DNA from: Guyparkeria hydrothermalis
GTDB taxonomy: Bacteria; Pseudomonadota; Gammaproteobacteria; Halothiobacillales; Halothiobacillaceae
DNA: 64,000 bases
Assembly: GCF_023555385.1 (NCBI RefSeq)
Contig: NZ_JAJSED010000001.1
Span: 1,771,501 to 1,835,500 of the forward strand
Direction of reading: 5' to 3'
This document shows positions 1 to 64,000 of this stretch, piece by piece. Within the stretch, counting starts at the first letter, position 1; every line of letters starts with the position of its first letter. Position numbers and translations under genes: made by a program. The notes below the pieces were generated by a model. It ran no database searches. It saw only the letters and a program-made list of their open reading frames with translations, and was not told the DNA's origin.

Positions 1-1592
1 GGCATGGTCTCGGGTGCCAGCTCATCGACCGCGGCGATCTTGCCGTAATCGAGCTCCGGGCGACGCAGCAGGTCGAGCGCGGTGACGTTGCGCGACACCG
101 AGCCCTCGAGCTTGTCGGCCGCCGGATGACTCGGGTGGACCCAGATGTCCTTGAGACGGCCGCGCTCGGCCTCGATTGCCTCCATCTTCTCGTTGAAGGC
201 GCGCCAGCGGCGCTCGTCGACCAGGCCGAGTTCGCGGCCGATCCCGGTCAGGCGCTGGTCGGCATTGTCCTCGCGCAGCATCAGGCGGTATTCCGCCCGG
301 CTGGTGAACATGCGATAGGGCTCGAGCGTGCCCTGGGTGGTCAGATCGTCGACCAGCACACCGAGGTAGGCCTGGTCGCGACGCAGGGTGAGCGGGTCGC
401 GATCGAGCACGCGCGCCGCGGCATTCGCACCGGCCATCAGCCCCTGCGCGGCGGCCTCCTCGTAACCGGTGGTGCCGTTGATCTGACCGGCGAAGAACAG
501 CCCCTTAATGCCGCGGGTCTCGAGCGTCGGCTTGAGGCCCCGCGGGTCGAAGAAGTCGTACTCGATCGCGTAGCCCGGCCGGGTGATGTGGGCGTTCTCG
601 AAGCCGCGGATCGAGCGCACCAGCTCGAGCTGCACGTCGAAGGGCAGGCTGGTCGAGATGCCGTTCGGGTAGACCTCGTGGGTGTCGAGTCCCTCGGGCT
701 CGACGAAGATCTGATGCGAGGTCTTGTCGGCGAAGCGGTGGATCTTGTCCTCGATCGACGGGCAGTAGCGTGGCCCGATGCCCTCGATTTCGCCGGTGAA
801 CATCGGCGAGCGATCCAGACCGCCGCGGATGATCTCGTGGGTGCGCTCGTTGGTATGCGTGATGAAGCACTCGACCTGGCGCGGGTGCTCCTCGGGCGAG
901 CCGAGGAAGGAGAACACCGGCGTGGGCGTATCGCCCGGCTGGGCCTGCATTTTGGTGAAGTCGAGGCTGCGGCCGTCCAGGCGCGGCGGCGTGCCGGTCT
1001 TCAGACGGGCCACGCCCAGGTCGAGCGAGCGCAGCGTGTCAGCGAGCTTCTTCGCCGGCGGGTCGCCGGCCCGACCGCCCTCGGAACGCTCCATTCCGAC
1101 ATGGATCTGGCCGGCGAGGAAGGTGCCCGCGGTCAGCACGACCGATTCGCCATAGAACTCGATGCCGCCGGCGGTGCGCACGCCGACGACCCGCTCGCCG
1201 TCGAGGATCAGGTCGTCGACTGCCTGCTGGAACAGCGTCAGGTGCGGCTGGTTCTCCAGCATGTGGCGCACGGCAGCCTTGTACAAAACACGATCGGCCT
1301 GGGCGCGGGTGGCGCGTACGGCCGGGCCCTTGCGGGCATTGAGGATGCGGAACTGGATGCCACCGCGGTCGGCAGCATGACCCATCGCACCGCCGAGCGC
1401 GTCGATCTCCTTGACCAGATGCCCCTTGCCGATCCCGCCGATCGCGGGGTTGCAGCTCATCTGGCCGAGGGTCTCGATATTGTGGGTGACCAGCAGGGTC
1501 TCCACACCCATGCGCGCGGACGCCAGCGCCGCCTCGGTGCCGGCATGGCCGCCACCGATGACGATCACGGGAAATCGATCTGGATAACGCAT
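1..1592 (-). CDS. mnmG: MnmG, tRNA U34 carboxymethylaminomethyl synthesis FAD enzyme (3' end outside window)
   Basis: MnmG is the FAD/NADH subunit that, with the GTPase MnmE, installs the (carboxymethyl)aminomethyl group at C5 of wobble uridine 34. The N-terminus reads [20 protein letters not shown], a Rossmann FAD site, followed by [13 protein letters not shown] and, further on, the [12 protein letters not shown] and [13 protein letters not shown] blocks typical of the family. About 530 of the usual ~630 codons are present; the C-terminal helical domain lies beyond the left edge. The ATG has a strong AGGAGGT ribosome site. The usual partner mnmE is about 30 kb away in this window rather than adjacent. 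Upstream is the long inverted-repeat element. Confidence 0.96.
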
Positions 1593-1653
1593 GGGTACCT
1601 CCTGCCGCCAAAACGGCTGATAAACCCCGGCGCGAAATTTGAGCATGGGCGCC

Positions 1654-1836
1654 GGGGAAGGTGTGCGTGAATCGGATGCTGCTCTGCACGTCCTGGCCCG
1701 GGCAGATGCAAGACGTCCGTCCGCCGCGGAAGAATCATTCTCTTTCCAAGGACGGCAACGCAGCAGATGCCCGGGCCAGGACGTGCCCTACGGGACCTTC
1801 GGGCAGAGTAGTGTCCGATTCGTGCACACCTTCCCC
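1654..1836. repeat. Long imperfect inverted-repeat element between thiI and mnmG
   Basis: The left arm (1654-1704) and the right arm (1768-1836) are near-complete reverse complements. A 19-nt block, GCACGTCCTGGCCCGGGCA at 1686-1704, is matched perfectly at 1768-1786. The outer blocks GGGGAAGGTGTGC and its complement at 1824-1836 pair too. The right arm carries an extra ~18 nt that can itself fold as a small hairpin (GCCC...GGGC). The ~63-nt central part contains a shorter dyad (CCGTCC/GGACGG) and the palindrome AGAATCATTCT at 1731-1741. It could be a MITE-like mobile repeat or a structured RNA in the mnmG 5' leader. No transposase or target-site duplication is visible. Confidence 0.75.
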
Positions 1837-1882
1837 CTGGGGGGCGCGGCAGTATAACGGAAACCGCTGTCAAATCCAGCAG

Positions 1883-3379
1883 TTATCGCGCCTCGTCACT
1901 CGCAGCCGCGACCTCGGCGTCGCCGCGCTCGAAGGCACGCCGCAGTTTGCTCACGCCACCTCGGTAGGCATGCGCGTCGAAGCCGGCCCGCTGCATCCGC
2001 TCGGCGAGCACCGGCGCATTCGCCCCACGCAGGCAGTAAAGCAGGTACGGGCGATCCTTCGGCAGGGATTCGTAGCGACGTGCCAGCTCGTCCGGCGGGT
2101 GGTTCGTCGCACCGGGCAGGTGCCAGTCGCGGAAACGACGCGGCGGCTGACAGTCGATCACCTCGGCGTCGGCCACGATGGTATCGGTCAGGACATCCGG
2201 CTCAGTCAGGTCATCCTCGGTCAAGCCGGCCAGATCGATCTCGCGCGCCTCGGCCACGGCCCGCTCCAGCACGCTCTGGTCGAGCTGCTCCTCCTCGCGG
2301 TCGATCCGGCCACGACGACTCGATACCAGCGGCTTGCTCAGTGAGAGCGCACAGAATTCCGGCACCCCCTCGGACAGCTCATAGGTGCCGATCCGCCTGG
2401 CCAGCTTCATGATCTCGGTCTTGTCGAAACCGATCAGCGGCCGCAGCACCGGCAGGTCGGAAGCCGAATCGATGCTGTTGAGATTCGACAGGGTCTGCGA
2501 GGAGACCTGCGACAGCGCTTCGCCGGTCACCAGGGCCTGAGCGCCGATGCCGCGCGCCACGCCCTCGCCGGCACGGTACATCAGGCGCTTCAACACCACC
2601 TGCCAGACCTCGCCGGGCAGCCGGGCGCGCATGTCGGCGACCACGGGCAGGAAATCGACCACGAACAGGCGCGGTCGATCGCCGATCGCCCAGTCGGACG
2701 CGAGCCGGTGGGCGATGCGGGTGACCATGTTCTCGTGCGTCGCCCCGCCGAGATTGCAGAAGACATAATCGGTGCCCACGCCGCGCCGCATGGTGTACCA
2801 GGCCGCCACGGCCGAATCGAAGCCACCGGACATCAGCGTCACGGCCCGGTCCTGCACCCCCAGCGGCACGCCGCCAGGCCCGGGTCGACGCTGGGTGAAC
2901 ACCCAGGCGCCGTCCTCGACCAGGTCGATCGCCACCCGCACGTCGGGCTCGCCGAGGTTGACCGTGCCGAAGGGGTTGAGCGCCGCGCCCACCTGCTGCT
3001 CGACCTTGCGGGTCGACAGCCGGGCACCGCCGTGGCGCTTGCAGCGCACCGCGTAGGTCCGGCCGCGAATCACGTCGACGAGTCGATCACGGGCCGCCTC
3101 GCACAGTGCCTCCACGGTGGGCTCGACCACCATCTCGACCGGCGAGTAGGACGCCACGCCGAAGACGTGCTCGAGTCGCTCGGCCGCCGCCTCCACCGCC
3201 GGGGTACGCAGCAGCAGGCGCCCCTGATCGACACGGATCTCGTGCGGAATCTCGCCCAGCGCCGCACGCATGTTGTTCATCAGGATGTTGCGAAAGCGGC
3301 GGCGCGTCTGCCAGGACTTCAGCTGCATCTCCGGGGCGGGCCGGACGATGATCAGGTCGGGCTGATCGGTATGAATCAT
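1883..3379 (-). CDS. thiI: ThiI, tRNA 4-thiouridine synthase with C-terminal rhodanese domain
   Basis: ThiI transfers persulfide sulfur to uridine 8 of tRNA and, in many bacteria, also supplies sulfur for thiamine thiazole synthesis. The 498-residue protein has the N-terminal ferredoxin-like/THUMP region (about 1-170), the PP-loop ATP pyrophosphatase motif SGGFDS at 184-189, and a C-terminal rhodanese domain whose active cysteine is in LLYCLRGAN (about Cys449). The full-length form with the rhodanese tail is the E. coli type. The gene is transcribed toward mnmG, but the 290-bp gap holding the inverted repeat separates them. The start is ATG; nothing is truncated. Confidence 0.95.
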   Translation of the reverse strand: MIHTDQPDLIIVRPAPEMQLKSWQTRRRFRNILMNNMRAALGEIPHEIRVDQGRLLLRTPAVEAAAERLEHVFGVASYSPVEMVVEPTVEALCEAARDRLVDVIRGRTYAVRCKRHGGARLSTRKVEQQVGAALNPFGTVNLGEPDVRVAIDLVEDGAWVFTQRRPGPGGVPLGVQDRAVTLMSGGFDSAVAAWYTMRRGVGTDYVFCNLGGATHENMVTRIAHRLASDWAIGDRPRLFVVDFLPVVADMRARLPGEVWQVVLKRLMYRAGEGVARGIGAQALVTGEALSQVSSQTLSNLNSIDSASDLPVLRPLIGFDKTEIMKLARRIGTYELSEGVPEFCALSLSKPLVSSRRGRIDREEEQLDQSVLERAVAEAREIDLAGLTEDDLTEPDVLTDTIVADAEVIDCQPPRRFRDWHLPGATNHPPDELARRYESLPKDRPYLLYCLRGANAPVLAERMQRAGFDAHAYRGGVSKLRRAFERGDAEVAAASDEAR

Positions 3380-3410
3380 TAGGGACTGCGGAATCAGGTA
3401 AATGAACGGC

Positions 3411-3439
3411 CTCGTCGGCCCCGAAATGGGCCCGACGAG
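3411..3439. other. Stem-loop between speE and thiI
   Basis: CTCGTCGG at 3411-3418 pairs perfectly with CCGACGAG at 3432-3439 around a short loop with three further possible pairs. It lies between two minus-strand genes (speE upstream, thiI downstream). No T-run follows on either strand, so it is better read as an intercistronic hairpin than as an intrinsic terminator. Confidence 0.4.
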
Positions 3440-3475
3440 CGGGATTTCAACGCGGCGCGGACAGGGCGGGCGACG

Positions 3476-4327
3476 TCAGACGTCGCCCAGCGCCTCCTGC
3501 ATGAACGGCGGCGTGGCCAGCAGGCCGCGGTGCAGGGCGGTGCTGTAGTAGCGGGTGGCGATGTCGTCCGCCAGCGGGCGAATCTCGTCGAGCGACCCCG
3601 CCTTGCGAGCCAGCGTGCCGGTGATCGAGCCGCCCGGGTAGACCGGCTGCGGGAACAGCAACGAGCGACGCTCGGCAAAACCGGCCGCGGCCATGGCGCG
3701 GTGGTAATCGATCATCAACGGCATGTGGTAGAACGGCGACTCGCTCTGCCCGACCATGATGCCGTCCTCGCGCAGCACGCGATGACAGTCGGCGAGAAAA
3801 TCCGGGCCGAACAGGCCGGTGCCGGGGCCGATCGGGTCGGTGGAGTCGACGATGATCACGTCGACGCTCGCCGCCGGCGCATTGCGCATCCAGGCCACCC
3901 CGTCGTCGAACCGGAGCGAGACGCGCGGGTCGTCGTTGCGGGCGGTCAGCTCGGGGAAGAAGCGCTCGGCGGCACGGGTGACCGCCTCGTCGATGTCGAT
4001 CTGGACCACCGACTCGACCTCCTTGTGACTGAGCACCTCGGTCAGGGTGCCGCAGTCGCCACCGCCGATGATGACCACGTTGCGCGGCGCGACATGGGAC
4101 TGCAGCGCCGGGTGGGCCATCATCTCGTGGTAGAGGTAGTTCTCCAGCGAAGACAGCATGATCACGCCGTCGAGCAGCATCAGGTTGCCCCAGCGCTCGG
4201 TGCGCCAGACCTCGAGATGCTGGTAGGGCGTCTGCTCGTCGAGCAGCTTCTCGCTCACGCGGATGCCGAAGCGCGCGCCCATCTCCTCGACCGTCTCGTA
4301 GACCCACTCGCCGTGCTTGCCGGACAT
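3476..4327 (-). CDS. speE: SpeE, spermidine synthase
   Basis: Spermidine synthase transfers the aminopropyl group of decarboxylated S-adenosylmethionine to putrescine in the cytoplasm. The 283-residue protein shows the family order: N-terminal beta domain with NLMLLDGVIM, the YHEMMAHPAL motif, the nucleotide-binding GGGDCGTLTE block and the catalytic DSTDPIGPG loop. Length matches the family (about 280-300). The ATG is preceded by GGAGG. No speD (AdoMet decarboxylase) is visible next to it, so the aminopropyl donor must be made by a gene elsewhere. A divergent gene for a membrane-anchored cold-shock protein lies upstream. Confidence 0.94.
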   Translation of the reverse strand: MSGKHGEWVYETVEEMGARFGIRVSEKLLDEQTPYQHLEVWRTERWGNLMLLDGVIMLSSLENYLYHEMMAHPALQSHVAPRNVVIIGGGDCGTLTEVLSHKEVESVVQIDIDEAVTRAAERFFPELTARNDDPRVSLRFDDGVAWMRNAPAASVDVIIVDSTDPIGPGTGLFGPDFLADCHRVLREDGIMVGQSESPFYHMPLMIDYHRAMAAAGFAERRSLLFPQPVYPGGSITGTLARKAGSLDEIRPLADDIATRYYSTALHRGLLATPPFMQEALGDV

Positions 4328-4588
4328 GACCTCCCTCCCGTTTCTCGGCCCGCCCCGGGATGCGGGGCATCAGGCCGCTGGCAAATGTGACAGAATACCA
4401 GCCGCCAGCCTTTCTCGTGACCTGTCGAGCCCGGCGCGAACATGACCGCCGTCGCCGGCCCGCGGAAGGCCGGTTATGGCCTGTGGGCCGCGTGGCATCC
4501 CGAGCTGTCTATCTCGCCGGGATGCCCAACCCGGGGGCCGGAGCACCCCCGCCCAACCGCTACAAGAAATCACAAACCAAAACGGAAT

Positions 4589-5038
4589 ATGACCAACCTT
4601 ATGAAAAACTGGCAGGACTCCCGACTCACCGCCTTTCTCGTCACCCTCGGCCTCGCCATCATCGGCGCCCTCGCCATCGGCCAGATCTACGACTACCTCG
4701 ACCAACACCTGCTGCAGTTTCTTGCCTCGGCCGCCGCCATTCTCGTCATCGCCCTGCTCGCCGTCCGCCTGACCCAGCGTCCCGCCAAGCCGGGCCTTCG
4801 TCCCAAGGAAGTCGCGGTCGAGCACGATCCGGTGCGCGAGACCGGCACCGTCAAGTGGTTCAACGTCGACAAGGGCTTCGGCTTCATCATCCGCGAGAAC
4901 GGCGAGGACCTGTTCGTCCACTTTCGCGCCATCAGCGATGGCGGCGCCTCGCGCCTGACCGAAGGCCAGAAGGTCGAATACCAGATCGGCCAGGGCCGCA
5001 AGGGCCCGCAGGCCGAGGAAGTCGTCATCCTCGACTGA
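4589..5038 (+). CDS. Membrane-anchored cold-shock-domain protein
   Basis: The 149-residue product has two predicted membrane helices in about residues 10-60 ([19 protein letters not shown], then [18 protein letters not shown]), a basic linker, and a C-terminal CspA-type cold-shock domain with [15 protein letters not shown] (RNP1) and DLFVHF (RNP2). The CSD binds single-stranded RNA or DNA; here it would be tethered to the inner membrane facing the cytoplasm. I chose ATG 4589 because the frame upstream is proline-rich and not protein-like; ATG 4601 is an alternative. The 3' end overlaps the convergent oxyR gene by 14 bp. Function beyond nucleic-acid binding is unknown. Confidence 0.8.
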
Positions 5039-5984
5039 GGCCCTCGCCTGCCGGCAAGGGCTGGCAGCAGTCGGGTAGCGTCTCGCGAATCGACTGAGCC
5101 AACACCGCCACCGCCTGCGGCCGCGAGAATCGCTTGCGGCTCGCCAGGGCGATGTCACGGGTCGGGATGTCGCGATCGAACGGCAGGTAGCGCACCAGCG
5201 TCCGCGTGCCCGCCGCCTCGCCGTTCTCGGTCGAGGCGCAGGGCAGCACCGTAATCCCCGCGCCGCTGGCGACCATCATGCGCATCGTCTCCAGCGATCC
5301 GCCTTCGAGCGTGCGTTGCAATCGACCGAAGGTCCGACCGTCATAGCAGCGCGGGCACACCCCCAGCACCTGGTCGCGAAAGCAGTGGCCACGGCCGAGC
5401 AGCAACAGGTCGTGCTCGGCCAGCTGGTCGGGGGCCACTGCCTCCTGTTCGGCCAGGGGGTGGTCGACCGGCACAGCGACCGTGAACGGCTCCCGGTAGA
5501 CCGGCTCGACCATCACGCCAGGCGCCTCGAACGGCAGGGAAAGCACCACCACGTCCAGCTCCCCCCGCTCAAGTTGCTCGGCGAGATCCGCGGTCATCCC
5601 CTCGGTGATCTCGATCGGCATACGCGGCGCCAGTTCGTGCAGCCGGCCGATCAGGCGCGGCAACAGATAGGGACCGACCGTGTGGATCAGCCCGACGCGC
5701 AAGGGCGCCGCCAGCGGGTCGCGGCGGGTATGGGCCAGATCTTCGAGACGCTCGACCTCGCCGAGCACCCGCTCGGCCTGCTCGATGATCGCCCGGCCCT
5801 CGGGCGTGACCTGCACCTCGGAGCGGCTGGCCCGCTCGAAGATCTGCACGCCCAGCGATTCCTCCAGGCGCTTGACCCCGACGCTCAGCGTCGGCTGGCT
5901 GACGAAGCAGCGGGCCGCGGCGCGGCCGAAGTGCAGCTCGCGAGCGACGGCGACCACGTAACGGAGTTCGGTCAGTGAAGCCAT
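5025..5984 (-). CDS. oxyR: OxyR, hydrogen-peroxide-sensing LysR-type regulator
   Basis: This 319-residue LysR-family regulator has an N-terminal winged helix-turn-helix (about 1-60, including [16 protein letters not shown]) and a periplasmic-binding-like effector domain. It keeps the two redox cysteines of OxyR in the E. coli spacing: Cys201 in GRGHCFRD and Cys210 in LGVC, equivalent to Cys199/Cys208. A further cysteine lies three residues on (PRC). That pair identifies it as OxyR rather than CysB or a generic LysR protein. It is divergent from trxA across a 181-bp gap, so thioredoxin may be part of its regulon, as known in enterics. It overlaps the cold-shock gene tail to tail. Confidence 0.92.
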
Positions 5985-6092
5985 GCGGGACAGTTCTTTT
6001 TGCGTCAGGGGGTGGGCCGGGCCATACTTCTGGCATTCTGTCGTCGCGGCCCGGCCGATGGCCGGCAGAATAGCACCGCGGGGCGTACCTGC

Positions 6093-6121
6093 TTGAAATG
6101 CGGCGTCCAGGGATGAACAAT
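6093..6121 (+). promoter_or_regulatory. Predicted sigma-70 promoter of trxA
   Basis: TTGAAA (6093-6098), a 17-bp spacer and AACAAT (6116-6121) sit about 45 bp before the trxA start, giving a leader of roughly 38 nt. It matches five of six -35 and four of six -10 positions. It lies in the oxyR-trxA divergent region, so OxyR control is possible but no operator was identified. Confidence 0.45.
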
Positions 6122-6165
6122 TGCCCGACAGGCATTAACAGTCACTGATATTTAGGAGTCATGCC

Positions 6166-6492
6166 GTGAGCGACAACATCGTCTACGTATCCGACGCGGA
6201 TTTCGAAGCCCAGGTAATCAACAGCGACCAGCCGGTGCTGGTGGACTTCTGGGCCGAGTGGTGCGGCCCCTGCAAGATGATCTCGCCGATCCTCGACGAG
6301 GTGGCCGACGACTACGCCGGCAAGCTCAAGATTGCCAAGGTCAACATCGACGAGAACCCGGAAACCCCGCGCCAGAACGGCATTCGCGGCATCCCGACCT
6401 TGATGCTGTTCAAGAACGGCAAGGTCGAGGGCACCAAGGTTGGCGCCGTCTCCAAGTCGCAGCTGACCGACTTCATCGACTCGGCACTCTGA
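6166..6492 (+). CDS. trxA: TrxA, thioredoxin 1
   Basis: This 108-residue cytoplasmic thioredoxin reduces disulfides using electrons from thioredoxin reductase (a trxB gene is present at 56.4 kb). It carries the canonical active site WCGPC (Trp32, Cys33, Cys36), the cis-proline loop RGIPTLMLF and the expected length. Start choice: AGGAG at 6154-6158 is spaced for the GTG at 6166; an ATG at 6161 is out of frame. It is followed by rho in the same direction, the classic trxA-rho order of gammaproteobacteria. Confidence 0.97.
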
Positions 6493-6558
6493 CGACCGAC
6501 ACGGCAGCCGGCGAGCGGGCGGGGCTGAATGGCCTCACCCGCATGCCGAAAAAAGGCC

Positions 6559-6587
6559 TTGACATGTTTGGCAAGCAGCCGGTTCTG
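6559..6587 (+). promoter_or_regulatory. Possible rho promoter (consensus -35, weak -10)
   Basis: A perfect TTGACA lies at 6559-6564 in the 249-bp trxA-rho gap, with only a poor -10 (GTTCTG) at the 17-bp spacing. The long leader before rho (about 150 nt) recalls the autoregulated rho leader of E. coli, but no leader peptide can be supported. Confidence 0.3.
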
Positions 6588-6741
6588 TGCCAAACTCCCC
6601 GCCAGCTAACGACGACACGCCCCTTCTGTCGTCTGGTCGCACCTCGGCGACCTTCCGATCTCAGCATTTGATTTCACTCTTCGACATCCCGTTGATTATC
6701 CATCTGTGGCCCGCCGCGGTCCCCACGACGAATCCATCCGA

Positions 6742-8001
<1,260 letters not shown>

Positions 8002-8023
8002 CAGGCCGCCACCCCGGAACAAG

Positions 8024-8055
8024 AAACCCCGGCCTTTCGGCCGGGGTTTTCTTTT
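8024..8055 (+). terminator. Intrinsic terminator after rho (bidirectional)
   Basis: AAACCCCGGCC at 8024-8034 pairs with GGCCGGGGTTT at 8039-8049 around a TTTC loop, followed by TTTTCTTTT. The complement also ends in a T-rich run, so it can serve the convergent peroxiredoxin gene. Confidence 0.85.
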
Positions 8056-8067
8056 GTCCGGGCGGTT

Positions 8068-8613
8068 TCAGGTTCCGCCGCCACTCTGCAATACCTTGAG
8101 GTCGTCCAACACGTCCTTCACGTGTTCGTCGGGGTTCACCTTGCGGTAGATCCGCGCGATGTGGCCGTCGGGGTCGATGATGAAGGTCTGGCGCTTGGCA
8201 AACTTCACCACCAGGAAATCGCTCAACGCCCCGTAGCGCTCGACCACGGCGCCCTCGGGATCGGCGAGCAACGGGAAGGGCAGTTCGTACTTGGCGGCGA
8301 ACTCGGCATGGCTGGCGACGTCGTCCATGCTCACGCCCAGCACGGCAGCATCCTGCGCGATCAGCCGGTTGATATTGTCGCGGAAGCTGCAGGCTTCGGT
8401 GGTGCAGCCGGGCGTGTCGTCCTTGGGATAGAAGTAGAGCACCACCCACTGGCCGCGGTAGTCGGACAACGCATGCGCCTTGCCGTTTTGATCGGGCAAG
8501 GTGAACCCCGGTGCCGGGTCACCGACGGCCAGCGCCGCATCGGCCGCGTGAACAAACGGGGCGGCCAGTACCGCAATCAGTCCGGCCAGCAGGGGCAAGA
8601 GGCGTCGACTCAT
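8068..8613 (-). CDS. bcp: Exported Bcp/PrxQ-type peroxiredoxin
   Basis: This is a thiol peroxidase of the atypical two-cysteine BCP/PrxQ group, which reduces peroxides. The 181-residue protein has a signal peptide (MSRRLLPLLAGLIAVLAAPF, cleavage near VHA-AD) and then a complete peroxiredoxin fold with FYPKDDTPGCTTEACSF: peroxidatic Cys70 and resolving Cys75, the five-residue spacing typical of BCP. E. coli Bcp is cytoplasmic and about 156 residues, so the extra N-terminus indicates a periplasmic version that would need a periplasmic reductant. Convergent with rho. Confidence 0.88.
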   Translation of the reverse strand: MSRRLLPLLAGLIAVLAAPFVHAADAALAVGDPAPGFTLPDQNGKAHALSDYRGQWVVLYFYPKDDTPGCTTEACSFRDNINRLIAQDAAVLGVSMDDVASHAEFAAKYELPFPLLADPEGAVVERYGALSDFLVVKFAKRQTFIIDPDGHIARIYRKVNPDEHVKDVLDDLKVLQSGGGT

Positions 8614-8765
8614 CAGAGCACTCTCCGGTCGATGGTGTCAGGGACAATCGAGTTAAGCAGGTTTTCCCGACATCGTGGCTGCGGCATTCCCCCACATCAT
8701 TCAGGGTCATTTCAGGAAGCACCGCCATCCTCGGGAACGTTCATAACCCGCGGAGGGCATTCGAA

Positions 8766-9362
8766 ATGACCACCGACAATCCGATCACCGTCTGGGACCG
8801 CTTCGTGCGGCTGTTTCACTGGCTGCTGGTGGCCGCCTTCTTCACCGCCTACCTGGTCGAGGATGACTGGCTCGGCGTGCACGTCTGGGCCGGCTATCTG
8901 GTCTTCAGCCTGGTGGTGCTGCGCCTCGCCTGGGGCTTCGTCGGCAGCCGCCATGCACGCTTCACGGACTTTGTCCGCCGACCCGTTGAGGTGCTCGGCT
9001 ACCTCACATCGGCGCTGGCCGGACGCGCGCGTCGCTACCTCGGCCACAACCCGACCGGTGGTGCGATGGTAATCGCGCTGATCGGCTCGCTACTGAGCAC
9101 CGCCGTGCTCGGCATGCTCCTGCTCGGCTCGGAGCCGGGCAATGCCCTCTACGGTTTCGTCGGTGGACTGGGACTGGACGGGGAGGCCGGTGAGGAAGCG
9201 CTCGAGGAAACCCACGAGTTCTTCGCCAACTTCACCCTCGCCCTGGTCGGCCTGCACGTCGCCGGCGTGCTCTTCAGCAGCCTCGCCCACCGCGAGAACC
9301 TGGTGCGCGCCATGATCACCGGCCGCAAGCGTCCAAACCGCCCCGAGGAGGAGCAGGCATGA
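8766..9362 (+). CDS. Cytochrome b561-family di-haem membrane protein
   Basis: This 198-residue integral membrane protein has about four helices and belongs to the bacterial cytochrome b561 / hydrogenase b-type group. Candidate haem ligands are His18 (RLFHWLL), His39 (LGVHVWAGY), His151 (EETHEFF) and His165 (VGLHVAG). The GHNPTGGAM loop is characteristic. Such proteins pass electrons between quinones and periplasmic cytochromes. I chose ATG 8766, which has GGAGG upstream; the frame is open further 5' but is not protein-like. Its stop overlaps the start of a 44-codon gene, so the two are probably co-translated. Confidence 0.85.
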   Translation: MTTDNPITVWDRFVRLFHWLLVAAFFTAYLVEDDWLGVHVWAGYLVFSLVVLRLAWGFVGSRHARFTDFVRRPVEVLGYLTSALAGRARRYLGHNPTGGAMVIALIGSLLSTAVLGMLLLGSEPGNALYGFVGGLGLDGEAGEEALEETHEFFANFTLALVGLHVAGVLFSSLAHRENLVRAMITGRKRPNRPEEEQA

Positions 9363-9493
9363 AGACACCGATCCGAGCCATGATCCCAATGCTGTTGCTG
9401 GCGCTCGCGCTGAGCGCCTTCGGCTGGTGGCAACTGGGCGATGTGCCGCTGACCGAGGAAGGCGGGCACGAGCACGTCGAGTACGACGACTAG
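9359..9493 (+). CDS. 44-residue single-pass membrane peptide coupled to cytochrome b561
   Basis: The ATG overlaps the cytochrome b561 stop (ATGA), with GAGGAGGAG just upstream as ribosome site. The peptide starts MKTPIRAMIPMLLLALALSA, a membrane or signal-anchor helix, then WWQLGDVPLTEE and an acidic, histidine-containing tail GGHEHVEYDD. The tail could bind a metal or a periplasmic partner. I do not recognise a family. The tight coupling suggests a small accessory subunit or assembly factor of the cytochrome. Confidence 0.6.
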   Translation: MKTPIRAMIPMLLLALALSAFGWWQLGDVPLTEEGGHEHVEYDD

Positions 9494-9509
9494 ACGCGCC
9501 CGGCAGCCG

Positions 9510-10781
9510 TCAGCGGCCGATGGCCCGCCAGCCGATATCGCGACGACAAAAACCGCCCTCGAACATCACCTTGTCGACCCCGGCGTAGGCGGCCTGCTGC
9601 GCAGCCTCGACGGTCGCGCCCAGCGCGGTGATGCAAAGCACCCGGCCGCCGTTGGTGACGATGTTGCCGTCCTTCTCGGCAGTACCGGCGTGGAAGGCCT
9701 TCACGCCCGCCGGCAGCTCGTCGAGACCGCTAATCACGTCGCCCTTCGACGAGCTTTCCGGGTAACCGGCCGAGGCAAGCACCACGCCGACGGCGGCCTC
9801 GTCGGTCCAGTCGGCCGTCGCCTTGTCGAGCGTGCCGTTGACGCCGGCCTCGACGAGGTCGACCAGGTCGCTGTCCAGGCGCATCAGCACCGGCTGGGTC
9901 TCCGGGTCGCCAAATCGGCAGTTGAACTCGAGCACCTGCGGCTCGCCGTCCGAGCCGATCATCAGGCCGGCATAGAGAAAGCCGGTGTAGGGCAGGCCGT
10001 CGAGGGCCATGCCCTTGACCGTCGGCTCGATCACCTGCGCCATCACCTTCTCGATCATGGCCTCATCCAGTACCGGGGCGGGCGAGTAGGCGCCCATGCC
10101 GCCGGTGTTCGGGCCCTTGTCGCCGGCATCACGGGCCTTGTGATCCTGACTGGAGGCCATCGGCAGGACGTGCTCGCCATCGACCATGACGATGAAGCTT
10201 GCCTCCTCGCCCTCGAGGAACGACTCAACCACCACGCGTGCCCCGGCCGCGCCGAACTGGCCGCCGAAGATGTCGCGGATGGCCGCCTCGGCCTCGTCGA
10301 TGCTCTGGGCAACGATGACACCCTTGCCGGCGGCAAGGCCGTCGGCCTTCACCACCACCGGCGCGCCGTGCTCGTGGACGAAGTCGATCGCCGGGGCAGC
10401 GGTGTCGAACACCCGGTAGGTGGCGGTCGGGATGCCGTGACGCTCCATGAAGTCCTTGGCGAAGGCCTTGGAGCCCTCCAGCTGCGCGGCCTTCTGGGTC
10501 GGACCGAAGATGGCGAGACCGGCGTCGCGGAAGGTGTCGACCACGCCCTCGACCAGCGGTGCCTCGGGGCCGACCACGGTCAGGTCGATCGCGTTATCGG
10601 CAGCGAAGGCGACCAGTTCGGCGACGTTGGTGGCGGAAATCGGCACGTTGCGGCACTTGGCCTCCTCGGCCGTGCCGGGGTTGCCGGGAGCGACGAAGAC
10701 CGTCTCCACCCGCGGGGACTGGGCGATCTTCCATGCCAGGGCGTGCTCGCGGCCGCCTCCACCGATAACCAGTACCTTCAT
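9510..10781 (-). CDS. purD: PurD, phosphoribosylamine-glycine ligase (GAR synthetase)
   Basis: PurD performs the second step of de novo purine synthesis, joining phosphoribosylamine and glycine with ATP. The 423-residue ATP-grasp enzyme begins [18 protein letters not shown], continues with the GPEAPLVEG block, the ATP-grasp region ([21 protein letters not shown]) and the [11 protein letters not shown] motif. The start at ATG 10781 has a GAGGTGAC ribosome site. It stands alone here; purH is 40 kb away on the same strand. It is divergent from trmL with a 74-bp gap. Confidence 0.96.
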
Positions 10782-10843
10782 GTCGTCACCTCTCGAATCG
10801 ATTCGTCTGGGCGTGGGGCGCTCGGCCCCGGCCGAATGCGCCC

Positions 10844-10849
10844 TATAAT
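10844..10849 (+). promoter_or_regulatory. Perfect -10 hexamer just upstream of trmL
   Basis: TATAAT occurs six bases before the trmL ATG, which puts the expected transcription start at or next to the A of the start codon. No convincing -35 and no Shine-Dalgarno are present, so a leaderless transcript is plausible. Confidence 0.5.
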
Positions 10850-10855
10850 GCCAAA

Positions 10856-11317
10856 ATGCCATCGATCATGCTGTTCGAACCGGAAATCCCGCCCAATACC
10901 GGCAATCTGATCCGGCTGTGCGCTAACACCGGCTCGACGCTGCACCTGGTCGAGCCGCTGGGCTTCTCGCTCTCGGACAAGGCGTTGCGTCGCGCCGGGC
11001 TGGATTATCACCAACTGGCGCACGTTCATCGCCATGCCGACCTCGCACAGGCCCGCCAGGCGGTGCCGGGACGGCTGCTCGCCTTCTCGACGCGCGGAAC
11101 CACCCGTTACGACCGGGTGGCCTACCGACCGGACGACGTGCTGCTGTTCGGCCCGGAGACGCGCGGCCTACCCGACGCGGTGCTCGACGAGCTACCGGAG
11201 GCGCAGCGGCTCTACCTGCCGATGGTGCCGGACTCGCGCAGCCTCAACCTCGCCAATGCGGCCGCGGTGGCCTTCTTCGAGGCCTGGCGGCAGCTCGACT
11301 TCAAGGGGGCCACATGA
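10856..11317 (+). CDS. trmL: TrmL, tRNA (cytidine/uridine-34 2'-O-)-methyltransferase
   Basis: TrmL is a SPOUT-class enzyme that 2'-O-methylates the wobble base of two tRNA-Leu isoacceptors. The 153-residue protein shows the SPOUT trefoil-knot motifs PNTGNLIRLC near the N-terminus, LLFGPETRGLP in the middle and LPMVPDSRSLNLANAAAV near the C-terminus; length matches YibK/TrmL. The gene lacks a ribosome site and starts next to a perfect -10 element. Its stop codon overlaps the start of trmO (ATGA), so two tRNA modification genes are translationally coupled. Confidence 0.95.
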   Translation: MPSIMLFEPEIPPNTGNLIRLCANTGSTLHLVEPLGFSLSDKALRRAGLDYHQLAHVHRHADLAQARQAVPGRLLAFSTRGTTRYDRVAYRPDDVLLFGPETRGLPDAVLDELPEAQRLYLPMVPDSRSLNLANAAAVAFFEAWRQLDFKGAT

Positions 11318-12021
11318 GCCAACACTGGGAAATGACACCCATCGGCCATATCGAGAGCCCCTACCGCGAGGGCTTCGGCATTCCGCGCCAGTCGGGCATC
11401 GTGCCGGCCGCCACGGGCATTCTCGTGCCCACCGCCGAATGGCAGGAACCGAACGCATGGCAGGGCATCGAGGCGTTCTCGCACCTGTGGCTGGTATGGG
11501 TATTCCACGCCAAGCGGCGCATGCAGGCGGGCGACAGCAAGGCGGTGCGGCCGCCGCGGCTGGGCGGCAACGAGCGGGTGGGCGTGTTCGCCAGCCGCGC
11601 CCCGGTCCGACCCAATCCGATCGGGCTGTCGGTGGTCCGGCTGATCGATGTGCAACGCGCTGGAGACGGGGTGCGATTGCACCTCGGCGGACTGGATCTG
11701 CTCGACGGCACCCCGATCCTCGACGTCAAACCGCACGTCCCTTACGCCGACTGCCCGGCGGACAGCCGCGGCGGCTGGGCGAGCACAGCACCGGAGCGAC
11801 TGGCGGTGATCTGGGGGGCGGCCGAACCGTGGCTGGAACGGCTGAGCGCCGAGCGGGTCGCGCTGATCGAGCAGACCCTGGCGCAGGATCCGCGCCCGGC
11901 GTTCCACGACGACCCCGAGCGAGTCTACGGCATGCGGATCGAGGACATCGACGTGCGTTTCGTAGTGCGCGAGCACCGCGCGGAGATTCGGGAGATCGTC
12001 CCGGCGGAGCCGAGCGACTGA
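11314..12021 (+). CDS. trmO: TrmO (TsaA/YaeB), tRNA t6A37 N6-methyltransferase
   Basis: TrmO methylates N6-threonylcarbamoyladenosine at position 37 of tRNA-Thr using S-adenosylmethionine. The 235-residue protein has the UPF0066 beta-barrel core with IGHIESPY, FGIPRQSG, FSHLWLVWVFH, RAPVRPNPIGLSVVRL and DVKPHVPYAD, and a C-terminal domain with the conserved DPRPAFHDD stretch. E. coli TrmO is about the same length. It overlaps trmL by four bases and ends seven bases before the convergent gpsA. Confidence 0.93.
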   Translation: MSQHWEMTPIGHIESPYREGFGIPRQSGIVPAATGILVPTAEWQEPNAWQGIEAFSHLWLVWVFHAKRRMQAGDSKAVRPPRLGGNERVGVFASRAPVRPNPIGLSVVRLIDVQRAGDGVRLHLGGLDLLDGTPILDVKPHVPYADCPADSRGGWASTAPERLAVIWGAAEPWLERLSAERVALIEQTLAQDPRPAFHDDPERVYGMRIEDIDVRFVVREHRAEIREIVPAEPSD

Positions 12022-12028
12022 GACCGGC

Positions 12029-13039
12029 TCAGGTCTCGTCGTGCCCCTGTTCGCGGGAGAGCAGTTCGCTGACCGCCTCGCGGGCGGGCAGGCCCTCGTA
12101 GAGAACACGGTAGACGCATTCGGTGATCGGCAGCTCCTGACCGCTCGCCTGCGCCAACCGATGCCCCTCGCGGGCAGCGCTGATGCCCTCGACCGCCTGA
12201 CCGATCGCAGCGACGGCGGCATCGACCGACTCGCCACGCGCCAGGCGCAGGCCGAACTGGCGGTTGCGGGAATGATCATCGGTGCAGGTCAGCACCAGAT
12301 CGCCCAGGCCGGCCAGGCCGAAAAAGGTCTCGGCCCGCGCCCCCATCGCCTCGCCGAGGCGCATGATCTCGGCCAGGCCGCGAGTGATCAGGGCGGCGCG
12401 CGCATTCGCACCGAAGCCAAAACCGTCGGAGACGCCGGCGGCGATCGCCAACACGTTCTTCAGTCCGCCCGCCAGCTCGATGCCGACAACATCGCTGCTC
12501 GGGTAGCAGCGCACGCGGTCGTTGCGCAGCCCGACGGCAACCGTCTCGGCCACCGCCCGGTCGCGGCTCCCCACGGCGAGGGCTGCCGGACGACCATGGG
12601 CCACCTCGATGGCAAAGGTCGGACCCGACACGACGGCGAAAGACACGTCACCAAGTGCGTCGGCCACCAGTTCGTCTATCCGTCGTCCCGTGCCGGGCTC
12701 GAAGCCCTTCGAAGCGGTCACGTAAACCGCTGAACGCGGCAGGACCTCGCGATGCTCGGCGAGGAAGTCGCCCAGGATCTTGGTCGGCAGCACCAGCCAG
12801 ACCTGGTCGGCGCCTTCGACTGCCGCAGCCAGATCACACCCGGCGTCAAGCGAGTCGGGGAGGTTCACGCCGGGCAGATAGCGCGGGTTCTGGTGCTCGC
12901 GGTCAATGGTGGCCGCCTGGTCGCAATCACGCGCCCACAGGCGTACCGAGGCACCATTGGCGGCCAGCAGGGCCGCCAATGCCGTACCCCAGGAGCCGGC
13001 ACCGAGGACCGCGATCCGTGTGCGTTCCGCCTCGGTCAT
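12029..13039 (-). CDS. gpsA: GpsA, NAD(P)-dependent glycerol-3-phosphate dehydrogenase
   Basis: GpsA reduces dihydroxyacetone phosphate to glycerol-3-phosphate, the backbone for phospholipids. The 336-residue protein has the N-terminal dinucleotide site VLGAGSWGTALAALLA, the ASKGFEP motif, AVVSGPTFAIE, and the C-terminal catalytic domain with ELAGGLKNVLAIAAG. Length is normal. It ends the minus-strand cluster rhodanese-grxC-trxC-secB-gpsA, an arrangement known from E. coli apart from the extra trxC. Confidence 0.96.
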   Translation of the reverse strand: MTEAERTRIAVLGAGSWGTALAALLAANGASVRLWARDCDQAATIDREHQNPRYLPGVNLPDSLDAGCDLAAAVEGADQVWLVLPTKILGDFLAEHREVLPRSAVYVTASKGFEPGTGRRIDELVADALGDVSFAVVSGPTFAIEVAHGRPAALAVGSRDRAVAETVAVGLRNDRVRCYPSSDVVGIELAGGLKNVLAIAAGVSDGFGFGANARAALITRGLAEIMRLGEAMGARAETFFGLAGLGDLVLTCTDDHSRNRQFGLRLARGESVDAAVAAIGQAVEGISAAREGHRLAQASGQELPITECVYRVLYEGLPAREAVSELLSREQGHDET

Positions 13040-13049
13040 GCGTCCGCGA

Positions 13050-13559
13050 TCAATTCGGGCGGGCGTCGCCGGCGCCTTCGGCCTGAGCCGCGCGCTGTTG
13101 CTCGTGCTGGGCGTACAGGGCGTCGAAGTTGATCGGCTGCAGCACCATCTGCGGGAAACCGCCCTTCATGACCAGGTCGCTAACCGTCTCGCGGATGTAG
13201 GGGAAGATCAGCGTCGGGCAGTAGGCACCGAGCAGCTGGCGACGCGTGGCGTCGTCGAAACCCTTGATGGTGAACACGCCCGCGTACTGGACCTCGGCGA
13301 GGTAGATCGTCTTTTCGGCGTGCGTGGCGGTGACGGTGATGGTCAGTTCCGTCTCGAAGGTGTTGTCGCTCAGCCGAGCGGCATTGTTGCCCACCTGAAC
13401 GCTGACTTCGGGCTTCCAGTCGTCGCGCGTGAAGATATCCGGCGCCTGTGGCGACTCGAAGGACAGGTCCTTGAGGTAGACCTTCTGCACGAAAAACTGC
13501 TGTTCGTTTCCTTCGCCTGCCTGGTCGTTGCCGGCGGCGTTGTTTTCACCCTCTGCCAT
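13050..13559 (-). CDS. secB: SecB, export chaperone
   Basis: SecB is the tetrameric cytoplasmic chaperone that holds precursor proteins unfolded and delivers them to SecA. The 169-residue protein has an acidic, disordered start, the FFVQKVYLKDLSFESP segment, the conserved VQYAGVF and CPTLIFPYIRETVSD regions and the FPQMVLQPINFDALY block, then a charged tail. Length is close to E. coli (155). It sits ten bases before gpsA and downstream of the inserted trxC. Confidence 0.96.
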   Translation of the reverse strand: MAEGENNAAGNDQAGEGNEQQFFVQKVYLKDLSFESPQAPDIFTRDDWKPEVSVQVGNNAARLSDNTFETELTITVTATHAEKTIYLAEVQYAGVFTIKGFDDATRRQLLGAYCPTLIFPYIRETVSDLVMKGGFPQMVLQPINFDALYAQHEQQRAAQAEGAGDARPN

Positions 13560-13593
13560 GTCGGTGTTTCCTGATCGTCGTGATGGATGGTGT

Positions 13594-14031
13594 TCAGCGA
13601 ATCCCGTGACCGGCCAGCCATTGCACCAGCTGCGCGGCCGGCAGGGCGCCGGAGAGGCGGTCGATCTCGCGACCGCCGGAAAAAAGGATCATCGTCGGGA
13701 TGCTGCGGATGCCGAAGCGCGCCGAGACATTGGGGGCGCGCTCGGTCTCGAGCTTGGCGACGACCAGCCGGCCACGGAAGTCGCTCGCCAGCTGATCGAA
13801 GGTGGGAGCCATCATCTTGCAGGGCCCGCACCAGTCGGCCCAGAAATCCACCAGCACCGGCAGGTCGTTGCGGCCAATGTGCCGGTCGAAACCGGCCTCG
13901 TCGAGCGTCACCGGTCGGCCGGGAAACAGCGCCTGACCACAGCGACCGCATTTGCCGCCGCCGAGTCGCTGGGCGGGCACCCGATTCACTGCTCCGCATT
14001 CGGGGCAGACCACGTGTTTGGATTCACTCAT
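13594..14031 (-). CDS. trxC: TrxC, thioredoxin 2 with N-terminal zinc ribbon
   Basis: Thioredoxin 2 is a cytoplasmic, zinc-binding thioredoxin, OxyR-induced in E. coli. The 145-residue protein has two CxxC knuckles (Cys9/Cys12 and Cys28/Cys31) forming the zinc ribbon and a thioredoxin domain with WCGPC at 67-71 and the cis-proline loop RSIPTMILF. Gene context is unusual: it lies between grxC and secB inside the normally continuous yibN-grxC-secB-gpsA cluster, placing three thiol-active proteins in one transcription unit. Confidence 0.94.
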   Translation of the reverse strand: MSESKHVVCPECGAVNRVPAQRLGGGKCGRCGQALFPGRPVTLDEAGFDRHIGRNDLPVLVDFWADWCGPCKMMAPTFDQLASDFRGRLVVAKLETERAPNVSARFGIRSIPTMILFSGGREIDRLSGALPAAQLVQWLAGHGIR

Positions 14032-14102
14032 CGCGACGCGTCCTCTCGTCGACCCCGGTGGCCATGATAACGCTCCGGCTCCCGGCGCGGGGCTCGCACG
14101 TC

Positions 14103-14429
14103 TCAGGCGCCGGAGACAGGGGGGTCGCCGGCGGCACGTCGCGCCTCGGCCTCCACCAGCGGCATCAGCCTGCCGTCACGATCCAGCGCGGCCAGCTCGT
14201 CGTACCCGCCGACGTGGGTTTCGCCGATGAAGATCTGCGGCACGGTCAGGCGCTTGGCCCGCTGGATCATCTCGTCCTTCTTCGCCGGCGACAACTGCAC
14301 GTTGATTGACTCGAAGTCCAACTCGCGCTTTTTCAGCAAACGCTTGGCGAAATGGCAGAACGGGCAGAGCGGACTCTGGTAGACGACGATCGGCGGCGGC
14401 TCGATCGCACGGGGGTTCTCGCCGGTCAT
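14103..14429 (-). CDS. grxC: GrxC, glutaredoxin 3
   Basis: This dithiol glutaredoxin reduces protein and glutathione mixed disulfides. The 108-residue product has the active site Cys22-Pro-Phe-Cys25 in SPLCPFCHFAK, the cis-proline segment VPQIFIGE and the GGYDEL glutathione-binding motif. It is about 20 residues longer than E. coli GrxC because of short extensions at both ends. The active site is CPFC rather than the more frequent CPYC. It follows the rhodanese gene by nine bases. Confidence 0.93.
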   Translation of the reverse strand: MTGENPRAIEPPPIVVYQSPLCPFCHFAKRLLKKRELDFESINVQLSPAKKDEMIQRAKRLTVPQIFIGETHVGGYDELAALDRDGRLMPLVEAEARRAAGDPPVSGA

Positions 14430-14438
14430 GCGGTGCTC

Positions 14439-14867
14439 TTACTTGCCCTTGGCGACAGGATAGTTCTGGCCTTCCCAGGCAATGATGCCACCACCAAGGT
14501 GACTGACGTTCTCGAACCCACCCTTGACGAGTATGTTCGCCGCGGTCGCCGAACGGTTGCCGGAACGGCAGTACAGCACGACCTCGTCGGGGTTCTCGCT
14601 CTTGATGTCGCCGAGCTTGTTCTCGAGCTTGCCCAGCGGGATGTGCTGCGCGCCCTTGATATGGCCGGCCTTCCACTCGTTGTCTTCACGGACATCGATC
14701 AGGGCCACGCCATCTCGGCCGGCCTTGCGGGCGACTTCGGCAGGTTCGAGCGTGTTGAATTTCTGCATACGTCGCGACAGTTCGTTGCTGATGAGCAGGA
14801 TGATCAGGACGACCGCCACGGTCGAAAGTACCCAGTGGCGAGCGAGGAAATCGATGAAGGCTTCCAT
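14439..14867 (-). CDS. YibN-like membrane-anchored rhodanese
   Basis: A single N-terminal membrane helix (about residues 11-29, VLSTVAVVLIILLIS) anchors a rhodanese domain with the active cysteine Cys100 in VVLYCRSGNRS. The CRSGxR loop is that of a persulfide-carrying sulfurtransferase. At 142 residues it matches E. coli YibN, and the position upstream of grxC-secB-gpsA is the same. The rhodanese domain should face the cytoplasm. Adjacent DUF2892 and ArsR genes suggest a role in persulfide handling; this is inference. Confidence 0.9.
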   Translation of the reverse strand: MEAFIDFLARHWVLSTVAVVLIILLISNELSRRMQKFNTLEPAEVARKAGRDGVALIDVREDNEWKAGHIKGAQHIPLGKLENKLGDIKSENPDEVVLYCRSGNRSATAANILVKGGFENVSHLGGGIIAWEGQNYPVAKGK

Positions 14868-14945
14868 GAACGGTTCTCGAGGTTCTTCTCAGGACGTCGT
14901 AGTCGGAGACGTGGGATGTTGCGGCATACAATGGCCGGCACGCGC

Positions 14946-14990
14946 AAAAAATTCAAGGCACCGTCGGTGCCATACCGATGCGGTGCCTTG
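14946..14990 (-). terminator. Intrinsic terminator after the DUF2892 gene
   Basis: CAAGGCACCG (14954-14963) pairs perfectly with CGGTGCCTTG (14981-14990). Read on the minus strand the ten-base-pair stem is followed by AATTTTTT. It separates the DUF2892 gene from the rhodanese cluster, so the two are likely distinct transcripts. Confidence 0.85.
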
Positions 14991-15031
14991 TTCGGATACC
15001 GGGCCCAGGCAAGCGGGCGCCTCGCGCTGTG

Positions 15032-15244
15032 TTAACAGGCGCGCCGCACGCCCATCCTGGCCAGAATCGAATCCAGCGGACAGAAACGCGTAATGCCGCT
15101 CTGGAACAGGTTCAGGCCGATGAAGGCCGTCAGCCACAGCCAGGAGACCTGACCCAGGTCGGCCTGACCCGTGACATGGGCCAGGGCCAGGGTAGCCAGG
15201 ATCATCAGGCCCGCGATGATGCGAACGTAGCGATCGGTGGTCAT
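15032..15244 (-). CDS. DUF2892 small membrane protein (YgaP membrane-domain-like)
   Basis: This 70-residue protein has two hydrophobic segments (IIAGLMILATLALAHV and WLWLTAFIGLNLFQSG) and the DUF2892 signature GLNLFQSGITRFCPLD, ending in a second cysteine. In E. coli the same domain is the membrane part of YgaP, fused to a rhodanese and controlled by the ArsR-type regulator YgaV. Here rhodanese and membrane part are separate genes. ATG 15244 is chosen for its GGAGG ribosome site; a TTG 15 bases upstream is the alternative. A promoter overlapped by a palindrome lies upstream. Confidence 0.85.
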   Translation of the reverse strand: MTTDRYVRIIAGLMILATLALAHVTGQADLGQVSWLWLTAFIGLNLFQSGITRFCPLDSILARMGVRRAC

Positions 15245-15304
15245 GGAAGCCCTCCGCAAAATCAGTAAGCTAAGGGCGCGCCGCGCAAGGATCGGAGCGC
15301 CCGA

Positions 15305-15341
15305 ATAGAATTATTTTATTCTATCCTAATTAAGCGGGCAA
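15305..15341 (-). promoter_or_regulatory. DUF2892 promoter with overlapping ArsR-type operator
   Basis: On the minus strand TTGCCC (15341-15336), a 17-bp spacer and TAAAAT (15318-15313) form a good sigma-70 promoter. The perfect inverted repeat ATAGAAT-N6-ATTCTAT (15305-15324) covers the -10 and start site. This layout suits repression by the ArsR-family protein encoded immediately upstream, whose coding end contains the -35. Binding by that protein is inferred from position and AT-rich dyad form. Confidence 0.65.
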
Positions 15342-15655
15342 AAAACTTCCTGCATCATGCCGATCAGGCGCAGCGTCCGGGCATCCGAAACGCGATAGAA
15401 GACGCGGTTGGCGTCCTTGCGCGAAGCGAGAATGCCCTTGTCACGCAAGATGGCCAGGTGCTGGGAGATGTTGCTCTGGGTGGTGCCGACCGCCTCGACG
15501 ATCTGCTGCACGCTGAGCTCGTTGTCGCCCAGTACGCACAGGATCTTCAGTCGCAAGGGGTGCGACATGGCCTTGAGCGAACGAGAGGCGCGCTCAATGT
15601 CCTCTGAGCGGCCCATCAGGCGGGTGGCGGGATAGTCCTCTGTTTCCAAATTCAT
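15326..15655 (-). CDS. ArsR-family regulator of the SqrR/BigR/YgaV persulfide-sensor type
   Basis: The 109-residue protein is a winged-helix repressor with the recognition helix in VEAVGTTQSNISQHLAIL and the wing KDANRVFYRV. It lacks the metal-site ELCVCDL motif of ArsR/SmtB. It has two cysteines, Cys40 (KILCVLGD) and Cys106 (QEVFCPLN), at the positions of the tetrasulfide-forming pair of SqrR/BigR (Cys41/Cys107 in SqrR). That makes a reactive-sulfur sensor the best reading. Start ATG 15655 is chosen; a GTG four codons upstream is possible. It precedes DUF2892 and a candidate operator. Confidence 0.82.
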   Translation of the reverse strand: MNLETEDYPATRLMGRSEDIERASRSLKAMSHPLRLKILCVLGDNELSVQQIVEAVGTTQSNISQHLAILRDKGILASRKDANRVFYRVSDARTLRLIGMMQEVFCPLN

Positions 15656-15874
15656 GGTTCGACCCACGTGCTGGTTATGTGGTGACGATTTCGTCGTCGT
15701 TCCCCGCGAGGAACGATGCCCTGGGCCGAATATAGGCCCTCGGCTCGGCGAATACCGCCATGCTCCGTATACTACCGTTTTCCGTCAATTTGTTGCAGTG
15801 GCCGCTCCGCCCCCCGCCCAAGGGGCAACCCGGGTCCGCGGCGGGCCACCGTCCACGACCGGTCAGGGGACACC

Positions 15875-17065
15875 TTGCCACAATCATCTCGCGCCAAACG
15901 CCTTCATGATCTGCCCTCGCGCTGCGGCCGGCGTGGATCGCTCGCGTTTCTCTGGCTGGCACTGTCGATGATGCCCATGGCCCCGTCGGCGGAGCCGATC
16001 GAGGAGCAGATCGAAGCACAACGGGCAACGATTGCCTCGACGGAATCCGAACGAAAGGCGGCTCGCGAGGCGCTGGCCGCCCAACAGAAACGACTGGCGT
16101 TTCTGGAAAAGAAGACCGCAGAACTGGACGCCGAACGGGCAGAACTGGAAGAGCGCCAGCAGGCCCTGGCCGAACGCGAAGAACAGTTGCTCCGCGGGCT
16201 GGCACGGCGCAAAGCCGAGCTCGAACGGCGCCTGCGCGCCGCCTACCCGCTGACTCGCGGCAGCGCGCTGCAAACCCTGCTGAGCGACGGCGACGCCCTG
16301 CAGGCAGAGCGCGATCTTCACTACCTGCGCAACCTGATTCGCCCCGTGCAGGAGGCCCGGCGGGCGCTGGAGGCCCAGCGAGTCGAGCTGGCCGACAACC
16401 GTGAGGCCGTCGCCGAAACCGAACGCTCCCTGGCGCAGGCCGGCGAACGGCTCGAAACGCACTACGAGGACGTCCGGGAAAACCTGGACGAGCAGGAGCG
16501 TCTGCTCGCCAGCCTGGGCGAGACCCTCGACGAGCAGCAGCAATCGCTCAAGTCGATGCTCGAGCGCAAGCGCCGCCTCGATCGCGAGGTGGCCGCTGCC
16601 CGCGCCGCCAGCAAGCGAGAGGCGGAAAAGGCCGCCCGCGAGGAGAAGAGGGCGTCTGCCGGCCCGGCAGTCACCACCGACGGCATCCCGGTGGCCGGCG
16701 AGATCAAGCGCAACTTCGGTGAGTCACTCCCCCAAGGTCGCCTGCGCAACGAGGGGGTCGAGTTCCGCGCGGCGGCCGGCAGTCCGGTCCGCGCCGTCGA
16801 TGGGGGCAAGGTCGCCTACGCCGGCCCACTCAAGGGCTTTGGCAACCTGGTCATGGTTCGCCACCAGGGCGACTACCTGTCCCTGTATGCCCACTGCCGC
16901 TCCCTTGCGGTGTCGAAGGGTCAGCAGGTCTCCCAGGGCGAGCAGGTATGCGACTCGGGCCGGATCGATGCCAACCGCGAGGGTCTGTACGTCGAAGTGC
17001 GGCGGGGCAATCGCCCCATCGACCCGACTCGCTGGCCCGCGTGGAAAAAGGTGGTGGGTGGCTGA
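15875..17065 (+). CDS. envC: EnvC-like murein hydrolase activator (degenerate LytM protein)
   Basis: EnvC-type proteins are periplasmic activators of cell-division amidases. The product (about 396 residues) has a signal segment (GSLAFLWLALSMMPMAPSA), a long coiled coil from about residue 45 to 270 and a C-terminal LytM/M23 fold with NEGVEFRA and YLSLYAHCRSL. The metal-site HxGxD is replaced by N-E-G-V-E and the final HxH is missing one histidine, so it should be catalytically dead like EnvC. I propose a TTG start at 15875 with AGGGGA upstream; the frame is open further 5'. ctpA follows, as in many gammaproteobacteria. Confidence 0.8.
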   Translation: MPQSSRAKRLHDLPSRCGRRGSLAFLWLALSMMPMAPSAEPIEEQIEAQRATIASTESERKAAREALAAQQKRLAFLEKKTAELDAERAELEERQQALAEREEQLLRGLARRKAELERRLRAAYPLTRGSALQTLLSDGDALQAERDLHYLRNLIRPVQEARRALEAQRVELADNREAVAETERSLAQAGERLETHYEDVRENLDEQERLLASLGETLDEQQQSLKSMLERKRRLDREVAAARAASKREAEKAAREEKRASAGPAVTTDGIPVAGEIKRNFGESLPQGRLRNEGVEFRAAAGSPVRAVDGGKVAYAGPLKGFGNLVMVRHQGDYLSLYAHCRSLAVSKGQQVSQGEQVCDSGRIDANREGLYVEVRRGNRPIDPTRWPAWKKVVGG

Positions 17066-17285
17066 CCGATGGCCGGGTCGTCGTCGCTAACCGAGCCGCT
17101 ATGCCCTATGATTTCCGAGGCAAATCGGGGCAAGCGGACTCGCGACGGACGCCATGACCGTGGCATAGTGGTTGCCCCATGGATCGGGGGTTTTATCACC
17201 CCACGCTCGCCTCACGATGCAGGGAATACCAGAAACTGTCCAAGCGAGCCCCGAAAGCCGACGAAACATGCCTAGAGAGAACACC

Positions 17286-18623
17286 ATGACCAGCTGGATT
17301 CGCAAGGCCTCGAGCCTGGGCGTTGCCGCCTTTTTCGGTTTTGCCATTGCCATCGCCATCAATGCGGTGGCCGAACGGCCCGCCGACACCGGCGCTACCG
17401 ACATTCCGCTGGAAGAGCTTCGCACCTATTCCGACGTGCTCGATCGGGTCCGCTCGGATTACGTCGACGACATCAGTGAAAGCCAGCTGATCGAGAATTC
17501 CATTCGCGGCATGATCTCGGAGCTCGACCCGCACTCCGGCTACCTCGACGACGAGGAATTCAAGAGCCTGCGCGAATCCACCAGCGGCGAATTCGGCGGC
17601 CTGGGCATCCAGGTGGGGATGAAGGACGACGTGCTAACGGTGATCGCGCCGATCGACGACACCCCCGCCAAGCGGGCCGGCCTTGAAGCGGGCGACCGGA
17701 TCATCCGCATCAACGGCGAACTCACCGAGGACATGGACCTGGAGGAAGCCGTCAAGCTGATGCGCGGCAAGCCGGGCACCGACATCGACCTGACGATCGC
17801 CCGCGAAGGGGAGAAGAAGCCGCTGGAATTCACCATCACCCGCGCGGTGATCAAGACCGAGTCGGTCAAGCACGAGATGCTCGAACCGGGGCTGGGCTAC
17901 ATCCGCGTCTCCCAGTTCCAGTCGCGCACCGTCGAGCAGATGCACGAAGCCCTCGACGCACTGGCCAAGGCGAACGAGGACAAGCCGCTCAAGGGCCTGG
18001 TCCTCGACCTGCGCAACAACCCGGGCGGCGTGCTGGACGGCTCCGTGGAAATGGTCGATGCCTTCCTTGAGGCAGGCCAGATCGTCTACACCAAGGGCCG
18101 CGTGGCCGACGCCAAGATGAGTTTCGAGGCCAGCGCCGGTGACCGCCTCGACGGCGCGCCGATGGTGGTGCTGGTCAACGGCGGCTCGGCCTCGGCCTCG
18201 GAAATCGTCGCCGGCGCCCTGCAGGACAGCGGCCGGGCGCTGATCATCGGCGAGCGGACCTTCGGCAAGGGCTCGGTACAGTCGATCATGCCGCTGGCGA
18301 ACGGCGGCGCGCTGCGCCTGACCACCGCTCGCTACTACACCCCGAGCGGTCGGTCGATCCAGGCCGAGGGCATCAAGCCCGACGTGACGGTACACCAGCT
18401 CAAGGTGAGTGACATCGAGGAAGTATTCTCGATCTCCGAGGCGAGCCTCGCCGGCCACCTCACCAACGGTGAGTCGGAGGGCGACGACAAGTCGGACAGC
18501 AAGAAGGCCAAGTCGGACGAGGAAGAAGACAAGGAGCCGCTGGTAATCCGCGATTACCAGCTCTACGAGGCACTGAACATGCTCAAGGGCATGGTGATTG
18601 TCAGCAAGAACGGTCGTCCGTAA
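17286..18623 (+). CDS. ctpA: CtpA/Prc-type carboxyl-terminal processing protease (S41A)
   Basis: This periplasmic, membrane-tethered protease trims or degrades envelope proteins such as murein hydrolases. The 445-residue protein starts with an uncleaved-looking signal anchor (LGVAAFFGFAIAIAINAVA), then a helical N-domain, a PDZ domain (about 100-185, FGGLGIQVGMKDD) and the S41 catalytic core with Ser303 in NGGSASASE and Lys328 in RTFGKGSVQ, spaced 25 residues as in Prc. A charged tail rich in Asp, Glu and Lys precedes the last helix. ATG 17286 is preferred; an ATG six codons upstream is possible. Confidence 0.93.
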   Translation: MTSWIRKASSLGVAAFFGFAIAIAINAVAERPADTGATDIPLEELRTYSDVLDRVRSDYVDDISESQLIENSIRGMISELDPHSGYLDDEEFKSLRESTSGEFGGLGIQVGMKDDVLTVIAPIDDTPAKRAGLEAGDRIIRINGELTEDMDLEEAVKLMRGKPGTDIDLTIAREGEKKPLEFTITRAVIKTESVKHEMLEPGLGYIRVSQFQSRTVEQMHEALDALAKANEDKPLKGLVLDLRNNPGGVLDGSVEMVDAFLEAGQIVYTKGRVADAKMSFEASAGDRLDGAPMVVLVNGGSASASEIVAGALQDSGRALIIGERTFGKGSVQSIMPLANGGALRLTTARYYTPSGRSIQAEGIKPDVTVHQLKVSDIEEVFSISEASLAGHLTNGESEGDDKSDSKKAKSDEEEDKEPLVIRDYQLYEALNMLKGMVIVSKNGRP

Positions 18624-18654
18624 ACACAGCCCGCGACGAGGAGGAAACAAGGCA

Positions 18655-19209
18655 ATGGCAAGCAAGGTACTGATCCTGCTGGCTCCGGGGTTCGAAGACC
18701 TGGAGGCCATCACCACCATCGACATCCTGCGCCGGGGCGGCGTGCAGGTGCAGACCATCGCCCTGCACGAGCATGAGGTTTCCGGTTCGCGGGGTGTCAC
18801 GGTAGTCACGGACAGCAACCTGAGCCTGCTCGACGAGGACCGGGTCTTCGACGCCATCGTCTTGCCGGGTGGACAACCGGGCGCCAACAACCTGGCGGCC
18901 GACCCCCGGGTGATCAAGCGCCTGCAGGACCAGTCCGTCGCCGGTCGCTGGATCGGCGCGATCTGCGCCGCACCCAAGGTGCTCGCCGCTGCGGACCTCC
19001 TCAAGGGCCGCCGGATCACGCACTTCCCGGGCGCGCTCAGCGACGACGACAAGCACGGCGTGGAGATCAGCGACGAGGCTGTGGTCGTCGACGGCAACCT
19101 GGTGACCGGCCGCGGCCCCGGGGTGGCGATCGACTTCGCCCTCGCCCTGGTCGAACAGCTCGAAGGCCGCGAGACTCGCGACGCGGTCGAGGCCAAGCTC
19201 GCGCGCTGA
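18655..19209 (+). CDS. yajL: YajL-like DJ-1/PfpI superfamily protein
   Basis: The 184-residue protein has the DJ-1 fold with the conserved glutamate (Glu17 in APGFEDLEAIT) and the nucleophilic cysteine Cys104 in GAICAAPKVL. Bacterial YajL is linked to oxidative-stress protection; deglycase and chaperone activities are debated. A GAGGAGG ribosome site precedes ATG 18655. The gene follows ctpA by 31 bases and ends at a clear intrinsic terminator, so it probably closes the envC-ctpA transcription unit. Confidence 0.88.
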   Translation: MASKVLILLAPGFEDLEAITTIDILRRGGVQVQTIALHEHEVSGSRGVTVVTDSNLSLLDEDRVFDAIVLPGGQPGANNLAADPRVIKRLQDQSVAGRWIGAICAAPKVLAAADLLKGRRITHFPGALSDDDKHGVEISDEAVVVDGNLVTGRGPGVAIDFALALVEQLEGRETRDAVEAKLAR

Positions 19210-19235
19210 CGACCGCTCCCGTCGTCGTGCGTTTC

Positions 19236-19267
19236 ACGCCTGCCCCTTGTGGCAGGCGTTTTACTTT
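19236..19267 (+). terminator. Intrinsic terminator after yajL
   Basis: ACGCCTGCC (19236-19244) pairs with GGCAGGCGT (19251-19259) around a six-base loop, followed by TTTTACTTT. It ends just before the GTG of yigZ. Confidence 0.8.
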
Positions 19268-19288
19268 GTTGCCCGAGTAGCAGAGATC

Positions 19289-19915
19289 GTGTCTCAGGAA
19301 CCGACGAAATCGTTCTTCACGCCCGCCACCACTCTCGAGCGGGAAATCGAGGTGAAGAAAAGCCGCTTCATCGCCCGGACGGGCACCGTTCGCTCCCGCG
19401 AGGAGGCGCTCGCCTTCGTCGAGGCGGTTCGGGCCGACTACCCGGATGCACGCCACCACTGCTGGGCCTACCTGGTCGGAAACCCGGCCACGGCCGCCAG
19501 CGCGGCGATGAGCGACGACGGCGAGCCGGGCGGCACCGCCGGCAAGCCCATTCTCAACGTCATCCAGCACAAGGGCATCGGCGACGTGATCGTCGTGGTC
19601 ACGCGTTATTTCGGTGGCATCAAGCTGGGGGCCGGTGGGCTGGTGCGTGCCTACGCCGGCGCCACCCAGGAGGCGCTCGCCGCACTGCCGCTGACCGAAC
19701 ATCGTCCGCAGCGGACCTACCGACTGGCGTTGGATTTTTCGCAGGAACAGCCGTTACGGCACTGGACCGAGCAGCACCAGGGCGAGCTGCTGTCGATCGA
19801 CTACGGTCAGCCGATCCATGCACAGGTGGCCGTGCCCGAGGAGCAGGTCGAGGCGTTCGACGGTTTCCTGGGCGCGCAGGGCATCGAACGCCTTGATGCG
19901 CCAACCGGCCATTGA
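19289..19915 (+). CDS. yigZ: YigZ/IMPACT family protein
   Basis: The 208-residue protein matches the UPF0029 family: N-terminal IMPACT domain with EVKKSRFIA, DARHHCWAYLVG, SDDGEPGGTAGKPIL and VVTRYFGGIKLGAGGLVRAY, and a C-terminal DUF1949 ferredoxin-like domain. E. coli YigZ has 204 residues. Its biochemical role is not settled; the eukaryotic relative regulates GCN2. I take GTG 19289 as start because it gives the family's usual N-terminus; the ribosome site is weak. The gene is convergent with amt and separated from it by a terminator. Confidence 0.85.
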   Translation: MSQEPTKSFFTPATTLEREIEVKKSRFIARTGTVRSREEALAFVEAVRADYPDARHHCWAYLVGNPATAASAAMSDDGEPGGTAGKPILNVIQHKGIGDVIVVVTRYFGGIKLGAGGLVRAYAGATQEALAALPLTEHRPQRTYRLALDFSQEQPLRHWTEQHQGELLSIDYGQPIHAQVAVPEEQVEAFDGFLGAQGIERLDAPTGH

Positions 19916-19923
19916 GCGGCGCC

Positions 19924-19949
19924 AAAAAAAACCCGGGCTTTCGCCCGGG
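19924..19949 (-). terminator. Intrinsic terminator after amt
   Basis: CCCGGGC (19932-19938) pairs with GCCCGGG (19943-19949); on the minus strand the stem is followed by eight T residues. It closes the torF-like/glnK/amt unit. No T-run follows on the plus strand. Confidence 0.85.
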
Positions 19950-20002
19950 CCTTCGTCCCTTTCGGCACCTTCGCTGTGCCGCCACATCCTTTCAGTGCAT
20001 CC

Positions 20003-21247
<1,245 letters not shown>

Positions 21248-21262
21248 GGTGAAATCCTCCGC

Positions 21263-21610
<348 letters not shown>

Positions 21611-21664
21611 CTAGGTGACAGGCCGGCCAGCGGCCGGCCCGTGTACCAGTGACTGAGGGGATGC

Positions 21665-22381
21665 TTAGAAGCTCTTGGACCAGCCGACCCAGACCTGCAG
21701 GTCATCGTCAGTCGAGACATAGTTGGTGTCGTCCACGTCAGCCATCTCGAAGCTCATGGTGAACGAACCGAAATCGCCTGCGTCCTTGGCGACCGACGCG
21801 GTCCAGTGGCCGTAGTCCATGTCGCCGTAGCCAACATCACCGTCGTCGTCGAAGGTGTAGTAGCCGTAGTACAGGCTGCCGGTGTAACCGGACTCGCCGA
21901 ACGGCACGTCAACGCCGGCGTAGTAGTACAGGTCACCCTCGGTGAAAGGGCCGTCGTCTGCCTGGCCGTTCACGGTGTACGCCAGACCGGCAGTCAGGTA
22001 GCTGTAGGTCAGCGAGCCATAGATCTCACCGAAGTCGATGTCGCTCGGCGCGTCCGGGTAGGCGTAGTAGATGTAGCCAACGTCGTAGCCGAGGTCGCCG
22101 ATGCTGCCGCCATAGCCGGCGTAGAAGTCGATCTCGTAGCTGGTGTCGTCACCAAAGTCGACGGTCGACGCCCAGGTGCCGGCATAGAGACCGGACTCGT
22201 GGGCGTAGTCGAGACCGCCTTGGACGGCGGCGCTGTCGTCGGTCTGGGTGATGCCACGGAACAGGTAGTTGGATACCACGCCGATATTGGCGGACACCTC
22301 GGCGGCCGCCACGGATGGCAGGGTGAGGGCCGACAGGCTGACGGCCGAGGCAATGCTGGTGGCAATGAGGGTCTTTTTCAT
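21665..22381 (-). CDS. TorF-family (TIGR02001/Gcw_chp) putative outer-membrane porin
   Basis: The 238-residue protein has a signal peptide (MKKTLIATSIASAVSLSALT, cleavage near AAA-EV) and a run of amphipathic, tyrosine- and aspartate-rich strands ending in VGWSKSF, a beta-barrel C-terminus with terminal Phe. The start of the mature part, VSNYLFRGITQTDDS, is the family signature. Members are often found beside glnK-amt, and here it is the first gene of that operon, 64 bp before glnK. A role in ammonium or other nitrogen-source entry across the outer membrane is inferred. Very acidic composition. Confidence 0.82.
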   Translation of the reverse strand: MKKTLIATSIASAVSLSALTLPSVAAAEVSANIGVVSNYLFRGITQTDDSAAVQGGLDYAHESGLYAGTWASTVDFGDDTSYEIDFYAGYGGSIGDLGYDVGYIYYAYPDAPSDIDFGEIYGSLTYSYLTAGLAYTVNGQADDGPFTEGDLYYYAGVDVPFGESGYTGSLYYGYYTFDDDGDVGYGDMDYGHWTASVAKDAGDFGSFTMSFEMADVDDTNYVSTDDDLQVWVGWSKSF

Positions 22382-22427
22382 TTCTCTGTGCTCCATCAAG
22401 TGAACGTTCGGGTTCACCCCCTGACAA

Positions 22428-22443
22428 AGCAGCCGGCGTGCCA
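22428..22443 (-). promoter_or_regulatory. Sigma-54 promoter of the torF-like/glnK/amt operon
   Basis: Read on the minus strand, TGGCACGCCGGCTGCT matches TGGCAC-N5-TTGCA with GG and GC exactly at -24/-12 spacing and a single mismatch in the TTGC element. The predicted start leaves a leader of about 36 nt before the porin-like gene. This fits NtrC-dependent expression under nitrogen limitation. Confidence 0.75.
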
Positions 22444-22520
22444 ACTTGGTTTTTTCCTTTACCATCCGTCACTTAGGCCGGGATGGCCGCAGGTGACGCG
22501 AATCACGCGCCAACCGCCCT

Positions 22521-22533
22521 CCCCAAATTGGGG
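22521..22533. promoter_or_regulatory. 13-bp palindrome in the nitrogen-operon/ubiK divergent region
   Basis: CCCCAA-A-TTGGGG is a perfect dyad about 80 bp upstream of the sigma-54 promoter and 145 bp upstream of ubiK. It looks like an operator half-turn site, but no known regulator is assigned. Confidence 0.4.
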
Positions 22534-22563
22534 ATAGGATTTTCCCCCGCTGCTCCAGCATAG

Positions 22564-22580
22564 TGCACCGAAATGGGGCG
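22564..22580. promoter_or_regulatory. Possible NtrC enhancer-like site
   Basis: GCACC-GAAAT-GGGGC resembles the NtrC dyad GCACC-N5-GGTGC with one mismatch. It lies about 125 bp upstream of the sigma-54 promoter, a normal enhancer distance. Only one copy is clear. Confidence 0.35.
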
Positions 22581-22678
22581 CGCCGGCGGACACGCCGCGC
22601 GGCCCTGCATTTGCATCTGCCGAAGGCATACCCAACAATCGGGAGGCTGTCGTCGACGAACCACACCGAGGTAGCGAG

Positions 22679-22972
22679 ATGTCCATCAGTCACACGATCG
22701 AAGAGATCTCCCAGCGCATCGAGCAGGCAATGCCCGAGAGCCTGCGCGAAGGCAAGCAGGAGTTCGAGAAGGCGGTGCGCCAGGCCGTCAGCAACGGGTT
22801 TTCCCGGATGGATCTGGTCACGCGCGAGGAATTCGACGTCCAGACCCAGGTCCTCGCGCGTACGCGCGCCAAATTGGAGGCGCTCGAGCAACGCGTCAGC
22901 AACCTGGAAAAGCAGCTGGAGGGAAAACATAGCCCGCCGCCGGAACCGGAAGAAGGCGACATCGCCAGCTGA
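22679..22972 (+). CDS. ubiK: UbiK (YqiC/BMFP family), ubiquinone biosynthesis accessory factor
   Basis: UbiK is a small trimeric coiled-coil protein that binds UbiJ and assists aerobic ubiquinone synthesis. The 97-residue protein begins with an amphipathic region (IEEISQRIEQAMPESLREGK), has the conserved FSRMDLVTREEFDVQTQVL block and a C-terminal coiled coil (RTRAKLEALEQRVSNLEKQL), followed by a short acidic tail. Length matches E. coli (96). It is divergent from the nitrogen operon and precedes comM, separated by a strong hairpin. Confidence 0.9.
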   Translation: MSISHTIEEISQRIEQAMPESLREGKQEFEKAVRQAVSNGFSRMDLVTREEFDVQTQVLARTRAKLEALEQRVSNLEKQLEGKHSPPPEPEEGDIAS

Positions 22973-22976
22973 CCCC

Positions 22977-23006
22977 GGGTGCGCGGGCACGGACGCCCGC
23001 GCACCC
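22977..23006 (+). other. 12-bp perfect hairpin between ubiK and comM
   Basis: GGGTGCGCGGGC pairs perfectly with GCCCGCGCACCC around a six-base loop, starting five bases after the ubiK stop codon. There is no T-run, so it may stabilise the 3' end of ubiK mRNA or attenuate read-through rather than act as a classic terminator. Confidence 0.55.
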
Positions 23007-23031
23007 CGACACACCCTCCCCACCGAGGCAT

Positions 23032-24540
23032 ATGGACATGCCCATCGCCAAGATTCACAGCCGGGCACTGCTCGGCATCGACGCGCCTGCCGTCACGGTC
23101 GAGGCCCATGTCGCGCCGGGCTTGCCGGCCTTCACCCTGGTCGGCCTGCCGGAAACCGCCGTGCGTGAGTCGCGTGACCGGGTCCGCGCCGCGATTCTCT
23201 CGTCGGGCTTCGAATTCCCACCGCGGCGACTGACTGTCAATCTCGCGCCCGCCGACCTGCCCAAGGAAAGCGCCCGCTTCGATCTCGCCATCGCCCTGGC
23301 CATCCTCGCTGCCACCGGTCAGCTGCCGGCAACGGCCACTGACCGATTGGCCCAGGTCGAATGCCTCGGCGAGCTGTCGCTCGACGGCGGCATCCGCCCC
23401 ATCCGCGGCACACTCTCGGCGGCTCGCGCCGCACGTGATGCACGTCGGGAGCTGCTACTCCCCGCCGAGGGCCGGTCCGAAGCCGAGCTGATCCCGGATG
23501 TTGCCGGACGGGCGTTACACCACCTTGCCGAGGCCGTCGGCTATCTCGCCGGAGAGCGCGATCCCGAGCGCCTGCAGCATCGACCGACCAATCCGAGCGA
23601 TCCCGCCATCGATGGCGATCTGGCCGACGTGCGCGGTCAGCCACGCGCCAAGCGGGCGCTGGCGATTGCCGCTGCCGGCGGCCACAACCTGCTTCTCATT
23701 GGTCCGCCCGGCGCGGGCAAGAGCATGCTGGCCCAGCGACTCGCCGGCATCCTGCCGCCGCTGACCGAGAACGAGTCCCTCGCGGTTGCGGAGGTGGCCG
23801 CGGTGACACCCGGCGGCTTCGACCCGCAACGTTTCGGCCGACGACCATTTCGCGCGCCACATCATTCCGCCTCGGCGGTGGCGCTGATCGGCGGGGGCTC
23901 GCAACCCGGCCCCGGCGAGATTTCGCTCGCCCATCACGGCACGCTGTTTCTCGACGAGTTGCCGGAGTTCGACCGGCGCGTGCTCGAGGCCCTGCGTGAA
24001 CCAATGGAGGTCGGATCGGTGATGATCTCGCGGGCGGCCCGCCAGGCGACGTTTCCGGCCGACTTCCAACTGGTTGCGGCCATGAACCCGTCGCCGCAGG
24101 GCACCGAGATCCACTCGCGTGCCGCCCAACGTTACCGGGCCAAGGTCTCCGGTCCCTTGCTCGACCGGATCGACATCCATCTCGAGGTGCCGCGCGTGCC
24201 GGCGACTGATCTGGACCGCCCGTCGGAGCCGGGCGAGGACAGCGCCACCGTCCGCGAGCGGGTGATGCGAGCCCGACAACGCATGATCGAACGACAGGGG
24301 GTGGTGAACGCGAGGCTCGACGCCCGCGGGTTGGCCGAGCAGGTACCGCTGGAAACGACCGAGCGCGACATGCTCAACCGGGCGATCGAGAAACTGCAGC
24401 TGTCGGGACGGGCACGCGAGCGGATACTCAAGCTCGCGCGGAGCATCGCGGACTACGACGGACGAAACGGGATCGACGGCACGGTACTCGCCGAGGCGAT
24501 CGGCTACCGCAATCTCGACCGGCTGTTCGCCAGCGGCTAG
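23032..24540 (+). CDS. comM: ComM (YifB), AAA+ helicase related to magnesium chelatase
   Basis: ComM is a hexameric branch-migration helicase that helps integrate incoming DNA during natural transformation. The 502-residue protein has an N-terminal Lon-like ChlI domain (about 1-170), the Walker A motif GPPGAGKSM near residue 224, the RPFRAPHHSASAVALIGGG block, Walker B LFLDELPEF, and the arginine-finger region, and ends in the Mg_chelatase_C domain with the GYRNLDRL tail. Full length. It is widespread, so on its own it does not prove competence. Confidence 0.94.
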   Translation: MDMPIAKIHSRALLGIDAPAVTVEAHVAPGLPAFTLVGLPETAVRESRDRVRAAILSSGFEFPPRRLTVNLAPADLPKESARFDLAIALAILAATGQLPATATDRLAQVECLGELSLDGGIRPIRGTLSAARAARDARRELLLPAEGRSEAELIPDVAGRALHHLAEAVGYLAGERDPERLQHRPTNPSDPAIDGDLADVRGQPRAKRALAIAAAGGHNLLLIGPPGAGKSMLAQRLAGILPPLTENESLAVAEVAAVTPGGFDPQRFGRRPFRAPHHSASAVALIGGGSQPGPGEISLAHHGTLFLDELPEFDRRVLEALREPMEVGSVMISRAARQATFPADFQLVAAMNPSPQGTEIHSRAAQRYRAKVSGPLLDRIDIHLEVPRVPATDLDRPSEPGEDSATVRERVMRARQRMIERQGVVNARLDARGLAEQVPLETTERDMLNRAIEKLQLSGRARERILKLARSIADYDGRNGIDGTVLAEAIGYRNLDRLFASG

Positions 24541-24553
24541 CGCAGGCGCGGTT

Positions 24554-25552
24554 TCACCCCGGTCGCCGGGCGGTGATGATCGCCCGGCGGGGCGCGGGCA
24601 ATCCCTCGCGAGTGCGACTGAGATCCTCGGGATCGAGGAAGTCGGCCAGCGACTGGCGGTCACCGAACCAGTCGGTGCGATGCTGCTCCTCGGCGGTGGT
24701 CACGCTCACGTCGACCAGTTCGGGCGCGGTGAACCCCATGCGCCTGAGCCAGCCGATGACGGCGTCCGGACTGGGAAGGAACCAGACATTGCGCATGCCG
24801 GCATAACGGTCGGCCGGGGTGAGAATGGTAGTGGCATCGCCCTCGACCACCAGCGTCTCCAGCACCAGCTCGCCGCCAGGCCGCAGGCATGCCTTGAGCT
24901 CGCCGAGGTGCGTGAACGGGTCACGCCGATGGTAGAGCACCCCCATGGAGAAGACGGTGTCGAAGCGGGGGCGCTGCGGAAACTGCTCCAGGGTCGTCGG
25001 CACGATCCCGGCTCGCGTCTCGCCCAGCAGGTGCGCCACGGCGTGGAACTGGGCGACAAACACCCAGGTGGGGTCGACGCCCAGGGCGAAATCCGCGCCC
25101 GCGCCCAGCATGCGCCAGAGGTGGTAACCGTTGCCGCTGCCGATGTCGAGCACTCGGCGACCCTCCAGTGGCTGGATCTGGTCGACCAGCCGGTCCCATT
25201 TCAGGTCGGAACGCCACTCGGTATCAATATTGACCCCGAAGAGCTCGTAGGGGCCCTTGCGCCATGGGATCAGCTCCCGGAGCACGTCCTCCAAACCGGA
25301 CAGCTCGCCGTCAGCACAGGCGGTGATCGCGGCACGGTCGAGGTGATTGGTCGCATCGAGGGGGCGTTCGGGCAGGCGCCCGACGGCGGCCAGCCAGCGC
25401 GACCAGTCGCCGTGATTGACCGAACCCCAGTCGAAGGTGCGCCATCCCTCCATCGGCATCCGCCGGGGGAGATGACCAAGTGCAGTACGTGTCTGGCGGG
25501 CGATCCGCTCGATCCCGAGCGTGACCAGCCGTTCGGTCATGGCATCCGTCAT
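24554..25552 (-). CDS. cmoB: CmoB, tRNA U34 carboxymethyltransferase
   Basis: CmoB uses carboxy-S-adenosylmethionine, made by CmoA, to convert 5-hydroxyuridine-34 to 5-oxyacetyluridine. The 332-residue protein has an N-terminal helical domain with the PWRKGPYELFGVNIDTEWRS block, a class-I methyltransferase core with VLDIGSGNGYHLWRM and the GVLYHRRDPF motif. E. coli CmoB has 323 residues. Start ATG 25552 lies seven bases after the upstream stop; ATG 25540 is also possible. cmoA lies on the same strand but a porin-like gene intervenes. Confidence 0.93.
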   Translation of the reverse strand: MTDAMTERLVTLGIERIARQTRTALGHLPRRMPMEGWRTFDWGSVNHGDWSRWLAAVGRLPERPLDATNHLDRAAITACADGELSGLEDVLRELIPWRKGPYELFGVNIDTEWRSDLKWDRLVDQIQPLEGRRVLDIGSGNGYHLWRMLGAGADFALGVDPTWVFVAQFHAVAHLLGETRAGIVPTTLEQFPQRPRFDTVFSMGVLYHRRDPFTHLGELKACLRPGGELVLETLVVEGDATTILTPADRYAGMRNVWFLPSPDAVIGWLRRMGFTAPELVDVSVTTAEEQHRTDWFGDRQSLADFLDPEDLSRTREGLPAPRRAIITARRPG

Positions 25553-25559
25553 CAGCCGA

Positions 25560-26567
25560 TCAGAAGCGGTAACCGAGACCGACCGCGAACAGGCTGGAGT
25601 TCTCGTCGTAGAAGCGGATGTCGGAGTCGCGCTCTGACCACGCACCGTAGGCATTGACCGACCAGTTCGACCAGCCGAACGGTTCGGCGTAGCGCACACC
25701 GGCGACCACGCCCTTGCGGTCGCCGTCCTGGTACTGGTCATAGATCGGCTGACGGGCATCGTAACGATCGACCCCGTAATAGCCGGTCATGGAGAACTGC
25801 CAGCGCTGGACCTCGAGCTGGGCGGTGAGTTGCGGGCGCAACAGCCAGCCACGGTTCGCGGCACCATCGGCATCCAAACGACGGTACTGCACGCCCGGCG
25901 TCAGGCTGAAGTTGTCGGTGATGGCCACCCGGTAATTGACGTCGAAGCGGTGCTCCTCTCCGTCTCGCGCCAGCTGGCTACGCTCGGCGGCGGACAGACC
26001 CAGCGCGGTCCCCGAACGTTCCTGGTCCACGTCCTTGCGGTAAAGGCGATAGTCCACCGACAGGCCTGTACCCAGCACACCTGCCAGACCGAGACGCAGG
26101 CCGCGGCGATCCAGATCAGTGGCTTCCCGCGGTGAGCCGACGACGAACGGATCGGACCAGACCTCGCTGTCGGTCGCCGTCATGGGGATAACCGCGGCGG
26201 TCAGCAGGCCAAGGTTGTCGACGAGGTAGCGCGCCCCCAGTTCGACCTGGATCTCGCCGTCGGCGAGGGCCGAACGAGGGGTGCCGGCATACAGCGACAG
26301 CCGCTTGGGTACCAGGGTGTAGTCGACATGCCCGAGCACGCCGCCGACCACGCGGGTCTCGCGGGACGACAGGCTGTAGAGGGAATCAATGCGCTTCTGG
26401 TCGCTGGAGACCGCGAGGTTCGACCTGCTCGAAAGGACACCGCCCAGCGGCATGATCTCGCCAGACACGCCGGTTTCATCGGCGATCGGGGAGGCATTCG
26501 CGGTCTGAATCCCGGCAAGCCCCAGAGAGACAAGGGCCGCCGCAACGCATTTGTCGAGCAGTTTCAT
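25560..26567 (-). CDS. DUF2860-type outer-membrane protein
   Basis: The 335-residue protein has a signal peptide (MKLLDKCVAAALVSLGLAGI, cleavage near ANA-SP), then alternating amphipathic strands and a C-terminal GLGYRF with terminal phenylalanine, the outer-membrane beta-barrel signature. The start of the mature part, VSGEIMPLGGVLSSRSNLAV, resembles the DUF2860 family. No substrate can be assigned. It sits between cmoA and cmoB on the same strand, with 100 bp to cmoA and seven bases to cmoB, so transcription probably continues into cmoB. Confidence 0.72.
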   Translation of the reverse strand: MKLLDKCVAAALVSLGLAGIQTANASPIADETGVSGEIMPLGGVLSSRSNLAVSSDQKRIDSLYSLSSRETRVVGGVLGHVDYTLVPKRLSLYAGTPRSALADGEIQVELGARYLVDNLGLLTAAVIPMTATDSEVWSDPFVVGSPREATDLDRRGLRLGLAGVLGTGLSVDYRLYRKDVDQERSGTALGLSAAERSQLARDGEEHRFDVNYRVAITDNFSLTPGVQYRRLDADGAANRGWLLRPQLTAQLEVQRWQFSMTGYYGVDRYDARQPIYDQYQDGDRKGVVAGVRYAEPFGWSNWSVNAYGAWSERDSDIRFYDENSSLFAVGLGYRF

Positions 26568-26667
26568 CGGTTCCGTTCCTGTTGTTCGCTTGCCACGAGG
26601 GTCGCGACCGTCCGGCGCGGACGATCCAGCTTAGGTAATAAGTCAATTCCTGCCATGAGCGGTTCCC

Positions 26668-27477
26668 TCACGGCGTCAATTGATTGCTCTCGGGCGTTGT
26701 TTTTTTGCATCGCCGAGCCAGCCAGAGACAGAAGCCGTAGTGGCGCGACAGCATCACCACGTCGTCGAAGCCGGCCGCACGCAGGCGCGCCTCGTGGGTC
26801 TCGACCGTCTCGGTGTGCAGGACGTTCTCCAGCGCCTGGCGCTTGCCGGCAATTTCGAGTTCCGAATAGCCGTTGGCCCGCTTGAAGTCGTGGTGCAGCT
26901 CGGTCATCAGGGACTCGGCCCCGGCGTTCGCCTCATGCACCTTTTCCGCCAGCACCAGCACCCCGCCCGGAAGCAGCCCATCGTGGATACGGCCGATGAC
27001 GGCGGCGCGGGCCTCGGGCGCCACGAACTGCAGCGTGTAGGCCAGCACGGCCATCGACGCCTGTCGCGGCTCGATCTCGGCCAGATCGGCACAGAGCAGT
27101 TCCGTCCGATAGGGGGACTGGAAGGCGGCCAGTTGTGTCTGGGCGCGTTCGATCATCGCCGGCGAGTTGTCCACGCCGATCAGCTCCACATCGGCCGGCG
27201 GCTCGGGCATAGCCGTGAGCGCCGAACGGATCGAGAGCGTCATCGCGCCGAGCGAACAGCCCAGATCGTAGACGCGGGTGTTGGACTGCACGTGCCGACG
27301 GGCGATCGCGGCCACCAGCTCCAGGTTGAAGCGATAGCCGGGCACGGAGCGCGAGATCATGTCCGGAAAGACTGCAGCGACCGCCGCATCGAAGCGAAAG
27401 GCGGCGGGCGGCTGCGGGTCGCGATAGAGATCATCGCGACCGCTGGAAGCGGGTGGCTGTTCTCGCGAATCCGACAT
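26668..27477 (-). CDS. cmoA: CmoA, carboxy-S-adenosylmethionine synthase
   Basis: CmoA makes carboxy-SAM from SAM and prephenate for CmoB. The 269-residue protein has the N-terminal FRFDAAVAAVFPDMISRSVPGY segment split across a helical lid, the methyltransferase motif VYDLGCSLGAMTLS, the GVDNSPAMIERA block, LAYTLQFV and the EKVHEANA region with the arginine-rich carboxylate site typical of the family. E. coli CmoA has 247 residues; the extra length is mainly N-terminal and disordered. It is the first of the cmoA/porin/cmoB group. Confidence 0.93.
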   Translation of the reverse strand: MSDSREQPPASSGRDDLYRDPQPPAAFRFDAAVAAVFPDMISRSVPGYRFNLELVAAIARRHVQSNTRVYDLGCSLGAMTLSIRSALTAMPEPPADVELIGVDNSPAMIERAQTQLAAFQSPYRTELLCADLAEIEPRQASMAVLAYTLQFVAPEARAAVIGRIHDGLLPGGVLVLAEKVHEANAGAESLMTELHHDFKRANGYSELEIAGKRQALENVLHTETVETHEARLRAAGFDDVVMLSRHYGFCLWLARRCKKTTPESNQLTP

Positions 27478-27553
27478 GGCTGGCTCGAGGTTTCGGCGGG
27501 CGGGGAAGTCTACCGCGCCGTCATCGCCGAGAACAGTCTCCGCGGTGGTCGAG

Positions 27554-28693
27554 TCAGATCGGCCGCTCGGGGCGGAGGCCGCGAGCGGCCAGTTCCTCGT
27601 CCACGGCCTCCGGTGGGCCGCTGAAGACGATCCGGTCGCGCTTTTTGGCCAGCTGGTAGTCGTACATCGGGTCGTAGTAGTCGACCAGCATGACGCGAAT
27701 CAGCTCACGCAGGCCTTGCAGGTCGTCACGGCCATACCAGGCGTCGAGGGCCTCCGCGGCCAGGCCGCGCACCTGGGCATGACGCGCGCCGCCGAGGCGC
27801 TTGGCCACCCGGTCGATGGCACCGAGGATATGCTCGCGCACACGCTCGGACGCCCCGATCGAGTCGGTGGCCAGCACGCGACGGTATCCCGCCTCGAGAT
27901 CGATGATGTAGTCCTTGAGACTCTGCTCGACCCGTTCGTCGAGCGGACGCTCGATCACCACCAGCGGCGAGCTCGACATGCGCTCGAACAGGGTCGGCGG
28001 CACCTGGCGCGCACCGACCATCTTGCCCTCGTCCTCGACCAGGACCGGCTCGTCCGGTGCGCGGTGACGCAACCGCAACAGGTCGATGGCGACCTGGTTC
28101 TCGAAGGCGATCGGCGTGGGCTGCGGTTCGGGCTCCCGGCCAAAGGCCGATCCCTTGTGGCGGGCACGCCCCTCGAGGTCTAGGTGGCGCTCGAACCGGT
28201 GCAGAAACGGCGTCTTGCCGACACCGGTCCGGCCACCGAGCATAATCAGTGGCGCATCGACGGACTGGGTCGCCAGCGCATCGAGCAGAAAGCGCCGCAT
28301 CGCTTTGTAGCCACCGGCGATGCGCGGATAGACGATGCCGGTTTCCTCGAACAGCATCCGCTGGGTGAGCCGCGAGCGCAGCCCGCCGCGAAAGCAATAC
28401 AGCAGGCCCTCGGGGTGGGCCTGGGCAAACGACCGCCACTGCGCGACCCGCCGCGCCTTTTCCTCGGCATCGACCAGTTCGTAGCCGAGCGCGATCGCCG
28501 CATCCTGGCCGGCCTCCTTGTAACGAATGCCCACCTGGTGACGCTCCTCGTCGGTGAGCAGGGGTACGTTCTCGGCACTCGGGAAGGCGCCCTGATCAAA
28601 TTCCACCGGGGCTCGCAGGTCCATCAACGGCCGGTCGTCCAGGAACACCGAGGCGATGTCGGTGTATACCGGCAGGTCCGAGCGGCCGGTCAC
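27554..28693 (-). CDS. selU: SelU (MnmH), tRNA 2-selenouridine synthase
   Basis: SelU replaces the sulfur of 2-thiouridine-34 with selenium, through a geranylated intermediate, using selenophosphate. The 379-residue protein has an N-terminal rhodanese domain with Cys100 in [12 protein letters not shown] and a C-terminal P-loop domain with [12 protein letters not shown]. Start is GTG 28693, overlapping the selD stop codon (GTGA). The selD-selU pair supplies and uses selenophosphate. E. coli SelU has 364 residues. No selA or selB is visible here, so selenoprotein synthesis cannot be inferred. Confidence 0.93.
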
Positions 28694-29751
28694 GAAGACG
28701 AGCCCTCGTCGAACACCACCCGCGGGCCCTCGGCCTCGGCGACCATGGTGCCGATCGGCGCGGCATGCAGGCCGGCCTCGGCCAGCAGAGCGGCCACGTC
28801 GTCGGCCGCTTCCGGGCGCACGGCGACCAGCAGGCCACCGGAGGTCTGTGGGTCGCAGACCACGGCGCGGGCAAACGCGCTCATCTCGCCCAGGTCGCGG
28901 CCGTAGCTGGCGAAGTTGCGCCCGGTGCCTCCGGGCATTTGGCCGGCATTGATGTAGTCCGCCACCGACTCGATCAGCGGCAGGGCGCTCACGTCGATCG
29001 TCGCGTGCAGACGGCTGCCGCGGCACAGCTCCAGCAGGTGCCCGCCCAGGCCGAAACCGGTAACGTCGGTCATGGCAGTCACCGCCTCGATCGCCGCCAG
29101 ATCACGGCCGATGCGGTTCAGACGCATCATGCTCTCGGGGGCGAGCTCGGCATGCTCGGCGCGGAGCACGTCGTTCTTCTGCGCGGTGCTCAGCACGCCC
29201 ACGCCCAGCGGCTTGGTCAGGAACAGTCGGTCGCCGGCGCGTGCCGTGTCGTTGCGCTTGAGCCGATCGAGCTCCACTCGACCGGTGACGGCGAGGCCGA
29301 AGATCGGCTCCGGTGCATCGATCGAATGGCCACCAGCCAGCGTGATGCCGGCATCCAGGCAGGCGCTGCGCCCGCCGTCGATCACGGCGGCGGCCACGTC
29401 GGGGCCGAGCTTGTCGATCGGCCAGCCGAGAATCGCGATGGCCAGCATCGGCTGGCCGCCCATGGCATAGACATCGCTGATCGCGTTGGTCGCGGCGATC
29501 CGGCCGAAGGTGAACGGGTCGTCGACGATCGGCATGAAGAAGTCGGTGGTCGAGATCACCGCGCTGCCGTCGCCGAGATCGTAGACCGCGGCATCGTCGC
29601 GCGAATCGTTGCCAACGATCAGGCGGGCATCCGGACGCGTCGGGGTGAGCGTGGACGCCAGCATGTCGTCGAGCAGTGCCGGCGATATCTTGCAGCCACA
29701 ACCGGCGCCATGGCTGTACTGGGTGAGTCGGACGGAGGATGAGTCGGTCAT
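28690..29751 (-). CDS. selD: SelD, selenophosphate synthetase
   Basis: SelD makes selenophosphate from selenide and ATP. The 353-residue protein has the N-terminal catalytic segment [13 protein letters not shown] with Cys18 at the active position (cysteine, not selenocysteine), the DDAAVYDL and [15 protein letters not shown] phosphate-binding blocks and the [18 protein letters not shown] motif. It is complete and overlaps selU by four bases, so the two are co-translated for the tRNA selenouridine pathway. Confidence 0.96.
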
Positions 29752-29814
29752 GTCTGGTTTTCCGCTAAGAATCGGACGATCGGCACCGCGGCGCGTGCCG
29801 GGTCACGGGACAAA

Positions 29815-30609
29815 TCAGGGCAGTCGCGGTTCGGGCAGCGCCTCGAAGGCCGGCTTGGCGAACCAGTACCCCTGGAACAGCGTGATGCCGAATTCGCGCA
29901 GGGTTTCGTACTCGGCCCGTGTCTCGACACCCTCGGCCACCAGCGTGATACCCATTTCTTCGCACATCAGCGCAGTCGAACGGATCACCGCCTGGCGGCC
30001 CGGGTGCGAGTCGACGCCGCGCACGAGATTGAGATCGATCTTGACCAGGTCCGGTTCGAGTTCGATCAGGTGGTTCAACCCGGCAAATCCTTCGCCGTAG
30101 TCGTCGATCGCACACTTCAGGCCGCGTTCGTGGTACTCGTCGAAAATAGCCCGCAGGTGGTTGCGATCGGAAATCTGTTCGGCTTCGGTGACCTCGAAGA
30201 TCAGCTTGCTCGGATCAATGCCGTAAATGTCGGCCGCCTCCATCGTCGCGCGTATGCACGCCGCGGGCCGGTAGACCGCGTTGGGCATGAAGTTGATGCT
30301 CAGATGGCTTTCGATGCCGAGACGAGACGCCAATCGGATCGCGGTCACCCGGGCGGCCTGATCGAAATAGTACCGGTTGCCGTCATTGACCTTGGACAAC
30401 ACGGACCCCGCCGGCTCTCCATCGGGACCGCGCACCAAGGCCTCGTAGGCGTACACCGAGCCTCGGGCGACATCGACGATCGGCTGGAACGCCATCGAGA
30501 AGCGGAAACCGAGCCGATCACGGGCCTCCCTGAGACAGTTGCCACAGGCGACCTGACGCACCCCATCAGGAAAGAGCTCGAGGTCGTTCAGCTCGGTTTG
30601 CTGCTGCAT
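29815..30609 (-). CDS. EAL-domain protein, predicted cyclic-di-GMP phosphodiesterase
   Basis: The 264-residue protein is almost entirely an EAL domain. Signature residues are present in order: EALVRG, the Asn in SINFMPN, FEVTE, DDYGEGFAGL, KIDLNLV, VAEGVET and FQGYWFAKP, so it should be catalytically active against c-di-GMP. Its short N-terminus contains a CGNC pair, which could sense redox or bind metal. I chose ATG 30609 because GGGAGG lies just upstream; a GTG five codons earlier is possible. It follows GNAT and PAS genes on the same strand. Confidence 0.85.
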   Translation of the reverse strand: MQQQTELNDLELFPDGVRQVACGNCLREARDRLGFRFSMAFQPIVDVARGSVYAYEALVRGPDGEPAGSVLSKVNDGNRYYFDQAARVTAIRLASRLGIESHLSINFMPNAVYRPAACIRATMEAADIYGIDPSKLIFEVTEAEQISDRNHLRAIFDEYHERGLKCAIDDYGEGFAGLNHLIELEPDLVKIDLNLVRGVDSHPGRQAVIRSTALMCEEMGITLVAEGVETRAEYETLREFGITLFQGYWFAKPAFEALPEPRLP

Positions 30610-30669
30610 CTGGCCTCCCGGCACGGGCGTGATATCGACCGGCGGGCCGTCTCCCCCGGGGGGCTCAGT

Positions 30670-31239
30670 CTAGCAAAAAAGCCCCTGCAGGCCGGTGCGA
30701 CACATGAGGTAATCATCCATGACGAAGCCGAGCCCGATGGGAAGGCAATCCGTGGCAGTGATCGCAAAACCGGCCCGACGATAGGCACGAATCGCCGCGC
30801 GGTTGTGACGGTTGACGCGCAGCGAGGCGATATCTCGTCCGGTCGCGGCGATCTGCCGGCAGGTCGCCTCGATCAACCAGCGACCCAGACCGCAACCGTG
30901 CAGTGACGGCAGGAGATAAAGCTTGTCGATGAAGCCGCGGCCCGTCTCGGGCCGCCAGGCGGCGAACCCGATCGGAACAGGACCGAGCCGGTAGAGCAGA
31001 AAACGCGTGCCGGCACGTCGGTCGGCGCGCAGGGCCGAAAGCGCGTAACCTCGCCCGAGCATGTAGTGCACCTGCGCCGCCCCGATGATGGGCGGGTATA
31101 CCTGCCACCAGACACGTTCGGCCAGTGCGGCGATCACGGGGAGTTCACTCTCGTCGACCGGGTCCAGCGACAGCCACCCGTTGCCATGCCGAGGGGCCGG
31201 CAGCCAGGCCGACCCGGTCGTGGTGCCGTCGGCCATCAT
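30670..31239 (-). CDS. GNAT-family N-acetyltransferase
   Basis: The 189-residue protein has the GNAT acetyl-CoA fold: the beta4 strand GRGFIDKLYLLPSLHGCGLGRWLIEA includes the pyrophosphate-binding loop (H-G-C-G-L-G), and RVNRHNRAAIRAYRRAGF is the C-terminal half. The substrate is unknown. The ATG overlaps the stop of the PAS gene (ATGA), so the two are co-translated. Confidence 0.8.
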   Translation of the reverse strand: MMADGTTTGSAWLPAPRHGNGWLSLDPVDESELPVIAALAERVWWQVYPPIIGAAQVHYMLGRGYALSALRADRRAGTRFLLYRLGPVPIGFAAWRPETGRGFIDKLYLLPSLHGCGLGRWLIEATCRQIAATGRDIASLRVNRHNRAAIRAYRRAGFAITATDCLPIGLGFVMDDYLMCRTGLQGLFC

Positions 31240-31790
31240 GCCCGCGCCGAGAGCACCATCTGCTGCAGCGTGTCGTAACCGCGCCGATGGACGAAACGGT
31301 TTATCACGTCGATGGCCGGTCGAAAGCGCGCCTCGCCATCACCGCGGGCGTTGCGCTCGGCCTCGCGCATTTCGCGGAACAGCGTTTCCCATTCCGGCAC
31401 CAGTTCGGCGCGCGGCAGGAAACGGGCCGAGGTGTAGCCGGTGATCTCGCCGTTCTTTCGGATCGGCGCGACCCGGGTGAGGACCCAGTAGTGATCGCCG
31501 CTCTTGCAACGATTCTTGACGATGCCGAAAAATTCCTCGCCCTCGCCAATGGCCTTCCACATCAGGTAGTAGACCGTGTCGGGCATGTCCGGGTGACGGA
31601 GGATGTTGTGTGGCTGACCGATCAGCTCCTCGACCGAGAAGCCGGAAATCTCCGCCAGCGACCGACTCGCCTGAGTAATGATTCCCTTGCAGTCGGTCTT
31701 CGACTGCAAGGCGCGATGACTGCCCAGGCCAACCACCCGGCCGGTCACCTGCGATATGTCGACAGGTGGCTGATATTCCATCGACAACAT
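31236..31790 (-). CDS. Aer-like PAS-domain sensor protein
   Basis: The 184-residue protein contains one PAS domain (about residues 20-130) of the Aer type: KGIITQASRSLAEISGFS, the IGQPHNILRHPDMP loop and the WVLTRVAPIRKNGEITGY strands. In Aer this kind of PAS binds FAD and reports redox state. There is no HAMP, kinase or methyl-accepting domain, so the output must be through a partner; candidates are the co-translated GNAT and the nearby EAL protein. GGAGGAG precedes the ATG. Confidence 0.8.
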   Translation of the reverse strand: MLSMEYQPPVDISQVTGRVVGLGSHRALQSKTDCKGIITQASRSLAEISGFSVEELIGQPHNILRHPDMPDTVYYLMWKAIGEGEEFFGIVKNRCKSGDHYWVLTRVAPIRKNGEITGYTSARFLPRAELVPEWETLFREMREAERNARGDGEARFRPAIDVINRFVHRRGYDTLQQMVLSARA

Positions 31791-31883
31791 ATCGACGCTC
31801 CTCCCCCGATGAAAAATCGATGGGGTATTACACCCTCGGCCCCCATCGCCTTCAACCGAGTATGGAGCTAGGAATAGCTCAGG

Positions 31884-33230
31884 TCACTTGCCGATGCAGA
31901 AACTACCGAAGATTTCGCCGAGCAGGTCGTCGGCGGTGTACCGGCCGGTGATCGCCTCCATCGCGGTCTGGGCGCGTCGCAGCGACTCGGCAGCGAGCTC
32001 GCCGGCGCCGAGGGCGAGCGAGTCGGCCGCCTCGGCGAGGCTCATCTGCGCCGCTTCGAGTGCCTCGAGATGCCGGCGGCGAGCGATGAACGGATCCTCG
32101 GCGCGGTCGGACACGCCGGCCAAGTGGCGCAACTCGTGTCGCAGCACATCGATGCCTGCACCGGTGCGGGCACTCAAACGCAGGGTGGCGTCCTCGACCT
32201 GCTCGGAAGCGGGTTGCCCCGTTAGATCGACCTTGTTGATCACCGTAAGCAGCGGCTTGTCCGGCAGGCGCGACAGCGTCGCTTCGTCCTCGGCCGAGCG
32301 ACCACGCGCACCGTCGATCAGCAGCAGGATCAGGTCCGCCCGCTCGACTTCCTCCCAGGCGCGGCGAATGCCCTCCTGCTCGATCGGGTCGCTGCTCTCC
32401 CGCAGGCCCGCGGTGTCGATCACGTGGATGGGCAGGCCGTCGAGCATGATCTCGGCACGCAGGACGTCCCGGGTGGTGCCGGCGATTTCGGTCACGATGG
32501 CGCGCGACTCGCCGGCCAGCTGGTTGAGGAGGCTCGACTTGCCCGCATTGGGCTGGCCGACAATCACCAACTGCAGACCCTCGCGCAGGCGCACGCCCTC
32601 GCCGGTACGACTCAGGAGATCGGCCAGCTCCTCCCGCAGGTTCGCAAGCTGGTCGCGCAGGCGGGTGTCGGAGAGGAAGTCGATCTCCTCCTCGGGGAAA
32701 TCGAGCGCCGCCTCGATGTACATGCGCAGATGGATCAGGTGCTCGACGAAGGCATCGACCCGCTGCGAGAACACGCCCGTCAGGGAGCGACGGGCCGCGG
32801 TGGCTGCCTGGGTGGAGCCGGCCTCGATCAGGTCGGCGACCGCCTCGGCCTGGGCGAGGTCCATGCGGCCGTTGAGAAAGGCGCGCTCGGTGAATTCGCC
32901 CGGTCGCGCCATGCGCGCCCCGCTACCGATCATTTCCTCGACCGCCGCGTCCAGCAGCACCGGATTGCCGTGCCCCTGCCACTCGACCACGTCCTCGCCA
33001 GTGTAGGAATGCGGCCCAGGGAAGTACAGCACGATGCCGTCGTCGAGCACTTCCCCGTCAGCGCGACGCTTGAGCGTGACGTAGTGCGCGTGCCGGGAGC
33101 GGGGGGCGGTGCCAGTCAGCCGCTCGATGATCGAGCACGCTTCGGGTCCTGACAGCCGCACCACGCCCACACCGGCCCGACCGGTGGCGGTAGCCACCGC
33201 GCAGATCGTGTCGACGGCAGGCTCGGTCAT
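31884..33230 (-). CDS. mnmE: MnmE (TrmE), tRNA-modification GTPase
   Basis: MnmE is the dimeric GTPase that works with MnmG on wobble uridine. The 448-residue protein has the N-terminal tetrahydrofolate-binding domain, a helical domain and an inserted G domain: G1 GQPNAGKSS near residue 225, G3 DTAGLRE, G4 NKVD. It ends in FGSFCIGK, with the essential cysteine of the C-x-G-K motif. Its position after yidC is conserved, but mnmG does not follow. A parS-like palindrome lies in the gap to yidC. Confidence 0.97.
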   Translation of the reverse strand: MTEPAVDTICAVATATGRAGVGVVRLSGPEACSIIERLTGTAPRSRHAHYVTLKRRADGEVLDDGIVLYFPGPHSYTGEDVVEWQGHGNPVLLDAAVEEMIGSGARMARPGEFTERAFLNGRMDLAQAEAVADLIEAGSTQAATAARRSLTGVFSQRVDAFVEHLIHLRMYIEAALDFPEEEIDFLSDTRLRDQLANLREELADLLSRTGEGVRLREGLQLVIVGQPNAGKSSLLNQLAGESRAIVTEIAGTTRDVLRAEIMLDGLPIHVIDTAGLRESSDPIEQEGIRRAWEEVERADLILLLIDGARGRSAEDEATLSRLPDKPLLTVINKVDLTGQPASEQVEDATLRLSARTGAGIDVLRHELRHLAGVSDRAEDPFIARRRHLEALEAAQMSLAEAADSLALGAGELAAESLRRAQTAMEAITGRYTADDLLGEIFGSFCIGK

Positions 33231-33262
33231 CAGGCGATTCGTCTCGCAGCGATCAGGAGTGG

Positions 33263-33284
33263 TGATGTTTCACGGGAAACATCA
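33263..33284. other. parS-like centromere palindrome (mnmE-yidC gap)
   Basis: TGTTTCACGGGAAACA at 33266-33281 differs from the widely conserved chromosomal parS TGTTTCACGTGAAACA at one base, and the dyad extends three bases on each side. It lies about 4.4 kb from the predicted origin, where ParB-binding sites normally cluster. parA/parB themselves are not in the window; they usually follow mnmG-rsmG, beyond the left edge. Confidence 0.7.
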
Positions 33285-33290
33285 GCCTGC

Positions 33291-34994
33291 TCAGGACGAC
33301 TTCTTCGCGGCCATCTGCTTCTCAACCCGGCGGGTAATGATCGCCTGCTGGACGATCGAGAGCAGGTTGTTGACGAACCAGTACAGCACCAGGCCGGCCG
33401 GGAAGAAGGCGAAGAAGACCGTGAACACCACCGGCAGCCACTGGAAGATCTTCTTCTGCATCGGATCGACCGGTGCCGGGTTCAGCTTCTGCTGCAGGAA
33501 CATCGATGCGCCCATCAGCAGCGGCAGGATGAAGTAGGGGTCCTTCTGGGTGAGATCGTTGATCCACAGGATCCACGGCGCCTGGCGCAGCTCGACCGAC
33601 TCGACCAGCACCCAGTACAGGGCGATGAAGACCGGGATCTGGATCAGGATCGGCAGGCAGCCGCCGAGCGGATTGATCTTCTCCTTCTGGTAGAGCTTCA
33701 TCATCTCCTGCGACAGACGCTGCTTGTCGTCGCCGAAGCGCTCTTTGAGGGCCTGCATCTTCGGCGTGACCGCGCGCATCCGCGCCATCGAGCGGTAGCT
33801 GACCGCCGACGGCCACAGGAACAGGAGCTTGATCACCAGGGTCACGAGCACGATCGCCCAGCCCCAGTTTCCGACCCAGTCATGGAACAGCTGCAGCAGC
33901 CAAAAGATCGGCTCCGAGATGACGGTCAGCATGCCGAAGTCGACCGTCAGCTCCAGGCCCTGGGCCAGCGGCGCCAGGTTCGACTGGATCTTCGGTCCGA
34001 CGTAGAGGATCGATTCGAGCGTCTCGCTCGACTGCGGCGCGACCGCGGTCACCGGCGACATCAGACCCAGGCTGTAGACGGTGAAGCCGTCGTTGCGGCT
34101 CTGCAGCGTGTAGTACTGATTGACCTGTTCGGCGTTGGTCGGAATCCAGGCGCTCAGGAAGTAGTGCTGGATGATCGCCGCCCAGCCGTTTTCCAGGTCC
34201 TTCTGCAGCTTGAGCTTGCCCATCTCGTCGAGATCGATCTTCTCGTAGCTGATGCGGTCGCCACCCCCGGCCGGCGTGCCCGCGTAGACACCCCCCGTAT
34301 AGGTGTACATCAGCTGCATGCCCTGCGAGGACGGCGAGCGGGTCAGCTGACGGTACTGCTGGCCGCGCCACTCCGCCTGGGTGGTGTTCTCGACCTTGTA
34401 ACGCAGGTCGATGGTGTAGGAGCCGCGCTTGAACAGGTAGGTCTTGGTGACCTTGATGCCGTCCTGCTCCCAGGTCATCGGTACCTCGAGCACCGACTCG
34501 CCGTCATCAAGCCGATAGACCGGCTTTTCCACCTGGAACGGGGCGTGGTGATCCGGCGCCGGGGCGTTCTTTGCCCCGATCAGGCCCGACTGGGCAATGT
34601 AGGTAAAGCCACTGCGATCCTGAAGCAGCCGCACCGGCTCGTCCGGCTGGTCGAGGGTTACCGGGTACTCGAGCAGATCGGCTTCCCGGATCACGCCGCC
34701 ATTGGGGTCGATGGCCAGAGAGAGCACGTCGGTCTCGACCTGGATCAGGTCGCTCGAAGCGCTGGCCGCCGACCGATCCGCCGAGCCGGACGCGGGGACA
34801 TCAGCCTTGTCCGAGCCCACTGATGGTCCGCCGGCGGCCGGCCTATCAGTGGCCGGCTGGTCGACGCCCGCCTGTGTTGTCTGGGCGGTGGGGCCACCGT
34901 CGACCGGCTGCTGGTTGTCCTCCAGCCAGGCCTGCCAGAGCAGGATCAGGACGAAACCCAAGGCGATGATCAGGATCAGGCGACGTTGTTCCAT
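33291..34994 (-). CDS. yidC: YidC, inner-membrane protein insertase
   Basis: YidC inserts and folds inner-membrane proteins with or without SecYEG. The 567-residue protein has an N-terminal helix (LILIIALGFVLILLWQAW), a large periplasmic beta-super-sandwich domain (about 60-340) and the conserved C-terminal five-helix core, including the hydrophilic-groove arginine region (AVSYRSMARMRAVTPKM) and GGCLPILIQIPVFIALYWVL. It ends in a basic tail. E. coli YidC is 548 residues. Confidence 0.97.
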   Translation of the reverse strand: MEQRRLILIIALGFVLILLWQAWLEDNQQPVDGGPTAQTTQAGVDQPATDRPAAGGPSVGSDKADVPASGSADRSAASASSDLIQVETDVLSLAIDPNGGVIREADLLEYPVTLDQPDEPVRLLQDRSGFTYIAQSGLIGAKNAPAPDHHAPFQVEKPVYRLDDGESVLEVPMTWEQDGIKVTKTYLFKRGSYTIDLRYKVENTTQAEWRGQQYRQLTRSPSSQGMQLMYTYTGGVYAGTPAGGGDRISYEKIDLDEMGKLKLQKDLENGWAAIIQHYFLSAWIPTNAEQVNQYYTLQSRNDGFTVYSLGLMSPVTAVAPQSSETLESILYVGPKIQSNLAPLAQGLELTVDFGMLTVISEPIFWLLQLFHDWVGNWGWAIVLVTLVIKLLFLWPSAVSYRSMARMRAVTPKMQALKERFGDDKQRLSQEMMKLYQKEKINPLGGCLPILIQIPVFIALYWVLVESVELRQAPWILWINDLTQKDPYFILPLLMGASMFLQQKLNPAPVDPMQKKIFQWLPVVFTVFFAFFPAGLVLYWFVNNLLSIVQQAIITRRVEKQMAAKKSS

Positions 34995-35003
34995 GGGAGT
35001 CTT

Positions 35004-35312
35004 TCAGTCTCGCGGTTGGACGGCTTGTTGCCCGTGACGGGCATCGGCTGGCGCATCGGCGACGTGGTCGGAATCGCAACACCCGGTCGACCGGGATGGG
35101 GAATCCGGCACCGGATCGACACCACCGGCACAGAATGGATGGCAGCGCCCGAGGCGGCGCAGCGTCAGCCAGCCTCCTCGTAGCGCGCCGTGTTTCGAGA
35201 GCGCCTCGACAGCATACTCGGAACAGCTGGGATAGAAGCGGCAGGATGGTGGCAGAACCGGGCTGATCAGCAACCGATAGCCCTTGACCAGAAAGATCAG
35301 GACGCGGCGCAT
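35004..35312 (-). CDS. yidD: YidD, membrane protein insertion efficiency factor
   Basis: The 102-residue protein has the YidD signature: N-terminal amphipathic VLIFLVKGYRLLISPVLPP, CRFYPSCSEYAVEAL, and GWLTLRRLGRCHPFCAGGVDPVP with its three conserved cysteine positions. YidD assists YidC at the membrane. The C-terminal 35 residues after DPVP are Ser/Asp-rich and contain another GCC, longer than in many homologues. It overlaps rnpA by 16 bases, the normal arrangement. Confidence 0.93.
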   Translation of the reverse strand: MRRVLIFLVKGYRLLISPVLPPSCRFYPSCSEYAVEALSKHGALRGGWLTLRRLGRCHPFCAGGVDPVPDSPSRSTGCCDSDHVADAPADARHGQQAVQPRD

Positions 35313-35716
35313 TTCCGGCTCGCCTTTTTCAGGGCCTGGCGCATCTGGCGATGCAGATCGGGCAGGGAAAGGTCGTCCACGCCCGGTTTGGCCAGCACCA
35401 CGATGTCCATGCCGGGCAGCTCGGCGCGTGCGAGTCGGAATTCCTCGCGAGCGATGCGCTTGACCCGGTTTCGCTCGTGCGCCAGACGGACCCGCTTGCG
35501 ACTGACGGCCAGTCCCAGCCGGGGCTCGCCGTCAGGATTGCAGTGCAGGGCCAACATCAGGTTCGCGGTGTGCACGCGGTCGCGGCCTCGCATGACCCGC
35601 TGATAGTCCCTGCCCGTTAGCAGGCGCGCCGCACGCGGAAACCGGCCGCCCACAGGGGCGACCGGTTCGGCATGTTCGGCCCGGGCATGACGGGCCTCGG
35701 GCGACGCGTCAATCAT
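35297..35716 (-). CDS. rnpA: RnpA, protein component of ribonuclease P
   Basis: RnpA helps the RNase P RNA process tRNA 5' ends. The 139-residue protein has a short disordered start, then RLLTGRDYQRVMRGRDRVH, LGLAVSRKRVRLAHERNRVKRIAREEFR, which is the RNR-type RNA-binding signature, and DIVVLAKPG. The extra 20-30 residues at the N-terminus are not conserved in the family; a later start is possible but no better codon-site pair is seen. It lies five bases after rpmH. Confidence 0.94.
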   Translation of the reverse strand: MIDASPEARHARAEHAEPVAPVGGRFPRAARLLTGRDYQRVMRGRDRVHTANLMLALHCNPDGEPRLGLAVSRKRVRLAHERNRVKRIAREEFRLARAELPGMDIVVLAKPGVDDLSLPDLHRQMRQALKKASRKCAAS

Positions 35717-35721
35717 GCGCC

Positions 35722-35856
35722 TCAGGCAGACAGGCGCTTGCGACCCTTGGCGCGGCGCGCGTTGATGATGGCGCGGCCGCCACGGGTCTTCATGCGGGCA
35801 CGGAAACCGTGGGTACGCTTGCGACGCAGGTTGCTCGGCTGAAAGGTTCTTTTCAT
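35722..35856 (-). CDS. rpmH: RpmH, ribosomal protein bL34
   Basis: The 44-residue basic protein begins [19 protein letters not shown] and ends in [11 protein letters not shown], matching bL34 along its whole length. It is a component of the 50S subunit and the first gene of the rpmH-rnpA-yidD-yidC-mnmE block next to dnaA. Confidence 0.97.
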
Positions 35857-35959
35857 GACGACGTCCCAGTGTTGATTCAGGTGTTAGTGCGCGAATCGGC
35901 CGTTTATCGGCCCGAAGCGGTCGACTCGGTCAACCGTATCCGCTTGAAAAAGGGGCCGA

Positions 35960-35989
35960 ATACTCTGACGGACCAGGGGGTTTTGTCAA
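35960..35989 (-). promoter_or_regulatory. Predicted rpmH promoter
   Basis: On the minus strand a perfect TTGACA (35989-35984) is followed after 18 bp by GAGTAT (35965-35960). The leader to rpmH would be about 100 nt. Confidence 0.45.
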
Positions 35990-36097
35990 GGCCCGCGTCG
36001 ATTTCCGGCTCGTGATACCGCCCGACGCCCCTGTCGGAGCATCCCTGACAGGTCGAAAAGCATCCCCAATCGGTCGCATCACGGCTCGGGAGCATCT

Positions 36098-36106
36098 TGT
36101 GGATAA
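36098..36106 (-). promoter_or_regulatory. DnaA box upstream of dnaA
   Basis: TTATCCACA (minus strand) is a perfect DnaA box. It sits inside a small dyad (CATCTT...AAGATG) about 80 bp before dnaA and could mediate DnaA autoregulation. Confidence 0.8.
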
Positions 36107-36185
36107 GATGTCGATCGGCGGGTGCTGATGTTATCATGGCTCCCCTGTCCCAGCCGCCCGGAACCAGTGGAGAACGACCGTCGCC

Positions 36186-37580
36186 ATGCAGCATTTCCCG
36201 ATGTGGCAGCAATGCATTGATCGCCTGGCCCAGGAACTGCCGAACGATCAGCTGACCATGTGGATATTTCCGTTGCAGGCCGAACAGGCCAGCGACAGTC
36301 AGTGGCTGCTGTGGGCGCCCAACCGGTTTGCGGTCGACTGGATCGAGCAGAAGCTGCTGGAACGGATTCGACTGCATGCCCGCGAGATATCCGGGCAGCC
36401 CGAACTCGACGTGTCATTGCGCATCGGCGAAGCCGGTCGGCCCAAGGCGTCCCCGGCGCCGCGTAAATCCGAGCCCCCCAAGCCCCAACCGCAAGCGACC
36501 GTTCCCGAACCACCTCAAGCCGAACCGGTGGAGCCGGGCGACAACAACGAGGAAGGCTTCTCCCACAACCTCAACCGCGGTTTCACCTTCGAGACCTTCG
36601 TCCAGGGCAAGTCCAACCAGCTGGCCTGCGCAGCGTCCCAGCAGGTCGCGGCGAATGCCGGCGCCAGTTACAACCCGCTGCTCATCTATGGCGGCGTTGG
36701 CCTGGGCAAGACCCACCTGATGCATGCGGTCGGCAACCAGATCATCGACCAGCAGGCCGACAAGCGAGTGATCTACCTGCACAGCGAACGCTACGTGCAG
36801 GAGATGATCACCGCCATCCGCAACAACAACACCGAACAGTTCAAGAACTTCTACCGTGGCATCGACGCGCTGCTGATCGACGACATCCAGTTCTTCGCCA
36901 CCAAGCCGCGCAGCCAGGAGGAGTTCTTCCACACCTTCAACGCGCTGATCGAGCAGGGCAAGCAGATCGTGATGACCTGCGACCGCTACCCGAAGGAGAT
37001 CGAGGGGCTCGAGGAGCGTCTCAAGTCACGTTTCGGCTGGGGTCTGACGGTGGCAGTCGAACCGCCGGACATGGAAACCCGCGTGGCCATCCTGCACAGC
37101 AAGGCCGAGCAGTCGGGCATCGATCTCGACTCTGATGTCGCCTTCTTCATCGCCCGACGTATCCAGGCGAACATCCGCGAGCTCGAGGGTGCGCTGCGAC
37201 GCGTGATCGTAACCACGCAGTTCTCCAAGCGACCGATCACGATCGAGTCGACCAAGGACGCGCTCAAGGACATGATCTCGGCGCATGCCAAGATGATCAC
37301 GCTCGACAACATCCAGCGCACGGTCGCCAAGTACTACAACGTGAAGATCCAGGATCTCACCGGCTCGCGCCGCACCCGCTCGATCGCCCGACCACGGCAG
37401 GTTGCCATGGCGCTGGCCAAGGAGCTGACCAGCCACTCCCTGCCGGAGATCGGCGAATCGTTCGGCGGACGCGACCACACCACTGTGCTGCATGCGGTGC
37501 GCAAGATCGAGGAACTGCGCGAGTCAGACAGCAAGATCAGCGACGACTACAACCTGCTCCGGCACACGCTCAACGTGTGA
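36186..37580 (+). CDS. dnaA: DnaA, chromosomal replication initiator
   Basis: DnaA binds DnaA boxes and melts the origin. The 464-residue protein has the four usual domains: DnaB/HobA-contacting N-terminus (about 1-80), a proline-rich linker (80-120), the AAA+ core with [15 protein letters not shown] near residue 169, IDDIQFF (Walker B) and the box VII arginine, and the DNA-binding domain with the [14 protein letters not shown] and [11 protein letters not shown] signatures. It is followed by the predicted origin and dnaN. Confidence 0.98.
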
Positions 37581-37844
37581 GGCGGCGAGACTGGGGACAA
37601 ACAGGGAACCGTTGCAGGACAGAGGCTGGGAAAACTGTGGATGAAACGACGGATATCGAGTTTTCCACAAACGGTCCCAATCCATACACAACCCGTCCCA
37701 TGCTGTTCCGGAAATCTGTTAAGCAGCAAAACCGTCTGATACAAATGGATTTTTTGCACTTATCCAAAGGAAAACCGCTGCTTCACATTCATCATCATCA
37801 ACAGAACAAAAACATCTGTTACTGATTTAGAGGAATCGCCTGTC
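37581..37844. other. Predicted oriC region (dnaA-dnaN gap)
   Basis: This 264-bp gap is clearly AT-richer than its surroundings and has four DnaA-box-like 9-mers: TCATCCACA (37636-37644, minus), TTTTCCACA (37661-37669), CCATACACA (37682-37690) and TTATCCAAA (37760-37768). AT-rich segments lie at 37,730-37,770 and 37,785-37,835, the latter with a short CAT repeat. Gene orientation bias switches at this point. All boxes here are imperfect; the only perfect one is upstream of dnaA. Confidence 0.65.
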
Positions 37845-38954
37845 ATGCAATTGACCGTCAACCGACCCGACCTGCTGGACGCTATCAACCGGGTGATCGG
37901 TGGGGTGGAAAAGCGCCAAACCATGCCGATCCTGGGCAACCTCCTGATCGAGGTGGATGCCGATCGGCTTAAGCTCACCGCCACCGATCTCGAAATCCAG
38001 CTGGAAAGCGAAAGCCCGGCCCAAGTCAGCCAACCCGGCCGTACCACGGTCAATGCGCGCAAGCTGCACGACATCGTTCGCGCCATCCCGGCCGAATCGC
38101 AGATCGGACTGCGTCAGGAAGAAGGCTTCGTCATCGTCCAGGCGGGCCAGAGTGTTTTCCGCCTCGCCTGCCTCGCCGCCGACGAATTCCCGCGCATGGA
38201 AGGCACCACCGAAGAACACCGACTCGTACTGCCGCAGGATCGCCTTCGGGGACTGCTGGAAAAGACCCAGTTCTCCATGGCCCAGCAGGACGTGCGCTAC
38301 TTCCTCAACGGCTTGCTGTTCGAGGTCAGCCCCGAACGGATCCGTTGCGTGGCCACCGACGGACACCGTCTCGCCCTTGCCGAAACCGATACCGAACAGG
38401 CCGTCGGTGACACGCTACGCATCATCGTGCCGCGCAAGATGGTCATGGAGCTGATGCGCGCACTCGACCGGGACGACGAGAGCGCTGTCGAGCTAATGGT
38501 CAGTACCCAGCAGATCGAACTGAAACTCGCCCACCAGCGCATGGTGAGCAAGCTGATCGACGGGCGTTTCCCCGACTACGATCGCGTCATCCCGAAGAAC
38601 AACAGCAAGCAGGTTCACGTCGACCGCGAGACCCTCAAGCAGGTACTTCAGCGGGCTGCGGTGCTCAACACCGACCGCTTCGCCGGTGCGCACTACCATC
38701 TGCAGGCCGACCGGCTGGCGATCGAGGCGATCAACAGCGACCAGGAAACCTCTCGCGAGGAAATTCCGGTCCACTACCAGGGCGACGATCTCAAGATCGC
38801 CTTCAATATCAGCTACATGCTGGCAATCCTCTCCCACTTGGACGACATGCAGGTCCGCATGGACTTCGAAACGCCGGAATCCAGCGCCCTGATCCAGCCG
38901 ACCGACGAGGAAGCCGTTCGGACCCGTTACGTCCTGATGCCGATGAAGATTTAA
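37845..38954 (+). CDS. dnaN: DnaN, DNA polymerase III beta sliding clamp
   Basis: DnaN forms the ring clamp that tethers polymerase III and recruits repair factors. The 369-residue protein starts MQLTVNRPDLLDAINRVIGG, has the KRQTMPILGNLLIE block, three repeated clamp domains, RFPDYDRVIP, and ends in the conserved YVLMPMKI. Length matches E. coli (366). recF follows after ten bases. Confidence 0.98.
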   Translation: MQLTVNRPDLLDAINRVIGGVEKRQTMPILGNLLIEVDADRLKLTATDLEIQLESESPAQVSQPGRTTVNARKLHDIVRAIPAESQIGLRQEEGFVIVQAGQSVFRLACLAADEFPRMEGTTEEHRLVLPQDRLRGLLEKTQFSMAQQDVRYFLNGLLFEVSPERIRCVATDGHRLALAETDTEQAVGDTLRIIVPRKMVMELMRALDRDDESAVELMVSTQQIELKLAHQRMVSKLIDGRFPDYDRVIPKNNSKQVHVDRETLKQVLQRAAVLNTDRFAGAHYHLQADRLAIEAINSDQETSREEIPVHYQGDDLKIAFNISYMLAILSHLDDMQVRMDFETPESSALIQPTDEEAVRTRYVLMPMKI

Positions 38955-38964
38955 GCGGTTCGAT

Positions 38965-40035
38965 GTGACCCGACTGGTGCAATTGCACGTGGAGCGGTTT
39001 CGCAACCTCGAGCCGCTCGATCTCGAACCCGCATCCGGCATCAATCTGATCAGCGGGGCCAACGGCGCGGGCAAGACCAGCCTCCTGGAGGCGATCCATA
39101 CGCTCAGCCTCGGCCGCTCGTTTCGAGGCAACAATCCCGCGGAGCTGATCCGGCACGGCGAGAACGACTTCCTGTTGCGAACCGAGGTCGGCGGGCAATC
39201 GTCTACGGGAACCCACCGGCTGGCGCTGCAGCGCGATCGGCGCAGCATGACCTTGCGCGTCGACCAGGAGAATGTCGCCCGACTCAGTGAACTCGCCCGG
39301 CTGCTGCCGGTACTCGCTCTCCACCCGCAGTCGGACGATCTCGTGCTGGGTTCGCCCGAATACCGGCGACGGTTTCTCGACCGGGTGGGGTTCTATGCCC
39401 GTCCCGACTTCCATTCCGTCCACCGCGATTTCCAGCGGGCGCTCAAGCAGCGCAATGCGCTGCTGCGTCGCGGTCGGAACGAACCCGCCTGGGATCAGCT
39501 CTACCTGGAGACTGCCGGTGAGCTGGAGGCGGCCCGACGCGCGGTTCTCGCTGAACTGGAAGCACGCGTCGACGGTCTCATCGACCGAATGCTGCCGGGC
39601 AGCCGGCTGACGTTGCGTTACCTGCCCGGCTACCGTCAGGACCTCGATCTCGTCGAGGCACTGCGTCAGGGCGTCGATCGCGAGCGTGACCAGCAGGCCA
39701 GCCTGTTCGGTCCGCACCGCGCCGATCTGCGCATTGCGCTTGATGACCACGATGCGCGCCAGGTCGCCTCACGCGGCCAGATCAAGATGCTGGTCGTGCT
39801 GCTGCACCTGGCCGTCCTCGATCTGTGGACGAGCGTGCGTGGCGAACCGGCGGTGGTGCTGTTCGACGATCTCGCCTCGGAGCTGGACGCCGGCAATCGC
39901 CGGCGCGTGCTCGACTACCTCGGCGAGAGTGGTCACCAGGTGTTCGTCAGCGTCATCGCCCCGGATGCGATCGACGGCGAGGGCGACATCCAGGCCCGAT
40001 TCATGGTCGACGGCGGGCAGGTAACGACGCTCTGA
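38965..40035 (+). CDS. recF: RecF, gap-repair ATPase
   Basis: RecF is an SMC-like ATPase that loads RecA at gaps with RecO and RecR. The 356-residue protein has HVERFRNLEPLDLEPASGIN, Walker A SGANGAGKTSLLEA, the FGPHRADLRI signature region and Walker B AVVLFDDLASELD. The start is GTG 38965; an ATG two bases earlier is out of frame. The dnaA-dnaN-recF-gyrB order is the conserved one. Confidence 0.96.
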   Translation: MTRLVQLHVERFRNLEPLDLEPASGINLISGANGAGKTSLLEAIHTLSLGRSFRGNNPAELIRHGENDFLLRTEVGGQSSTGTHRLALQRDRRSMTLRVDQENVARLSELARLLPVLALHPQSDDLVLGSPEYRRRFLDRVGFYARPDFHSVHRDFQRALKQRNALLRRGRNEPAWDQLYLETAGELEAARRAVLAELEARVDGLIDRMLPGSRLTLRYLPGYRQDLDLVEALRQGVDRERDQQASLFGPHRADLRIALDDHDARQVASRGQIKMLVVLLHLAVLDLWTSVRGEPAVVLFDDLASELDAGNRRRVLDYLGESGHQVFVSVIAPDAIDGEGDIQARFMVDGGQVTTL

Positions 40036-40134
40036 GCGGACCGCAGCCGCGCCCGGATCGGGGCCGGTCAGTCGAACAGAGGTTCGGCGTGGAAAATGGT
40101 ATGATCACAAGGTTTAGAAATACCGTCGGAGTGA

Positions 40135-42636
<2,502 letters not shown>

Positions 42637-42698
42637 CCCGCGACAGGTAACATCAACCCAAGCCCGCCGAAGCGGGAGACCAAGGAGGCGTCTGGATC

Positions 42699-43271
42699 AT
42701 GGGCATCGCGCTGTCGATCATCGTTTTTCTGCTGGTGCTGATCCTCGTTTGGGGGATCGTGATCTACAACGGCCTGGTCCGGCTCAAGCACAACGTCTCG
42801 CAGGCCTGGTCGAACATTGATGTCCTGCTGCGCCAGCGTCACGACGAGCTGCCCAAGCTGGTCGAGACCGCCCGCCAGTACATGCACTACGAGCGCGACA
42901 CGCTCGAGCGGGTCATGGAAGCCCGGGCGGCTGTCAACGACGCGCAGCAGCGTGGTGACGTCGCCGCGTTGGGCGGTGCGGAGCAGAGCCTGCGCCTGGG
43001 GCTGGGCAACCTGTTCGCCGTCGCCGAGGCCTACCCGGAGCTCAAGGCCAACGAGACCTTCCAGCATCTGCAGCAGCGGATCACCGGTTTGGAGAACGAG
43101 ATCGCTGACCGGCGCGAGTTCTACAATGCCGCGGTCAACACCAACAATATCCGCATCGAGCAGTTTCCGGACGTCATGGTGGCGCAACTGTTCCGGTTCC
43201 GCGCCTTCCGCCTGCTGGAATTCGATCGCAAGACCACCGAAGACGTCGACATGAAGACCCTGTTCGGCTAA
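42699..43271 (+). CDS. lemA: LemA family membrane protein
   Basis: The 190-residue protein has one N-terminal membrane helix (LSIIVFLLVLILVWGIVIYN) and the LemA helical-bundle domain with LVRLKHNVSQAWSNIDVLL, RHDELPKLVE and AEAYPELKANETFQHLQ. LemA-type proteins are widespread and poorly understood; the N-terminal helix anchors a periplasm-facing bundle. It is followed after 25 bases by a GIDE-type membrane protein, a recurring partner. Confidence 0.92.
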   Translation: MGIALSIIVFLLVLILVWGIVIYNGLVRLKHNVSQAWSNIDVLLRQRHDELPKLVETARQYMHYERDTLERVMEARAAVNDAQQRGDVAALGGAEQSLRLGLGNLFAVAEAYPELKANETFQHLQQRITGLENEIADRREFYNAAVNTNNIRIEQFPDVMVAQLFRFRAFRLLEFDRKTTEDVDMKTLFG

Positions 43272-43296
43272 TCACCTCTCTCCCTCGGACCGCGCG

Positions 43297-44244
43297 ATGC
43301 TCGATGCCTTCCGAGACTGGCTGACCGGACTGGATTCGGGTTTCTACCTCGCAATCTGGGCTGGTGCCGCCATCCTCACGCTGGTTTTCCTCTTCCTCGG
43401 CTTTCGTACCCTGATCCGGGCCCGGATCATCGCGCATACCCCGACCTCCCGCCTGCGTTCGGCCGCCCAGGGATTCAACGAGATCGAAGGCACCGGACGG
43501 GCCGTGGACGACCATTCCCTCTACTCGCCGCTTTCCTTTACACCTTGCCTGTGGTTCGACATGACCATCGAGCGCCTGGAGTCGAGCGGCAAGAACCGTC
43601 GCTGGGTCACTGTCGAGCGGCGACGTAGCGACGCGGTCTTTCGTGTCGATGACGACACCGACGAGGCCTTCGTCGATCCCGATCACGCCCGGGTGATCCC
43701 GCATTCCCGACGTCGCTGGCGCGAGCGCGGTGTACGCCGAGGCTGGTCGACCGGCAGTTCGGCCGGATTCGGCGGCCAGGCACACCGCTACACCGAACAG
43801 CTGCTGCTGCCCGAACAGCCGCTGTACGTGCTTGGTTGGCTGGAGACCCGCGGCCATCGTAATGATGGTGGCAGTGATCTGGATGCCGTCGAGCAGCGGC
43901 GCCTGGATCTGTTGCGGGAGTGGAAGACAGATGAGACGGCACGACAGCGGTTCGACCTCGACGGAGACGGCGAGATATCCGAACGCGAGTGGTCGTGGGC
44001 GATGCGACTGGCACGTGCCCAGGCGCGACGGGACGTAAGCGATGCGGATCGCGAGCGGGTGAGCGCAAGCAATGTCGTGCACCTGATGCGTCGTCCGGAC
44101 AATGGGGATCCGTTCATCATCTCCGGCCTGCCGCAGGACAAGCTCGTGCGTCGCAAAACCCTCAAGGCGGGCGCGTTCATAACCGGGTCACTGGTTCTGT
44201 TCGTGTTCTGGTTGATCGCCCAGACCACACGCAGCGTCATCTAG
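43297..44244 (+). CDS. GIDE-domain (E3-ligase-like) membrane protein with an EF-hand
   Basis: The 315-residue protein has helices at about 16-38 and 290-311, leaving a large loop between them. The loop resembles the GIDE domain (GTGRAVDDHSLYSPLSFTPC ... RYTEQLLLPEQPLYVLGWLE) seen in mitochondrial MUL1-like ligases and in bacterial LemA partners; no RING finger is present. Residues 220-231 (DLDGDGEISERE) form a textbook EF-hand loop with D, D, D, E, S, E at the metal positions, so calcium binding is likely. Function is unknown; the LemA neighbour suggests one membrane complex. Confidence 0.78.
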   Translation: MLDAFRDWLTGLDSGFYLAIWAGAAILTLVFLFLGFRTLIRARIIAHTPTSRLRSAAQGFNEIEGTGRAVDDHSLYSPLSFTPCLWFDMTIERLESSGKNRRWVTVERRRSDAVFRVDDDTDEAFVDPDHARVIPHSRRRWRERGVRRGWSTGSSAGFGGQAHRYTEQLLLPEQPLYVLGWLETRGHRNDGGSDLDAVEQRRLDLLREWKTDETARQRFDLDGDGEISEREWSWAMRLARAQARRDVSDADRERVSASNVVHLMRRPDNGDPFIISGLPQDKLVRRKTLKAGAFITGSLVLFVFWLIAQTTRSVI

Positions 44245-44316
44245 CCCCGCGCAGTCAGCCGTTTCTGCGAGAATGGAGCGGATTTAACCAACCGATTTCG
44301 TCCAAGGCATCGCTCG

Positions 44317-45108
44317 ATGAATATCGCCAGCTGGAACGTCAATTCCCTCAAGGTTCGCCAACCCCAGGTACTGCAGTGGCTCGAGGAGCAGCCCGCCACG
44401 CTGCTCGGTCTGCAGGAGCTCAAGCAGCTTGACGAGGCCATCGATCGCGAGGCGATCGAGGCCGCCGGCTACCGGATCATCGCCAATGGTCAGAAGACCT
44501 ACAACGGCGTGGCCTGGGTCTACCCGGCCCATTGGCCGGAGCCCAGTGACATCGTCACCGATATCCCCGGTTTCGAGGATCCGCAGCGGCGGGTGATCGC
44601 TGCCACCTTCGGTGATCTGCGGGTGATCAACCTGTATGTCGTGAACGGCGAGGCCGTGGGATCCGAAAAGTACCAGTACAAGCTCGACTGGCTCGCGGCA
44701 CTGACGCAATGGCTAGCCGAGGAGGCCGGCCGTTACGATAAGCGTGTCGTGGTGGGGGATTTCAATATCGCGCCGACCGACGCCGACGTGCACGATCCCG
44801 AGGCATGGAATGAGCGCATCCTTTGCAGTACGCCTGAGCGCGACGCACTGGATCGTATTTTCGAGACCGGCCTGATCGACGCCTTCCGCCTGTTCGAGCA
44901 GCCGGAGAAGGCCTTTTCCTGGTGGGACTACCGGCAGGCAAACTATCGCCGCAACCGCGGACTGCGGATTGACCTGATCCTGATCAGCGAGGCGCTCCGG
45001 TCTAGTTCGAGTGCCTGCCGGATCGACGTCGATCCGCGTGGTTGGGAACGGCCGTCCGACCACGCGCCGGTGGTACTGGAACTCGAACAGGGCGCGCCCG
45101 GCAGCTGA
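44317..45108 (+). CDS. xth: Exodeoxyribonuclease III family AP endonuclease (first paralogue)
   Basis: The 263-residue protein belongs to the exonuclease III/APE family, which cuts DNA at abasic sites and removes 3' blocks. It shows NIASWNVNSLKVRQ, the metal-binding LGLQELK, YNGVAWVYP, VVVGDFNIAPTDADV, the FSWWDYRQANYRRNRGLRID block and the catalytic SDHAPVV. The WWDYR region and N-terminus are of the ExoA/Xth type common in proteobacteria. A second family member is at 61.3 kb. It is convergent with glnE. Confidence 0.92.
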   Translation: MNIASWNVNSLKVRQPQVLQWLEEQPATLLGLQELKQLDEAIDREAIEAAGYRIIANGQKTYNGVAWVYPAHWPEPSDIVTDIPGFEDPQRRVIAATFGDLRVINLYVVNGEAVGSEKYQYKLDWLAALTQWLAEEAGRYDKRVVVGDFNIAPTDADVHDPEAWNERILCSTPERDALDRIFETGLIDAFRLFEQPEKAFSWWDYRQANYRRNRGLRIDLILISEALRSSSSACRIDVDPRGWERPSDHAPVVLELEQGAPGS

Positions 45109-45123
45109 CCGGCTGCCGGTAGG

Positions 45124-48018
45124 CTAGCTCTCCGCCTCGCTTCCCGGCGGCGGGCAGCCCAGCAGCGATTGCCACTGTTGCACGACCGTCTCACGCTCGT
45201 CCTCGAACGCCTGCGCCTCGACGACCGATCGAGAACCCATCAGTGCCTGTCGATGTCCGGCATCGCGAAGGCTGCGGTAGGCCTGTGTCAGCGCCTCGCT
45301 CGCTTCGGCATCGATGAGTCCCGCTTGGCGCAGCGAGTCCAGCTGACGGATGTTGTCGGTGAAGGCGAGGATGTCCGGCGACTCGTGCGCATGACGCAAG
45401 AGCAGGTACTGCACCAGGAACTCGATGTCGGTGATCCCGCCGATGTCGCGCTTGAGGTGGAAGAAGCCGGTGGGTGTCGGCGTCTGGTTGTCGCGCATCT
45501 TGCGTCGCATGCCGACCACCGCCTCGCGCAGCTCCTCGGCATTGCGTGCCTGTGTGAGCGTGTCCCGGCGAATGCCGTCGAAGAACTCACCGACCCGCGG
45601 CGTGCCGGCAACGAATCGGGCCCGGCACATCGCCTGCACTTCCCACACCCAGGCGTGTTCGGCCTGATACTGCGCGAAGGCGTTCACGGACGAGACCAGC
45701 AGCCCGCCGACCCCATCGGGGCGCAGTCGCGTATCGACCTCGTAGAGCACGCCGGCCGGCGTGCGGATGCTCAAGGTGTGGATGATCTTCTGTGCCAGCC
45801 GGGCGAAGAACAGGCTGTTGTCGATCGACTTCTCGCCATCGGTCACCGCCTCGCGGTCGGTCGAATCGTGCAGGAAGACCAGGTCGAGGTCCGAGCCGTA
45901 GCCGAGTTCGATGCCGCCGAGCTTGCCGTAGCCGATGATGGCCAACCCCGGCGTGAAAGGTTCACCCGAGGCATCGAGTGCCTGAGGCCGGCCGTGGCGG
46001 CGTTCGACCTGCGCCCGTGTTCGCTCGTAGACGGCCTCGAGGATGACCTCGGCGATCCAAGTCAGCTGGTCGGAGACGCGCATCACCGGCAAGGCGCCGA
46101 CCACGTCCGCGGCGGCGACCCGCAGCGTGGCGAGCTGCTTGAAGCGACGCAGTTCGTCGAGACTGCGTTCCTCGTCATCGGGGCACTTGCCCAGCAGCTC
46201 GCCGAGTTCGTGTGCCAGCTCGGCCTTGTCGGGCGGTGCGTAGAGGGTCTCGGGGTCGATCAGCTCGTCGAGCAGGATGGGGTGCTGAGTAAGCAGTTCG
46301 GCGATCCACGGACTGCCGTGCACCAGCCGGACCAGCTGTCGTCGGGCCTGCGGCTGCTCGATCAGCAGCGCCACGTAGACCGAGCGGCGCAGGATCGCGG
46401 CGAGCAGATCGAGCATGCGCGAGAGCACCGCGACCTGGTCGCGGTATTCGCTGATGTCGCGCAGCAGGTCCGGCATGAGCTGATCGAGCCGCTGGGCGAC
46501 GGTGCCGTTGATCGCCGGTCCCTGTGTGTCCCGCCATGCCGAGAGATGACGTTCTAGTGTCTCGGGGTCCTCGAAGCCGGCCCGTTCGAGTATCTCGACG
46601 CGGTCGCCGGTCTCGCCCAGCCCGTTCCAGACGCGTTCGAGCGGATCCTCTTCCTCGTCGTCCTCGTTCGGCAGCCGCAGAACCTGCGAGAAATGGCCAT
46701 GGATACGGTCCCGGTGCTGATCCAGCGCCCAGAGGAATGCTCCCCAGTCGTCGTAGTGCATCGAGATCGCCAGCCGCAGCTGGTCGAACTTGTTGTCCGG
46801 CAGAATCTGCGTCTGGTGGTCGTAGAGCATCTGCAGCCGGTTCTCGGCGCGGCGTAGGAAATCGTAGCCCTCGCTCAGATCGGCGACGGTCGTCGGCTCG
46901 AGTTCGCCCATCTCCTCGAGTATCTGCAGGACCGGCATCAGCCGCCGTCCCTGCAGTTCGGGTTCGCGCCCGCCGCGCAGCAGCTGGAACAGCTGGCCGA
47001 TGAACTCGATCTCGCGGATGCCGCCGGGACCGAGCTTGATGTTGTTCTGCATGGCCGCGTCGGTCATCTCGCGCTCGATCAGGCGCTTCATCTCGCGCAG
47101 CTGGCTGAACGCGCCGAAATCGAGGTAACGGCGGAAGACGAACGGGCGCAGCATGTCCATCAGTTCCTCGCCGGCGGTGAAGTCGCCGGCGATCACGCGG
47201 GCCTTGATCCAGGCGTAGCGCTCCCACTCGCGGCCCTGGGTGGCGTAGTAGATCTCCAGCCCGTCGAAGCTCATGGCTAGCGGGCCTTCGTCTCCATTGG
47301 GACGCAGGCGCATGTCGACGCGGAAGACGAAGCCGTGACCGGTGACTTCGTCGAGTGACCGGATCAGTCGCTGACCGAGCCGGATAAAGTACTCGACGTT
47401 GCTCAGCGTCTTGCGGCCGTCGGTCTCGCCTTCGCTGGCATAAGCGAAGATCAGGTCGATATCGGATGAATAGTTGAGCTCGTCGCCACCGAGCTTCCCC
47501 ATGCCGATGACAACCAGCCCTACCGGATTGCCGTCGGCATCGCGCGGCTGACCGAAGCGCTCCTGGAGGTGATGCTCGTGGTAGGCCAGTGCCTCGGCCA
47601 CACAGAAGTCGGCCAGGCGGGACAGGGAGCGCAGCGTCGCGTCGGTGTCGTCGATTCCGAGCAGATCACGCCAGGCAATCAGGATCATCTCGCGCCGGCG
47701 CAGGCGCCGCAGCTCGCGGCCGAAGTCGGTGGCATCCAGTGCCAGCCGCTCCTCGCGCGAACCGGACAAAGCGGAAAAGCGCCGATCGAGGCCGTCGCCG
47801 AGAAAGTCGTCCTCGCAGCCGGCCATCACGTAGTCGAGAATGGCGGGCTCGGACGACAGGCTCTGCTGGATGAACGGGCTGCAACGCAGCACGTAGCGTA
47901 ATTGTTCGATATCGAAGTTGTCGCTGCTCGCATGGGCAGCCAGTCGTTCGATCAGTTCGTCATCCGGGGTGATTTCGTCGAGATCGGACACGGCGTCTTG
48001 GCGGAGTGAATCGGTCAT
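45124..48018 (-). CDS. glnE: GlnE, bifunctional glutamine synthetase adenylyltransferase/deadenylase
   Basis: GlnE adenylylates and deadenylylates glutamine synthetase in response to PII and glutamine. The 964-residue protein has two nucleotidyltransferase domains, each with the G-x-G-K-L-G-G...D-x-D signature: GMGKLGGDELNYSSDIDLIF in the N-terminal deadenylase half and GYGKLGGIELGYGSDLDLVF in the C-terminal adenylylase half, with the PII-binding helical regions between. E. coli GlnE has 946 residues. ATG 48018 is preferred to an upstream start that adds a low-quality leader. Confidence 0.96.
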   Translation of the reverse strand: MTDSLRQDAVSDLDEITPDDELIERLAAHASSDNFDIEQLRYVLRCSPFIQQSLSSEPAILDYVMAGCEDDFLGDGLDRRFSALSGSREERLALDATDFGRELRRLRRREMILIAWRDLLGIDDTDATLRSLSRLADFCVAEALAYHEHHLQERFGQPRDADGNPVGLVVIGMGKLGGDELNYSSDIDLIFAYASEGETDGRKTLSNVEYFIRLGQRLIRSLDEVTGHGFVFRVDMRLRPNGDEGPLAMSFDGLEIYYATQGREWERYAWIKARVIAGDFTAGEELMDMLRPFVFRRYLDFGAFSQLREMKRLIEREMTDAAMQNNIKLGPGGIREIEFIGQLFQLLRGGREPELQGRRLMPVLQILEEMGELEPTTVADLSEGYDFLRRAENRLQMLYDHQTQILPDNKFDQLRLAISMHYDDWGAFLWALDQHRDRIHGHFSQVLRLPNEDDEEEDPLERVWNGLGETGDRVEILERAGFEDPETLERHLSAWRDTQGPAINGTVAQRLDQLMPDLLRDISEYRDQVAVLSRMLDLLAAILRRSVYVALLIEQPQARRQLVRLVHGSPWIAELLTQHPILLDELIDPETLYAPPDKAELAHELGELLGKCPDDEERSLDELRRFKQLATLRVAAADVVGALPVMRVSDQLTWIAEVILEAVYERTRAQVERRHGRPQALDASGEPFTPGLAIIGYGKLGGIELGYGSDLDLVFLHDSTDREAVTDGEKSIDNSLFFARLAQKIIHTLSIRTPAGVLYEVDTRLRPDGVGGLLVSSVNAFAQYQAEHAWVWEVQAMCRARFVAGTPRVGEFFDGIRRDTLTQARNAEELREAVVGMRRKMRDNQTPTPTGFFHLKRDIGGITDIEFLVQYLLLRHAHESPDILAFTDNIRQLDSLRQAGLIDAEASEALTQAYRSLRDAGHRQALMGSRSVVEAQAFEDERETVVQQWQSLLGCPPPGSEAES

Positions 48019-48076
48019 TCGTCCGATGATACGCCCGTGGGAGCGCCCTTTGCAGAGGTCAGCCCGCGCGCCGGGC

Positions 48077-48110
48077 AAAAAAAACCCCGACCTCCTGCGA
48101 GGCCGGGGTT
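48077..48110 (-). terminator. Intrinsic terminator after the DsrE-like gene
   Basis: AACCCCG and CCTC (48083-48094) pair with GAGG and CGGGGTT (48099-48110) with one mismatch; on the minus strand the stem runs into eight T residues. It insulates glnE from the DsrE-like gene upstream. Confidence 0.85.
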
Positions 48111-48136
48111 CGTCACTCTGCGATTTGCCTGCCGGG

Positions 48137-48613
48137 TTACGGGCGAACCAGCACGTAACCGGCGTCGACCAGGTCGAGCAGGCGAGCGATGCCCGCGTCG
48201 ACCGGTTCGGCGGCGGCGTTCATCTCCGGCTTGTGGCCCATCTTGCGGGTGGCGCCGGCGATCGAGTTCTTGCAGGCGGAGAAGCGCACGCCCTGTTGGG
48301 CCAGCGACTCGATGCGGTCGGCCTGCTTGTTGTCCTCGAACAGCAGAGAGATGCCCGGGCCGAAGGCGACGACTTCGACGTCGATCTGGTCCGGGCCGCC
48401 GCGGGCCTTCATCACGTTGTTGGCGACGTTGAGTACCAGGTTCTGGCGGACCGGGTCCTTCTCGGTAATCTGGAGTACCAGGTGTTCCTTGGCGAGCGTG
48501 TTGCCGCCGACGGCTTCGATCGCCTTCTGGTTGGCGGCCTGCGCCGTGGTGCCGAAGGCCATTGCAGCGGCGAGCATCAGTGCGGCGGTGCGGAACAGGG
48601 AACGGGTTTTCAT
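48137..48613 (-). CDS. Exported DsrE-family protein
   Basis: The 158-residue protein has a signal peptide (FRTAALMLAAAMAFGTTAQA, cleavage AQA-AN) and a DsrE/DsrF-like domain: HLVLQITEKDPVRQNLVLNV, VEVVAFGPGISLLFED and the cysteine in VRFSACKNSIAG. DsrE-type proteins carry persulfide sulfur on a conserved cysteine; the periplasmic versions are common in sulfur oxidisers but have no defined job. The start has GGAGG. It sits alone between two strong terminators or promoters, so it is a single-gene unit. Confidence 0.82.
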   Translation of the reverse strand: MKTRSLFRTAALMLAAAMAFGTTAQAANQKAIEAVGGNTLAKEHLVLQITEKDPVRQNLVLNVANNVMKARGGPDQIDVEVVAFGPGISLLFEDNKQADRIESLAQQGVRFSACKNSIAGATRKMGHKPEMNAAAEPVDAGIARLLDLVDAGYVLVRP

Positions 48614-48990
48614 TGGGAAATCCTCCGTGAATGGTTCTTGGGATCCAATCGGTTTTCGATCTTGTTTTCGGGTTAATACCCTGTCGGTCAGCATACGTCG
48701 GATCGAAACCATTCGCAGCATGCCGGTCGGGCAAATTTCCGATGGGGGTATCAAGTCCCTTGTGTCACCCCTGTTTGCCAACGCCGACGGAAGTGTGGGC
48801 CAAGCTATTGACCTGACGCTATTTTTTAGCGAACATATCGGCCATCCGATTCGCAGGCCATTCGCCTGCCCCGTCCCGCCTCACTCCATCCTTTCCGGAT
48901 GCCGGGTGATAACGTGTTCCGGACGGCCAGTCGACCGAACCAATCGTCCGCGGGAGATTCCCTCTTCGTGGCGCAGGCGTTGTTGCTTAC
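48614..48990. other. 377-bp divergent gap between the DsrE-like gene and the phosphatase gene
   Basis: No gene is seen. The plus strand has TTGACC (48808-48813) and, after 17 bp, GAACAT, a weak promoter candidate for the phosphatase gene with a leader of about 150 nt. An inverted repeat GGGT-TAAT-ACCC lies at 48,670-48,681, upstream of the DsrE-like gene. CGCTA-TTTTTT-TAGCG near 48,817-48,832 could form a small hairpin. Confidence 0.5.
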
Positions 48991-49848
48991 ATGACGTTAT
49001 TCAAACAGCTAATGAAAAACCGGCGGGGTCGGGACTTTATCGTCGGTGACCTGCACGGCAGCCGCCCGCTACTGGAAAAGATTCTGGAAAAGCACGATTT
49101 CTCCCCGGATCGGGATCGTGTCATTGCCGTTGGCGACCTGATCGACAACGGCCAGGATTCGCTCGGCACCCTGCGTCTGCTGGGTGAATCGTGGTTCTTT
49201 TCCGTCGCCGGCAACCACGAACGGTTCCTGGCCGATCACCGCGTCGCACTCGCCGAGCGCTGTCTCACCGACGTACAGCGCGCCGATCTCGAGGCGATGG
49301 GTTCGGACTGGTTGCTCGCCTCCTACGACAAGCTCAACGACGACAAGTGGGACGACCTGATCACCGAGGTGATGAACCTCATCAGCCAGATGCCGCTGAT
49401 GATCCAGGTCGGCAACGGTCCGGCGGCCGTCGGTGTCGTTCACGGCGAACTGCCGCTGTGGGACTGGGATCAGAACATCGCCCGGCTCGAGCGGGTCAAG
49501 AAGCTCAGCTATTGGGGCAACATGACGGCCGATGCGTCTCTCGATCCTCTGCTGTGGGGCCGGTCGCAACTGCAGGAAGTGCTGGCTGGCCGCCGTCCCG
49601 AGCGCAGCATCGAGGGCATCGACTGGGTGATTGCCGGTCACACGATCACCGATCAGCCGGTGCGCGATGGCAATCGACTGTGGATCGATTGTGGCGCCTG
49701 GGACGAACGCCCGGGACGTGGCCTGGTGCTGGTCGAGGTGGGTGACACCCTCGCGGTGAGTTCGCACTACCACGACCCGAGCGTGCGCACCCAGCGCTTC
49801 GTGCGGCGCGGGCACCATACCCACTCCGTGATCAGCGCGACGGGTTGA
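48991..49848 (+). CDS. PPP-family metallophosphatase (serine/threonine phosphatase-like)
   Basis: The 285-residue cytoplasmic protein has all PPP-family metal motifs in order: GDLHG near residue 19, GDLIDNG, GNHE, the histidine in VVHGELPL, and AGHTITD. It resembles PrpA/PrpB and lambda phosphatase (about 220 residues) with extra helices, so it may be a protein phosphatase or an Ap4A-type hydrolase. A 59-codon gene follows within five bases. Confidence 0.83.
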   Translation: MTLFKQLMKNRRGRDFIVGDLHGSRPLLEKILEKHDFSPDRDRVIAVGDLIDNGQDSLGTLRLLGESWFFSVAGNHERFLADHRVALAERCLTDVQRADLEAMGSDWLLASYDKLNDDKWDDLITEVMNLISQMPLMIQVGNGPAAVGVVHGELPLWDWDQNIARLERVKKLSYWGNMTADASLDPLLWGRSQLQEVLAGRRPERSIEGIDWVIAGHTITDQPVRDGNRLWIDCGAWDERPGRGLVLVEVGDTLAVSSHYHDPSVRTQRFVRRGHHTHSVISATG

Positions 49849-49853
49849 TCGAT

Positions 49854-50033
49854 ATGCTGGACCTGAGTCGCTATCACTGGCGCGAGCTGCGGGCCCTGGT
49901 CGACGAGGCCCGTGCCGAACTCGAGCGGCGCGAGGCCGCCCCGATCGACGAGGACACCGCGCTCAAGTCGCTGGAACTGGAGTTCAAGCGTCATCGTCGC
50001 AAGCAGGACGAACCTTTCGATCCGTTTGCCTGA
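49854..50033 (+). CDS. 59-residue hypothetical protein downstream of the phosphatase
   Basis: The short protein [20 protein letters not shown]... is strongly charged and predicted helical, with a C-terminal [15 protein letters not shown]. It starts at ATG 49854; an in-frame TTG at 49845 would overlap the phosphatase stop. Codon usage matches the neighbours and a strong terminator follows, which supports it as a real gene. I do not recognise a family. Confidence 0.6.
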
Positions 50034-50056
50034 TCGACGAACTGCCCCCGACCATG

Positions 50057-50085
50057 AAAAAAGCCCCTCGTTTGAGGGGCTTTTT
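50057..50085. terminator. Bidirectional intrinsic terminator between the 59-residue gene and purH
   Basis: AAAAAAGCCCCTC (50057-50069) pairs with GAGGGGCTTTTT (50074-50085) around GTTT. A-runs and T-runs flank the stem on both strands, so it serves both convergent genes. Confidence 0.88.
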
Positions 50086-50111
50086 GCGTCCGGACGTTTT
50101 CGTTCGGCGCG

Positions 50112-51674
50112 TCAGTGGCGGAAGTGGCGCATGCCGGTGAACACCATGGCGATGCCGTGCTCGTCGGCCGCGTCGATCACCTCCTGATCGCGCATCGAGC
50201 CACCCGGCTGGATGACTGCCTTGATACCCGCCTCGGCCGCGGCATCGATGCCGTCGCGGAACGGGAAGAAGGCATCCGAGGCCATCACCGAGCCCTCGAC
50301 CGGCAGGCCGGCGTCGGCGGCCTTGATGCCGGCGATGCGCGCCGAGTAGACGCGGCTCATCTGGCCGGCGCCCACGCCGATGGTCTGCTCGTCGCTGGCG
50401 TAGACGATCGCGTTCGACTTGACGAACTTGGCCACCTGCCAGGCGAACAGCAGATCGCGGATCTCGGCTTCGTCCGGGGTGCGCTTGGTGACGATCTTCA
50501 GGTCCGTCTCGCCAACCACGCCGTGGTCGAAGTCCTGTACCAGCAGCCCGCCGCCGATGCGCTTGAAGTCCATGCCCGGCGCCGGCTTGACCGACCAGTC
50601 GTCGATCGCGAGCGCGCGGACATTGGGCTTGGCGGCCAATTCGGAAGCGGCATCATCACCGATCTCGGGGGCGATGATCACTTCGACGAACTGGCGCTCG
50701 ATGATGCTGCGGGCCGTGTGCGCATCCAGCGGCCGGTTGAAGGCGATGATGCCGCCAAAGGCCGAGGTCGGGTCGGTGGCAAAGGCACGCTCGTAGGCGG
50801 TGGTGATGTCGTCGCTTGTCGCCACGCCGCAGGGATTGGCGTGCTTGACGATCACGCAGGCCGGCTGGTCGAACTGCTTGACGCACTCGAGGGCCGCGTC
50901 CGCGTCGGCGAGGTTGTTGAACGAAAGCGGCTTGCCCTGGACGATCCGGGCCCGGGCGAGTGTGCCCGGGGCGGCGTCGGGCTCGACGTAGAAGGCGGCG
51001 TTCTGGTGCGGGTTCTCGCCGTAGCGCAGGTCCATCGACTTGTCGAGCGGCAGGTGCCACGTCGGGGCGAACTCGCTGTCGCTGAACTGGCGGCCCAGGT
51101 AGTCGGCGATCATGCCGTCGTACTGGGCGGTGTGGCTGAAGGCCGCGCCGGCCAGTCGCTGGCGCGTGGCCATGGAAATGCCCTCGCCGTTGATCTCCCC
51201 GAGCACGACCTCGTAGTCGCTCGGGTTGACGACGATCGCCACGTCGTTGTGGTTCTTGGCCGCCGCGCGGACCATCGCCGGGCCGCCGATGTCGATGTTC
51301 TCGATCGCCGTCGGCAGGTCGCAGTCCGGATCGGCCACGGTGCGGGCGAACGGATAGAGGTTGACCACCACCAGGTCGATCGGGGTGATGCCATGGGTGG
51401 CCATCACCTCGTCGTCGGTGCCGCGACGGCCGAGAATGCCGCCGTGAATCAGCGGGTTGAGCGTCTTCACCCGGCCGGCCATGATCTCCGGAAAGCCGGT
51501 CACGTCGCTGACCTCGCGCACCGGTACGTCGTTCTCGCGCAGCAGGCGGGCCGTCCCGCCGGTGGACAGCAGTTCGACGCCGGCGGCGTGCAGACCCTGG
51601 GCCAGTCCCAGGATTCCGGTCTTGTCGGAAACGCTCAGCAGAGCGCGGCGCGGCTTGACGGCATGATGGCTCAT
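50112..51674 (-). CDS. purH: PurH, AICAR formyltransferase/IMP cyclohydrolase
   Basis: PurH performs the last two steps of IMP synthesis. The 520-residue protein has an N-terminal IMP cyclohydrolase domain ([43 protein letters not shown]) and the C-terminal AICAR transformylase domain with [24 protein letters not shown] and the [18 protein letters not shown] block. Length is close to E. coli PurH (529). ATG 51674 is followed by [17 protein letters not shown]; the frame is open further 5' but not protein-like. purD is not adjacent. Confidence 0.96.
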
Positions 51675-51873
51675 GGGGAAATCCGGTTTGTCAGCGATGG
51701 ATGGGCGGTGCCGGACGCCCGAGGGGCCGGCACGGAAACCGGGCATTGTACCCGCTTGCCCAGGGAAGGTCTGCACGAATAGCCACAGCCTCTGGCAAGC
51801 CCGTCGGGCGGTCCGCCAGGTGCTCATCTGCGGCTTTGCAGACGTAGAGCCCTTGTTGAGTCCGGTCGAGCGT

Positions 51874-52746
51874 TCAGTGCGTGGTCGTGTTGCCGGGCGT
51901 GTTCTCGCGGACGACGCTTTCGAAGAGTGCCGAGTAGTCATGGTTGCCGTGGCCGGCATAGACACCTTCTTCGAGCACGTGCTGCAGGCCGATCAGCAGG
52001 TGCGTGTCGATGCCCTGGGTGCCGGCGCTGCTGGTGAACAGGCGGATGTCCTTGAGCAGGTGCTTGAGGGGGAAGTTGGCCTTCTCGAACGAGTGATCGA
52101 GCATGTTGTCGAGCTTCTTGTCGAAGGTGGGCGCGTAGAGCGCCGATTCGCGCAGCGTTGCCATGAACTTGTCGACGTCGACGCCCTCGCGCTGCACGAG
52201 ACCGAGGCTCATCGAGAAGGCGGCGGTCAGTGATCCGATCAGCTGGTTGAAGGCGAGCTTGGCCCCGGCACCGCTGCGAATCGGGCCGAAGTGGGTCGGC
52301 GTGCCCAGTGCCTCGAGCGGTTTCTCCAGTCGGCCGACCAGTTCAGCCGGGCCGCCCAACAGCAGCTGCAGGGTGCCCGTCTTGGCCTGGGGGATGGAGC
52401 CGAGCACCGGCGCCTCGAGGAACTCCCCGCCCAGTGCCTCGACGCGGCGGGCGAGCTCGGCCGATTCGGCCGGCGCGATGGTGGAGCTGTTGATCACGAC
52501 ATGATCGCGGATGCCGCCCTCTCCCAGGCTGTCGATGACCTCGCGGCAGGCCTGGAAGTCGCTGACCATCAACCAGAGTGTGTTCGCCTGCTCGGCGGTT
52601 TCGGCAAGGGTGGCGACGGTGGTGACGCCCTCCACGTCACGCGGGTGGCGGTTGTAGCCGATGACGGACAGACCGCTTTCCGCCAGCCGGCGGGCCATGG
52701 CTGAGCCCATCAGCCCCAGGCCAATCACTCCGATGGTCGTGTTCAT
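51874..52746 (-). CDS. Beta-hydroxyacid dehydrogenase family NAD(P)-binding protein
   Basis: The 290-residue protein is of the 3-hydroxyisobutyrate dehydrogenase/glyoxylate reductase family: Rossmann start [21 protein letters not shown], the substrate-binding [14 protein letters not shown] segment, and the catalytic lysine in [13 protein letters not shown]. The substrate is not evident; glyoxylate/succinate semialdehyde reduction is one option. It is divergent from dgt across a 255-bp gap. Confidence 0.85.
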
Positions 52747-53001
52747 GGTGGTGCCCTCTTCGATGTTCGTCTGCGGTAGTTCTCACCGCCGCGATCGCCC
52801 GGGGCACGTTCCTTCGTCTGGTGGATTGCGGCGGGTATAGGGTTATGCTTGGTCCAGCGGTCGTCCGACTCCCTGTCGCCGCCGGTCGAACCGCGAGCTC
52901 CGGAGTCATTTCGGGGCCCCTGTTCGGCCCAAAGAGGCTAGCAGAACCGGGAGGCGGTTGCCGGGGGTCACGACATATTTCAATCCATCGAAGGAACCGC
53001 G

Positions 53002-54432
53002 ATGAGGCAGGATCTCGACAGCCACTGGCGCCGTTGGCTTAATCCCGGCCGACGACGCCCCGGCAGCGGCCGAAGCGGCCCTCACGATCAGCCGCGTACC
53101 CCGATCGAGCGCGACTACGACCGGGTGCTGTTCTCCACCCCGGTGCGGCGCATGGCCGACAAGACCCAGGTCTTTCCGCTGGATCGCTCCGACAGCGTGC
53201 GCACCCGCCTGACCCACTCGCACGAGGTGGCCAACCTGGCTCGCTCGGTGGGCATCGACCTGGTGTTCAACCAGGGGATCGCGGAGGGGCTGCCCGAGGC
53301 AAAACGCGACGTGCCGGCCCTGCTGGCGACCATCGGCCTGGCGCACGATCTCGGCAATCCGCCGTTCGGCCACCAGGGCGAGGATGCGATCGCCCGCTGG
53401 TTCGAGATCAATCGCGACGAGGTGCTCGACGACGACCCGGCGTTGAGCCCGGCGATGAAACAGGATTTCCTGCGCTTCGAGGGCAATGCCCAGACCCTGC
53501 GTCTCTTGACCAAGCTGCAGCTGATCAACGACGACTACGGGTTGAACCTGACGCTCGCCTCGCTGGCCGCGCTGGTCAAATACCCCGTGGCGAGCGACCA
53601 GATCGATCCCGCGCGGGTTACCCACAAGAAGCACGGTTACTTCCAGTCCGAGCGGGCCCTGATGGACGAGGTCTGGGAGGGCACCGGTCTGGCGCCCGGC
53701 CAGCGCCATCCCCTGACCTGGGTGATGGAGGCCTGCGACGACATCGCCTACTCGGTGCTCGATGCCGAGGATGCCGTCAAGAAAGGCCTGCTGTCCTTTT
53801 CCGATACCATTGCCTTCCTGCGCCACGAGGCGCCGAACGACCCGGTTGTCACTCAGGTCTGCGATGCCGCGGCCGAGGAGCACAAGGCCTATCGCCGGGA
53901 GCGTCTCTCGCCGGACGAGCTCAATGACATCTCGATGCAGACCTTCCGCATCCGCGCCATCGGCGCGTTGATGGAGGCGATCGGCGAGGTGTTCATCGAA
54001 TCAATGCCGGCGATGGCGGAGGACGGCTTCGGTCGCGAGCTGGTGGACGCCTCGCGCGGCGGCCCGCTGCTGGCCGCCCTGAAGGCCTGCAACTGGCAGC
54101 ATGCCTACCGGCACAAGTCCGTGCTGCGTGTCGAGCTGACCGGCCTGACCGTCATCCACGGCCTGATGGACGCCTTCTGGTACGCGATCACGCGGCGCGA
54201 GGAGCGCAATGAGCCGGCCAGCACGCGGTCCACGCCGCTGGCCGGCTACATCTATCAGCGCATATCGGAAAACTACCGCCGCGTGTTCGAGTCGCCGGGC
54301 AACCCGATGCCGATTCGCTATCGCGAGGCGCAGCTGTTGACCGACATGATCTCGGGGATGACCGACAGCTTCGCCGTAAGCCTGTACGAAGAGTTCTGCG
54401 AGGTCGGTTTCCGACCGACCACGCAGGCCTGA
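53002..54432 (+). CDS. dgt: Dgt, deoxyguanosine triphosphate triphosphohydrolase
   Basis: Dgt hydrolyses dGTP to deoxyguanosine and triphosphate. The 476-residue HD-superfamily protein has the metal-binding H...HD...D pattern: RLTHSHEVANLARS, IGLAHDLGNPPFGHQGE and EACDDIAYSVLDAEDAV. The N-terminus carries the RDYDRVLFSTPVRRM block typical of dNTPases. E. coli Dgt has 505 residues. yfbR follows after 43 bases, so two deoxynucleotide-catabolising HD enzymes are adjacent. Confidence 0.92.
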   Translation: MRQDLDSHWRRWLNPGRRRPGSGRSGPHDQPRTPIERDYDRVLFSTPVRRMADKTQVFPLDRSDSVRTRLTHSHEVANLARSVGIDLVFNQGIAEGLPEAKRDVPALLATIGLAHDLGNPPFGHQGEDAIARWFEINRDEVLDDDPALSPAMKQDFLRFEGNAQTLRLLTKLQLINDDYGLNLTLASLAALVKYPVASDQIDPARVTHKKHGYFQSERALMDEVWEGTGLAPGQRHPLTWVMEACDDIAYSVLDAEDAVKKGLLSFSDTIAFLRHEAPNDPVVTQVCDAAAEEHKAYRRERLSPDELNDISMQTFRIRAIGALMEAIGEVFIESMPAMAEDGFGRELVDASRGGPLLAALKACNWQHAYRHKSVLRVELTGLTVIHGLMDAFWYAITRREERNEPASTRSTPLAGYIYQRISENYRRVFESPGNPMPIRYREAQLLTDMISGMTDSFAVSLYEEFCEVGFRPTTQA

Positions 54433-54475
54433 ACCGCTACCCTTTTTCGTAACAACGCCCGATGCCAGGAGCCCG

Positions 54476-55090
54476 ATGAGCGATTCCGAGCAACATCCCG
54501 AGAAGAGCCATTTCTTCGCCTACATCTCGCGGATGAAATACATCTACCGCTGGGGGTTGATGCGCAACACGCGCAGCGAGAACGTCCAGGAACACAGCCT
54601 GCAGGTAGCGATGATCGCCCACGCGCTGGCGGTGATCGGCAACCAGCAGTTCGGCGAGGACAACGACGTCGGCCGCATAGTCAGCGTCGCCCTCTACCAC
54701 GATGCCTCGGAGATCATCACCGGCGATCTGCCGACCCCGGTGAAGTACTTCCGCGAGGACATTCGCGATTCCTACAAGGCGCTGGAGGCGCACGCCGAGC
54801 GCAAGATAACGAAGTTGCTGCCCGCGGCCCTGCGCGAGTCGTTCGCCGAGGTGATCGAGAGCGCGCGGATCGAGCCCGAGGTGCTGCGGGTGGTCAAGGC
54901 GGCCGATTCCCTGTCGGCCTACCTCAAGTGCATCGAGGAACGGGCCGCCGGCAACCGTGAATTCCGCCGAGCCGAGGAGTTCCTCGAACAGAAGCTCGAG
55001 GAGATGGAGGACATGCCGTCAGTGGCCTACTTCCGCGAGCATTTCGTCGACGCCTTTTCCCTGACGCTCGACGACCTCAGCCACGACTGA
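54476..55090 (+). CDS. yfbR: YfbR, 5'-deoxynucleotidase
   Basis: YfbR dephosphorylates deoxyribonucleoside 5'-monophosphates. The 204-residue HD-domain protein has RWGLMRNTRSENVQEHSLQV, ALYHDASEIITGDLPTPVKY and VKAADSLSAYLKCIEE, matching E. coli YfbR (199 residues) closely. It follows dgt, the pair removing dGTP and dNMPs; joint control of the deoxynucleotide pool is inferred. Confidence 0.93.
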   Translation: MSDSEQHPEKSHFFAYISRMKYIYRWGLMRNTRSENVQEHSLQVAMIAHALAVIGNQQFGEDNDVGRIVSVALYHDASEIITGDLPTPVKYFREDIRDSYKALEAHAERKITKLLPAALRESFAEVIESARIEPEVLRVVKAADSLSAYLKCIEERAAGNREFRRAEEFLEQKLEEMEDMPSVAYFREHFVDAFSLTLDDLSHD

Positions 55091-55093
55091 GGT

Positions 55094-55981
55094 TCACTCC
55101 CGCGTATCAGCCTCGGCGGGCTCGCGCGCGTCCTCGGTCTCGTCGGTGTAGAAGGGGCGCCGGGAGATCTGGCAGAAGGCCCCCTGTCGCTTGACGAAGT
55201 GGATCGAGCCGGCGACCACCAGCCCGCCGACCACCAGCAACAGCAGGCTGCTCTGCACGTAGCCGAGCGTGACGATCGCCGCCCCGATCAGGCCGACGTG
55301 ACGTGACTGGATCCGCAGCAGGTCCTCATGGGGATGTGCCAGCGCGCCGAGCGCGGCCCACTCGATCGCCAGGACGATCAGCAGTACCAGCGGGGCGGTG
55401 GCCACCTTGGGATAGAACACCGCGATCGCGCCGAGCACGACGATGATTGCCAGCACCGCCCACTGGGCCAGTTGCTGGTTGCGCGAGCCGCGCGCGGTGG
55501 CCTTTAGGGTGCCCTTCAGGCGCAGCCAGTGCATCAGGCCCGTCAGGCCGGCCCAGACCCCGATGAAGATACCGGTCACAGCGGCCAGGCGCAGGTCCCA
55601 GGCGGCGACGTAGCGCGTGGTCTGCTCCCAGCCGATCACGCCCAGCAGCGTGACCGTGATGCCGCTACCGATCAGCACGATGGCCGCACCGCGGACCAGA
55701 TCGATCAGGCGAGTCTCCTCATCACGATTGCCCTGGTACCACGGGGCCGCGGCGACGCCGAAGGCCAGTGCGGCGATCGCGAGCCACGCCTTCCAGCCCG
55801 CTTCCGGGAGATCCCCGGTCGCGCCCGGAAAGAGAGCGCCGGCCAGCACGATCAGGATTGCCAGCGGCAGAGCCCACATCCAGACGCGCCGTCGTGACGG
55901 GTGGGTGAGCGCCGAGAGGGCGACCAGCACCAGACCGAGCGCGAACCAGCCGGCATTGTCGATGACCAGTCCGATCCCCAT
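55094..55981 (-). CDS. Multi-pass inner-membrane protein of unknown function
   Basis: The 295-residue protein has about eight or nine hydrophobic segments (for example GWFALGLVLVALSAL, VVLGAIAVFYPKVATAPLVLLIVLAIE split over two helices) and a cytoplasmic tail that is acidic (TDETEDAREPAEADTRE). The only clear polar motif is WYQGNRDEETRLIDLVRG between helices. I do not recognise the family. The ATG overlaps the TAA of the upstream 121-codon membrane gene (TAATG), indicating a coupled two-protein unit. Confidence 0.72.
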   Translation of the reverse strand: MGIGLVIDNAGWFALGLVLVALSALTHPSRRRVWMWALPLAILIVLAGALFPGATGDLPEAGWKAWLAIAALAFGVAAAPWYQGNRDEETRLIDLVRGAAIVLIGSGITVTLLGVIGWEQTTRYVAAWDLRLAAVTGIFIGVWAGLTGLMHWLRLKGTLKATARGSRNQQLAQWAVLAIIVVLGAIAVFYPKVATAPLVLLIVLAIEWAALGALAHPHEDLLRIQSRHVGLIGAAIVTLGYVQSSLLLLVVGGLVVAGSIHFVKRQGAFCQISRRPFYTDETEDAREPAEADTRE

Positions 55982-56346
55982 TAGCGTGTCTCCTCGTCGT
56001 CGCGCTGTTCACGAGCCGTTGTCAGCTGCTCGTAGTCCTCCTCGGCATCGAGAAGTTCCTGCTCGTCGAGCTCGTCGTCGGGCTCGGCGTGGATTTCCTG
56101 TCGCAGCAGCAGAAAGGCGGTGGCGGCGGCCTGCGCGCCGAAGAACACCGCGATCGTGGAGAGCATCAGTTCGAGCGCGCTCTGCGACGTCAGCAGGGCG
56201 CTGACGGCCGCAACCACCAGGAAGCCCGAGAGCGAGGTGACGATCAGCAGCCCGCGTCCGCAGTGCTCGCGTTCGGCCCGCAATGCCCCGGTCAGGCCCA
56301 GGGCAAGGGACAGCAACACCACGTAGGCGGCAATGGTTGGATCCAT
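55981..56346 (-). CDS. Small membrane protein with acidic tail, partner of the 295-residue protein
   Basis: The 121-residue protein has three hydrophobic segments (AAYVVLLSLALGLTGAL, LLIVTSLSGFLVVAAVSALL, LSTIAVFFGAQAAATAFLLL) and a very acidic C-terminus of about 40 residues (DDELDEQELLDAEEDY). No family is recognised. It lies upstream of and overlaps the 295-residue membrane protein by one base, and trxB ends 61 bp beyond it in the other direction along the strand. The two could form one inner-membrane complex. Confidence 0.7.
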   Translation of the reverse strand: MDPTIAAYVVLLSLALGLTGALRAEREHCGRGLLIVTSLSGFLVVAAVSALLTSQSALELMLSTIAVFFGAQAAATAFLLLRQEIHAEPDDELDEQELLDAEEDYEQLTTAREQRDDEETR

Positions 56347-56407
56347 GGTCGGCGTGCCTCTGCATCAGGGCCGGTGCAGACACCGGCCGGTTGGATCGTG
56401 ACGGTTG

Positions 56408-57535
<1,128 letters not shown>

Positions 57536-57577
57536 TCAGACTGTAGGATACTCGTCGAAAATTGTTGAGGCCATCGA

Positions 57578-58690
57578 ATGCATTACCAAGGTGAACCGGA
57601 CTACAAGCACGGCAGCCCGGAGGGGCTCGGCGTGCTGCTGCTCAACCTGGGCACGCCCGACGCGCCCGAGGAGTCGGCACTGCGCCGCTACCTCAAGCAG
57701 TTCCTCTCCGATCCGCGCGTGATCGAGCTGCCCAAGTGGAAGTGGTGGCCGATTCTCTACGGCATCGTGCTGCGTACCCGTCCGGCCAAGTCCGCCGAGG
57801 CCTATCGCTCGGTCTGGGATCACCACGGCGAGGGCTCGCCGCTGTTGACCATCGCCCGGGCGCAGCAGAAAGGTCTGCAGAAGCGATTGAGCGAGCAGAT
57901 GGCTGGGCCGGTGACCGTGGCGCTGGGCATGCGCTACGGCAACCCGTCCGTGCCCTCGGCCCTGCATGAGCTGCGCGAGGCCGGCTGCCGGCGTGTGGTG
58001 GTGCTGCCGCTCTACCCGCAGTACGCCGGCGCGACCACCGCCTCGACGCTGGATGCGGTCTTCGACGAGTTGATGCACTGGCGCTGGGTGCCGGAGCTGC
58101 GCACCATCAACCAGTACCACCGTGACCCGGGGTACCTCGATGCCCTGGCCGCGAGCATCCAGGAACACATCGATGCGCACGGCAAGCCGGACAAGCTGAT
58201 CATGAGCTACCACGGCGAGCCCAAGCGCTATCTCCTCAACGGCGACCCGTACCACTGCCAGTGCTACGTCACCTCGCGCCTGGTCGCCGAGCGCCTCGGC
58301 CTGTCCGAGGACGACTACATGGTGACCTTCCAGTCGCGCTTCGGCCGTGAGGAATGGCTCAAGCCCTACACCGACGAGACCCTCAAGGCGCTGCCCGGCC
58401 AGGGCGTCAAGCACGTCGCGGTGATCTGCCCGGGCTTCTCCGCCGACTGCCTCGAGACCATCGAGGAGATCGGCGACGAGAACCGCGAGTACTTCGAGGA
58501 ATCCGGCGGCGAGACCTACCACTACATCCCGGCACTGAACGAGCGCGACGACCACCTCGACGGTCTGGCGCGGCTGGTGCGTCAGCACACCCAGGGCTGG
58601 GTCGAGCACAGCGAGTTCGATGCCGCCGAGGACCAGCGCGAGCGCGAACGGGTGCGCGAGAATGCACTGAAGGTCGGCGCCAAGCAGTGA
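57578..58690 (+). CDS. hemH: HemH, ferrochelatase
   Basis: HemH inserts ferrous iron into protoporphyrin IX. The 370-residue protein has VLLLNLGTPDAPEESALRRYL, LPLYPQYAGATTAS (substrate-binding loop), SYHGEPKRYLLNGDPY with the catalytic histidine, and the GFSADCLETIEEI glutamate helix. Its length is close to E. coli HemH (320) plus a C-terminal helix. The CQCY pair near residue 228 is notable but does not prove an iron-sulfur cluster. Convergence with haem-using cytochrome b561 is only coincidental here. Confidence 0.95.
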   Translation: MHYQGEPDYKHGSPEGLGVLLLNLGTPDAPEESALRRYLKQFLSDPRVIELPKWKWWPILYGIVLRTRPAKSAEAYRSVWDHHGEGSPLLTIARAQQKGLQKRLSEQMAGPVTVALGMRYGNPSVPSALHELREAGCRRVVVLPLYPQYAGATTASTLDAVFDELMHWRWVPELRTINQYHRDPGYLDALAASIQEHIDAHGKPDKLIMSYHGEPKRYLLNGDPYHCQCYVTSRLVAERLGLSEDDYMVTFQSRFGREEWLKPYTDETLKALPGQGVKHVAVICPGFSADCLETIEEIGDENREYFEESGGETYHYIPALNERDDHLDGLARLVRQHTQGWVEHSEFDAAEDQRERERVRENALKVGAKQ

Positions 58691-58837
58691 CTCGTGCCCC
58701 GCATAACCTACTGCGCCACCCGATCGCGGCGTCGCGTGCTCGCTCGCTCCTCACCTATCTAACGATATGTTTCGTCGCTCGCTCCGCGGCTCCTTGCACT
58801 CGGGCGGCTCGCGACGGTTTTGCGGGGCGCGAGGAAA

Positions 58838-59614
58838 ATGGCTGACGGGAGCTCCAACGGTCCGCTCGCCGGCATCGGCATGGTGGTGATCGGCGACGAG
58901 ATCCTCTCGGGGCGTCGCCGGGATCGACACCTCGCCGCCGTCACCGAGCGGCTGGCGGCACGCGGGCTGGTGGTCGACTGGGCCCAGTTTCTGCCCGACC
59001 GCGAGGTCACCATCGTCGACTTGCTGCAGCGCAGCCGCGCCGACGGGGCCACCGTGTTCTGCTTCGGTGGCATCGGCGCGACGCCGGATGACTTGACCCG
59101 TGCCTGTGCGGCCATGGCCTTCGGTCGCCCGCTGGTACGCCACGCCGAGGCCGCGGCCCTGATCGAGGCGCAGTTCGGCGAGGCGGCCTACCCCAAGCGG
59201 ATGCTGATGGCCGACCTGCCGGAGGGCGCCGAACTGGTGCCCAACCCGGTCAACCGCGTGCCGGGGTTCGCGCTCGAAAGGCACTTCTTTCTGCCCGGGT
59301 TTCCCGAGATGGCGCACCGCATGCTCGACGGCATCTTCGCCGGGCCGTTGGCGGATCTCGGTGACGCGGGCTACGTGGAACGGTCCGTGTGGCTGGTCGA
59401 CACCCCCGAGAGCGAACTGGTCGACCTGATGGAGGCGTTCTGCGCGGCGCACCCGGCCCTGCGGCTGTTCAGCCTGCCGGTGCTTTCGGCCGAGCGGCGG
59501 CTGCTCGAACTGGGTTTCACGGGCGAGCGGACGGAAGTCGAGCGCGCGATGGCCGAGCTGGTTCGGGCGCTGGCGGCGCGCGGCACGGCGGTGCATGACG
59601 AGCGACCCGCCTGA
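58838..59614 (+). CDS. MoCF/CinA-like molybdopterin-binding domain protein
   Basis: The 258-residue protein starts with the MoCF_biosynth fold: GMVVIGDEILSGRRRDRH, the FCFGGIGATPDDLTRACA motif and PGFPEMAHRMLDGI. It lacks the C-terminal CinA deamidase domain, so it is a stand-alone MoCF protein of the competence/damage-inducible family, often annotated as a molybdopterin-binding protein. The start ATG 58838 follows GAGGA. Function is uncertain; ADP-ribose pyrophosphatase activity is known for some relatives. Confidence 0.8.
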   Translation: MADGSSNGPLAGIGMVVIGDEILSGRRRDRHLAAVTERLAARGLVVDWAQFLPDREVTIVDLLQRSRADGATVFCFGGIGATPDDLTRACAAMAFGRPLVRHAEAAALIEAQFGEAAYPKRMLMADLPEGAELVPNPVNRVPGFALERHFFLPGFPEMAHRMLDGIFAGPLADLGDAGYVERSVWLVDTPESELVDLMEAFCAAHPALRLFSLPVLSAERRLLELGFTGERTEVERAMAELVRALAARGTAVHDERPA

Positions 59615-59741
59615 GCGACGGGCGGGGTTGAACTTCATGCGGCCAGCCCTATCTCATCGAATTCGGACCCGCCGGCCGGTGGTCTATGGTCGGGGTCCGA
59701 AGGCTTTTCCCGTGATTCCGAGTCGGAATAGGAGTTCGTCG

Positions 59742-61151
59742 ATGTTGGATTTCCTGAGAGCGCGTCGGTCGGTGATGTTTCAGGCGCTGGTTCTTGCGGC
59801 GCTGATGGTCCTGATGACCGCGCCGGTCGAGGCGAAGTACCCCGATTTCGCCAAGCTGGCGAAAGAGAATGCCCCGGCGGTGGTCAACATCAACACCGTC
59901 ACCAAGGGGCAGCAGGCGGGCCGGAACGGTCAGCCGCCGCAGATGCCCAATCTGCCGCCCGGCCCGCTCGGCGACATGTTCCGCGACTTCTTCGAACAGA
60001 TGCCGCAGCACCCCATGCCGCGCTCGCGGCCGGCCCAGTCGCTCGGCTCGGGGTTCATCATCAGCGAGGACGGCTACGTGCTGACCAACGCGCACGTCGT
60101 CCGTGGGGCCGACGAGATCAGCGTGCGGCTCAACAACCAGCGCGAATACGCCGCGGAACTGATCGGCGAGGACCCGCGCACCGACATCGCCCTGCTGAAG
60201 ATCGATGCCGACGGCCTGCCGACGGTCAAGATCGGTGATTCCGACGAGGTCGACGTCGGCGAGTGGGTGCTGGCGATCGGCGCCCCGTTCGGACTGGACC
60301 ATTCGGCCACCCACGGCATCGTGTCGGCGATCGGCCGCGACCTGCCCAACGAGACCTACGTGCCGTTCATCCAGACGGACGCGCCGGTCAACCCGGGCAA
60401 CTCCGGCGGTCCGCTGATCAACGCCGACGGAGAAGTGATTGGCGTCAACTCGCAGATCTACACCAACTCCGGCGGCTACATGGGCATCTCGTTCGCGATT
60501 CCGGTGAACGTGGCCATGAACGTCGCCGAGCAGCTCAAGGACACCGGCGAGGTGCGTCGCGGCTATCTCGGCGTGGTCATCCAGCCGGTCACCGACGAGC
60601 TGGCGCGTTCGTTCGGTCTCGAGGACACGCGCGGCGCGCTGGTGGCCCAGGTCCAGCCGGACACGCCGGCGGCCAAGGCCGGCATCGAGTCGGGCGACAT
60701 CATCACCGCCTTCAACGGCAAGCCGATCCGGCGTTCCGGGCAGCTGCCGCGGCTGGTGGGCAATGCGCCGGTGGGCGAGCCCGCCACGGTGACCGTGATT
60801 CGCGACGGCGAGGAGAGGTCCTTCGAGGTGACGCTTTCCGAGCTCGACGGGGCCATGGCCGCTGGCGGCAGTGTCGGCTCGACCTACGGGCTGTCTGTCG
60901 AGCCGCTGGAAAAGGCCGACCGCGGTTCGCTGGGCGTGCGCTACGGCGTGTCGATCGAGTCGGTCGCGTCCGATTCGCCGTTCGCCGGTGCCCTAGAGGC
61001 CGGCGACGTGATCCTCGAGGTCAACCGCCGCCCGATCCGCAGCGAGAACGACCTGGCTGCCACGCTCGATGCTGCCCCGGAGAATCGCCCGGTGGCGATC
61101 CGTTTGCTGCGTCGTGGCCAGCCGCTGTTCCTGGCGGTGGATCTTGACTGA
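59742..61151 (+). CDS. degQ: DegQ/DegP/MucD-type periplasmic serine protease
   Basis: This Do-family protease degrades misfolded envelope proteins. The 469-residue protein has a signal peptide (MFQALVLAALMVLMTAPVEA), the trypsin-like triad His118 (LTNAHVV), Asp148 (RTDIALL) and Ser221 (NPGNSGGP), and two PDZ domains (about 265-355 and 370-465). The long Q-loop region rich in Pro/Gln (residues 55-95) is as in DegP. ATG 59742 with GGAG upstream is chosen over an open 5' frame. A strong terminator follows. Confidence 0.94.
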   Translation: MLDFLRARRSVMFQALVLAALMVLMTAPVEAKYPDFAKLAKENAPAVVNINTVTKGQQAGRNGQPPQMPNLPPGPLGDMFRDFFEQMPQHPMPRSRPAQSLGSGFIISEDGYVLTNAHVVRGADEISVRLNNQREYAAELIGEDPRTDIALLKIDADGLPTVKIGDSDEVDVGEWVLAIGAPFGLDHSATHGIVSAIGRDLPNETYVPFIQTDAPVNPGNSGGPLINADGEVIGVNSQIYTNSGGYMGISFAIPVNVAMNVAEQLKDTGEVRRGYLGVVIQPVTDELARSFGLEDTRGALVAQVQPDTPAAKAGIESGDIITAFNGKPIRRSGQLPRLVGNAPVGEPATVTVIRDGEERSFEVTLSELDGAMAAGGSVGSTYGLSVEPLEKADRGSLGVRYGVSIESVASDSPFAGALEAGDVILEVNRRPIRSENDLAATLDAAPENRPVAIRLLRRGQPLFLAVDLD

Positions 61152-61226
61152 TCGATTCGGGGAGCTGGGGGAACTCGTCCGCGAGCGGCTGATCTAACCC
61201 CGTGGCTCCTCAAGGAAGAACCGCTG

Positions 61227-61253
61227 CCCCGACCCGATGGTCGGGGTTTTTTT
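61227..61253 (+). terminator. Intrinsic terminator after degQ
   Basis: CCCCGACC (61227-61234) pairs with GGTCGGGG (61239-61246) around CGAT and is followed by seven T residues. Confidence 0.88.
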
Positions 61254-61319
61254 GTGCCATGCGAGCCGGGATTTTCTAGAATGGCCGCCTTTTCGCCATT
61301 CAACCGAACGGACGAGGAC

Positions 61320-62087
61320 ATGCGGGTAATCAGTTTCAATGCCAACGGCATCCGCGCCGCGGCGCGCAAGGGATTCTTCGACTGGCTGGCGACGGCGGAT
61401 GCCGACGTGGTCTGCATTCAGGAGACCAAGGCGCAGGCCTGGCAGCTGGAGAAGGATCCGACCTTCTGGCCCGAGGGCTACCACTGCCGTTACGTCGACG
61501 CCGAGCGCAAGGGCTACAGCGGCGTGGCCATCTACAGCCGTGAGGAACCCAGGTCGGTGACCACCGAGATGGGGCTGGCCGAGTTCGATGCCGAGGGCCG
61601 ATACTGTGCCTTCGAGCTGTCGGACATGACCGTCGCCTCGCTCTACCTGCCGTCGGGGTCGGCCGGCGATCACCGCCAGGCCTCCAAGGACCGCTTCCTC
61701 GAGGCCTTCCTGCCGATGCTCAAGGAGTTCCGCGAGCGGGACCGCTCGCTGATCCTTTGCGGCGACTGGAACATCGCCCATCGCGAGATCGATCTGAAGA
61801 ACTGGCGCAACAACCGCAAGAACTCGGGGTTCCTGCCGCACGAACGCGCCTGGCTCGATCGGGTGTTTGACGATTTCGGCTTCGTCGACGCCCACCGCAC
61901 GCTCAAGCCCGACGAGGCCGAGTACACCTGGTGGTCGAATCGCGCCAACGCGTGGAACAACAACGTCGGCTGGCGGATCGACTACCAGATCGTCACCCCC
62001 GACCTCGAGCCGCGCCTGGCCGAGGTGCAGGTGTACCGCGACGAGAAGTTCTCCGATCACGCGCCCCTGATCATCGACTACCGCTGA
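61320..62087 (+). CDS. xthA: XthA, exodeoxyribonuclease III (second paralogue)
   Basis: The 255-residue protein is a second exonuclease III-family AP endonuclease: RVISFNANGIRAAARKGFFDWL, CIQETKAQ, GYSGVAIYSR, LCGDWNIAHREIDLKN and SDHAPLIIDYR. It is the type closest to Neisseria/Pseudomonas Xth (RKGFFDWL, YTWWSNRANAWNNNVGWRIDY). The first paralogue at 44.3 kb is only distantly similar, so both probably have distinct substrate preferences. Confidence 0.93.
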   Translation: MRVISFNANGIRAAARKGFFDWLATADADVVCIQETKAQAWQLEKDPTFWPEGYHCRYVDAERKGYSGVAIYSREEPRSVTTEMGLAEFDAEGRYCAFELSDMTVASLYLPSGSAGDHRQASKDRFLEAFLPMLKEFRERDRSLILCGDWNIAHREIDLKNWRNNRKNSGFLPHERAWLDRVFDDFGFVDAHRTLKPDEAEYTWWSNRANAWNNNVGWRIDYQIVTPDLEPRLAEVQVYRDEKFSDHAPLIIDYR

Positions 62088-62178
62088 GCGAGCCGGGGTG
62101 TCGGAACCCTCGGGGGTGGCGGTAATCTGACTTATACTTTTCCTATCGTCGCTGGGGACATCATTGCGGAGGTTCCAC

Positions 62179-62637
62179 ATGAAACATCTGATCACCATCG
62201 TGCTCGCCGCGGCCGGCCTGGCCCTTCTGTCCGGTTGTGCCAGCAGCCTCTCCAGCGGCGCCTACTCGCGTGATTCCGCGCGCCAGATGCAGACCGTCTA
62301 CTACGGCACGGTCCAGAGCATCCGCACTGTGCAGATCGAGGGCACCAAGACGCCGGTCGGCGCCGGTGCCGGTGCGGTCACCGGCGGCATCCTGGGCAGC
62401 CAGGTCGGCGGCGGTACCGGCCGCTCGCTGGCGACCGTCGGCGGCGTGGTCCTCGGCGGTCTGGCCGGGGCGGCTGCCGAGGAAGGCATCACCCGCCAAA
62501 CCGGCTACGAGATCACCGTGCGGCTGGACAATGGCCGGACGGTCAGCATCGTGCAGGCGGCCGATGTATCCTTCCAGCCCGGCGAGCGGGTGCGCGTGAT
62601 CGAGGCACGTGACGGCACCACCCGGGTGACCCGCTGA
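62179..62637 (+). CDS. SlyB/Pcp-type glycine-zipper outer-membrane lipoprotein
   Basis: The 152-residue protein has a lipoprotein signal with lipobox LLSGC (Cys20), then a serine-rich linker and a glycine-zipper block (GAGAGAVTGGILGSQVGGG and VGGVVLGGLAGAAAEE) followed by a C-terminal OB-like domain (YEITVRLDNGRTVSIVQ). Such proteins insert in the outer membrane and protect it in stress. The ATG has GGAGG. It precedes gmk by 32 bases. Confidence 0.88.
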   Translation: MKHLITIVLAAAGLALLSGCASSLSSGAYSRDSARQMQTVYYGTVQSIRTVQIEGTKTPVGAGAGAVTGGILGSQVGGGTGRSLATVGGVVLGGLAGAAAEEGITRQTGYEITVRLDNGRTVSIVQAADVSFQPGERVRVIEARDGTTRVTR

Positions 62638-62669
62638 GCCAGAACGACAAGAAAACGGACGGAGAGACG

Positions 62670-63302
62670 ATGACGGCAACGCCGCGTGGACAGCTATTCG
62701 TGATTTCGGCGCCCTCCGGGGCGGGCAAGACCAGCCTGATCAAGGCGCTGCGCGAGCGGCGGCCGGAGCTGGCCCTGTCGGTCTCGCACACCACGCGGCC
62801 GCGTCGGGACGGCGAGGTCAACGGCGAGCACTACCATTTCGTCGACATCTCCCAGTTCGAGGCGATGCTGGCGCAGGAGGCCTTCGTCGAGCACGCCAAG
62901 GTGTTCGACAACTACTACGGCACCAGCAAGGCGGCGATCAGCGAACAGCTGGATCGCGGTTACGACCTGATCCTGGAAATCGACTGGCAGGGCGCGGCAC
63001 AGGTGAAGAAGCTGTTCCCCGAGGCGATCTTCATCTTCATCCTCCCGCCGAGCACCACCGAACTCGAGGCGCGGTTGCGCAACCGCGCCTCGGACGATGA
63101 CGAGGTGATCGCCCGCCGCCTGGCGGAGGCGCGCCGCGAGATGCAGCAGTGTCACTGGTACGACTACCTGGTGATCAACGACGACTTCGACCGGTCGATC
63201 GAGGAGCTCGATTCGCTGTTCACCGCGGCCATGCTCGAGACCGACCGGCAGCGCGAACGGCACCCCGAGCTGATTGCCGATTTGCTGGGCGAGGTCGACT
63301 GA
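62670..63302 (+). CDS. gmk: Gmk, guanylate kinase
   Basis: Gmk phosphorylates GMP to GDP with ATP. The 210-residue protein has the P-loop SAPSGAGKTSLI, VSHTTRPRRDGEVNGEHYHF, NYYGTSKAAI and EIDWQGAAQVK, all as in the E. coli enzyme (207 residues). It begins the gmk-rpoZ-spoT unit, a conserved gammaproteobacterial order. Confidence 0.97.
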   Translation: MTATPRGQLFVISAPSGAGKTSLIKALRERRPELALSVSHTTRPRRDGEVNGEHYHFVDISQFEAMLAQEAFVEHAKVFDNYYGTSKAAISEQLDRGYDLILEIDWQGAAQVKKLFPEAIFIFILPPSTTELEARLRNRASDDDEVIARRLAEARREMQQCHWYDYLVINDDFDRSIEELDSLFTAAMLETDRQRERHPELIADLLGEVD

Positions 63303-63357
63303 ACGTAAACTAATGCTGAGACAGGTCTTTTCCGACCGAGAGACACGAAATCGAGAC

Positions 63358-63390
63358 ACGGCCCGGTCGTCCCCAGGATGGCCGGGCCGT
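63358..63390 (+). other. Stem-loop in the gmk-rpoZ gap
   Basis: ACGGCCCGG (63358-63366) pairs with CCGGGCCGT (63382-63390). It lies just before rpoZ and lacks a T-run, so it may pause or attenuate transcription between gmk and rpoZ. Confidence 0.45.
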
Positions 63391-63419
63391 CCAACCTGTA
63401 TACCGAGGCTGAAATACCG

Positions 63420-63749
63420 ATGGCACGCGTAACCGTAGAAGATTGCCTGGACAAGATCCCCAACCGCTTCGAGCTGGTCCTGACCGCCGCGAAGCGCGCT
63501 CGCCAGATCGAGCACGGCGCCGAGCCGCTGGTGCCGATGGGCAAGGAAAAGCCGACCGTCATCGCCCTGCGTGAACTGGGCGAAGGCAAGATCGACCGTG
63601 CCCGGATCGAGGAGATCGAGAACCAGATCACCCTGTCGCGCTCCGAGATCACCGAGCAGGAGATCCGCGCCGAGCTGGCCCAGTTTGCCGACGAGAGCGC
63701 CGAGAGCGGCCGCGCGGCCGCGGCCCCGACCGCCCCTGACGAGGCCTGA
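63420..63749 (+). CDS. rpoZ: RpoZ, RNA polymerase omega subunit
   Basis: Omega stabilises the beta' subunit and forms part of a ppGpp-binding site. The 109-residue protein begins [20 protein letters not shown], followed by [18 protein letters not shown] and a variable acidic/Ala-rich tail. E. coli omega has 91 residues. It is followed by spoT, whose alarmone product acts in part through omega. Confidence 0.96.
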
Positions 63750-63774
63750 TCCGGGCGACCGGGACGGGGGCAAC

Positions 63775-64000
63775 GTGGACAGCGGCCAGACAGGAACGCC
63801 GACCGCCACCCCGTCGGCCGAGTCGCACCTGACCGACGTCTTCTTCGCCCCGCTGGCAGAACACCTCGCCGAGTATCTCGAACCGGCGGACATTGCCCGC
63901 ATCCGCACGGCGTTCGAGTTCGGCGCCGAGGCGCACGCCGGGCAGACCCGCAAGAGCGGCGAGCCCTACATCAGCCACCCGATCGCGGTGGCGCACATCC
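63775..64000 (+). CDS. spoT: SpoT/Rel, bifunctional (p)ppGpp synthetase/hydrolase (N-terminus only)
   Basis: Only the first ~75 codons are inside the window. After a GTG start and a short variable leader, the HD hydrolase domain begins with FEFGAEAHAGQTRKSGEPY and ISHPIAVAHI, the hallmark of Rel/SpoT hydrolase sites. Position after gmk-rpoZ identifies it as SpoT. The rest lies beyond the right edge. Confidence 0.93.
   Translation, partial: MDSGQTGTPTATPSAESHLTDVFFAPLAEHLAEYLEPADIARIRTAFEFGAEAHAGQTRKSGEPYISHPIAVAHI

Follow-up and report, generated by a model that had tools for sequence, protein, structure and literature searches.

How is the small set of membrane sulfur genes that follows an ArsR-family gene in Guyparkeria (Halothiobacillaceae) controlled, and is the regulator next door the one that controls it? 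The window analyzed here is a 64-kb stretch of the single-contig 2.39-Mb genome, and positions are given within that stretch unless another location is named. The genes concerned run in one direction, with glutaredoxin, trxC and secB following the rhodanese in that order, and a reading frame that we take to be envC lies divergent from arsR:

15326-15655, minus strand: arsR, a predicted SqrR/BigR-type dithiol ArsR regulator with Cys40 and Cys106 (profile and alignment)
15032-15244, minus strand: DUF2892 (YgaP-like_TM) membrane protein with an FCP cysteine (Pfam YgaP-like_TM, E 1.7e-14)
14439-14867, minus strand: YibN-type rhodanese with a hydrophobic N-terminus and a YCRSGNRS loop (rhodanese profile, E 3.9e-22)
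14103-14429, minus strand: glutaredoxin 3, grxC (profile match)
13594-14031, minus strand: thioredoxin 2, trxC (profile match)
13050-13559, minus strand: secB (profile match)

The Pfam HTH_5 profile recovers the ArsR winged-helix fold in the regulator (E 5.9e-14). The cysteines at residues 40 and 106 (numbering starts at the ATG, 15655) fall opposite cysteines of BigR, YgaV and HlyU in PDB sequence matches, which agrees with the earlier note's placement of both residues in the tetrasulfide-pair positions; BigR is the best of these matches by sequence, and SqrR of R. capsulatus is presumably among them as well. All 17 orthologues of a first alignment have the pair, as do all 58 close-clade proteins aligned separately (one genome contributes two of these) and 14 of 16 and 15 of 16 proteins of two more distant sets; it is absent from the other two PF01022 proteins of this genome. 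Scored with the NCBIfam BigR equivalog model NF040642, the protein reaches 77 bits against a cut-off of 155, so we treat it as a member of the dithiol group and do not file it as BigR. From these alignments we infer that it is a SqrR/BigR/YgaV-type dithiol protein that would sense sulfane sulfur. Outside the window (L122, 1024-2563; G000:C1, ~1748.0-1749.7 kb) the genome also encodes a 254-aa protein in which an ArsR-type HTH is fused to a C-terminal rhodanese; it does not have the cysteine pair and is a second candidate sulfur-responsive regulator. The gene for this fusion is divergent from a metallo-beta-lactamase-fold gene, which we presume may encode a persulfide dioxygenase.

The window rhodanese is the YibN of a yibN-grxC-secB cluster, having a single rhodanese domain and being followed by grxC and secB. 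Its catalytic loop YCRSGNRS is intact, and the hydrophobic stretch at its N-terminus was read by eye in the protein. A strict YCxxGxRS pattern finds the loop in 56 of the 101 loci of the second sample described below, 39 of them in the window form. All 35 DUF2892 proteins caught by pattern have Cys-Pro at the position where E. coli YgaP reads FCG. A second DUF2892 (YgaP-like_TM) gene lies outside the window at G000:C1:2003630-2003803 and adjoins none of the genome's three PF01022 proteins.

The association of this regulator with yibN extends far beyond Guyparkeria. Among 184 gammaproteobacterial genomes, each at least 90% complete, 105 have an ArsR match at 1e-15 and 85 have a protein at least 63% identical, and 44 loci were taken from the 83 with an ArsR of at least 63% identity outside the two rows of our own genus. 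A same-strand YibN-type rhodanese starts 20-369 nt after arsR in 40 of these 44 loci, and no YibN-type match follows arsR in the other four (L130, L148, L151 and L152). DUF2892 lies between the two genes in five of the 44 (all five proteins were recovered again in a repeat search), and arsR leads directly to yibN in 35 of the 40 yibN-bearing loci. When the ArsR is 44-60% identical (L167-L182), yibN lies downstream in 4/16 loci, and at 35-48% identity (L183-L198) a rhodanese match lies just downstream in 4/16; in two loci of the latter set (L186 and L197) the rhodanese is fused to DUF2892 in a single frame, as in E. coli ygaP.

A second sample of 110 loci combined 30 relatives with the 80 top-scoring of at least 587 named matches, some genomes being in both, and was reduced to 101 by leaving out nine loci whose arsR fell outside the parsing pattern. 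All 101 regulators have the cysteine pair, yibN lies downstream of arsR in 98, and DUF2892 lies between them in 38. Selection by top score makes the 80 named loci a biased list; in them a YibN match occurs in 78 loci, often with matches to envC and ctpA lying divergently before arsR and matches to grxC, trxC or secB following it. Many of the names among these 80 presumably belong to sulfur oxidizers. ArsR beside yibN is the general arrangement, and DUF2892 is an optional gene between them. Our search of the open-access literature found neither a published link of a dithiol ArsR regulator to yibN nor a description of this arrangement and target context.

This linkage bears on whether arsR merely adjoins a housekeeping yibN-grxC-secB cluster and regulates genes elsewhere. 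The terminator that parts DUF2892 from yibN in Guyparkeria (below) would suit a bystander, and the lack of candidate sites elsewhere in the genome leaves room for one, since the sequence searched may not be the true recognition sequence. Against this, yibN follows at mostly short gaps in 40/44 class-sample loci as compared with 4/16 in the 44-60% group, and we regard a bystander role as very improbable. The neighborhood also raises the question of the signal. Glutaredoxin and thioredoxin genes come after yibN, which would fit if the signal for this dithiol ArsR were disulfide or peroxide stress, or a metal, and not sulfane sulfur; a disulfide has been reported for BigR, where YgaV forms a tetrasulfide (PMC9774250). 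However, the constant neighbor is a rhodanese, and characterized relatives with the same cysteine pair sense reactive sulfur (PMC12423496), so another signal appears improbable to us.

The end of arsR and the gap before DUF2892 contain these elements:

15336-15341, minus strand: -35 hexamer TTGCCC of the DUF2892 promoter, within the 3' end of arsR (promoter scan)
15313-15318, minus strand: -10 hexamer of the same promoter, TAAAAT, which lies in the conserved dyad's left arm (promoter scan)
15305-15324, no strand assigned: the dyad noticed first, ATAGAAT-N6-ATTCTAT
15304-15320, minus strand: conserved odd-centered dyad AATAAAAT-N-ATTYTATT, a candidate operator over the -10 (genus comparison)

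The earlier note had read a DUF2892 promoter, TTGCCC-17-TAAAAT, overlapped by the dyad ATAGAAT-N6-ATTCTAT. The promoter is real: a scan finds it at 15341-15313 on the minus strand as the sole promoter-like site on both strands of 13800-17400, where shuffles give a mean of 0.5. The dyad is present exactly, and it is not the conserved unit, being perfect in only six of the nine genus loci that keep the surrounding block; its arms pair 5/7 in L011, 3/7 in L013 and 4/7 in L014. The invariant part of the block over those nine loci is ATAAAAT-N-ATTYTAT (15305-15319), and the odd-centered 17-mer pairs 7/8 in seven loci and 8/8 in two. In L013 a double change, at positions 6 and 22, retains the symmetry.

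By itself a dyad here is weak evidence because such repeats arise in shuffled gaps and elsewhere in the 64 kb: of 3000 dinucleotide shuffles of the 81-bp gap, 263 contain a perfect 7-bp inverted repeat (spacer 0-12) and 151 an odd-centered 17-mer with at least 7/8 pairs, and the window holds 18 perfect 7-N6-7 dyads. We count the site as real because the block is conserved, and not because of the dyad alone. Mean identity over the nine loci is 89% for the 23-nt block, 40% for a 23-nt stretch after it (ungapped) and 72% for third codon positions of arsR, in a sample that is small because the nine loci hold only four distinct 23-mers. In the three diverged loci, identity to the window is 91, 70 and 83% in the block as compared with 73, 60 and 72% at third positions.

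The site core, overlapping the -10, is kept in nine of eleven genus genomes. The intact site is absent from the remaining two, G004 (L026), which has no block, and G010 (L012), in which a degenerate remnant of the block is left beyond ~510 bases of extra sequence after arsR. The L012 insert has CTGCACGAATCGAT close to its beginning and ATCGATTCGTGCAG at a later point; together they make an inverted repeat that resembles the ends of a small mobile element. Sister genera are without the site in the corresponding gap. Elsewhere in the 2.39-Mb genome the first-noticed dyad has no other match with fewer than three mismatches, further good copies of the site were not found, and the next-best match to AATAAAATNATTYTATT (two mismatches, G000:355557) has no recognized sulfur-related gene in the ORF list. 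The window arsR has no copy of the dyad upstream, as had been noticed from the start.

Whether ArsR would recognize this site was approached through the regions upstream of arsR in other families. Motif training omitted the Halothiobacillaceae on purpose, and near-duplicates were removed together with upstream stretches that were short or N-rich (63 loci reduced to 59, and 103 to 96). The 59 dereplicated loci share a strong element around TATTATTGTATNATGTTTTANTTATA, carried by 47 of them, with a log-likelihood of 354-383 vs 76-92 for three shuffles per width at widths 20-22, the shuffles having had fewer starts. Upstream of arsR in L067, L068, L084 and others there is a differing palindromic word, CTAATATTAG or near it, and the loci bearing it score low with the main element. 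The main element is not recognizable in Guyparkeria, where the region upstream of arsR holds this stretch:

15765-15777, minus strand: CGGTAGTATACGG, found upstream of arsR in several genus loci, a possible remnant of the arsR promoter

A matrix built from the arsR-upstream regions of other families places its top site of the entire 64 kb in the Guyparkeria arsR-DUF2892 gap in 4/4 cuts. Column permutations reach the matrix score in 43, 13 and 139 of 2000 trials (three cuts), and dinucleotide shuffles of the gap reach it in 40, 14 and 116 of 2000. Nine palindromic models trained on 96 loci also rank the gap first, with tails of 76-242 of 3000 and with differing centers. AT content explains much of the motif's preference for the gap, and the resemblance of the gap site to the arsR-upstream element of relatives, at permutation tails of 0.7-8%, is at most suggestive.

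The second promoter region of the locus lies between DUF2892 and yibN:

14946-14990, minus strand: intrinsic terminator between DUF2892 and yibN (fold and genus conservation)
14926-14956, minus strand: putative promoter of yibN, with TTGAAT lying in the tail of the terminator and, after a 17-nt spacer, CATTGT(AT), a poor -10 vs TATAAT

Outside the genus the DUF2892-yibN gap is 5-96 nt and arsR overlaps DUF2892 by 4 nt in L029-L031, and therefore arsR-DUF2892-yibN is likely on one transcript there. Within the genus the gap is 144-273 nt, with 432 nt in L012 and 27 nt in G004 (L026). The terminator that the earlier note had placed between DUF2892 and the rhodanese is real: a 10-bp stem capped by a 5-bp stem and followed by U6, it folds in a way that 5 of 200 shuffles equal and is present in all eight of the genus gaps printed. 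The terminator and the separate promoters are a Guyparkeria feature, and in sister genera arsR-DUF2892-yibN is close-packed. The same eight gaps have CATTGTAT 17 nt downstream of a TTGAAT that lies in the terminator tail, an arrangement resembling a yibN promoter whose -10 is poor. The end of the U-tract seems to double as the yibN -35, with constant spacing in all eight. ATTGTAT occurs as a single copy in the 64 kb, at 14926-14932 within this putative promoter (0.76 expected anywhere), and the same heptamer forms the core of the arsR-upstream element of other families, a match noticed after the fact.

These observations allow a different assignment of targets, with the arsR promoter and yibN as the targets of ArsR and the dyad in front of DUF2892 being no more than an AT-rich promoter or a site that serves another regulator. 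The strong shared element of other families does sit upstream of arsR, the only ATTGTAT of the window falls in the yibN promoter, and a 7-bp dyad is seen in 263/3000 shuffled gaps. Yet conservation in the gap is confined to the block before DUF2892, whose symmetry the double change in L013 keeps, and we think this alternative fairly unlikely.

The reading we prefer, and hold to be somewhat better than an even prospect, is that the regulator is a SqrR/BigR-type sulfane-sulfur repressor acting on its own neighborhood, including the dyad at the DUF2892 promoter. For it we count the dithiol pair, the yibN linkage, the genus-conserved core over the -10 and the motif's top site; against it we count the weak motif likeness under AT control, the absence of the site from sister genera, G004 and G010, the activator role of HlyU, and the BigR score below cut-off. 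The reduced ArsR dimer would sit on the promoters of its neighborhood until sulfane sulfur (polysulfide or persulfide) bridged Cys40 and Cys106, upon which ArsR would leave the DNA and the putative membrane sulfur-handling genes, DUF2892 and the YibN rhodanese with its glutaredoxin, would be expressed. The target in many gammaproteobacteria would be an arsR-(DUF2892)-yibN unit with the conserved AT-rich promoter element upstream of arsR. For Guyparkeria we envisage a DUF2892 promoter whose -10 would be controlled through AATAAAAT-N-ATTYTATT, and a separate yibN promoter behind the terminator. The locus itself is well conserved and of a known kind, a dithiol ArsR repressor with a membrane sulfurtransferase, and the mechanism is plausible.

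YibN is a conserved protein with the active site of a rhodanese, and its sulfur role is left open in the portions of PMC12282094 consulted. From its linkage to a dithiol, sulfur-sensor-type regulator in many gammaproteobacteria follows a direct and testable hypothesis of what YibN does. That a deeply conserved clade of SqrR-type persulfide sensors (85/184 gammaproteobacterial genomes) is hard-wired to yibN, and that YibN is therefore an envelope persulfide-handling enzyme, is a tentative proposal to which we give rather less than even credence. If true, the arsR-DUF2892-yibN order would be a two-gene counterpart of YgaV-YgaP, occurring in several families. Guyparkeria suggests a route by which such a regulon can be rewired: a split operon, separate promoters and a different putative operator.

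Several characterized systems can be set beside this locus. BigR of Xylella and Agrobacterium has the same cysteine pair and is the best PDB match by sequence, but its targets are Blh, a DUF442-ETHE1 protein, and a TauE-type transporter (PMC5823870), and the window ArsR falls under the NCBIfam BigR cut-off. SqrR of Rhodobacter capsulatus belongs to the same subfamily and has the same pair by the descriptions in PMC12423496 and PMC9774250; its motif ATTC-N8-GAAT, as quoted in the latter, does not fit the block, in which the arms are reversed and GAAT precedes ATTC in both dyads. HlyU, a related dithiol protein, is an activator, and its footprint is given in PMC4330345 as a 17-bp odd-centered imperfect palindrome; the Guyparkeria candidate site is likewise a 17-bp odd-centered palindrome. 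ArsR regulators with the cysteine pair have been described close to genes for rhodaneses and transporters and to sqr, sox, pdo and shdr (PMC12423496), and section 2.1 of that paper, on such neighborhoods, does not mention yibN or grxC. In E. coli, yibN forms an operon with grxC, secB and gpsA, and the inner-membrane YibN interacts with YidC (PMC12282094). The rhodanese gene neighbors are the same as here; the difference is that the E. coli account, in the portions consulted, mentions no ArsR, whereas in the loci described here arsR precedes yibN.

The closest comparison is YgaV-YgaP. E. coli YgaV represses ygaVP from a site over the promoter, sulfide relieves the repression and a Cys-tetrasulfide is formed (PMC9774250). 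YgaP consists of a rhodanese domain (7-99) and YgaP-like_TM (115-166), and its gene adjoins ygaV. The earlier note had called the Guyparkeria locus a split YgaV/YgaP-like module, which stands for the domain content, present as separate linked genes, and not for an origin by splitting YgaP: the rhodanese is YibN, and 35/40 yibN loci have arsR-yibN without DUF2892, so "split" describes content and not a demonstrated origin. In Guyparkeria the two domains are unfused genes in the order DUF2892, then rhodanese; the rhodanese, of YibN type, has a hydrophobic N-terminus of its own; and the regulator is not a YgaV orthologue by neighborhood, with DUF2892 having its own promoter and site. What the two systems share is a dithiol ArsR gene, with cysteines at identical positions, followed by rhodanese and YgaP-like_TM domains.
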